Program-made: the position numbers and the translations under genes
Notes under the pieces: generated by a model
The model's input: only the letters and a program-made list of their open reading frames with translations
What the model was told of the DNA's origin: nothing
Database searches by the model: none
In this document: positions 1 to 35,363 of the stretch, piece after piece
Layout: every line of letters begins with the position of its first letter
Numbering within the stretch: position 1 is the first letter of the stretch
Assembly: GCA_002746215.1 (NCBI GenBank)
Contig: NVWI01000014.1
Location: 1-35,363, forward strand
Direction: 5' to 3'
Length of the DNA: 35,363 bases
From: SAR86 cluster bacterium
GTDB lineage: Bacteria > Pseudomonadota > Gammaproteobacteria > Pseudomonadales > Pseudohongiellaceae

Positions 1-36
1 TTTAAATTCTTGTGAGTATTTCTTTCTTGCGGTCAT
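1..36 (-). CDS. IS3-family transposase OrfA, N-terminal fragment cut by the window edge
   Basis: Twelve codons are visible, reading MTARKKYSQEFK. This matches the usual opening of IS3-family OrfA proteins (basic residues, then Y-S-x-E-F-K), which continue into a helix-turn-helix that binds the element's ends. The ATG at 36-34 has a GGAG ribosome binding site about eight bases upstream, which supports the start. OrfA is normally joined to the OrfB integrase by programmed frameshifting; that part is not in the window, so I cannot say whether the copy is intact. Confidence 0.65.
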   Translation of the reverse strand, partial: MTARKKYSQEFK

Positions 37-45
37 ACTTTTTCT

Positions 46-72
46 CCAGTTAAGTTATTATCTCTTAACTGG
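46..72. repeat. 9-bp perfect inverted repeat just upstream of IS orfA
   Basis: CCAGTTAAG (46-54) is followed after nine bases by its exact reverse complement CTTAACTGG (64-72). It lies between the IS tip and the orfA ribosome binding site. In several IS families, hairpins here sequester the start signal when transcription enters from outside the element. That role is inferred. Confidence 0.6.
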
Positions 73-205
73 GGTGTCCGAATCTATTAAGCCACGTCAC
101 TTCTAGTAAATTTATGAAATTTTGCTTGTTAGATTTGTTAACTTCGATAAGAATAATCGACTTGTGTTTTTAATTAACGCTACACATCGTTAATGGATAA
201 AGTTT

Positions 206-736
206 GTGTCTAATGCCCATATAAAATTAATAGCGGGAATACATCAAGAGTTAGGAATCTCGATCACCTATGCTGACGAGCGCCAGTTAAGCTTACAAAA
301 TGATTGCCTAAATCTAAAGTCCGCTGGAGTAGATATCTTTAATAGGGAAATATCGATGGAAGCATCGACACTTACCTCTTGGCAACTTATGCAAGCCGCA
401 GCTTTACAAGAAGGGATAGAGTTACAGCTAGTTTCAGCTTATCGAAGTGTTGAGTACCAAAGAAAATTATTTCTAAAAAAAATGAATGCCGGCCTAAGTA
501 TTGATGAAATCCTTAAGGTTAATGCTGCACCAGGCTACAGTGAGCATCACAGTGGCAAGGCCTTGGATTTAACTTGTCCAGGGGCTGAATGCCTGGAAGA
601 AAGCTTTGAAAATACACCCGCTTTTGCCTGGTTAGAGCGTAATGCTACTGACTATGCCTTTCTTATGTCATTTCCTAAAAACAATGAGCATGGGTTTCTT
701 TATGAGCCATGGCATTGGTGTTTTAAGAATAAATAA
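206..736 (+). CDS. M15-family D-alanyl-D-alanine carboxypeptidase (VanY/LdcB-like)
   Basis: The 176-residue protein matches the zinc peptidase family M15B, which trims D-Ala or related residues from peptidoglycan stem peptides. The diagnostic S-x-H-x2-G-x-A-x-D motif is present as SEHHSGKALD (residues 112-121), giving two metal ligands (His114, Asp121). The third zinc-site motif is EPWHW (167-171), and the substrate-pocket motif AYRS is upstream. The GTG at 206 is the first start after an in-frame stop at 191; the ribosome binding site is weak. No signal peptide or membrane anchor is visible. Typical VanY/LdcB proteins are exported or lipid-anchored, so this one either acts in the cytoplasm on recycled muropeptides or is exported by another route. 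It stands alone, between an IS end and hpf. Confidence 0.85.
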   Translation: MSNAHIKLIAGIHQELGISITYADERQLSLQNDCLNLKSAGVDIFNREISMEASTLTSWQLMQAAALQEGIELQLVSAYRSVEYQRKLFLKKMNAGLSIDEILKVNAAPGYSEHHSGKALDLTCPGAECLEESFENTPAFAWLERNATDYAFLMSFPKNNEHGFLYEPWHWCFKNK

Positions 737-800
737 TCTATTTAAATCAGTGGGTTAATCTTATTAATTTAATTTCAATCAAAAAATATAGCAAATTTCT

Positions 801-828
801 TTGACAGATTTATTTAGAGGAGTAGTAT
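801..828 (+). promoter_or_regulatory. Candidate sigma70 promoter for hpf
   Basis: A consensus -35 TTGACA (801-806) is followed after 16 bases by TAGTAT (823-828), four of six matches to TATAAT. It lies about 120 bases before the hpf start, leaving a long AT-rich leader. Predicted from sequence only. Confidence 0.4.
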
Positions 829-949
829 CTTTTAGTGTCCTTTTATCTTTTTTTTCACAAAGGAGCTTCTGTAAACTAAAAAATATTTTCCTTTATATTT
901 TGAACCTTTACTTAGTAACCCTTATTAGTAACAAAGGAGTCTTATTATT

Positions 950-1330
950 ATGATTAGTGATACTAAAGTTGTATTTCGAGGTATAGATCATTCTCAGGCT
1001 GTCGCCGATGCAGTTCAAAAAAGACTGGATAAGTTAGAGCGTTTCACTGATGAAATTCAAAGTTTACGAGTGACGCTTGAATCCCCGCATAATCATCACC
1101 ATAAAGGTAAAGTTTTTCACGTAGGCGTTGAAGCCGTCATACCGAATCACGATATCCTGGTCAATCATGATCAACACGATAAACATGAACATGAAGATAT
1201 TTATATAGCAATCCGTGATGCTTTTAATGCTCTGGAACGTCAAATAAAAGGCGTGTACGAAAAGAAAAGGCATCAGGACAGAGCTGCACCAAACCCACCT
1301 GAAACGCTTGAAGTTTCTGAAGAGCTTTAA
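950..1330 (+). CDS. hpf: Ribosome hibernation-promoting factor (HPF/RaiA family)
   Basis: This 126-residue protein has the single HPF/RaiA domain: a beta-alpha-beta-beta-beta-alpha fold starting V-V-F-R-G-I-D-H-S and ending in the basic helix A-L-E-R-Q-I-K. The family binds the 30S decoding centre and inactivates ribosomes in stationary phase, either helping form 100S dimers (short HPF) or keeping 70S monomers (RaiA). There is no C-terminal dimerisation domain, so it is a short form; the acidic C-terminal tail is slightly longer than in E. coli HPF and more like RaiA. The central part is His-rich (H-N-H-H-H, H-D-Q-H-D-K-H-E-H). An AAAGGAG ribosome binding site precedes the ATG. In E. coli hpf sits beside rpoN; here it is a single gene converging on a regulator. 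Confidence 0.85.
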   Translation: MISDTKVVFRGIDHSQAVADAVQKRLDKLERFTDEIQSLRVTLESPHNHHHKGKVFHVGVEAVIPNHDILVNHDQHDKHEHEDIYIAIRDAFNALERQIKGVYEKKRHQDRAAPNPPETLEVSEEL

Positions 1331-1346
1331 GCAGAACATCCTTAAG

Positions 1347-2369
1347 CTATAAATCTAATTTAAATATTTTCTTTCTCACCAGGCGTCGATATTCGCCTGG
1401 TGAGCGTGAGACTACGCGCTTGAATAAAGCGGAGAAATACGCGCTGTCAGGATAGCCTGCATTGTAAGCAACTTCAGCAATAGCGAGGTTAGTCGTTTTC
1501 AGTAACTCTTTGGCTTTTTCCAAACGGATTTCCTGTAGATATTGTAGGGGTGATAAGCCTGTTGCTTGCTTGAAGCGCCGATTCAAAGAACGTTGGCTTA
1601 ATTCAAATTTTTTGCTTACCTGATGCATATTGATATCGGTGTTAAAGTTCTGGTGCATCCATTCCTGAATATCAATAATGGTTTCATCATCATGAAAGTT
1701 TTGCCCTGCTATATTCAAAAAGCTCGATGTATAAGACAATTTAAGTTCATGTGTGAAATGGCTTGAAACCTGGTTAGCGACAGGTTCGCCATAATATTGC
1801 CCGATAATATGCAACATGACGTCACGCACTGAATTAACGCTACCAGTACAATAAATATTGCCGGATTTGGTGATAAATCGTTCACGTTTAAGTTGCACTC
1901 TAGGGTAGTGCTTTTCAAACTGATTAAAATAATACCAATGAGTGGTAGCAACCTTGTGATCTAATAAACCAGCTTCTGCGAGAAAATAAGACCCTGTACC
2001 AACGGCACAAACAAAAGGTACGTCCTGTATTTTTATCCGCAGCCACTGTAGGAATTCAGGATATTTCTTTACCACGCCAAGAGGATTTCCCCACATAGCG
2101 GGTAAAATAATGATATCGGTTCTTGCAATGTCATTAAGTGTGTTTTTACAAAGAATTTCCAGTCCTGCATTGAGCTGGATATTAGTCTCATCAAGACTGA
2201 CAATCTGAAGCTTAAGTTTACTGGTTTTTGGGTGATGAATACGGGCTATTAAATCCGCAGCATTGAGCATTTCCATGGGGATAGTAATGCTAGTCCCGAG
2301 GACTTTTTTATAGCCAATCAGAGTTACATAGATAGGCTCATTTAAGCTGTCAGGGTTTGTGGTATTCAA
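1347..2369 (-). CDS. GlxA-type transcriptional regulator (DJ-1/PfpI domain plus AraC HTH)
   Basis: The 340-residue protein has the GlxA-family layout. Residues about 12-190 form a DJ-1/PfpI-like (class I glutamine amidotransferase) domain, with an A-V-G-T-G-S-Y-F-L-A elbow in place of the catalytic Cys. Residues about 230-332 form an AraC/XylS DNA-binding domain with two helix-turn-helix units (S-Q-R-S-L-N-R-R-F-K; A-E-V-A-Y-N-A-G-Y, then S-R-S-P-G-E-Y-R-R). These regulators sense small molecules; the ligand and target cannot be read here. The start is a TTG inside the last codons of greB, overlapping by 20 bases with no clear ribosome binding site, so translational coupling to greB is likely. 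It ends 16 bases from hpf, on the opposite strand. Confidence 0.85.
   Translation of the reverse strand: MNTTNPDSLNEPIYVTLIGYKKVLGTSITIPMEMLNAADLIARIHHPKTSKLKLQIVSLDETNIQLNAGLEILCKNTLNDIARTDIIILPAMWGNPLGVVKKYPEFLQWLRIKIQDVPFVCAVGTGSYFLAEAGLLDHKVATTHWYYFNQFEKHYPRVQLKRERFITKSGNIYCTGSVNSVRDVMLHIIGQYYGEPVANQVSSHFTHELKLSYTSSFLNIAGQNFHDDETIIDIQEWMHQNFNTDINMHQVSKKFELSQRSLNRRFKQATGLSPLQYLQEIRLEKAKELLKTTNLAIAEVAYNAGYPDSAYFSALFKRVVSRSPGEYRRLVRKKIFKLDL
1375..1404. repeat. 11-bp perfect inverted repeat in the 3' end of the GlxA-type gene
   Basis: CTCACCAGGCG (1375-1385) and its exact reverse complement CGCCTGGTGAG (1394-1404) are separated by eight bases. The repeat lies inside the last codons of the regulator, just beyond the convergent end of hpf. 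Neither strand has a T-run after it, so it is not a textbook terminator. It could fold in both convergent transcripts and stabilise or stop them. Confidence 0.6.
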
Positions 2370-2853
2370 TTTTTTCTATACAGTATTGTTTAAGCCCTGA
2401 AGGGCTATGGAATTTAATTTCGTCATCAAGCTGCTTTCCCAAAATGGCTTTACCCAGTGGGGAATCGATACTGATGTAATTCCGCTTAGGGTCAATTTCA
2501 TCTGGGCCTACCAAACGGATTTTTAAAGGTTGCTCTTGCTCATCAAACAACTCGACCCAAGCACCGAAGTAAACTTTTTCCTGATTTGTAGGCGGTTGAT
2601 CAACTATTTTTAAAATTTCTAGTCTTTTTCGTAAAAACCGTACCCTTCTGTCAATTTCACGTAAACGTTTTTTGCCATAGATATATTCTGCATTTTCAGA
2701 GCGGTCACCCAATGCGGCAGCATCAGAAACTTGTTGAGTGACTATTGGTCGTTCTACTCGCCACAGGTATTCTAACTCTTCACTTAAGGCGCGTTCACCC
2801 TCAGCTGTAATGTAATTAGAGACTGGTGCTGATGGGGGCCGGTATCGGGACAT
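2350..2853 (-). CDS. greB: Transcription elongation factor GreB
   Basis: GreB binds in the secondary channel of RNA polymerase and stimulates cleavage of backtracked RNA. The 167-residue protein has the N-terminal coiled coil with the family signature A-A-A-L-G-D-R-S-E-N-A-E, whose acidic tip residues place Mg2+ at the active site, followed by K-K-R-L-R-E-I-D-R-R-V-R. The C-terminal FKBP-like domain ends in S-P-L-G-K-A-I-L-G-K. Length and the basic R-R-V-R-F-L segment fit GreB rather than GreA. It starts 19 bases after the dinB stop and overlaps the GlxA-type regulator, so the three genes look like one operon. Confidence 0.92.
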   Translation of the reverse strand: MSRYRPPSAPVSNYITAEGERALSEELEYLWRVERPIVTQQVSDAAALGDRSENAEYIYGKKRLREIDRRVRFLRKRLEILKIVDQPPTNQEKVYFGAWVELFDEQEQPLKIRLVGPDEIDPKRNYISIDSPLGKAILGKQLDDEIKFHSPSGLKQYCIEKIEYHKP

Positions 2854-2872
2854 TTAAATTTTCTTACCTGTT

Positions 2873-3958
2873 TTAGCTAATAGTGTGATCATCAAAATTT
2901 AAGGGAAGCTGGTAAAAGTTTAAAGCTTGCCTGAGACGAATTCCGAGGCCCAGCAGGCGTACAGGTTTATTGCCACGTTCAAATCCAGTTTGACAAAGCT
3001 GTTCGAAAAGCTGTATATCCAGTTCCTGGCCGACCTGCTCAACGGTGGTCGAAATAAAATCGTTGAACTTTAGTTTAACAAATAATTTGGCAATACTAAC
3101 CTGGCGATCGGAGCGGTGAATGCGTTGCTCCAGCCTGTCTAATAAGTCGGGTAATTCTGCAATGCACTGTTTCAGGCCAGGAAGATCTGTATTGTAAGTG
3201 AGTTCAATGCTTATCGACTTTCTAGGATGTTCTGTCACTACAGGGCGCTCATCAATGCCGCGACATAAACTGTAAAGGCGTTCACCAAAACTACCAAATA
3301 ATTCCAGCAGTTTTGTTTGTGAGTAGGCTTGTAAATCCTTGCACGTTTCAATGCCAAAATTTTGCATTTTTGCTGCGGTTACTTTACCTACACCAAATAT
3401 TTTTCTAACGGATAAATCCACAATAAAATCGTTAATCTTGTCTGGTGTAATAACGTATTGACCATCAGGTTTATTCCAGTCACTGGCTACTTTGGCCAGA
3501 AATTTATTTGGTGCAATGCCTGCTGACAAGGTGATTTTCATTTCTTGCCTGACTCTTTGCCTGATTTCAGCCGCTATCAGGGTTGCGCTGCCTTTACACA
3601 TTTTGCTTTCGCTGACATCCAGGAATGCTTCATCAAGGGATAAAGGTTCTATTAAAGCAGTATAGTCCTTGAAAATATTATGCATTTGTTTAGAGGCTTC
3701 ACTATATTTGTTTTTGCTGGGAGGGATGATAATTAGATCTGGGCACTGGCGGCGGGCAGTAACAGAGGCCATAGCTGAATGTATCCCATATTTTCGAGCC
3801 TCATAATTGCAGGTTGCAATGACGCCACGTTTGCCTGGATCACCACCAACGGCGACTGGTAAACCTTGTAATGCGGGATCATCACGGATTTCAATAGCTG
3901 CAAAAAAACAGTCACAATCACAATGGATTATTTTTCTAGTCATCGATAGGTTTGTCAT
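2873..3958 (-). CDS. dinB: DNA polymerase IV (Y-family translesion polymerase)
   Basis: The 361-residue protein is a full-length Pol IV. The catalytic carboxylates are visible in D-C-D-C-F-F-A-A-I-E near the N-terminus and S-L-D-E-A-F-L-D-V-S in the palm. The helix-hairpin-helix thumb motif (I-F-G-V-G-K-V-T-A-A-K) and the little-finger domain follow. The C-terminal segment Q-L-P-L-N-F resembles the beta-clamp binding peptide family (QLxLF-like). Pol IV bypasses bulky lesions and extends mismatched ends. A second in-frame ATG five codons later (3943) is closer to the E. coli start; neither has a good ribosome binding site. I saw no CTGT-N8-ACAG LexA box upstream, so SOS control is not evident. 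It heads the dinB-greB-regulator group. Confidence 0.93.
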   Translation of the reverse strand: MTNLSMTRKIIHCDCDCFFAAIEIRDDPALQGLPVAVGGDPGKRGVIATCNYEARKYGIHSAMASVTARRQCPDLIIIPPSKNKYSEASKQMHNIFKDYTALIEPLSLDEAFLDVSESKMCKGSATLIAAEIRQRVRQEMKITLSAGIAPNKFLAKVASDWNKPDGQYVITPDKINDFIVDLSVRKIFGVGKVTAAKMQNFGIETCKDLQAYSQTKLLELFGSFGERLYSLCRGIDERPVVTEHPRKSISIELTYNTDLPGLKQCIAELPDLLDRLEQRIHRSDRQVSIAKLFVKLKFNDFISTTVEQVGQELDIQLFEQLCQTGFERGNKPVRLLGLGIRLRQALNFYQLPLNFDDHTIS

Positions 3959-4089
3959 AGACTGTACTTTGCTTGTCGTACTCTTGTTTGTTGTACAATA
4001 GTGCCTAGGGCATTATGGCTTTCTGAGGAAGCTAAAGACAAGCCTGTTAGCTCAGATGAGCAGGCTATTAAATATCATATCGATAAATT

Positions 4090-4827
4090 ATGGATGAAAT
4101 CACAAGGCAGGAATATCTTAACAGTATGGGAATACAATCGTATTTTCCACGTTATGTTTTACCTGCGGCTAAATTGTCAGATCAATGTGAATGGCCTGAA
4201 GCCTTAACGCAGGAAGTAAACGTTAATGCTGAATTTAAAAAGCCATTACCAAATGAGCCGCAACCAGCTGATGTTACAACCCTTATTACAACCCTTATTA
4301 CAACACCGAAAGTTGTAGAAGCCATCCAACAGGCAGAAGTAAAAGCTGAAAAGAAAACTGGAACTGAAATTGAGGAAGTAAGGTTTCAGTTAGCTATTAT
4401 TCAGGTCAATGATGATGTTCTGGTGCTAGTTTTATTGCCATATATGCATGCCAGTAACTCTTTGAATACAGTTCAGAGACAATTATTTATCAATATTTTT
4501 AATGCGTTATATCAAGGCTCAGTTAATTTAAACCTAGAGGTTAAACCTTTTCGCTGGCCCTTCAGTGAAGCGCTACATATAGAAAAAGATGCTAATGCAG
4601 CAAAAGTGTCTTTAGGTGCTTATCTAGAACAATTGAAAGGAAAGCTTTCCTTTAATAGCATCATAGTGATGGGAGAAAAAATTGCTCCGCTTATTGATGC
4701 AGGAGAAAATGAGTCAGGATCAAACTACGGGCTCACAGTCTGCAGAAGTCTCGATGAAATGTTAAAAATGCCACAATTAAAACGTGAAGCCTGGTCTCAG
4801 TTAAAAAATAACATACCAACCAGCTAA
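4090..4827 (+). CDS. HolD-like protein (putative DNA polymerase III psi subunit) upstream of rimI
   Basis: The 245-residue protein is not recognisable along its length, but position and N-terminus suggest psi. In E. coli holD lies directly before rimI, as here (16-base gap). HolD starts with a short segment of the type R-x2-x-L-x2-x-G-I-x-x-W that binds the clamp loader; here residues 6-17 read RQEYLNSMGIQS, followed by Y-F-P-R. The middle (about residues 45-95) is low-complexity and includes a duplicated L-I-T-T from a 12-bp DNA repeat near 4277. The C-terminal part resembles the Rossmann-like fold of psi only loosely. At 245 residues it is far longer than E. coli psi (137). Psi links the clamp loader to chi and SSB. 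Function is inferred mainly from synteny. Confidence 0.5.
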   Translation: MDEITRQEYLNSMGIQSYFPRYVLPAAKLSDQCEWPEALTQEVNVNAEFKKPLPNEPQPADVTTLITTLITTPKVVEAIQQAEVKAEKKTGTEIEEVRFQLAIIQVNDDVLVLVLLPYMHASNSLNTVQRQLFINIFNALYQGSVNLNLEVKPFRWPFSEALHIEKDANAAKVSLGAYLEQLKGKLSFNSIIVMGEKIAPLIDAGENESGSNYGLTVCRSLDEMLKMPQLKREAWSQLKNNIPTS

Positions 4828-4843
4828 TTCTGCCTGCACCACT

Positions 4844-5314
4844 ATGTCAAATTATATTTGTCGTTTAATGCAAGAAGCTGACCTCAATGAGGTAATAGAA
4901 CTGGTACAGCAAGCAGGAGACTTTGCCTGGAGTCCAAAAAATATTCAGGAATCAGTTCTCTCAAGTAACGATAAATCTTTTGTGCTTAGCGCGGCAAGTG
5001 GGAGCAAGAATACAGGTATAGTGCTTGGTTATGCAGTAATACACACTGTGCTTGACGAGAGTCACCTTCTAAATATAGTCATTAAAAAGAAAGCACAGGG
5101 AAAAGGGCTGGGTGACTACCTTTTACAGCAGCTTATTGATTTTGTTAAGGCTCAAAACCAACATTTATTTTTGTTGGAGGTGCGCGCTTCGAACTCTAAG
5201 GCAATAAAACTGTATGAGAATGTTGGTTTCAAACGCAATGGTATTAGAAAAGCTTATTATCCTGCTGAAACAGGCCGGGAAGATGCCTGGCTTTATTCCT
5301 TATCCCTAGTTTGA
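4844..5314 (+). CDS. rimI: Ribosomal protein bS18 N-alpha-acetyltransferase RimI
   Basis: The 156-residue GNAT acetyltransferase is close to the E. coli RimI length (148). The acetyl-CoA binding loop is K-A-Q-G-K-G-L-G-D-Y-L (Q-x-x-G-x-G/A type). The C-terminal signature Y-E-N-V-G-F, then A-Y-Y-P and G-R-E-D-A-W is characteristic of RimI, including the catalytic Glu in the middle and the late Tyr. RimI acetylates the N-terminal Ala of bS18 and probably other proteins. It follows the HolD-like gene closely and its last 22 bases overlap the converging small membrane protein gene. Confidence 0.9.
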   Translation: MSNYICRLMQEADLNEVIELVQQAGDFAWSPKNIQESVLSSNDKSFVLSAASGSKNTGIVLGYAVIHTVLDESHLLNIVIKKKAQGKGLGDYLLQQLIDFVKAQNQHLFLLEVRASNSKAIKLYENVGFKRNGIRKAYYPAETGREDAWLYSLSLV

Positions 5315-5574
5315 TCGGAGGTTTGATCAGGCTTTTTTATTTTTTTGCTAATTTTTTGCTTTAGTTTACTGATAAGCTTAATGCCAGTAATACATAAAAA
5401 AGCGAGTACTAAAATCAGGCAAAAGAACAACAAAGTTGAGATTAAAAAACTGTTCAGTTCTTGCTGAGGAATCTCCATAAAAATACTGACGGCATAAAGA
5501 GAAGCAAGGCCAACTAGCAGGCCTGAAATAGTATTTCGAGTTTTTTTACTGAGTCTTGATTTTTTTTTGACCAT
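5293..5574 (-). CDS. Small membrane protein of unknown function, hisC operon
   Basis: This 93-residue protein is unrecognised. A basic N-terminus (MVKKKSRLSKKTR) is followed by a first hydrophobic helix (about residues 16-34), a short acidic loop (M-E-I-P-Q-Q-E) and a longer hydrophobic segment (about 43-65). The C-terminus is Lys-rich, then polar. That predicts two membrane passes with both ends in the cytoplasm by the positive-inside rule. It starts five bases after the hisC stop, so it is almost certainly cotranscribed with hisC, and overlaps the end of rimI by 22 bases on the other strand. No function can be assigned. Confidence 0.6.
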   Translation of the reverse strand: MVKKKSRLSKKTRNTISGLLVGLASLYAVSIFMEIPQQELNSFLISTLLFFCLILVLAFLCITGIKLISKLKQKISKKIKKPDQTSDQTRDKE

Positions 5575-5579
5575 GGAGA

Positions 5580-6659
5580 TTAAGTTTTTTCTAATAAAAG
5601 TTTTAGAGTTTTAAGCAAAAGCTGATTTTCATCCGTATTGCCAACAGTAATTCTTACGAAATTTTCCTGTCCTGCCTGTTGGAAATGCCTAACCAGGATT
5701 CCGTGTTGTTTAAGGCTTTTATAAAGCTTTTCGGCATTTATAAGTTCAGGCACATTCACCAGTAAAAAATTACTTTGACTGTCTACGCTGCTGAGTCCCA
5801 AGTCAGCCAAAGCATCTTTAAGCATGGCTCTTTGTGATCTGACAAAATCCCAGGTTTTTCTTGCATAGTCTTGATCTTCTAATGCAGCTTGAGCAAGTTT
5901 TTGCGCAATAAAATCAATATTGTAGCTGTCTTTGGTTTTTGATTGCATAGGGTTAATTAAGGATAAGCTGCCTATACCATAAGCAATACGTAAGCCTGCC
6001 AGTGAATATCCTTTGCTGAAGGTTCGCAATAGCAGGATATTATCGAATTGCTTAATCAGCTTAATGCAGTCATGGTTGAGGTCAGGGTCAATAAAGTCGA
6101 CATAGGCCTCATCGATTAGCAGGATTCCATTAAATTCGCTGGCTATAGCCGCTAATTCTTTCACTGGCATTAATGTTCCTGAAGGCGCATGTGGATTGGG
6201 TAATAAGCACATTTTCACGTTTGAATTATTCAGAGATTTGGCGAAATTCACAGGCAAGGACCAATCTTCATTCAAGGTGAATCGAATATAGTTGCAACCA
6301 TGAGCCTGAGCGAGGACTTCATATAAAGTATAAGTAGGTTCAGCAACCGCAATGGCTTCATCGGTTTCTACAAAGGTGCTAATCGCAAGGCGTAAAAGTT
6401 CATCACCACCATTAGTGACGATAATGTTTTCTTTCCCAATAGTATGCTGTGCTGCTATTGAGGTGCGTAATTCAAGAGCAGTAGGTTGCGGGTAACGCCT
6501 TAAGTTATCTACATTGATTGCAGCAAGCGCTTCTTGCACAGCAGGTCCTGGTGCAAAGGGGTTTTCGTTAGTATTTAATTTAATAAAATCCGAAGATCCA
6601 GGCTGTTCGCCGGGGATGTATCCCACCATGTTACGAACATTTTTACGCTCAAAAGTCAT
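5580..6659 (-). CDS. hisC: Histidinol-phosphate aminotransferase
   Basis: The 359-residue fold-type I PLP enzyme converts imidazole-acetol phosphate to histidinol phosphate, using glutamate. The opening M-V-G-Y-x-P-G and L-N-T-N-E-N-P-F-A-P-G are HisC hallmarks. The PLP lysine lies in R-T-F-S-K-G-Y-S-L-A-G-L-R (Lys216), and the PLP-phosphate and Asp motifs (N-P-H-A-P-S-G-T, D-E-A-Y-V-D-F) precede it. GTAGGAAA upstream of the ATG is an acceptable ribosome binding site. No other his gene is present; HisC also handles aromatic amino acids in many bacteria. It sits nine bases after an exported protein gene and five before a membrane protein gene. Confidence 0.92.
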   Translation of the reverse strand: MTFERKNVRNMVGYIPGEQPGSSDFIKLNTNENPFAPGPAVQEALAAINVDNLRRYPQPTALELRTSIAAQHTIGKENIIVTNGGDELLRLAISTFVETDEAIAVAEPTYTLYEVLAQAHGCNYIRFTLNEDWSLPVNFAKSLNNSNVKMCLLPNPHAPSGTLMPVKELAAIASEFNGILLIDEAYVDFIDPDLNHDCIKLIKQFDNILLLRTFSKGYSLAGLRIAYGIGSLSLINPMQSKTKDSYNIDFIAQKLAQAALEDQDYARKTWDFVRSQRAMLKDALADLGLSSVDSQSNFLLVNVPELINAEKLYKSLKQHGILVRHFQQAGQENFVRITVGNTDENQLLLKTLKLLLEKT

Positions 6660-6668
6660 ACAGTTTTC

Positions 6669-7535
6669 CTACAAAGTTGAAGGTGTCGAGCCCGGCTCTA
6701 GCCGGTTTGGCAGATAGGTGTCGAGTCGATTAAACCAGCCACGCAACCATTGTTCTTCATTTCTTTGCTCTGGGGCATTCCTTACACGGTTTTGAAGAAC
6801 AGTTTTAGCGGAACTTATGAAATTTTCTAAAGTGTTTTCGCTGCTTGTAGGCATAGTCGTTAACACTTGTAGAAGTCCCCACCCTTGATCGATATATCGT
6901 TCATTTGAAGAAACACCTTCACCTTTAAAATTGACATAATCAATCAATGCATACATACCATAAGGTGGGTGACTGTTAGCGACTGAGAAAAACTTCTCTT
7001 CTATATTGCTGGTTTCGTTCTCAGGCAATACTGCCACCATTCTATTTAAAGCAGCGTTGAAACGCTGGATAATAAATGACGTTTGCTGGGGGAAAGTATC
7101 AGCTAACAGTGATCTTAATTCCGATAGTTCAGTGCCAGAAAAATCCGCGAGAAATTCATCTCGGCTTTGCCAGGGGGCGTTATAATTTGAATCCTTTAGC
7201 CATGCCGGAATACTTATATTTTGTTCTTCAAAATATTTTATCAAGGCAGGAAAACTTTCTTCGAATATTTCTTTTTGATCTTTCTTGTACCAAATAAAGT
7301 GCCCAAGCCCAAGGGAAGGAAAATCTTCACCCAAATTCCATGCAGTTAAACAATTAACTTGCATGGCACATTCATTATTGAATATCTGTTGCCCAAGCCA
7401 TTGTTCTTGTGCAGCACTCAAAGTTGGGTAATTTTCAGCAAGAGCTGCTTGATTTATCATCATGCCCACTATAAATACCATATAGAATAAGGAGATATGT
7501 GATTGCAATGACTTTGCAGATTTTCTTAAAGGCAT
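6669..7535 (-). CDS. Exported protein of unknown function, possibly lysozyme-like
   Basis: The 288-residue protein begins with a clear Sec signal peptide: basic n-region, hydrophobic core F-Y-M-V-F-I-V-G-M-M-I, and cleavage after A-A-L-A, leaving a periplasmic or secreted protein from about residue 34. Two Cys (C-A-M-Q-V-N-C) could form a disulfide. The segment F-N-N-E, then L-G-E-D-F-P-S-L-G-L-G-H-F, is reminiscent of the Glu...G-x-G-H catalytic region of phage-type lysozymes and chitosanases. A conserved-looking block, Y-V-N-F-K-G-E-G, precedes Y-I-D-Q-G-W-G-L-L-Q-V-L. I do not recognise the family with certainty; a cell-wall or polysaccharide hydrolase is an inference. It lies nine bases ahead of hisC, in the same orientation. 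Confidence 0.6.
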   Translation of the reverse strand: MPLRKSAKSLQSHISLFYMVFIVGMMINQAALAENYPTLSAAQEQWLGQQIFNNECAMQVNCLTAWNLGEDFPSLGLGHFIWYKKDQKEIFEESFPALIKYFEEQNISIPAWLKDSNYNAPWQSRDEFLADFSGTELSELRSLLADTFPQQTSFIIQRFNAALNRMVAVLPENETSNIEEKFFSVANSHPPYGMYALIDYVNFKGEGVSSNERYIDQGWGLLQVLTTMPTSSENTLENFISSAKTVLQNRVRNAPEQRNEEQWLRGWFNRLDTYLPNRLEPGSTPSTL

Positions 7536-7645
7536 GGCGTAGCGAGAAACTTATGCTTACAATAGAGTTTAAATTCTATCATAAAGCAACTGTAAACCGC
7601 TTTATGCAGCAGTTTATATAATGAAAGTTAAAAAAGTTAAATCTT

Positions 7646-9997
7646 ATGGAAACAAATGTAGCCAACAAAGAGACTGAAGCAAACTCCGCTAAAGGCTCTA
7701 ATTCCGCTAAAGGCTCTAATTCCGCTAAAGGCTCTAATTCCGCAATGGAAGACGGCTTTATACGAAGCCTTGCTACTATCCATAAAAGCCTTAAAAATTC
7801 CAAAAATCTTAAAAAGTCTATGCAGCAGATCGAAGGCACGATCCTTGATCTGTTTGGTGCCAAATTATTTACCATATTTCAAAGCGTCGATAATGGAAAA
7901 GAAATAGCAGCCAGCTTTATGGGTGGCATTGGCTCCGAGCAAGGGCAGGACATTGAAATTCGCGTTCCATTCTCCCCAACATCCCTAGCGGGCTATGTCG
8001 CCTTAAGCCAACGTCCGATTTTGGTCCCAGATGTTTATGACAGTGCCGCGCTGGAAGATATTCATCCACGCTTGCAATGGGATAAAAGCTTTAGTGAATC
8101 ACAGGGCTTATTTTTTAAATCAATGTTAGTCCTGCCTATTAAGGACGATATCCTATTAGGTGTCATTCAGCTGATAAACCTCAAGGAAGATGAGCCTTTC
8201 ACCAAGGATGATCTTAAACATGCCACTATGTTTGCTAATTTACTGGCAAAACAATTCCGCTCTGAATTTCAAAGTACCCAGGGTCCTTACGATTATCTGG
8301 TGCAGAAAGGTAAAATCAGTAACAAGGAATTTGACGATATAGAGAAAGCCGCATCCCTCTATGGCAGCACCATTTCAAAGCTCTTGATGGAAGATTACAA
8401 AATAGAAGCCGATGAAATAGGTAAGTCACTGGAACTGTACTATCGCGTTCCCTACATGAAATATGACTCTGAACTGATCTTGCCAATAGATCTGATGGAA
8501 AATATTGGGACTTCGTATCTCCGCAATAATCTTTGGTTGCCGGTTTCGGGAAGTAAGGAAGAAGTAGTCATACTGCTCAGTAACCCTAGTGATTACCAAA
8601 AAATAATGGAAATACAGGGTATTTTAAATGCTCGTAATTATGTTTTCCGCGTAGGCTTGCCAGAACATATTCTTCAGTATCTCGGAGGGGCTGTTGAGGA
8701 CGAAGATGATACGGAAGGTTTTGATGATGTCTTTAAAAGCCTTGAAGGTGAAGTAAATGTTGAGATTGATGAAGATGATGGCAATGATGAAGAAAGTGCC
8801 GCTGAAACGTCCGGCATTATCCAGCTGGTAAACCGTATTATTATCGAGACTGAGAAGCTTGGTGGTTCAGATATTCATATTGAACCAGGCAAAGATAAAA
8901 GCCCAGGCACCATTCGGGTCAGAGTAGATGGAATCTGCCGGGAATTATTAAAAGTTCCGGGTGAGCATACGGCCTCTATTATTGCCCGTATTAAAGTTAT
9001 TTCCCGTTTGGATATTTCAGAAAGGCGTTTGCCGCAGGACGGCAAGTGTAAACTTAAAATTCGCGGCAAAACGCTTGAACTACGTGTTGCTACTGTCCCC
9101 ACAGTCAATGGAGAAAGTGCTGTAATGCGTCTTCTCGCTGCGGGTAGCGCCTTGCCATTGGGGAAACTCAATCTCAGTACACGCAATTACGATAATATCC
9201 TTGAAATGTCCAAGCATCCGCACGGGCTTATTTTGGTAGTAGGCCCGACGGGTTCTGGTAAAACCACGACATTACATGCCGTACTGGGTCATATAAATGT
9301 GCCCGAAACCAAGATATGGACAGCTGAAGACCCCGTGGAAATTACCCAGCCAGGCCTGCAACAAGTGCAGGTGCAGCCCAAAATCGGCTTTACCTTTGCG
9401 GCTGCTATGCGTTCTTTCCTGCGTGCTGATCCAGATGTGATTCTGATTGGCGAGATGCGTGATCATGAAACGGCGGCAATTGGTATTGAAGCCTCTCTTA
9501 CAGGTCACCTTGTGTTATCCACTTTGCATACTAATTCGGCACCAGAGACGATTACCCGTCTACTGGATTTGGGATTAGATCCAGTAAACTTTTCTGATGC
9601 TCTGCTTGGTGTGCTGGCGCAACGGTTGATGCGTACACTATGTGGCGATTGTAAGGAGCCTTATAAACCGGATGAAAAAGAGCTGAATCACTTAATTCAG
9701 CAATATGGGGAAGATCATTTCAAGGAACTGAATATGGACCTTGATGAAGTAAAGCTTATGCGAGCAGTGGGCTGTGAAAAATGCGGAGATACTGGCTACC
9801 GCGGTCGTACTGGTGTACACGAATTGTTAGAGGGAACCCATAAAATACAGAACATGATTTATCAAAGAGCCAGTCTGGAAGATCTTAAGAAGCAAGCCAT
9901 TAAGGATGGAATGCGCACCTTGAAACAGGATGGTATTGAGAAAATTTTTAGTGGCCTGACTGATTATGAACAATTATTGAGAATTATCGCAGAATAG
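7646..9997 (+). CDS. PilB/GspE-family ATPase with an N-terminal GAF domain
   Basis: The 783-residue protein is about 200 residues longer than ordinary PilB or GspE. Order: a Ser/Asn-rich tail with N-S-A-K-G-S repeats (residues 13-33), a GAF-type sensor domain (about 45-210), a GspE/MshE N-terminal-like domain (about 215-360), an acidic linker (E-D-E-D-D-T-E, later E-I-D-E-D-D-G-N-D-E-E), then the ATPase. Walker A is GPTGSGKTT (533-541), the Walker B region is DPDVILIGEMRD (595-606), and the zinc tetracysteine is C-G-D-C (666-669) and C-E-K-C (710-713). This is a type IV pilus or type II secretion assembly motor. No pilin, platform or secretin gene is adjacent. The GAF domain suggests control by a small ligand such as a cyclic nucleotide. 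A start at Met34 (7745), after the repeats, is possible. Confidence 0.85.
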   Translation: METNVANKETEANSAKGSNSAKGSNSAKGSNSAMEDGFIRSLATIHKSLKNSKNLKKSMQQIEGTILDLFGAKLFTIFQSVDNGKEIAASFMGGIGSEQGQDIEIRVPFSPTSLAGYVALSQRPILVPDVYDSAALEDIHPRLQWDKSFSESQGLFFKSMLVLPIKDDILLGVIQLINLKEDEPFTKDDLKHATMFANLLAKQFRSEFQSTQGPYDYLVQKGKISNKEFDDIEKAASLYGSTISKLLMEDYKIEADEIGKSLELYYRVPYMKYDSELILPIDLMENIGTSYLRNNLWLPVSGSKEEVVILLSNPSDYQKIMEIQGILNARNYVFRVGLPEHILQYLGGAVEDEDDTEGFDDVFKSLEGEVNVEIDEDDGNDEESAAETSGIIQLVNRIIIETEKLGGSDIHIEPGKDKSPGTIRVRVDGICRELLKVPGEHTASIIARIKVISRLDISERRLPQDGKCKLKIRGKTLELRVATVPTVNGESAVMRLLAAGSALPLGKLNLSTRNYDNILEMSKHPHGLILVVGPTGSGKTTTLHAVLGHINVPETKIWTAEDPVEITQPGLQQVQVQPKIGFTFAAAMRSFLRADPDVILIGEMRDHETAAIGIEASLTGHLVLSTLHTNSAPETITRLLDLGLDPVNFSDALLGVLAQRLMRTLCGDCKEPYKPDEKELNHLIQQYGEDHFKELNMDLDEVKLMRAVGCEKCGDTGYRGRTGVHELLEGTHKIQNMIYQRASLEDLKKQAIKDGMRTLKQDGIEKIFSGLTDYEQLLRIIAE
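7682..7743 (+). repeat. 18-bp in-frame tandem repeat, 3.4 copies
   Basis: The unit AATTCCGCTAAAGGCTCT occurs three times (7682-7699 with one change, 7700-7717, 7718-7735), plus a partial fourth copy to 7743. It encodes repeats of the hexapeptide N-S-A-K-G-S at the N-terminus of the GAF-PilB-like protein. Because 18 is a multiple of three, copy-number changes keep the frame and only lengthen or shorten the flexible tail. Confidence 0.9.
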
Positions 9998-10005
9998 ATC
10001 CTCTT

Positions 10006-10030
10006 AAGGGCTCGAAAAAACCCTTTATTT
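10006..10030 (+). terminator. Weak candidate terminator after the PilB-like gene
   Basis: AAGGG (10006-10010) can pair with CCCTT (10021-10025) across a ten-base loop, followed by TATTT. The stem is short; the supporting evidence is mainly its place directly after the stop codon. Confidence 0.3.
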
Positions 10031-10079
10031 CTAGCATAAAAAACTTTGTAAAAAAAATATTTAGTTTAAGTACTGTTTT

Positions 10080-10286
10080 TTATGCACAAATCTTACCGAG
10101 CGTTAAAAAACCCTGTAAATTTAGGGTTTAAAAACAAATTCCGAATATGTAATTGTAAGCTGTTGAAATTTATGATTATTTGTTTGGTCAAATATTAACC
10201 AATTTGTGCTCGGTTAAGGGTTTTACTTCAATCAAAGCGTTTTGGCTAATCTTATGCACAAAGTTATCCACAAAAGCTGTGGAGAA
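10080..10286. promoter_or_regulatory. Cluster of DnaA boxes in a 451-bp gene-free stretch
   Basis: The stretch 9998-10448 holds no gene. It contains TTATGCACA at 10080-10088 and again at 10252-10260, the consensus DnaA box TTATCCACA at 10264-10272, and a one-mismatch inverse box TGTGGAGAA at 10278-10286. The last three lie within 35 bases; the two same-facing ones have centres 12 bases apart, a helical turn compatible with cooperative DnaA binding. The surrounding sequence is AT-rich. It could control the downstream gene at 10449 or titrate or reactivate DnaA. No origin genes are nearby. Confidence 0.55.
10108..10129. repeat. 7-bp inverted repeat within the DnaA-box region
   Basis: AAACCCT (10108-10114) is the exact reverse complement of AGGGTTT (10123-10129), with an eight-base AT-rich loop. 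It may be a weak terminator for the upstream gene or a protein site; nothing distinguishes these. Confidence 0.4.
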
Positions 10287-10448
10287 AAAGATTGGGTAGA
10301 GATTGAATGAATACTTTTTTAATATTAGGCAATATTTTATTGCTGGGTTTGAAACAATAACTCGTAGAAACCGTAGAGCTTGCTAATTTTCCAATGCTAT
10401 ACTTGAAATCGTATTCAGCAGATTTTAATTGATGGTTTAAGTTGATAG

Positions 10449-11084
10449 ATGATAGATATTAGTCAAAATATTCCTTTCCTATGGCGTTTAAGCTCAGACA
10501 ATGGGGATGGGTTTTGTATGGTCACTATGGTTGTGCCTTTCAATCAAGGAGAAGAGCGTCTTGAACATGTCATTGAAACTGATATTTTTAGTTTCGCAAG
10601 TGATTTGGAATGCGCACAAAGTGAAGAAATATTAGAGTGGAATGAAGAGGATATTAACCTTTTTTTAAAACTGATAAGTAAGCAGCAAACCGTAGGTCAG
10701 CTGCCTCCCGGTGAAACAGTGAGAGTTGATTTAAATGCTCCAGAAACTATAGAAATTGTCCAGATTGTTGCTGCGGCAGGTTTTGGAGTGGTGCAGCCCT
10801 GTGAGCAAATTCTGGTACAAAGCAGTGGTACTGAGCAGGTCTTTCCCAATCTGGAGTTAGGTACAGAAGTTAGCCTGAAGACGTTGAAAGGCTACAAGCG
10901 TGGAATAATCGTTGATGCGGAAGAAGAAGATGTGGTTTGTGTCATGTTGGATGAAGTGGCTATTCGGGTTGATGGTGAGTTTATTGAAATTTGTCCACAT
11001 GATCTCATCATGGTTAAGCGTTATCAGATATTACACCCCATGTATTCGAGTGAAGCGCCCAGTGGGCAAGATGTGCTGCATTAG
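10449..11084 (+). CDS. Conserved-looking protein of unknown function
   Basis: The 211-residue acidic protein is not one I recognise. There is no signal peptide and no membrane segment. The N-terminal half is mixed (E-W-N-E-E-D-I-N-L-F-L-K-L-I-S-K). The C-terminal half (about 130-200) is rich in short beta-strand patterns (G-T-E-V-S-L-K-T-L-K-G-Y-K-R-G-I-I-V-D, then V-C-V-M-L-D-E-V-A-I-R-V), suggesting a small beta-barrel such as an SH3-like or KOW-like fold. The ATG at 10449 lacks a strong ribosome binding site. It follows the DnaA-box region and precedes prfC by 69 bases in the same direction, so it may be in a unit with prfC. Confidence 0.6.
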   Translation: MIDISQNIPFLWRLSSDNGDGFCMVTMVVPFNQGEERLEHVIETDIFSFASDLECAQSEEILEWNEEDINLFLKLISKQQTVGQLPPGETVRVDLNAPETIEIVQIVAAAGFGVVQPCEQILVQSSGTEQVFPNLELGTEVSLKTLKGYKRGIIVDAEEEDVVCVMLDEVAIRVDGEFIEICPHDLIMVKRYQILHPMYSSEAPSGQDVLH

Positions 11085-11153
11085 CAATCTTTAGCCAACC
11101 CTTAGCCAAAGCAAACAATGTTCCCTTTCTATTAACCAGTTCCTGGATTCATT

Positions 11154-12734
11154 ATGACCGACTTTACAGCCGCAGTTGGCAAGCGGCGCACTTTCGCTAT
11201 TATTTCTCACCCGGATGCTGGGAAAACCACTATTACCGAGAAGTTATTGTTGTATGGCAGAATCATTCAGAAAGCTGGGACGGTAAAAGGCAGAAAATCG
11301 GATCGCCATGCGACTTCTGATTGGATGAGTATGGAGAAGGAGAGGGGTATTTCAGTGACTTCCTCAGTCATGCAGTTTCCCTACAGGGACAGAATCGTTA
11401 ATTTGCTGGATACCCCTGGGCACGAGGATTTTTCCGAAGACACTTACCGTACCTTGACGGCTGTGGACTCAGTATTGATGGTTATAGATGGCGCGAAAGG
11501 AGTGGAACGGCGCACCATAAAGTTAATGGATGTTTGCCGTTTGCGTGATACGCCCATATTCACGTTTATCAACAAGCTTGATCGCGATATTAAAGATCCA
11601 ATAGACCTGTTGGATGAAGTGGAAGCTATTCTCAAGATTGAATGTGCGCCGATTTACTGGCCGCTGGGTATGGGTAAAGAACTTAAAGGTATCTATAACC
11701 TCTACACAGATACGATTCATACTTACGAGCATGGTCAGGGCAGTGAGATCAGAGAGGTAAAAAAAATCCAGGGGCTTGAAACGGAGGAGGCCACAAGTTA
11801 TCTAGGTATTTATGCCGAAGATTTCAAAGAAGAAATTGAATTAGTACGTGGAGCCAGCCATGAATTTAATCTGGAAGCCTGTATTGCGGGCAGGCAAACG
11901 CCGGTTTTCTTTGGTTCGGCAATAGCCAATTTCGGTGTAGAAGAAATGCTGAATGATTTTGTTGAATGGGCGCCAGTGCCACAAGACAGGGAAACACAGA
12001 CCCGGTTTGTGGAGGCCTCTGAGCCGGCTTTCAGTGGCTTTGTATTCAAAATACAGGCAAATATGGACCCAAAGCACCGTGATCGTATTGCTTTCCTCAG
12101 AGTGTGTTCAGGAGAGTACAGCAAGGGTATGAAAATGAAGCATGTCAGGATCGGTAAAGATATTCGCGTGAGTGATGCGGTGACCTTTCTGGCGGGTGAA
12201 CGTGAGCAGGCTGAACATGCAGTATCCGGTGATATTCTCGGTTTACACAATCACGGCACCATCCAGATAGGTGATACCTTTACTACCGGTGAAGATTTGC
12301 AATTTACCGGTATTCCTCATTTTGCGCCGGAGCTTTACAAACGCATTCGTTTGAAAGACCCGCTCAAAATGAAGCAGTTAAAGAAGGGGCTGACACAACT
12401 CTCTGAGGAGGGCTCCACCCAAGTTTTCATGCCTTTAAAGAATAATGATTTGATTGTTGGTGCTGTGGGTGTGTTGCAGTTTGAAGTAGTAGAGTATCGC
12501 CTGAAAGATGAATACAAAGTGGATTGTCTGTATGAACCTATTAGTATTTATACGGCACGTTGGGTAAGCTCAGACAATGCCCTTAAATTAGAAGAGTTTA
12601 AACGCAAGGCGGCTGAAAATATTGCGCTGGATGGTGGTGGTCATCTGACCTATTTGGCACCGACTCGCGTAAACCTGAGTTTGATGGAAGAGAGGTGGCC
12701 AGAGATTGCATTTCATGCCACTCGTGAACATTAA
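11154..12734 (+). CDS. prfC: Peptide chain release factor 3 (RF3)
   Basis: RF3 is the translational GTPase that recycles RF1 and RF2 from the ribosome after peptide release. The 526-residue length is normal. The G domain shows G1 S-H-P-D-A-G-K-T-T (residues 18-26), the effector region with [13 protein letters not shown] and [10 protein letters not shown]3 D-T-P-G-H-E-D-F and G4 N-K-L-D-R-D. The RF3-specific central and C-terminal domains follow, ending near R-W-P-E-I-A-F. These features separate it from EF-G and from TetM-type proteins. It converges on pilU. Confidence 0.95.
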
Positions 12735-12790
12735 GCTAAATTATCTACTACGCTTGTTAATTCTTCGTTAAAAATTAGTTCAAAATGCTC

Positions 12791-12818
12791 ATTTACAGGG
12801 TATGTAAATTCCGTTTTT
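12791..12818. terminator. Candidate terminator between convergent prfC and pilU
   Basis: ATTTACA (12791-12797) and TGTAAAT (12803-12809) form a perfect seven-pair, AT-rich stem around GGGTA. On the plus strand the sequence TCCG then five Ts follows (to 12818), suiting prfC. The stem is weak in energy terms. Confidence 0.4.
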
Positions 12819-12906
12819 CACTACTCTTTGCCTCGACTTAGCTTAGCTCGTGACGATAATTAGGAGATCCTTCCCGATAAACTTTCAAATTGAGGCACAG
12901 CAGATT

Positions 12907-14040
12907 TTATTCATCATCCAATTTGGGGGCTAGTGACAGTCCACCAGTAGCTTCATCATCACTTATCCCTTCGCCACGTTCGCTTTCCGACAAAGAGATT
13001 CTTAATCGTAAATTGTTTTCTGAGTCAGCATTTTTCAGTGCTTCTTCAAGTGAAATTCGGTCCTCACGGTAAAGCTGGAACAGGGCCGAATCAAAAGTAC
13101 GCATACCAATGTTTTCAGATTTTTCCATCACGTCTTTAATTTCTTCAACTTTACCGTTTTTAATCAGATCAGCGACACGTGGCGTGCCTAGAAGAATTTC
13201 AATGGCGGCAGCACGTTTGCCATCTTTTGTTTTAACTAAACGCTGGGATATAAAACCACGCAGGTTCAGTGCAATGTCAAGATGAAGCTGTTTATGCCTT
13301 TCTTCTGGAAAGAAATTAATAATCCGGTCTAAAGCCTGGTTAGCATTGTTAGCGTGTAAGGTGGATAAACATAGATGGCCGGTTTCTGCAAAGGTGAGTG
13401 CATGCTCCATGGTTTCGGCAGAACGAATTTCACCGATGAGAATAACATCCGGGGCTTGGCGCAGCGTGTTTTTCAAAGCGGCCTCGTAAGATAGCGTATC
13501 CACACCTACTTCACGCTGGTTCACAATGGATTTTTTATGTGAGTGAACAAACTCTACAGGGTCTTCAATAGTAATGATGTGACCGTCAGAGTTCTGGTTA
13601 CGATAATCAATCAGGGATGCTAGGGAGGTTGATTTACCGGAACCGGTTCCGCCGACGAATAAAATTAGACCATTTTTTTGCATCATGAGTTTGGGTAATA
13701 TTTCTGGTAAGCCCAAATCTCGATAATCAGGAATTTCAGACACAATATGCCGGCAGACTATGCCGACTTCATTACGTTGTACAAAGATATTGATACGAAA
13801 ACGACCGACACCTTCTTCCATCAGCGCCAGGTTCATTTCCAGTTTTTCTTCAAACTCCTTGCGTTGATCTTCGTTCATGATCTGATTTGCAATTTTTCTG
13901 GTATAGCCCTCCGGTAATACTTTGTCTGTCATAGGTGACAGTTTGCCGTGCGCTTTCATACTGGGAGGTGCACCTGTGGTTAAAAACAGGTCTGAGCCTT
14001 CTTTATCAATCATGACTTTCAATAAATCTTTAAGTTCCAT
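12907..14040 (-). CDS. pilU: Type IV pilus retraction ATPase PilU
   Basis: The 377-residue protein is a PilT-class hexameric ATPase. Walker A is G-G-T-G-S-G-K-S-T (Lys136), the Asp box is T-I-E-D-P-V-E-F, Walker B is A-P-D-V-I-L-I-G-E-I-R, and the His box is S-T-L-H-A-N-N. The residues following Walker A (S-L-A-S-L-I-D-Y-R-N), the long acidic C-terminal tail and overall length favour PilU over PilT. PilU helps PilT retract pili and needs PilT to work; pilT is not in the window. I prefer the ATG at 14040, with AGGAG six bases upstream, over an adjacent TTG at 14043. Only 13 bases separate it from pyrB, implying cotranscription. Confidence 0.88.
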   Translation of the reverse strand: MELKDLLKVMIDKEGSDLFLTTGAPPSMKAHGKLSPMTDKVLPEGYTRKIANQIMNEDQRKEFEEKLEMNLALMEEGVGRFRINIFVQRNEVGIVCRHIVSEIPDYRDLGLPEILPKLMMQKNGLILFVGGTGSGKSTSLASLIDYRNQNSDGHIITIEDPVEFVHSHKKSIVNQREVGVDTLSYEAALKNTLRQAPDVILIGEIRSAETMEHALTFAETGHLCLSTLHANNANQALDRIINFFPEERHKQLHLDIALNLRGFISQRLVKTKDGKRAAAIEILLGTPRVADLIKNGKVEEIKDVMEKSENIGMRTFDSALFQLYREDRISLEEALKNADSENNLRLRISLSESERGEGISDDEATGGLSLAPKLDDE

Positions 14041-14053
14041 CAAGGGCTCCTGT

Positions 14054-15064
14054 TTAAAATCGTCTGTCTGTGTACCAATTAACGTCGCTACTGGTGTTGT
14101 GTAACTCTTTTTCTACACCTAAGGTCAAGGCAAAAAGGGCCATACGAATGAGCACGCCATTATCAGCTTGGCGAAATATTGCCAGATTGGGGTGTTGATT
14201 TAAATCGTTATCAAGTTCATTTGCTTCAGCCCGTGAATCTCTGGGCAAGGGGTGCATAATGACCGTGTTGGGCTGACAATGTGTTGTATAAGTAGATTGA
14301 TTAAGTCTGAAGCGCCCCCGATAAATATTTGCTTCCTGCTGAGAACTAAAGCGTTCTTCCTGAATACGGGTTAGATAGATTGTATGCTTGTCATGTAGGC
14401 CAGTTTGCATATCTTCGGTTTCATTTATTTGGTGCCCGGCTTTGCGCAGTTCCTCAATGATTTCTTCCGGCATTTTCAACTCTATCGGCGAAATCAGCGT
14501 GAAAGAGATATTTTTATAGAGCTTTAGCAGTTTGCATAAGGAATGCACGGTGCGGCCATTTTTGAGGTCGCCGACCAAGGCAATATTGAGGCCGTCGATT
14601 TCACCGCTGATGTTTAATTCTTTTTTGATGGTGTACAGATCCAGCAAAGCCTGGGAGGGATGTTCAGCAGCACCATCGCCGGCGTTAATGACTGGGACTC
14701 TGCTGGCTTTGGAAAACTCTTCAACCGAGCCGGCCATAGGGTGTCGCATAGCAATAATATCACTGTAACCACTGATAACCCGTGCTGTATCGTATAGTGA
14801 TTCACCCTTAGCTAGGGCTGAAGCCTTGATTTCAGTGGTTTCACGAACCTGGCCACCGAGAAGGTTAAAGGCACAACCAAAGCTGATTCTGGTGCGTGTA
14901 CTTGGTTCAAAAAATAAAGAACCAAGAATGGCGCCTTCAAGCACCCTGGTTTTCAGTTTGCGCTGGGCATAGGGTTGCATTTGATCGGCAACAGCAAACA
15001 GTGCCTCCACATCCTGAGTATCAAATTGATCAATTGAAAGTATATGAGTGCCTAGAAAATTCAT
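14054..15064 (-). CDS. pyrB: Aspartate carbamoyltransferase catalytic subunit
   Basis: The enzyme joins carbamoyl phosphate and aspartate in the first committed step of pyrimidine synthesis. The 336-residue protein has the carbamoyl-phosphate motif F-E-P-S-T-R-T-R near residue 53, the lid lysine region (S-A-L-A-K-G-E-S), I-A-M-R-H-P-M-A-G (where H-P binds substrate), the G-D-G-A-A-E-H-P-S-Q-A-L-L-D-L motif and the late M-H-P-L-P-R-D. No pyrI regulatory gene or pyrC-like gene is adjacent; it is followed directly by pilU. It is slightly longer than E. coli PyrB, ending in a polar tail with N-W-Y-T-D-R-R-F. Confidence 0.92.
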   Translation of the reverse strand: MNFLGTHILSIDQFDTQDVEALFAVADQMQPYAQRKLKTRVLEGAILGSLFFEPSTRTRISFGCAFNLLGGQVRETTEIKASALAKGESLYDTARVISGYSDIIAMRHPMAGSVEEFSKASRVPVINAGDGAAEHPSQALLDLYTIKKELNISGEIDGLNIALVGDLKNGRTVHSLCKLLKLYKNISFTLISPIELKMPEEIIEELRKAGHQINETEDMQTGLHDKHTIYLTRIQEERFSSQQEANIYRGRFRLNQSTYTTHCQPNTVIMHPLPRDSRAEANELDNDLNQHPNLAIFRQADNGVLIRMALFALTLGVEKELHNTSSDVNWYTDRRF

Positions 15065-15184
15065 GCAGTCAGGCCAATAGAAGGTTCAACAGTCGAAGAC
15101 ATATTGAATGCAGATGTTACTACTAACCGAGGGTAAAAGAAATTAATGAGTTAAGAGGGCTCTATAGTTGTTATTAGCCAGTTG

Positions 15185-15769
15185 CTATTTTTTCAATTCA
15201 GCCAGATAAGTTTTCAATAGATGTTTTGCTAGCGACTCAGGGCTTTCGGTATTAATCAGGTTTAACTGCCCGGTTAAGGACATAATACAAATACCATGGA
15301 CACTTGAAAAAATCGTTTTAGCGGCCGTTAAAGCGGCTTTTTTGTTTTTAATATAAGGCTGAAAAGCTTCTGCAAAGAGAAAGAAAAATTTTGCAACTTT
15401 TTCTCTATACCAAAGCGGTGCTGCCTCTCTTGAGCTGGAATTAAAAGAAAAAAGAAATGTCCATAGATACATGTGTTCCTGAGTAAATTTGATATAAGAC
15501 ATTATGTGATAGTTAAGTTTATTTTTATTTTTAGGAAGTTCGGCTTCCCACTGATTAAAAAGCTGATCAAGGATTCTTCCACACACATGGAAGCGCAATT
15601 TTTCCATGTTACCGAAAAGGTAATACAAGGTGCCGACGGTATAGCCCATCTCTTTTGTTATACTACGTGCGTTATAACCGTCGTCACCTTTTTCGGCGAT
15701 AAGCTTACAAGCATGTGTTATAGCTAATTCTCGGATTTCTTCCTTGCTATGATCTGATCTGCGTGCCAC
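15185..15769 (-). CDS. TetR-family regulator, copy 1 of a tandem pair
   Basis: The 194-residue protein has an N-terminal TetR helix-turn-helix (A-R-S-I-T-K-E-M-G-Y-T-V-G-T-L-Y-Y-L-F) and a C-terminal all-helical ligand domain with a TetR-WHG-like ending (A-K-T-I-F-S-S-V-H-G-I-C). I chose the GTG at 15769: it has GAGG six bases upstream and gives the same MARRSDHSKEEI opening as its neighbour, whereas the TTG four codons earlier does not. It is closely related to the next gene over its whole length (identical stretches such as M-G-Y-T-V-G-T-L-Y-Y, L-R-F-H-V-C-G, P-Y-I-K-N-K-K), which marks a tandem duplication. Ligand and targets are unknown. Confidence 0.85.
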   Translation of the reverse strand: MARRSDHSKEEIRELAITHACKLIAEKGDDGYNARSITKEMGYTVGTLYYLFGNMEKLRFHVCGRILDQLFNQWEAELPKNKNKLNYHIMSYIKFTQEHMYLWTFLFSFNSSSREAAPLWYREKVAKFFFLFAEAFQPYIKNKKAALTAAKTIFSSVHGICIMSLTGQLNLINTESPESLAKHLLKTYLAELKK

Positions 15770-15907
15770 GCCAAACCTCAACTAATTGATATTATTAGAT
15801 ATTCACCTAACCTCTAGATTCGTAAATTACCTAGATTACATATGTTCTAGTTTACTGCATCGTTGTGTACTTAGACCATATAATATCTGGGCCCGGATGG
15901 GGTAAAG

Positions 15908-15925
15908 TGTTAACTAGGTCACACG
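15908..15925. promoter_or_regulatory. Conserved upstream box of tetR copy 1 (candidate operator)
   Basis: TGTTAACTAGGTCACACG lies 138 bases before the copy 1 start. The same box with two changes occurs before copy 2. Its first 16 bases are a partial palindrome (TGTnAnCTAGnTnACA). On the minus strand it precedes a plausible promoter (TTTACC, 17 bases, TTATAT). Candidate site for self- or cross-regulation. Confidence 0.45.
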
Positions 15926-16028
15926 TATCTGGCAAGTAAAGGCAATTGAGGAGAAGGGAAGAAAGAAAAAGTTTTTGTTGTTACGAATTGCTGAAATCAA
16001 TCAACTCTCTATTTATTATTTGCAGTAA

Positions 16029-16616
16029 TCAATTCTTATTCAAGCCCTTTAAATAAGTTTTAACTAGATGTTTAGCCATGACTTCAGGCTGGAGCTGTGT
16101 TGATTTAGTCATTTTATCATTCAGTGAAAGAATACACATGCCGTGTATGCTTGATATAATTACCTGAGCCGCCTTTAAGGCTGTTTTCTTATTTTTAATA
16201 TAGGGGGAAAAAGCCTCGGCATATAAGGCAAAGGCACGTTGTGCTTTTTCTAGATACCAAACAGGAACAGCTTCCTTAAATGTGCCCTTGAAGGAATGTA
16301 AGAACATCCATTGATTTCTGCAATCTTGGGAGAATCTTATATATTGGGTGATTAGGTAAATTAATTTATTTTTTTTCTTGGGTAATTCTTTCAAAGTGAT
16401 ATTGTAAAAAGTATCAAGAATTTGTCCGCAAACATGGAATCGTAAAATTTCCATGTTGTCAAAGGTATAGTAGAGAGTTCCTACAGTGTATCCCATTCGT
16501 TTGGCAATCTCTCTTGCTTTAAAACCAGCCTCTCCTTTTTCTTCGATAAGCTCATAGGCATGTTTAATGGCTAATGCTTTAATTTCTTCCTTGCTATGAT
16601 CTGATCTGCGTGCCAT
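16029..16616 (-). CDS. TetR-family regulator, copy 2 of a tandem pair
   Basis: The 195-residue paralogue of the preceding TetR protein has the helix-turn-helix A-R-E-I-A-K-R-M-G-Y-T-V-G-T-L-Y-Y-T-F and the same C-terminal domain (A-Q-V-I-I-S-S-I-H-G-M-C). The ATG at 16616 encodes MARRSDHSKEEIK. The two copies share the DNA-binding helix almost completely but differ more in the ligand domain, so they probably recognise the same or very similar operators and differ in what they sense. It is divergent from sbcB, with 178 bases between the starts, and carries the same upstream box as copy 1. Confidence 0.87.
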   Translation of the reverse strand: MARRSDHSKEEIKALAIKHAYELIEEKGEAGFKAREIAKRMGYTVGTLYYTFDNMEILRFHVCGQILDTFYNITLKELPKKKNKLIYLITQYIRFSQDCRNQWMFLHSFKGTFKEAVPVWYLEKAQRAFALYAEAFSPYIKNKKTALKAAQVIISSIHGMCILSLNDKMTKSTQLQPEVMAKHLVKTYLKGLNKN

Positions 16617-16744
16617 ATTTTTTATTGCCTGTTATTTTTTCAATTCAATAGTGACTTAATTTGGTTATTTATGAAGTAGTATTCTATTTTACTTTACTGC
16701 CTTGTGATTAGGCCACTGACTCTTAAGATCAAGATAGGCTAAAA

Positions 16745-16762
16745 TGTTAACTGGGTCACATG
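16745..16762. promoter_or_regulatory. Conserved upstream box of tetR copy 2 (candidate operator)
   Basis: TGTTAACTGGGTCACATG matches the box at 15908-15925 in 16 of 18 positions and lies at a similar distance (128 bases) from its tetR start. The flanks are also recognisably related (for example CTGCCTTGTGATTAGGCCA here and a diverged counterpart there), so the duplication included the promoter. The box also sits 33 bases before the sbcB start. Confidence 0.45.
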
Positions 16763-16794
16763 CATGATATCTCAAAAGCCCGAGGCGTATAAAT

Positions 16795-18246
16795 TTGGAA
16801 AGTAACAAATCCATATATTGGCACGATTATGAAACGTTCGGTAGTGATCCTCGCCGAGATCGTGCCTGTCAGTTCGCTGGTATACGCACTGATGAAGCAT
16901 TAAACATTATTGGTGATCCTTTGGTCATCTATTGTCGTCCTACTTTGGATGTTCTACCTGATCCTGAAGCAATCCTGATTACAGGCATTAGCCCCCAAGA
17001 AGCTTATAAAAAAGGCTATTCAGAAGTAGAATTTTCTGCACAAATACTGGCTGAGTTTTCTGAACCTCAAACCTGTGTTGCTGGTTTTAATAGTCTGCGT
17101 TTCGATGATGAGGTGACTCGCCATCTTCTGTATCGCTCTTTCTATGATCCTTATGAAAGAGAATGGAAAAATGGGAATTCACGTTGGGATATTATCGATT
17201 TATTAAGAATGAGCTATGCGCTGAGGCCGGAGGGTTTTAATTGGCCAACTAAAGAAGACGGCACGCCAAGCTTTAAGCTGGAAGAATTTACCAGGGCAAA
17301 TGATATAGCGCATGAAGGGGCGCATGATGCTTTGGCAGATGTTTATGCAACCATTGCCGTCGCTAAATTGATTAAAGCTAAACAACCAAAACTGTACGAC
17401 TACTATTACAGTAAGCGCAAGAAAAACAGCATAACTCCAATGTTCAATCTGGTTGATCCCCAGCCAATCATCCATATATCTTCGATGTATCCCGCCAGCA
17501 GGGGGTGTATGGCAATTGTTATGCCGATAATGATCGATCCGTCTAACGCTAATGGCATTATCGTTTATGATTTAAGCCAAGACCCTGCTAGCTGGCTTGA
17601 AGAAAGTGCTGACAGTCTAAAGAAGCGGCTTTTCACGCCAAAGGCCGACCTTACAGATGGCGTTGAAAGAGTTGCTTTAAAAACTGTACACGTAAACAAA
17701 TGTCCTGCATTAGCACCTTTAAGTGTGCTTACTGATGACATTATTAGTAAGTTTCAGATTGATCTTAAGCAGTGTGAATTACATCAACAGCAGATACTCG
17801 ATAAAACAGATTTACAGGAAAAATTAAGTGCAGTTTACAACCCTGACTTTAAACAAGAACATGATCCTGACTTAATGCTTTACAGCGGCGGTTTTTTTGA
17901 TAGCCATGATAAAGCACTGTTTACCGAAATTCGTCGACTAATGCCTGAAGCACTAGGTAGTAAAAATTTTGATTTTCATGATAGCCGTCTGGCAGAAATG
18001 TTATTTCGCTATCGGTGTCGGAATTATCCTGATTTTTTAACTGAAGATGAACTGCAAAAATGGCGCAATTATTGTCGTGATAAATTGGTGGATGACGATT
18101 CCGAAGGACTATCTCGAGTGGCGCAAGTCAATCAAACGATCAGCGCTAGACTGCAAGATGCAAACCCACAACAAACGCTTTTGTTAGGGCAGCTTAGTCA
18201 GTATATTAGTTCCCTTTGCGAAGAGCTGGGTTTAAATGCTGCATGA
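16795..18246 (+). CDS. sbcB: Exodeoxyribonuclease I
   Basis: ExoI degrades single-stranded DNA from the 3' end and supports recombination and mismatch repair. The 483-residue protein is close to E. coli ExoI (475). The DEDDh exonuclease motifs are W-H-D-Y-E-T-F-G near the start (Exo I), F-N-S-L-R-F-D-D-E (Exo II) and A-H-D-A-L-A-D-V-Y-A-T (Exo III). An SH3-like and a helical C-terminal domain follow, with Y-S-G-G-F-F and R-Y-R-C-R-N-Y-P as in E. coli. The start is a TTG with GAGG upstream. Its stop overlaps the start of the transporter gene as ATGA, so the two are translationally coupled. Confidence 0.93.
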   Translation: MESNKSIYWHDYETFGSDPRRDRACQFAGIRTDEALNIIGDPLVIYCRPTLDVLPDPEAILITGISPQEAYKKGYSEVEFSAQILAEFSEPQTCVAGFNSLRFDDEVTRHLLYRSFYDPYEREWKNGNSRWDIIDLLRMSYALRPEGFNWPTKEDGTPSFKLEEFTRANDIAHEGAHDALADVYATIAVAKLIKAKQPKLYDYYYSKRKKNSITPMFNLVDPQPIIHISSMYPASRGCMAIVMPIMIDPSNANGIIVYDLSQDPASWLEESADSLKKRLFTPKADLTDGVERVALKTVHVNKCPALAPLSVLTDDIISKFQIDLKQCELHQQQILDKTDLQEKLSAVYNPDFKQEHDPDLMLYSGGFFDSHDKALFTEIRRLMPEALGSKNFDFHDSRLAEMLFRYRCRNYPDFLTEDELQKWRNYCRDKLVDDDSEGLSRVAQVNQTISARLQDANPQQTLLLGQLSQYISSLCEELGLNAA

Positions 18247-19475
18247 ATTTTAAGGAAATTTACAATAAAACAGGGCCTGGCTTGGTGGTGGCAGCAACAG
18301 GCCTGGGTGGTGGTGATATTGTTGCAGCTTCTGCCGCTGGAGCAAATTATGGCGTCAGTCTGCTATGGGCAGTTGTTATTGGCAGCTTGTTAAAGTTTTG
18401 CCTGAATGAAGGTATTGGTCGTTGGCAGTTGGTCACAGGTAGAACCTTACTGGAAGGCTGGATAGATGATTTACCCAGAATTCTGACCTGGTATTTTACG
18501 GCTTATCTGTTGTTCTGGACTATTATGGTTGCTGCAGCCTTAATGTCAGCAACCGGTATAGTTGCTAACACTATTTTTCCGATTTTTTCGATAGAAGTCT
18601 GGAGCATGATTCATGCTGTATTGGCACTGCTTCTGGTTTGGAATGGTGGTTATTTCTTTCTCGAACACGTGATGAAACTATTTATCGGCTTGATGTTCGT
18701 TTGTATTTTGTTCTGCGCATTGATAATTATGCCACCTATAACGGAAATACTTGCCGGGATTTTTATACCAACCCTGCCCAATGGCAGTATGGTTTTTGTC
18801 TTCGGCGTCATTGGGGGAGTGGGCGGCAGTGTCACCATTATGAGTTATTCCTATTGGATGCAGGAGGCTGGTTGGCACGGTAAAGAAAAAATGGGTACGA
18901 TGCGGACTGATTTGATAATTGCTTATAGCCTCACTGGGCTTTTTGGCTTTGCAATTATTCTAATTGCTTCTGGTGCTGATGCGGAAGCGGTAACAGGGAC
19001 TGGACTAGCCCTCACCATAGCTGAACAGTTAGTACCGGTATTAGGTGAGCCCGGTAAATGGATTTTTCTAGTTGGATTCTGGGGTGCAGCTTTTAGCTCC
19101 ATAATTGGTGTCTGGCATGGTGTTCCTTATCTATTTGCTAATTTTTTCTATCATTTACGTGATGAGAAAAACTTACTGGAAACGCCAGAAAGTATTACTA
19201 AAACTCCAGCCTATCGGGGCTATCTTCTTTATCTATGTTTTGTCCCTATGCTCGTACTATTATGGGGAAGGCCGTTCTGGGTCATAATTATGTATTCAGT
19301 AACGGGCGCTTTTTTTATGCCATTATTGGCAGGGCTCTTGCTTTATATGAATAGTGCACGGCGCTGGTTAGGTGAATATGTAAATAGCTGGTATACGAAG
19401 GCATTGTTGATTATTTGCCTTATACTTTTTAGTTTCCTCTTGATAGTGGAAATTAGGGAGCAGTTTTTCTCCTGA
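18243..19475 (+). CDS. Nramp-related membrane transporter with altered metal-site motifs
   Basis: The 410-residue protein has about eleven hydrophobic helices and the Nramp (LeuT-fold) order. The first helix region reads G-P-G-L-V-V-A-A-T-G-L-G-G-G-D-I-V-A-A-S, where classical Mn2+/Fe2+ transporters have D-P-G-N. The later helix expected to carry M-P-H reads G-S-V-T-I-M-S-Y-S-Y-W-M. So the usual manganese ligands are not evident, and the substrate may differ from MntH. The ATG at 18243 overlaps the sbcB stop (ATGA); an upstream TTG at 18216 would run into sbcB. A strong terminator follows. Family assignment is good; substrate is open. Confidence 0.8.
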   Translation: MNFKEIYNKTGPGLVVAATGLGGGDIVAASAAGANYGVSLLWAVVIGSLLKFCLNEGIGRWQLVTGRTLLEGWIDDLPRILTWYFTAYLLFWTIMVAAALMSATGIVANTIFPIFSIEVWSMIHAVLALLLVWNGGYFFLEHVMKLFIGLMFVCILFCALIIMPPITEILAGIFIPTLPNGSMVFVFGVIGGVGGSVTIMSYSYWMQEAGWHGKEKMGTMRTDLIIAYSLTGLFGFAIILIASGADAEAVTGTGLALTIAEQLVPVLGEPGKWIFLVGFWGAAFSSIIGVWHGVPYLFANFFYHLRDEKNLLETPESITKTPAYRGYLLYLCFVPMLVLLWGRPFWVIIMYSVTGAFFMPLLAGLLLYMNSARRWLGEYVNSWYTKALLIICLILFSFLLIVEIREQFFS

Positions 19476-19492
19476 TATTTTGATTAGCCTAG

Positions 19493-19541
19493 GGCTGATG
19501 TTGCCATTGTTATAGTGGGCATTAACAGCCTTTTTCTTTTT
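19493..19541 (+). terminator. Rho-independent terminator after the transporter gene
   Basis: GGCTG (19493-19497) pairs with CAGCC (19526-19530), with an inner TGCC/GGCA pairing. The stem is followed directly by TTTTTCTTTTT. It closes the sbcB-transporter unit. Confidence 0.75.
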
Positions 19542-19594
19542 GGGTCGTACTGATTTAAAATGCACCTGAATTTCTGACTGGTATATAAACTTGT

Positions 19595-20746
19595 ATGCAA
19601 GATTTCGAAGATATTAGACCTTACCTTGATTCTGAGGCAAGGCAGGTAGTTGACTCCTTACTGGCTGATCCTGAATTTAGCGCTGCTATTGCTGGATTCC
19701 GTTATCCGCGTTGGTATGCCTGGTTTCCAGGTATTGTCGGCAAGTTGGTGAAAAAATACTTAAAGCAAGAAACCGCTCATATTCAAAGTATTCATGATGT
19801 ACAGATAGTTATTGAAAAATATCTGGATAGTTTAATTGAAAAAACGACCACCAACTTAAGCCATGATGGACTGCAAAATTTAGACCCCAATACGCCTTAT
19901 CTGTTCATCAGTAATCACCGGGATATTACAATGGATCCGGCTCTGGTTAATTACATGCTTTATCATCAGGGTTTTAAGACCCTACAAATTGCGATTGGTG
20001 ATAATCTGCTAAAACGCCCTTTTTTATCAGATTTAATGCGTCTCAATAAAAGCTTTCTGGTTAAACGTGGTTTGCAAGGACGAGAAAAGTTAAAGGAAAG
20101 TAAGCGCTTGTCTGCATATATTCACTATTGTATCGAGCAGGGTGAAAACGTTTGGCTAGCACAACGTGAAGGCCGTGCCAAAAATGGTTTGGATAAAACT
20201 GAATCGGCAATTTTAAAGATGTTGCATCTCGCGAAGCGTGATAAAAGTGAAAAGAGGGCGTTGGCGAAAGCTATTAACTCCTTGCATATAGTTCCTGTCG
20301 CAATTTCTTATGGTTTGGACCCTTGTGATGAATCTAAGGCCAAAGAATTATTTGCTATCGATACAGTCGGCAAATTTGAAAAAAATGAAAACTCTGATAT
20401 ACAGAGTATAGTAGCCGGGATGACTGGAGATAAAGGTGATATTCATGTGGCTTTTGGTGAACCATTATATTTAGATAATGAAGTTACTGAAGAGGAAGTT
20501 GCGGGTATAATTGATACTCAAATAATTAACAATTATCATCTTCACCCGAGTAATTATTTTGCTTTTTTTGAGCTCAAACCTGATCAAGAAAACAACGTTG
20601 ACTTACCCAATATTTTTAATAAGAGTAAAGCTGACATTGAGCAGCTAAAAATTAATTTCAGCGCACGATTGGCAAAAATGCCAGCCAATCTGAGGCCCTA
20701 CTTACTAGCTATGTATGCAAACCCTGTTATTGCAAAATCTATTTAA
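19595..20746 (+). CDS. PlsC-like glycerolipid acyltransferase
   Basis: The 383-residue protein carries an acyltransferase domain (about residues 80-270). The first motif is S-N-H-R-D-I-T-M-D-P-A-L, a variant of the N-H-x4-D catalytic pair in which one extra residue separates His from the second Asp, or the Asp two residues after His is used. The later blocks L-N-K-S-F-L-V-K-R, L-A-Q-R-E-G-R-A-K-N-G and I-V-P-V-A-I-S-Y match the substrate-binding motifs (E-G-x-R-type; V-P-V). Such proteins acylate lysophosphatidate or related lipids at the inner membrane. No membrane helix is evident, so peripheral attachment is likely. It precedes dinG by 27 bases in the same direction. Confidence 0.75.
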   Translation: MQDFEDIRPYLDSEARQVVDSLLADPEFSAAIAGFRYPRWYAWFPGIVGKLVKKYLKQETAHIQSIHDVQIVIEKYLDSLIEKTTTNLSHDGLQNLDPNTPYLFISNHRDITMDPALVNYMLYHQGFKTLQIAIGDNLLKRPFLSDLMRLNKSFLVKRGLQGREKLKESKRLSAYIHYCIEQGENVWLAQREGRAKNGLDKTESAILKMLHLAKRDKSEKRALAKAINSLHIVPVAISYGLDPCDESKAKELFAIDTVGKFEKNENSDIQSIVAGMTGDKGDIHVAFGEPLYLDNEVTEEEVAGIIDTQIINNYHLHPSNYFAFFELKPDQENNVDLPNIFNKSKADIEQLKINFSARLAKMPANLRPYLLAMYANPVIAKSI

Positions 20747-20773
20747 AATCTTAATAGTCTGAATGAGCCTTTT

Positions 20774-22903
20774 ATGATTTCAGATCAGGTAAAACAGGAC
20801 ATTCAGTCCTACTATTCTCAATTTCTTCAAAATCGAAATTTAAAGCCGCGCTATGGGCAGAAACTGATGATTGCCGAAATAGCAAAAACCCTTTCGGCCG
20901 TCGAGTTAGATGAAGAGGGCAAGCGCTGTTCAGATTCTCCGCCACTTTGTGTTGTAGAAGCTGGCACGGGTACTGGTAAAACCATTGCTTATTTGGTCGC
21001 TGTGTTACCTCTTGCGAAAGCTTTAGGTAAACAGGTGGTTATTGCAACTGCTACGGTGGCGTTACAAGAGCAAATAATGTTTAAAGATATTCCTGAGCTG
21101 CAGGCTAATACGGATATGGAATTTTCTTGTTTACTGGCTAAGGGTCGGGGGCGTTATTTATGCCTTTCTAAATTAGAAAACCTCCTCAGAGTGAATAGTA
21201 GCCAGGAAGCCATGCAGGACTTATATGGTTTGGAACTTGACGATCCGTCGCAACTGGACAAGCAAGTTTACCAGGAAATGATGAAAGCCCTGGATGAAAA
21301 GCGCTGGCAGGGAGATCGAGACGACTGGATTGAAACGCTGGATAATCAACAATGGAGAGCCGTGTCGGTAGAGCATGGGCAATGCTCGGGTAGCCGTTGT
21401 TCAAACTTTAATTCTTGTTACTTTTTTAAAAGCCGTCAACTCTTACAACAAAGTGACTGTATCATCGCTAATCAGGATTTAGTGCTGGCGGATTTAAGTT
21501 TAGGTGGGGGAGCAATTTTGCCGCACCCTTCGGAAGTCATATATGTCTTTGATGAAGCTCACCACTTAGCAGCAAAAGGGTTGTCACATTTTTCCCACTT
21601 CGTGCAGCTAAGGTCTTCACTCAACTGGTTGGATCAATCCAAGAAACTCTTTATTCGATTGCAACAACAAGCGGGTTCAGAATTAAAAGCCTTATTTGAA
21701 AAAGCAGATGCAGCGGCGTTAGAAGCCAGACATAAATTAAACGAAGCCTTTTTATTGCTTGACCAATATCATACTGAGCAAATGCAATCATCGCTTAAGC
21801 AGAGCCAGCATACCTTTGATAGGGGCGTAGTAGATCCGGAGTTACGTGAAACGTGTGGAATTTTATATTTATGTTTTTCACAGCTTGGGCAAGCACTCGA
21901 TAAAATTCTCTCCCGAGTGCGGCAGTGTATGGAAAACCAGGGTGGAGAGATTGATTCAGCGTTGGCAGAGTCCTGGTATCCGGGTTTAGGGAGTATTCAG
22001 GCACGCTGTGAGGCCAGCCTTATGCTTTGGTTTAACTATGCCAATCAAGATGAAAGTGAGGGTATCCCGCAAGCGCGCTGGTTAACGTTTAGTAAAACCC
22101 AGGAAGAGTTGGAAATTAGTTTATCCTGCAGCCCTATATTAGCGGCGGAGGCATTGACAGAAAAACTGTGGAATGAATGCTTTGCAGCGGTACTGACATC
22201 TGCAACCTTGAGTGCTCTTAATAGTTTTGATTTTTTAATTATGCGTACGGGGTTGCCTGAAGGCAGCAGATTTTGTCGTATTGGCAGCCCGTTTGATTTT
22301 GCCGAGGCTGGTGTATTACGTATTCCTGAGAAAGGTTTTGATGCCGGTGACAGCTCAGCGCACACCGAGGCAATTATTAAATGTTTGCCTGAAATGTTAG
22401 ATGAGGATAAGGGTGCGCTTGTCCTTTTTAGTTCCAGACGTCAGATGACAGATGTACTGGAGGGCCTGGAAGAAGATTTTAAAGATGACATTCTGTCGCA
22501 AGATGATTATCCAAAACAACAATTAATTACCTTACATAAAGCCAATGTAGATAAAGGCAAAAGAAGCATTATTTTTGGTCTGGCAAGTATGAGTGAAGGC
22601 ATAGATTTACCTGCTGCTTATTGCACCCATGTTGTGATTGCTAAATTACCTTTCTCGGTGCCTGATGACCCAATAGATGTAACTTTGGGCCAATGGATGA
22701 AAGATCAGGGGAAAAACCCATTCATTGAAATCTCTATCCCGGAAACGGCCATGAAACTGGTTCAGGCCAGCGGCCGTTTATTAAGAAGTGAAAGTGATAG
22801 CGGAAAAATTTCCATCTTGGATGAACGCCTGTTAAACCGGCGTTATGGCGCATCAATTCTTGATGCATTACCACCATACCGACGTGAAATATTCAGTGCT
22901 TAA
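20774..22903 (+). CDS. dinG: ATP-dependent DNA helicase DinG
   Basis: DinG is a 5'-3' superfamily 2 (XPD-like) helicase that resolves R-loops and other structures. At 709 residues it matches E. coli DinG (716). Walker A is E-A-G-T-G-T-G-K-T, the DEAH box is F-D-E-A-H-H, and motifs L-T-S-A-T-L and Q-A-S-G-R-L-L-R close the helicase core. Four Cys for the Fe-S cluster are visible: one at R-G-R-Y-L-C and three in C-S-G-S-R-C-S-N-F-N-S-C. No exonuclease domain is present. It follows an acyltransferase gene and overlaps cysC by 11 bases at the convergent ends. Confidence 0.92.
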   Translation: MISDQVKQDIQSYYSQFLQNRNLKPRYGQKLMIAEIAKTLSAVELDEEGKRCSDSPPLCVVEAGTGTGKTIAYLVAVLPLAKALGKQVVIATATVALQEQIMFKDIPELQANTDMEFSCLLAKGRGRYLCLSKLENLLRVNSSQEAMQDLYGLELDDPSQLDKQVYQEMMKALDEKRWQGDRDDWIETLDNQQWRAVSVEHGQCSGSRCSNFNSCYFFKSRQLLQQSDCIIANQDLVLADLSLGGGAILPHPSEVIYVFDEAHHLAAKGLSHFSHFVQLRSSLNWLDQSKKLFIRLQQQAGSELKALFEKADAAALEARHKLNEAFLLLDQYHTEQMQSSLKQSQHTFDRGVVDPELRETCGILYLCFSQLGQALDKILSRVRQCMENQGGEIDSALAESWYPGLGSIQARCEASLMLWFNYANQDESEGIPQARWLTFSKTQEELEISLSCSPILAAEALTEKLWNECFAAVLTSATLSALNSFDFLIMRTGLPEGSRFCRIGSPFDFAEAGVLRIPEKGFDAGDSSAHTEAIIKCLPEMLDEDKGALVLFSSRRQMTDVLEGLEEDFKDDILSQDDYPKQQLITLHKANVDKGKRSIIFGLASMSEGIDLPAAYCTHVVIAKLPFSVPDDPIDVTLGQWMKDQGKNPFIEISIPETAMKLVQASGRLLRSESDSGKISILDERLLNRRYGASILDALPPYRREIFSA

Positions 22904-23516
22904 TTATTTGATGCAGTTTTAAGTATTCTAGAATTTGCTGCGAGCTTTGTTCGGGTGTATTGGAAACAGGAATAATAATCTCAGCATCATCAGGCTCTTC
23001 ATAAGGTGAACTGATACCCGTAAAGTTAGGGATTTCACCACGCCGGGCTTTGGCATATAGCTGCTTGGGATCACGCTCTTCACAAATCGCCAGGGGGGTG
23101 TCGATATATATTTCTACAAAGTTTAAACCTGCATCTGCATGAATTTTTCTAACCAGTTGCCGATCCTTTTTGAAGGGGGAAATAAAACTGGAAAGCACGA
23201 TTAACCCAGCATCTGCAAACAGTTTAGATACCTCACCAACACGCCGGATGTTTTCTTCACGATCCGCATCGGTAAAACCCAGGTTATTATTTAAACCGTG
23301 ACGAATATTATCGCCATCCAGGACATAGCTTTTAAATTTAGCTTCTATGAGTTTATGTTCCAGCGTAAATGCCAGAGTGCTTTTGCCGGAGCCACTTAGG
23401 CCTGTAAACCAAAGTGTTGTGCCTTGTTGAGCGAATATTTCTTGACGAAATTTACGGCTGACTCGGCTTTCATGCCAAACAATATTAGTACTTTTATGTT
23501 TGAAATTCTCTGTCAC
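22893..23516 (-). CDS. cysC: Adenylylsulfate (APS) kinase
   Basis: CysC phosphorylates adenosine 5'-phosphosulfate to PAPS, the donor for sulfate assimilation and sulfation. The 207-residue length is normal. The P-loop is G-L-S-G-S-G-K-S-T, and the APS-binding and lid regions are D-G-D-N-I-R-H-G-L, then D-R-E-E-N-I-R-R-V-G-E-V and F-I-S-P-F. The segment I-Y-I-D-T-P-L-A-I-C-E-E-R-D-P-K-Q-L-Y is typical. No cysD, cysN or cysH is adjacent, so this is an isolated copy whose partner genes must be elsewhere. It ends inside the last bases of dinG. Confidence 0.93.
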   Translation of the reverse strand: MTENFKHKSTNIVWHESRVSRKFRQEIFAQQGTTLWFTGLSGSGKSTLAFTLEHKLIEAKFKSYVLDGDNIRHGLNNNLGFTDADREENIRRVGEVSKLFADAGLIVLSSFISPFKKDRQLVRKIHADAGLNFVEIYIDTPLAICEERDPKQLYAKARRGEIPNFTGISSPYEEPDDAEIIIPVSNTPEQSSQQILEYLKLHQIIKH

Positions 23517-23634
23517 TTTTATGTCCCAATCTTTAAATGGCCGCGTTATATCTAGAACCTAAAAGTAGAAGTTGGCCTTTATTTATCGTTAATAAAATTA
23601 TTGATTTTAAATATAACTGTATATGAAAAATAGT

Positions 23635-24522
23635 TTACTGTAATACCTTTACCTGGATAAGACGAACATCCTGTAAAGGGCGGTCTTGCTCATCAACAGA
23701 TGTGCCACCAATAGTATCTAAGACATCCATACCCTGGCGCACCCGACCAAAAACAGTGTGCTTGCCGGCTAGCCATTCAGTATCAATCAAATTGATAAAA
23801 AATTGTGAACCATTGCTATTAGGCCCTGAATTAGCCATGGCAATAACACCTCTTACTGGCATTCTTGAGATAAGGGTTTCTGTGTACTCATAACCCTGGT
23901 TTTCGTAAACATCTTTTACAGTCAAGTTGCTAATTCTTTCTTCAATAGCGGCGATATTATTTTCAAGTTCTTCTTGTGAGCTGATATTCAGTTCTGCATA
24001 GAGTGGTTCGAGAATGACAGATTGAAATTGTGTTTGTGATGCTATTCTCAAAAAAGGATGGGGTACGCCTTCATCGTCAAGTGCTTGCATTCGGTCCAGA
24101 CCTAAACTGCGCGCATTTATCTCATCGGGGAAAGAAAATCCTGGTGTGCCATTACCAATACCTGTTGGGCTTCCGCCCTGAATCATAAAACCATCAATGA
24201 CACGATGAAAAATCAAGCCATCATAAAAAGGACGAGTAACCAAAGCGCCGGATTCAGGATCGAGGAATGATTTTCGGCCTTCAGCTAAATCAATGAAGTT
24301 GGCAACAGTTTCGGGAGCCTCTTTGGGAAAGAGTTCCAGAATTATGCTGCCCATAGAGGTCTGAATTTCGACTAGAGGATTGTCAGGATCTTCACGTAAA
24401 GCAGAAATATCCTGGTTCTCTGGCTGATTATCTTGGGAAAAGCCTGCTTGAACGATAAGAAATTGAGCGGTAAAAAGTAAGGCAATAAGAGCATTACTAA
24501 GAATGTCTTTCATAGCTTTCAT
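23635..24522 (-). CDS. Periplasmic cyclophilin-type peptidyl-prolyl isomerase
   Basis: The 295-residue protein starts with a signal peptide (hydrophobic core A-L-I-A-L-L-F-T-A-Q-F-L-I-V-Q-A-G-F-S) and a polar linker. The cyclophilin domain begins at V-E-I-Q-T-S-M-G-S-I-I-L-E-L and shows the catalytic Y-D-G-L-I-F-H-R-V-I, Q-G-G, and the late block A-M-A-N-S-G-P-N-S-N-G-S-Q-F-F-I. Between F-P-D-E-I and G-V-I-A-M-A-N there is an insertion of about 80 residues, mostly helical and polar, absent from E. coli PpiA. The enzyme isomerises Xaa-Pro bonds in exported proteins. AGGA seven bases before the ATG supports the start. Confidence 0.88.
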   Translation of the reverse strand: MKAMKDILSNALIALLFTAQFLIVQAGFSQDNQPENQDISALREDPDNPLVEIQTSMGSIILELFPKEAPETVANFIDLAEGRKSFLDPESGALVTRPFYDGLIFHRVIDGFMIQGGSPTGIGNGTPGFSFPDEINARSLGLDRMQALDDEGVPHPFLRIASQTQFQSVILEPLYAELNISSQEELENNIAAIEERISNLTVKDVYENQGYEYTETLISRMPVRGVIAMANSGPNSNGSQFFINLIDTEWLAGKHTVFGRVRQGMDVLDTIGGTSVDEQDRPLQDVRLIQVKVLQ

Positions 24523-24609
24523 AAAAAGGTCCTGCGTCGATGAATTCTAAAAAGCAGCTAACATACGACAGACACAGGACTGTTTACAAGGTGTAATGAG
24601 CTAAAGAGC

Positions 24610-24897
24610 TTAGTGTACAGTTTTAGAATCAGCGCCGTCTTCTAATTCCTGTTGTGTGATTTCCACAACAAAACTTTTTTCCTGTAATTTTTTACTGGCT
24701 TCAACGCGTTCCTCAGCCTCTTGTTTACGCAGTTTTTCCTCATCTTGAAATAATTCTGCGTTCAGCGACATTTGTCGGTTTAAGTGCTGTTTAAGTCTAT
24801 CGACAACATGCGTCATGACTTCCAGTGTCTGGCCTAATTGCTCCAGAGTGATGAGCGTCTGCTCAGAGTTTAGCTCTACGTCAGATTTGTCACTCAT
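24610..24897 (-). CDS. Small coiled-coil protein downstream of nrdB, function unknown
   Basis: I choose the ATG at 24897, preceded by an excellent AAAGGAG site, over a longer reading that would run back into nrdB. The 95-residue protein is strongly charged and helical. It has a Leu-patterned segment (L-E-Q-L-G-Q-T-L-E-V-M-T-H-V-V-D-R-L) followed by a Lys/Glu/Gln-rich helix, which suggests a coiled coil. It starts 34 bases after the nrdB stop and is probably cotranscribed with nrdAB. SlyX-like proteins look similar in general character, but I cannot confirm a match. No function assigned. Confidence 0.65.
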   Translation of the reverse strand: MSDKSDVELNSEQTLITLEQLGQTLEVMTHVVDRLKQHLNRQMSLNAELFQDEEKLRKQEAEERVEASKKLQEKSFVVEITQQELEDGADSKTVH

Positions 24898-24931
24898 AGT
24901 GTCGCTCCTTTGTAAGAAGTGGCTAAGAAGA

Positions 24932-26263
24932 TTAATCCCAATTAAGTGCACCACCGGTTTGATACTCGATAACACGAGTCTCAAAAAAGTTCTTTTCTTT
25001 ACGCAAATCCATAATTTCAGACATCCAGGGGAAGGGGTTTTGCGCGCCAGGAAACTGTTCTTGCAAGCCCAGTTGATTGAGACGGCGGTTAGCGATGAAC
25101 TTCAGATAATCTTCCATCATCGCAGCATTCATGCCGAGTACACCACGTGGCATTGTGTCACGGGCGTATTCTATTTCGAGTTGAGTGGCTTCCAGAATCA
25201 TCTGGGTAGCCTGCTCTTTCATGCTTTCGTCCCAAAGGTGCGGATTCTCCAGCTTGATTTGATTAATCATGTCGATGCCAAAATTCAGGTGCATAGATTC
25301 GTCGCGCAGGATGTACTGAAACTGCTCGGAGGTGCCTGTCATTTTATTGCGCCGGCCCATGGATAGTATCTGAGTAAAACCACAATAGAAGAAGATTCCT
25401 TCCAGGCAGCAGTAGAAAGCGATCAGGTTTTTTAGCAGCATCTTGTCAGCTTCAGGCGTGCCGGTGACAAAGGCCGGATCGGTAATTTCTTTAGTGTACT
25501 TCAGTCCCCAGGAAGCCTTTTTCGCGACAGAGGGCACTTCATGGTACATATTGAAAATTTCACCTTCATCCATGCCAAGCGATTCAATGCAATATTGATA
25601 GGCATGGGTATGAATGGCTTCCTCGAAAGCCTGACGTAAAATATATTGGCGGCACTCGGGGTTGGTTATCAGGCGGTAGATGGCTAGTACCAGATTATTT
25701 GCAACCAGTGAGTCGGCCGTGGCAAAGAAACCTAGATTACGTTTAACAATGAGGCGTTCATCATCTGTCAGGCCATCTGGCTGTTTCCAAAGAGCAATAT
25801 CAGCGTTCATGTTAATTTCTTGTGGCATCCAGTGATTGGCGCAACCATCAAGATATTTTTGCCAGGCCCAGTCATATTTAAAAGGCACTAACTGGTTTAA
25901 GTCAGCACGGCAGTTGATCATACGTTTATCATCAACTTTTACGCGTACTGCTGAACCTGCCAGTTCTTCCTCGGCAGCAGTAATATCCAGTTCCTCTACA
26001 GTTGCTTTAGCCTGTTCAAGAGGCGTGAGCTGAGAAACTGATGCTTGAGCTTCTTGCTCCATCCCTTTTGTGCTTTCTGGGCTTTTTATACTTCCCGCTA
26101 CTACGGTATCAGAAGCTTCTGCTGCTATTACTTCAGGAGCAAGCTCTTCTGTCTCAGTAACATTTACTGGAGCCGATTCAGTAAAGCGTTCTGCCGCAGT
26201 ATTATTAGCAGCGTTAGAAGGTGAAGCATTTTCTTCGACATTAAACTCATCCCAGTTCAACAT
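24932..26263 (-). CDS. nrdB: Ribonucleoside-diphosphate reductase, class Ia beta subunit (R2)
   Basis: NrdB holds the diiron-tyrosyl radical that starts reduction of ribonucleotides. The metal ligands are visible: Asp184 (A-T-A-D-S), Glu215 and His218 (E-E-A-I-H), Glu in L-E-G-I-F-F-Y, and Glu/His in D-E-S-M-H. The radical Tyr is Tyr222, four residues after His218 as in E. coli. The C-terminus T-G-G-A-L-N-W-D is the flexible tail that docks onto NrdA. At 443 residues it is longer than E. coli NrdB (376) because of an N-terminal extension of about 105 residues, low-complexity and acidic, that starts MLNWDEF and so repeats the L-N-W-D of the tail. GAGG nine bases upstream supports the start. 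It follows nrdA after 94 bases. Confidence 0.95.
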
Positions 26264-26357
26264 TATTTATACCTCTTTATTTCTTTTTTTATGCTTTAAA
26301 TTTTCTAAAAGCTTTTTTAAATTATTTGAGCTTATTATGTGCACTTTTTACTTTTAT

Positions 26358-29240
26358 TTACTGGCAAGCTTCGCAATCAGGATCATCAATTGAACAGGCT
26401 TGTGGTACTTCGGCAGCAGCACTGGCTGTAGATTCAGAACCGGACCCTAATCCCGACGAGACGGCATTTAAGGTGCCAGTATTCACGGTTGATTTTTCTG
26501 TACTGGTGGCGGCCATGGCGCGTAGGTAATAGGTGGTTTTTAAACCGCGGTACCAGGCCATTCTGTAGGTAACATCCAGTTTCTTACCGTTGGCTTCAGC
26601 AATGTAAAGATTGAGTGATTGCGCCTGGTCAATCCATTTTTGACGGCGGCTGGCAGCATCGACCAACCAGCGCGGATTGATTTCAAATGCTGTTGCGTAA
26701 AGTGTTTTCAGTTCAGCGGGTACGCGATCGATTTTTTGCACACTGCCTTCGTAATATTTCAGATCATTGATCATGACGCTGTCCCAGAGGCCGGCTTTTT
26801 TGAGGTCGTTAATCAGAAAGGGATTAACCACTGTAAATTCGCCAGACAGGTTCGATTTCACATACAAATTTTGATAAGTCGGCTCAATGGATTGTGATAC
26901 ACCAGTGATATTAGCGATGGTGGCAGTAGGGGCTATAGCCATAACATTAGAATTCCGCATGCCTTTTGCCAGGACTTGCTGGCGTAAGCCATCCCAGTCC
27001 AGCGTGCTGCTCATATCCACTTCTATGTATTGTTCGCCGCGCTCTTCCACTAATTTACTGAGAGAATCTATTGGCAGGACGCCCTGGCTCCAGAGTGAAC
27101 CCTCATAGGTTTCATAAGTGCCACGTTCTTCTGCCAGCTGGGTGGAAGCTTCAATGGCGTGGTAGCTAATGACTTCCATGGCGCTGTCAGCAAAACTGAC
27201 GGCATTTTCTGAGCTGTAAGGGATTTTCTGGATATACAGTGAGTCCTGAAAACCCATGATGCCCATACCAATGGGACGATGTCTCAGGTTGGATTTTTTC
27301 GCTTGAGGTACTGAGTAATAGTTGATATCAATCACATTATCCAGCATGCGGATAGCCGTATGGATGGTCTTCTTCAGCTTGGTGCGATCTAGTCCACGTT
27401 CAGTCACATGGTTGACTAAGTTAATCGAGCCAAGGTTACAAACAGCAATTTCATCTTGGCTGGTGTTCAGTGTAATTTCAGTACACAGGTTAGATGAGTG
27501 TACGGTGCCGACATGCTGCTGCGGTGAGCGGATATTGCAGGGATCTTTAAAGGTGATCCAGGGGTGTCCGGTTTCAAACAGCATGGACAACATTTTGCGC
27601 CATAAATCTTTAGCCTTCAGTGTTTTATGCACATAAAACTTACCTTCGCGAGCCTGCTGCTCGTAATATGCATAGCGTTCTTCAAAGGCTTTACCGTAAA
27701 GGTCATGCAGGTCAGGTACTTCGTTTGGCGAAAACAGCGTCCAGTCGCCGTCATCGAAGACACGCTTCATAAACAGGTCGGGAATCCAGTTGGCACTATT
27801 CATATCATGCGCACGTCGGCGATCGTCACCGGTGTTTTTACGCAATTCCAGAAATTCTTCAATATCCAAATGCCAGGTTTCCAGATAGGAACAGACAGCG
27901 CCTTTACGCTTGCCGCCCTGATTGACGGCGACAGCCGTATCATTAACGACTTTCAGGAAGGGTACGACACCCTGTGATTTTCCGTTGGTGCCTTTGATGT
28001 AGGCGCCTAAAGCTCGCACTGGCGTCCAGTCATTACCTAAACCACCCGCCCATTTGGACAGCATGGCATTGTCATGAATGGCGCCATAGATACCACTTAG
28101 ATCATCCGGCACAGTAGTCAGAAAGCATGAAGAAAGCTGCGGGCGTAAAGTGCCCGCATTAAATAACTGTGGTGTTGAGGTCATGTAATCGAAGCTGGAA
28201 ATCAGATTATAAAACTCAATAGCTTTGCTTTCGCGGTCTGCTTCATTGACGGCCAGGCCCATTGCGACCCGCATAAAGAAAATCTGTGGTAATTCAAAGC
28301 GAGTATCTTCACTTTGAATAAAGTAGCGGTCATAGAGGGTTTGTAAGCCAAGATAGCTAAATTGCTCGTCACGCTCAGCAAGCAAGGCTTGACCTAAGCG
28401 AGCCAGGTCAAACTCAAGTAGCACCGGCGACAGTAATTCCAGTTCTACGCCTTTTTCCAAATAGGGCTTCAGTACTGCGGCATAGCGGTTATGCATTTCT
28501 GATTGTGTCGCGTTGTCTGCAATGTCTAGAAAACTCAGGGCTTCACTGCGCAGACTATCCAGCAGCAGGCGTGCAGCGACATATGAGTAATTAGGTTCCT
28601 GTTCAACCAGTGTGCGAGCTGTCATCACTAGCGAAATCCGTACATCATTGATTTTGACACCGGAATAGAGGTTTTTCAGGGTCTCGTTATAAATAGCCTC
28701 GCCGGTTACATCCTCCAGACCATCACAGGCTTCATTGATAATAGTTTGCAGCCGAGCGGTATCGAGCGGCTGGCTGGAACCATCATCCATGGTGACCATG
28801 ATGTTGGAAGGAGCGGCTGAGCTTGCGGGCTCCTGTTGGGCGCGTTGTTTAGCATGCTCAGCACGATAAATAACGTAGCTTCTTGCTACTTTATGTTCGC
28901 CGGAACGCATCAGCATCAATTCCACTTGATCCTGAATTTCCTCAATATGAATGCTGCCGCCGGAAGGCATACGGCGTTTAAAAGTTTGGCTAATTTCTTT
29001 TGATAATTTGGCGACGGTTTCGTGTACGCGAGACGATGCCGCCGCGTTACCACCTTCCACAGCCAGATAGGCCTTGGTTATAGCAATGCCGATTTTGCTT
29101 TCATCATAACTAACAACTGAACCATTGCGTTTAATGACGCGCAGTTGGCCGGGTGCAGTTGCTTCTAGATTGGAATCCTGATTGTCGCTAACAGGCACTG
29201 AGGAGGATGTTGAAGAATCATTGGATGTCTCAGTTTGCAT
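26358..29240 (-). CDS. nrdA: Ribonucleoside-diphosphate reductase, class Ia alpha subunit (R1)
   Basis: NrdA is the catalytic and allosteric subunit. The 960-residue protein is about 200 longer than E. coli NrdA and has two N-terminal ATP-cones (about residues 32-125, opening V-I-K-R-N-G-S-V-V-S-Y-D, and about 147-235, opening V-T-M-D-D-G-S-S-Q-P-L), like Pseudomonas NrdA. Active-site motifs are Q-L-S-S-C-F-L (first redox Cys), N-L-C-T-E (catalytic Asn, thiyl Cys near 586, Glu) and A-V-C-N-L-G-S (second redox Cys). P-T-A-T-I-A-N-I-T-G-V precedes the radical-transfer Tyr region. The C-terminal D-P-D-C-E-A-C-Q carries the shuttle cysteines. The long upstream region holds NrdR-type and DnaA boxes. 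Confidence 0.95.
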   Translation of the reverse strand: MQTETSNDSSTSSSVPVSDNQDSNLEATAPGQLRVIKRNGSVVSYDESKIGIAITKAYLAVEGGNAAASSRVHETVAKLSKEISQTFKRRMPSGGSIHIEEIQDQVELMLMRSGEHKVARSYVIYRAEHAKQRAQQEPASSAAPSNIMVTMDDGSSQPLDTARLQTIINEACDGLEDVTGEAIYNETLKNLYSGVKINDVRISLVMTARTLVEQEPNYSYVAARLLLDSLRSEALSFLDIADNATQSEMHNRYAAVLKPYLEKGVELELLSPVLLEFDLARLGQALLAERDEQFSYLGLQTLYDRYFIQSEDTRFELPQIFFMRVAMGLAVNEADRESKAIEFYNLISSFDYMTSTPQLFNAGTLRPQLSSCFLTTVPDDLSGIYGAIHDNAMLSKWAGGLGNDWTPVRALGAYIKGTNGKSQGVVPFLKVVNDTAVAVNQGGKRKGAVCSYLETWHLDIEEFLELRKNTGDDRRRAHDMNSANWIPDLFMKRVFDDGDWTLFSPNEVPDLHDLYGKAFEERYAYYEQQAREGKFYVHKTLKAKDLWRKMLSMLFETGHPWITFKDPCNIRSPQQHVGTVHSSNLCTEITLNTSQDEIAVCNLGSINLVNHVTERGLDRTKLKKTIHTAIRMLDNVIDINYYSVPQAKKSNLRHRPIGMGIMGFQDSLYIQKIPYSSENAVSFADSAMEVISYHAIEASTQLAEERGTYETYEGSLWSQGVLPIDSLSKLVEERGEQYIEVDMSSTLDWDGLRQQVLAKGMRNSNVMAIAPTATIANITGVSQSIEPTYQNLYVKSNLSGEFTVVNPFLINDLKKAGLWDSVMINDLKYYEGSVQKIDRVPAELKTLYATAFEINPRWLVDAASRRQKWIDQAQSLNLYIAEANGKKLDVTYRMAWYRGLKTTYYLRAMAATSTEKSTVNTGTLNAVSSGLGSGSESTASAAAEVPQACSIDDPDCEACQ

Positions 29241-29478
29241 TGATGTAAAACTCCATAATTTGCTGTTGTGATTATTATTATATTTTTAATATTCTTACCA
29301 AGTATTTGAATGCTTGGTGGTTCTTTTTAGTGTGCTTTTTCGCCGTACCGTTTCTCTGCACGCTATCTCTGCACACTAAAGAGATATAAACATTGGCATA
29401 TAAATCGGTGCGCTTTAATCTATATCTGCCTAATCTACGTTCTGTATTCTCCATGCTATATGCATACTATATCTATAA

Positions 29479-29494
29479 ACACTATATATAGTGT
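29479..29494. promoter_or_regulatory. NrdR box (consensus palindrome) upstream of nrdA
   Basis: ACACTATATATAGTGT is a perfect palindrome and fits the NrdR box pattern (ACAC-W-ATATAT-W-GTGT type). NrdR represses ribonucleotide reductase genes when dATP is bound. It lies about 240 bases upstream of the nrdA start. No clear partner box was found at the usual 31-base spacing. Confidence 0.65.
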
Positions 29495-29613
29495 TGCCAC
29501 CAGAGCTTAAAATCACCTTTCAGGCCTTGCTTTTAGTTGTATAGTTGACCATGTTTGATGCACTACGCATTTAATGCAGGCAAGTGGCTTTAAATCATCG
29601 AAAATCATTAAAA

Positions 29614-29660
29614 TCACAAGATATAGTGGACTTACATAGACGGTGCCTACTATATCAGGG
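29614..29660. promoter_or_regulatory. Second NrdR-type site: good box plus degenerate partner
   Basis: TCACAAGATATAGTGG (29614-29629) matches 13 of 16 positions of the NrdR palindrome. A weaker box (29645-29660, containing CTACTATATCAGGG) has its centre exactly 31 bases away, the usual three-turn spacing of NrdR box pairs. Together with the single box nearer to nrdA, this suggests two control points or a promoter well upstream. Confidence 0.45.
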
Positions 29661-29699
29661 ATTTTTTCTACTTGGCAAGTAAAAATGTTGTGTATTTTT

Positions 29700-29719
29700 T
29701 GTGGATAACTTGTGGGTAA
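29700..29719. promoter_or_regulatory. DnaA boxes upstream of nrdA (pair)
   Basis: TGTGGATAA (29700-29708) is the exact complement of the consensus box TTATCCACA. TGTGGGTAA (29711-29719) is a one-mismatch copy in the same direction, 11 bases on. DnaA binding at nrdAB promoters is known in E. coli, which supports a regulatory reading. Confidence 0.55.
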
Positions 29720-29825
29720 TTATTTATTACTTTGATGTATCACAATGTGCTGAAAATACGAAATTATTAATAAAAACAATAACACTACATCTTGTGTTGG
29801 TTGTATTGGCAAAAAACACTGTGTA

Positions 29826-29834
29826 TGTGGATAA
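29826..29834. promoter_or_regulatory. Further consensus DnaA box upstream of nrdA
   Basis: TGTGGATAA again matches the complement of TTATCCACA exactly, 126 bases beyond the pair at 29700-29719 and in the same orientation. Confidence 0.5.
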
Positions 29835-29891
29835 CCAGGCTTTACTTTGCTTGCATATTTCACTAAAAATAGACGATATTGGCTATATCTA

Positions 29892-29918
29892 AAGCAAAAA
29901 GCACCGGCGGCTTTTGCT
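29892..29918 (-). terminator. Candidate terminator of the argD-argF-ABC operon
   Basis: On the minus strand AAAAGCC pairs with GGCTTTTT-like sequence (one bulged T) around a four-base loop, giving a GC-capped stem with a T-rich 3' side (GCTTTTTGC). Located 240 bases after the ABC gene stop. The hairpin is nearly symmetrical, but the longer T-run is on the minus strand. Confidence 0.5.
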
Positions 29919-30157
29919 TGATGGCTCTCTTAAGGCACTTAAATAGAAAGACACACAAGAGGAAAACCTAAAAGCCAATTAATTTGTAAAAGAGGGTATG
30001 CGAATGGAGATGATTTGTTGCTGAGAGTTGTGAGAATTAGAACTGGGTGGTCATGGAAAATCAGAATGAAAAACTAGCTGGTCACACTTATTCTTGCTTT
30101 CGCTCTTTATTAGCGATCACTCACTATTCAGTTTGGTATTTTTATTAACTAGCAGAA

Positions 30158-30898
30158 CTAAGAGGTCGGGATGCCCATAAATTTTGCGACAAAATCATTT
30201 GCAGGTTGCTGATGCAGCGTTTGCGGCTCTCCCCATTGTTGTAAAACCCCTTCATTTAAAATACCAATTTCATCCGCGACTGCGAAGGCTTCAGTCTGGT
30301 CATGGGTAACGAGGATGGCAGTGATATCGTTTTGTTTAAGAATATCTCTGACTTCCAGGCTTAATGATCGACGCAATTCTGTATCCAGGTTTGAGAAAGG
30401 CTCATCCAGTAATAAAATGACAGGGCTCGGTGCCAGTGCTCTGGCTAGTGCGACACGCTGTTGCTGCCCACCCGATAACTGGTGTGGGTAATAGTTGGCA
30501 TAATCTTGCAGTTTAATCATATCAAGCAGCTCAGCAACTTTATTAGCGCGTTCAGTTTTATCGGTGTCCTGAATGCCAAAAGCGATGTTGTCATTAACAT
30601 TGAGATGCGGGAAAAGTGCATAGTCCTGAAATACCATGCCGACCTTTCTTTTTTCAGGTACCAGGGTGTCGCTTGGCGTGCTGAGCACTCTCCCAGCAAG
30701 TTCAATTTCGCCGCTGTACACAGGCTCAAAGCCAGCAATTGCACGTAATGCTGTGGTCTTGCCACATCCGCTAGGGCCTAACAAACTGACAATTTGTCCC
30801 TGTTTAACACTGAAACTAAGCTCTGGGATGATGACTTTGTCATCATAACGGCAGGAAATTTGTTTTACGTTCAGTAGATTACTCAAAAAAAGTTCCAC
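30158..30898 (-). CDS. ABC transporter ATP-binding protein, FbpC/PotA-like, without its permease
   Basis: The 246-residue protein is a complete ABC ATPase: Walker A G-P-S-G-C-G-K-T-T, Q-loop V-F-Q-D-Y-A-L-F-P-H, signature L-S-G-G-Q-Q-Q-R-V-A-L-A-R-A, Walker B I-L-L-L-D-E-P-F-S-N-L-D and H-loop V-T-H-D-Q. The A-L-F-P-H-L-N-V and D-T-E-L-R-R-S-L patterns resemble ferric iron or polyamine importer ATPases. It lacks the long C-terminal regulatory domain of PotA or FbpC, and no permease or binding protein is present. It begins 17 bases after argF, so it belongs to the arg operon. The GTG at 30898 lacks a ribosome binding site; a TTG at 30886, preceded by GGAAC, is a reasonable alternative. Confidence 0.8.
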   Translation of the reverse strand: MELFLSNLLNVKQISCRYDDKVIIPELSFSVKQGQIVSLLGPSGCGKTTALRAIAGFEPVYSGEIELAGRVLSTPSDTLVPEKRKVGMVFQDYALFPHLNVNDNIAFGIQDTDKTERANKVAELLDMIKLQDYANYYPHQLSGGQQQRVALARALAPSPVILLLDEPFSNLDTELRRSLSLEVRDILKQNDITAILVTHDQTEAFAVADEIGILNEGVLQQWGEPQTLHQQPANDFVAKFMGIPTS

Positions 30899-30915
30899 AG
30901 AGCTTTAATGAAAGG

Positions 30916-31821
30916 CTACGAGCATAGCAGAAATTCCAGTAACGCTTTTTGCGCATGTAAGCGATTTTCCGCCTCTTCCCAGACCAGAGATGCAGGCGCA
31001 TCAATGACCTCAGCGCTAACTTCTTCACCGCGATGCGCCGGCAGGCAATGCAAAAAGATTGCATCATTGTTGGCATAGCTCATTAATTCTGGAGTCACTT
31101 CAAAATCAGCAAAATCAAGCAGGCGTTTTTGTAGTTCATCTTCTTGTCCCATGGATGCCCAAACATCAGTAGCTACCAAGGAAGAGCCTGCTACGGCTTG
31201 TTTTGGATCTCTAAGAAGTCGCACCCGGTCTTTATTATCATCAAGTAAACTTTGCATGGGTTCATAGCCTGGAGGGCAGGCGATGAGCAGTTCAAAGTCC
31301 AATAGCTCTGCGGCATTAATATAAGAGTTGCACATGTTATTGCCATCGCCTATCCAGCTCACTGTTTTACCTTGAATATCGCCACGATGTTCAAAATAGG
31401 TCTGCAAATCTGCCAATAACTGACAGGGATGAAAAGAGTCGGTGAGTCCATTGATGACCGGCACTGAAGAGTGTTCTGCCAGCGTTTCTACCGTGTCATG
31501 TGAAAATGTTCTTACCATGATGGCATCGACCATACGTGATAATACTCGGGCAGTATCTGGAATGGGTTCGCCTCTGCCGAGTTGAGAATCAGCGGGTGAG
31601 AGAAATATAGACGAACCACCAAACTGTGTCATGCCGGCTTCAAAAGACACGCGTGTGCGGGTCGACGATTTCTCAAAAATCATCGCTAACGATTTATTCT
31701 TTAAAAACTCATGCGCGACACCTTCGGCCAGCATCTTTTTTAGTTCACTGGCGCGTGCAAGGATTTGTCTTAGCTCCTGCGAATTCAAATCCAACAGGCT
31801 TCTAAAATGCCTAACGCTCAT
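30916..31821 (-). CDS. argF: Ornithine carbamoyltransferase
   Basis: ArgF makes citrulline from ornithine and carbamoyl phosphate. The 301-residue protein has [12 protein letters not shown] (carbamoyl phosphate), the H-P-C/H-x-Q equivalent [18 protein letters not shown] and the ornithine-binding [11 protein letters not shown]. The K-S-S-T-R-T-R form separates it from PyrB in this same window. Its first 11 bases overlap the end of argD, so the two are coupled. It is shorter than E. coli ArgF (334), within the normal range for the anabolic form in other gammaproteobacteria. Confidence 0.94.
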
Positions 31822-32995
31822 GGCAAAACTCCCTGATTAGCTGAGTAAGGGTATCAATGATCAGTTGAGATTCAGAGTCATTGATAATCAAGGGCGGCAG
31901 CAAACGGATGACCTTATCCATTTGCACGGTGATTAATAAACCCTTGTCTCGTGCCAGATTAACAAGTTCACCACAAGGAATGGAGAGTTCAATACCTAAC
32001 ATTAGGCCCAGCCCCCTGACTTCTTTGACGGCAGTTATATCGGCTAAATTGTCTTGCAAGGCTTGACGTATTTTGTCGCCCTGGCGTTGCGCATTTTGCA
32101 TCAGGTTTTCATCGTGAATAGCCTTATTAACAGCTAGCCCGGCGGCACTGGCCAAAGGGCTGCCACCGAAAGTACTACCATGATGACCGGGCTGCATGAC
32201 ATCAACAGCTCTGCCACCAATCAGGCAAACCCCCATTGGGAAGCCATTCCCCATGCCTTTGGCTGTGGTTAAAATATCGGGTTGTATAGCGCTGTGTTGA
32301 AAGCTGAAATATTTGCCAGTTCTGCCATTGCCAGTTTGGACTTCATCCAGTATTAGCAGGAGGTCATGCTGGTCACATAATGCTTGTACAGATTCAAGAT
32401 AGCTTGCAGTACAAGGGTTAATCCCGCTTTCACCTTGAATAGGTTCTAACATGATGGCGACAATGCCTGAGTTTTCAGACAGGCATTTTTCTATGGCAGC
32501 CACATCATTTAAAGGCGCTCTGACAAAACCTTCGAGTAAAGGCGCAAAGCCTTCCTGATGTTTAGTGTTATACGTGGCACTTAAAGAACCCATGCTTCTG
32601 CCATGAAAGGCGCCTTCCATTACAATAATTTGCGGCAGGCTTATGCCTTTATTATGGCCGTACATTCTGGCAACTTTTATTGCTGCTTCATTGGCCTCAG
32701 TGCCTGAATTAGCAAAAAATATTTGTTGCATGTCTGAGTCTTGGCAAAGCTTTGTGGCTAATTCTTCCTGTAGAGGAATGCTATAGAGGTTTGACGTGTG
32801 TATGAGTTTTTGACTTTGCTCTATTAAGGCCTGAGTAAAAGCTGGATGCTTATGGCCGAGAGGACATACGGCGATGCCACTAATAGCATCAAGGTATTTA
32901 TTCCCAGCAGTGTCATACAACCATACGCCTTCGCCATGATCGAATGCGATTGGGTATCTCTTATAGGTCGGCATTATGTGAGTACTTTTTTTCAT
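31811..32995 (-). CDS. argD: Acetylornithine aminotransferase
   Basis: ArgD converts N-acetylglutamate semialdehyde to N-acetylornithine, and often the matching step in lysine synthesis. The 394-residue class III aminotransferase has Y-D[15 protein letters not shown] near the N-terminus, [12 protein letters not shown], the [11 protein letters not shown] block and the PLP lysine in [10 protein letters not shown] (Lys246). It heads the argD-argF-ABC operon. The leader upstream holds an ARG-box-like site and two competing hairpins. An alternative ATG seven codons in is possible (M-P-T-Y-K-R-Y-P). Confidence 0.94.
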
Positions 32996-33059
32996 TAGCC
33001 CAGTTTCATTAATAATAGGTTCATTAATACAGCTTCATTAAATTCAGCTCGTTAAACGC

Positions 33060-33093
33060 AAAAGGGCAGCGCGAGCTACCCTAATCAAAGGGT
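33060..33093 (-). promoter_or_regulatory. Candidate attenuator in the argD leader: two mutually exclusive hairpins
   Basis: In minus-strand RNA, GGGUAGC pairs with GCUGCCC around UCGC (33081-33064): a seven-pair stem including one G-U, followed by UUUU. The same GGGU can instead pair with an upstream ACCC (ACCCT/AGGGT, 33093-33078, six-base loop). The first stem is imperfect on the plus strand (C-A mismatch), which points to function in argD RNA. There is no upstream minus-strand gene for it to terminate. It lies about 65 bases before argD. Confidence 0.4.
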
Positions 33094-33120
33094 GATTCTA
33101 GCAGAAAATGATCAGGGTTC

Positions 33121-33138
33121 CATTAATTATCATTCATT
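33121..33138. promoter_or_regulatory. Candidate ArgR box overlapping a possible -10 of argD
   Basis: CATTAATTATCATTCATT matches 13 of 16 informative positions of the ARG box pattern (WNTGAATWWWWATTCANW). On the minus strand it covers GATAAT, a possible -10 for argD. ArgR with arginine would then block initiation. No strong second box at the usual three-base spacing was seen. Confidence 0.4.
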
Positions 33139-33234
33139 TGATCTGCATCGTAATCAGGTAGTCTTACTCTTGTATTCTTAGATGCGTAGAAATTTAATTA
33201 AACGCGTTGACGTATTCTAATGGGAGAGATAAAG

Positions 33235-33438
33235 ATGATTCATAATGTCGGCATGCAAGACAGGCTAATACGAATGACACTGGGTTTATTCTTTCTGATT
33301 ATTGGTTTAAATACTGGGATTACGACTTTGTGGGGGCTGATTGTAGCCGTCGTAGGTTTAATAGCGTTGGCAACTGGTAGCATAAAATTTTGCCCAGCTT
33401 ACAAAATTGTAGGCTTCAATAAGGCTGGTGCAGAATAG
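33235..33438 (+). CDS. Small membrane protein, DUF2892/YgaP-type transmembrane domain
   Basis: The 67-residue protein starts N-V-G-M-Q-D-R-L-I-R and has two hydrophobic helices (about residues 12-28 and 33-50), then K-F-C-P-A-Y-K-I-V-G-F. The pattern N-x-G-x-x-D-R-x-x-R, two helices and C-P-x-Y-x-x-x-G is that of the DUF2892 family, the membrane anchor of the YgaP rhodanese. Here no rhodanese domain is attached. I chose the ATG at 33235 because GGGAG lies eight bases upstream; an ATG at 33220 lies just before this site. The sole Cys could take part in sulfur transfer, but the function is unknown. The gene is monocistronic. Confidence 0.75.
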   Translation: MIHNVGMQDRLIRMTLGLFFLIIGLNTGITTLWGLIVAVVGLIALATGSIKFCPAYKIVGFNKAGAE

Positions 33439-33540
33439 TTTTTGCCATAGCTAAAATGGGAGGTCTAAGTAAGTTGCTAAAAGGGTCTGGTATCAGAAAT
33501 ATTCGGGTTGAGGTTGATTTAGCAGTGTAAGCTTTTACTT

Positions 33541-33554
33541 TGATGCAAGCATCA
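33541..33554. promoter_or_regulatory. Palindrome upstream of the WYL regulator gene
   Basis: TGATGCAAGCATCA is a six-base perfect inverted repeat around AA, 54 bases before the regulator start. It is a plausible operator, for self-control or another factor. It shares no obvious sequence with the inverted repeat at 34623-34637. Confidence 0.4.
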
Positions 33555-33607
33555 TCTCGGTTAAGGTTAGCAGGATCAGCGGCTTATCATAAGGAAGTGC
33601 CTGCAAC

Positions 33608-34579
33608 GTGGATAAATTCGAACGCATCTATGAGCTTCATAAACTTCTGACTTCACGTCGCGCCCCGGTTTCTCGTGTCGAGATAGAAAACAAACTGGAC
33701 TGTAGCAAGTCAACTGCAACCCGCTTGATAGAGTTCTGCCGTAGTCGTATTCAAATTCCTATTGAGTATGACAGAGAGAGAAGTGGTTATTACCTTGCTA
33801 TAAAGGAAGGCGAACACTACGAATTACCAGGACTCTGGTTTAACCCCTCCGAACTTATTGCTTTAATGACCAGTCACCGGCTTATTGCCGATGTACAACC
33901 TGGTGTTTTAGAACCCTTCCTGGCGCCTTTACAGAAACGCATAGAAAGCCTGCTGGAAGATGAATATGCTGGCAATCAGGAAGTTTTTAAACGCATCCGT
34001 ATTTTGCAGATGGCGCCCCGAGTAGCCGAACTGGAAGACTTTCAACAAATCACTGATGCGCTGATAGGCCGAGTACAAATTCGTATCCAATATGGCAGCC
34101 GTGGTAAGCAGGAACTCACTGAACGTTGGGTGTCGCCCCAGCGCCTTATCTATTACAGGGATAACTGGTATCTCGATGCCTGGTGCCACCTACGCAAAGC
34201 CATTCGCACCTTCTCACTGGACAGAATGAACGTTGCAGAAAAAGGCCAAATTGCAAAAGACATTACAGACAAGCAACTCGATGCCCACTTCACCCGCACT
34301 TACGGTATTTTCGCCGGCCCCGCAACCAACAAAGCCGTGATTCATTTCTCGGATAAAGCCGCAGAATGGATAGCCGATGAGCACTGGCACCCAGAACAAG
34401 AATCAAAAAGGCTGGAAAACGGCAACTGGGAACTGACCGTTCCCTATGGTGACTCCAGAGAACTCATCATGGATATCCTCAAGTATGGCGAAGATGCAGA
34501 AGTGATAGAACCAGAGTCTTTGCGTCAGCAAGTGATAGAAAAAATGCAAAAATCGTTAAAAAATTATAAAAAATTATAA
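33608..34579 (+). CDS. WYL-domain transcriptional regulator upstream of type I-F cas1
   Basis: The 323-residue protein has an N-terminal winged helix-turn-helix (residues about 1-60; V-S-R-V-E-I-E-N-K-L-D-C-S-K-S-T-A-T-R-L-I). A WYL domain follows (about 145-215; W-V-S-P-Q-R-L-I-Y-Y-R-D-N-W-Y-L-D-A-W, with W187-Y188-L189), then a C-terminal WCX-like extension (Y-G-D-S-R-E-L-I-M-D-I-L-K-Y-G). WYL proteins bind nucleotides or nucleic acids and often control phage defence genes. The GTG start has AAGGA 12 bases upstream. Sampled 60-base lines are 52-55% GC, against about 40% in the neighbouring small gene, hinting at transfer. The last codons (N-Y-K-K-L, stop) lie inside the 10-bp repeat that follows. 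Confidence 0.85.
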   Translation: MDKFERIYELHKLLTSRRAPVSRVEIENKLDCSKSTATRLIEFCRSRIQIPIEYDRERSGYYLAIKEGEHYELPGLWFNPSELIALMTSHRLIADVQPGVLEPFLAPLQKRIESLLEDEYAGNQEVFKRIRILQMAPRVAELEDFQQITDALIGRVQIRIQYGSRGKQELTERWVSPQRLIYYRDNWYLDAWCHLRKAIRTFSLDRMNVAEKGQIAKDITDKQLDAHFTRTYGIFAGPATNKAVIHFSDKAAEWIADEHWHPEQESKRLENGNWELTVPYGDSRELIMDILKYGEDAEVIEPESLRQQVIEKMQKSLKNYKKL

Positions 34580-34616
34580 AAAATTATAAAAAATTATAAA
34601 AAATTATAAAAAATAA
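34561..34616 (+). repeat. Phased A-tract repeat: five exact 10-bp units between the WYL gene and the cas1 operon
   Basis: The unit AAATTATAAA occurs five times without a change from 34561 to 34610, then AAATAA. Each unit joins the next to make a run of six A, so A-tracts recur every 10 bases, close to one helical turn, which predicts strong static DNA curvature. Each unit also contains TTATAA, a -10-like hexamer. The WYL stop codon (34577-34579) is in the second unit, so later units are non-coding. Confidence 0.9.
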
Positions 34617-34622
34617 AACCAG

Positions 34623-34637
34623 GCTCACTCTGTGAGC
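34623..34637. promoter_or_regulatory. Perfect inverted repeat before the small ORF and cas1 (candidate operator)
   Basis: GCTCAC (34623-34628) and GTGAGC (34632-34637) flank TCT. It lies right after the bent repeat and 22 bases before the preferred small-ORF start. No T-run follows, so a terminator is unlikely. It is a natural candidate operator for the adjacent WYL protein. Confidence 0.5.
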
Positions 34638-34659
34638 ATGGAGGGTGGTACAAAGGCTT

Positions 34660-34956
34660 ATGGAAGAGAAGAAAGCAAAATTTCTGACAATTCTGGCTAA
34701 TAAACTGGCAGCTTTCTATGTCTTACAGAAAGAAGGCAAGCCATTGCTTGAAGAGCGCGGTAATGTAAAAGGTTATATGGAAGCAGCATTACGCTTGGGC
34801 GCAATAAGCGAGGTTGAATTACAGAAGGTTATTAGCGAGCAGCATAACAAGGCTTTTGGTAAAGCGCTCAGGCAGCGGCATATTGAATTATTTGATTCAC
34901 AGTCGGAAGAGTTTGACTGGGATTATTTTGATACGCCGATTTGGAAAAGGGAATAG
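34660..34956 (+). CDS. 98-residue protein of unknown function between WYL regulator and cas1
   Basis: Not recognised. I prefer the ATG at 34660 (opening MEEKKAKFLTI; GGAGGG lies 14 bases upstream, AAAGG three); a GTG at 34645 is possible. The protein is charged, without membrane segments or signal peptide. It looks helical: F-L-T-I-L-A-N-K-L-A-A-F-Y-V-L-Q-K-E-G-K, then Y-M-E-A-A-L-R-L-G-A-I and V-E-L-Q-K-V-I-S-E-Q-H-N-K-A. An acidic aromatic tail follows (E-E-F-D-W-D-Y-F-D-T-P-I-W). Its stop is two bases before the cas1 start, so the two are probably translationally coupled. A role with Cas1 (adaptation) or the WYL protein is inferred only from position. Confidence 0.65.
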   Translation: MEEKKAKFLTILANKLAAFYVLQKEGKPLLEERGNVKGYMEAALRLGAISEVELQKVISEQHNKAFGKALRQRHIELFDSQSEEFDWDYFDTPIWKRE

Positions 34957-34958
34957 TA

Positions 34959-35363
34959 TTGGAACAACTCACTGACCTCAAAGCAATACTGCATTCGAAA
35001 CGAGCGAATATCTATTACCTCGACAAATGCCGCGTGATGCAAAAAGACGGCAGAGTCCTTTATCTTACTGAAGCTCGCTCTGATCGAGAAAAAAGGGAAA
35101 ACCAGTACTGGAATATTCCTATCGCCAACACCACCTGTCTTTTATTAGGGACAGGCACCTCTATCACCCAGGCCGCCATGCGTATGCTCGCACAAGCCGG
35201 CGTACTCGTTGGTTTTTGTGGCGGCGGAGGCACGCCTTTATTAATGGCCACCGAAATTGAATGGCTCAGCCCACAAAGTGAATATCGGCCTACTGAATAT
35301 GTGCAGGGCTGGATGCAATTTTGGTTTGACGATAAAAAACGCCTGCAAGCTGCCCGACAATTT
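34959..35363 (+). CDS. cas1: Type I-F CRISPR-associated Cas1 integrase, N-terminal 135 residues
   Basis: Cas1 with Cas2 inserts new spacers into CRISPR arrays. The visible part begins L-K-A-I-L-H-S-K-R-A-N-I-Y-Y-L and continues Y-W-N-I-P-I-A-N-T-T, L-L-L-G-T-G-T-S-I-T-Q-A-A-M, V-L-V-G-F-C-G-G-G-G-T-P-L and S-P-Q-S-E-Y-R-P-T-E-Y. These blocks closely match my memory of Pseudomonas aeruginosa Cas1 of subtype I-F. The gene runs past the window end, so the catalytic C-terminal domain is not seen. The start is a TTG at 34959, chosen because it aligns with known I-F Cas1 starts; GGAAAAGGGA lies just upstream and an in-frame stop occurs at 34929. In I-F loci cas1 heads the cas operon, so cas2-3 and the csy genes are expected downstream. 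Confidence 0.93.
   Translation, partial: MEQLTDLKAILHSKRANIYYLDKCRVMQKDGRVLYLTEARSDREKRENQYWNIPIANTTCLLLGTGTSITQAAMRMLAQAGVLVGFCGGGGTPLLMATEIEWLSPQSEYRPTEYVQGWMQFWFDDKKRLQAARQF

Follow-up and report, generated by a model that had tools for sequence, protein, structure and literature searches.

The conditions that switch on type I CRISPR systems are poorly known; WYL proteins and DNA damage are not included in the list of regulators in the available part of a 2023 review (PMC10013973). Several WYL-domain regulators are described in the accessible parts of the papers cited here and below. DriD from Caulobacter crescentus has its site over the -35 position, with the same distance to a poor -10 element (PMC12340889). 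The PafBC promoters of mycobacteria contain a half-site, followed after about 8 nt by TAnnnT, and recA is among the targets (PMC5656591). SiwR from Mycobacterium smegmatis is an activator under genotoxic stress, and the gap that separates its WYL gene from the target operon contains a palindrome extending from -35 to -10 (PMC10693628). The promoter descriptions of these three systems were also drawn from PMC11804915. The CapW sites overlap the -10 (PMC9122588); the BrxR site is located downstream of the -10 (PMC9122601). Sll7009 is reported to be a negative regulator of a type I-D system in a cyanobacterium (PMC4012209).

The window analysed here is the whole stretch of 35,363 nucleotides, and the features at its end are listed in Table 1. 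A preliminary description had placed a WYL gene and a small gene directly upstream of cas1, in the same direction and with a two-base gap to cas1. This arrangement was confirmed at 33608-34959; the cas1 TTG (34959) is two bases past the TAG of the small gene (34954-34956), and this start lines up with the N-terminal residues in nine other Cas1f proteins. The window truncates cas1, and the operon is complete on the 70,046-base contig. Past cas1f, the operon carries one Bro-N and one ORF6N gene, followed by cas2-3, the csy1-csy4 genes and a CRISPR array with a 60-nt period and roughly 84 units. The NCBIfam models of cas1f, cas3f, csy2, csy3 and csy4 were matched over the cut-off, and csy1 was under it (121 vs 169 bits). 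The locus is therefore a type I-F CRISPR-Cas system with cas1f, cas2-3, csy1-csy4 and an array, csy1 being under its cut-off. The I-Fv subtype was rejected: PADLOC scored Cas1fv above Cas1f, but csy1-4 form a classical I-F locus. The genes cas1, cas2-3 and csy1-4 share one orientation, and neighbours either overlap or are a short gap apart; the one 160-nt gap lies within the inserted Bro-N/ORF6N stretch. The preliminary description had proposed control of spacer acquisition. The co-directional operon indicates that the target is not acquisition alone. The Bro-N and ORF6N genes between cas1 and cas2-3 have ATGA overlaps with both. A Bro-N gene of similar kind is located upstream of cas1 in locus L045, and a DinD-like one in L060. 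The cas1 gene contains ambiguous assembly bases in two codons, the first directly past the window end.

Table 1. Features of the WYL-cas1f region and of related loci (window positions, unless a locus or contig label precedes the numbers)
Feature	Position	Strand	Remarks
WYL transcription factor gene, GTG start, 323 aa	33608-34579	+	wHTH, middle region, WYL, WCX; predicted DriD/PafBC-like
A-tract tandem repeat, 10-bp period	34539-34614	+	WYL 3' end and start of gap; L002 1540-1615
Dyad CCAGGCTCACTCTGTGAGCATGG, predicted WYL operator	34619-34641	+	centre 51 nt past WYL stop
Weak -10-like TACAAA	34649-34654	+	7 nt past dyad; position fixed by relatives
98-codon gene, ATG start, 98 aa	34660-34956	+	apparent passenger in WYL-cas slot
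cas1f, 5' part, TTG start	34959-35363	+	gene end outside window, L002:2964 (whole gene L002:1942-2964)
Bro-N gene	L002:2961-3812		between cas1 and cas2-3
ORF6N gene	L002:3972-4355		between cas1 and cas2-3
Second WYL domain in the genome	G000:C8:26398-26598 (L257)		within a 485-aa ORF
HIRAN proteins upstream of cas1	L077:853-1248, L073:4845-5168, L197:5544-5933, L213:617-1012, L225:5423-5926, L208:5553-5945, L233:5482-5916, L239:5534-5791		
ORF with Cas2 and HIRAN-like parts	L197:8583-8867		Cas2 part of Cas2-3 at start, HIRAN-like at end

The Pfam domains WYL (75.8 bits, cut-off 21.8) and WCX (62.3 bits, cut-off 23.9) were found in the 323-aa protein. HTH_11 was under its cut-off (15.5 vs 25), and a wHTH is present in the predicted protein model. 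WYL, WCX and the modelled wHTH are colinear with DriD, the profile alignment spanning positions 2-317. With a profile built from 14 WYL proteins, the best match was PafBC (1.3e-24); DriD was matched over its full length (1.1e-15), whereas the matches of BrxR and CapW (2.6e-11 and 5.8e-11 at best) cover the WYL part only. With the single window sequence as query, PafBC, CapW (1e-8) and BrxR (1e-4) all outranked DriD (2e-3). The model is of moderate quality (pLDDT 76.4, pTM 0.44) and weak at about residues 74-140. The Foldseek search ranked DriD first (6.1e-16), and DriD was also top by Z, with 17.9 in the C-terminal part (3.1 Å over 191 residues); the full DriD chains gave Z values of 13.6 to 17.1 with a large rmsd, and the other folds gave 12.8 (BrxR), 12.4 (CapW) and 11.2 (PafBC). 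The BrxR and CapW folds are similar overall to the model, and their profile matches are confined to the WYL part. The protein is closer to DriD and PafBC than to BrxR and CapW by profile, and by fold this applies to DriD; the single-sequence result is mixed. Judged by profile and predicted fold, its closest relatives are PafBC and DriD, which are ssDNA-sensing activators. The 485-aa ORF with the second WYL domain of this genome resembles a nucleotidyltransferase toxin by eye.

Cas1f was found over the cut-off in 42 of 369 genomes of the class. A WYL gene of the same subfamily is located upstream on the same strand in 14 of the 41 other cas1f loci, with 41 to 1451 nt between the genes; this pairing exceeds chance. 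The same was seen in 14 of 80 loci among the best 80 named relatives of Cas1f, eight of the others having less than 1.3 kb of upstream sequence. Two WYL genes are common to both sets (those of L200 and L212 are those of L058 and L064). Nine more of the 80 relatives have a co-directional WYL match that is weak, and in some cases a fragment. Five full-length proteins among them have the Pfam WYL domain without WCX, and L249 has both. The five represent a second kind of WYL protein (270-300 aa, without Pfam WCX) upstream of I-F cas1 in L220, L226, L228, L230 and L236. In the Cas1f tree, which has many weak branches, the presence of WYL is not tied to one clade (13/27 in the own clade, 2/10 and 0/3 in others).

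The subfamily itself was found in 111 of the 369 genomes at 1e-10, and 95 members were read, made up of the own gene, 14 from I-F loci, two that have cas1f elsewhere, and a further 78. Downstream of these 78, there are I-E genes in 10, I-C in 9 and I-G in 8 cases. The subtypes other than I-F were called by phmmer with proteins picked by eye, and seven representatives were confirmed by NCBIfam. At least 42 of the 95 members head a type I operon; 53 do not by this test, in several cases owing to a contig end. Owing to the E-value limit, the fetched lengths and the contig ends, the association is a lower bound.

The small gene, which starts 80 nt after the WYL stop, matched no family over the curated cut-offs of Pfam or NCBIfam, and none in PADLOC or PHROGs at the thresholds used. 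Its single-sequence model is poor (pLDDT 67.5) and has three helices. No homologue was found near cas1f in the 80 close relatives (profile of four sequences) or in the 41 class cas1f loci (single-sequence search), and within the set examined the pairing with cas1f occurs at this locus only. The search of the 369 class genomes gave the own gene and four weak matches, of which those in G154 and G305 look real; the G026 match is antisense to another gene by eye, and the G103 match contains stops. Among 57 relatives, the own gene, G410 and a weak match in G413 were found. None was found in plasmids, and none was confirmed in viral contigs. The homologues in G154, G305 and G410 adjoin unrelated genes away from cas. 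The contents of the slot between WYL and cas1f vary: HIRAN (L073, L077), a YhcG nuclease (L046) and Bro-N (L060) occur there, as do small unknown genes, and in some loci the slot is empty. The small gene looks like a passenger, one more insert in this slot. HIRAN-domain proteins are encoded directly upstream of I-F cas1 in 6 of the 80 relatives and in two class loci, and most of them have a twin-arginine-like N-terminus by eye; a literature search on HIRAN together with cas1 yielded mostly unrelated work. One further ORF joins the Cas2 part of Cas2-3 to a HIRAN-like part (Table 1).

Between the WYL gene and the small gene, ahead of cas1, there is a dyad, which is predicted to be the WYL operator. 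Its subfamily form, ACnGGCTCA-N5-TGAGCCnGT, is located downstream of many of these WYL genes. A blind search of 101 regions upstream of WYL genes gave GCTCA-N5-TGAGC as the top shared inverted repeat, in 9 regions (at most 3 in shuffles, n=20); the region upstream of the window's own WYL gene has no such repeat. A GATGC-AA-GCATC repeat on that side of the gene was dropped, as it is not common to the relatives. The exact core occurs 34 times in 2.35 Mb of loci (the window counted twice) vs about 2 expected by base count. Among these, 22 lie no more than about 160 nt from an end of a WYL gene, 5 are at about 400-560 nt, and 7 are elsewhere, including one 65 nt before cas1 in L192. The window's genome has six exact cores, and the five others are all inside reading frames.

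A palindromic 23-bp model (consensus ACnGGCTCAnnnnnTGAGCCnGT) was evaluated by ten-fold cross-validation. A score of at least 11 just past the WYL gene was reached in 43 of 102 WYL loci vs 54 of 5215 control stretches. The window dyad scored 14.7 to 17.0 with models never trained on it, a level reached by 0.4% of the controls; the second-best site in the window scored 9.2 vs 16.2 for the dyad, with a model not trained on the locus. The dyad centres are 9-35 nt past the WYL stop in 31 of 47 sites, and the window's is somewhat farther (Table 1). A score of at least 9 was found in 16/26 I-F, 10/10 I-E, 8/9 I-C, 3/7 I-G and 16/50 other or unknown loci, and in the window as well; 10 of the 26 other I-F WYL loci and 4 of the 7 I-G loci are below 9. 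Several low-scoring I-F loci have a differing dyad with the -10 at the same place, and their specificity may have changed. Neither this dyad nor control of I-F operons by WYL proteins turned up in the open-licence PMC papers searched.

The distance between the dyad and the -10 is also conserved. Among 45 offsets, the best -10 starts at 7 or 8 nt past the dyad in 29 of 54 strong sites, and the dyad centre is therefore on the -35 position. A properly spaced -35 element is found less often than in the background (1/32 vs 5.3%). A site over the -35 position, a fixed -10 distance and a poor -35 were thus all found; the window's own -10 is weak, and this locus contains a better -10 match than TACAAA within the 45 nt. 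An operator overlapping or downstream of the -10, as for BrxR and CapW, was not found here, the dyad being upstream of the -10. The dyad and the -10 suggest that the cas operon is served by a promoter distinct from that of the WYL gene. The ATG of the small gene falls about on the predicted transcript start, and the gene may therefore be leaderless or read from elsewhere. A generic promoter scan gave no + strand site at the dyad; its one + strand site (34928-34957) is at chance level. The A-tract repeat is in phase with the DNA helix, and is possibly the AT-rich upstream DNA of the promoter.

The longer dyad pattern, with at most one mismatch, was found at 27 sites in 23 of the 369 class genomes; among 11 of these sites, 8 are near WYL genes of the subfamily and 3 are just upstream of recA. 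In the family of G265 (gammaproteobacterium-like; L261-L287), 27 of 41 genomes have a dyad site; the first-listed site per genome is before recA in 18 of the 27, before WYL in 8, and before neither in 1. The best -10 is exactly 7 nt past the dyad in 16 of 17 recA promoters of this family. No LexA box (CTGT-N8-ACAG) was found within 260 nt upstream of these 17 recA genes, and a looser CTG-N10-CAG is present in four of the regions. The WYL-type dyad before recA in this family is thus in place of that LexA box. In G154, a member of the family, both recA (L282) and cas1f (L059) have the dyad in front of them, each with a -10 at 7 nt. This cas1f has no adjoining WYL gene, and its dyad scores 11.5 (about 1% of controls reach this) with TATAAT at 7 nt; the WYL gene is located elsewhere in the genome (L153), with the dyad core in front. 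In L192 and L214, too, cas1f has the dyad and a -10 and no adjoining WYL gene. The recA of the window's genome has no dyad (best score 1.8). The sites in front of recA in other bacteria suggest that DNA damage acts as the switch for some CRISPR systems.

The preliminary description had also proposed a dedicated WYL regulator, and this is supported by the recurrence upstream of cas1f and by the subfamily dyad before the operon. The WYL gene probably regulates this operon and recurs as a regulator of other type I operons; its probable operator here is in front of the small gene and cas1. We consider it likely that the protein is a DriD/PafBC-like activator dedicated to the I-F cas operon, bound to the dyad and triggered by ssDNA, with the small gene as a passenger. 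We infer that a WYL dimer binds the 23-bp dyad, which would replace the -35 element, and activates by recruiting RNA polymerase to the weak -10. The ligand would be ssDNA from phage replication or DNA damage, occupying the WYL domain, and a single transcript would span the small gene, cas1, cas2-3 and csy1-4. Activation as the sign and ssDNA as the signal are most likely by analogy with the closest relatives, together with the geometry of the promoter and the sites at recA.

The same site might also be used with the opposite sign, by a BrxR/CapW-like repressor of the cas operon that is released by ssDNA. Many defence operons are headed by WYL repressors, and CRISPR-Cas represents 21 of 210 BrxR-associated systems in the accessible part of PMC9122601, and the spacer of the BrxR site described there is likewise 5 bp; release of CapW and BrxR on ssDNA is described in PMC13373217. 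The second WYL type upstream of cas1f in some relatives is in line with repression. The better single-sequence scores of CapW and BrxR than of DriD, and their higher Z values than that of PafBC, count against the DriD/PafBC-like reading. However, CapW sites overlap the -10 and BrxR sites follow it, whereas the dyad here is 7-8 nt upstream at a near-fixed distance without a -35, and the full-length profile similarity is to DriD and PafBC; a repressor is thus unlikely. The WYL gene might instead be a mere neighbour in a defence island, the dyad being a terminator hairpin or an unrelated repeat. The 53 of 95 members not beside detectable cas genes fit this, and the dyad with the A-tract is terminator-like on the minus strand. 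But the coding strand has no T-run, the loci agree in the 5-nt spacer, the distance to the -10 is fixed, and recA and WYL starts are preceded by this dyad as well. An intrinsic terminator was rejected on these grounds, and the neighbour reading as a whole is quite improbable.

The preliminary description itself had taken WYL, the small gene and cas1 as a three-part module for the control of acquisition. Although the common direction and the 2-bp gap to cas1 are consistent with such a module, the small gene has no homologue near cas1f in either set and its relatives are away from cas genes in the loci read; the module is already refuted within the set examined, and is scarcely credible. In the neighbourhoods of I-F cas1, the expected WYL gene was indeed present in a good part of the loci, but the small gene in none of the others. 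Separate transcription and occurrence away from CRISPR loci had been named as points against the proposal, and here the outcome is mixed: WYL is present upstream of I-F, but more than half of the members read lie away from detectable cas genes, and an own operon promoter is suggested.

With the DriD-like activator as the preferred reading, a broader view can be put forward tentatively. Many type I operons (I-C, I-E, I-F and I-G) of the class may belong to a DNA-damage regulon of DriD-like WYL activators, through a promoter made of the dyad, 7-8 nt and the -10. Immunity and recombination repair might share one ssDNA switch in some of the genomes: in G154, for example, recA, WYL and the I-F cas genes all have this site in front. 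Should the dyad prove to be the operator, ssDNA would induce both spacer acquisition and interference; ssDNA arises directly from infection and from the action of Cas3, and the link to recA is testable. The operator motif also provides a handle for finding every such operon by sequence.

The locus can be compared with the known WYL systems. Sll7009 and other CRISPR-linked WYL proteins are likewise linked to a CRISPR locus; whereas the Sll7009 system is type I-D, and the terms I-F, I-E and I-C were not found in the accessible part of PMC4012209. BrxR and CapW share the position of WYL regulators at the head of defence operons, the short-spacer dyad and, in the literature, the ssDNA ligand, but they are repressors and their sites overlap or follow the -10. 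SiwR, compared here by its description, has its WYL gene directly upstream of the target operon with a palindrome in the gap; its targets are DinB-like genes. PafBC is the best profile match, has recA among its targets, and shows a comparable spacing from half-site to -10. However, PafBC is a heterodimer with one half-site, whereas the dyad here is palindromic, and a homodimer is therefore likely. DriD is the closest fold, is colinear over its full length (wHTH-WYL-WCX), and has its site centred on the -35. The identity is about 19%, and the DriD dyad is unlike the window's in sequence, as far as seen. DriD controls repair and cell-division genes; whereas here a CRISPR-Cas operon adjoins.
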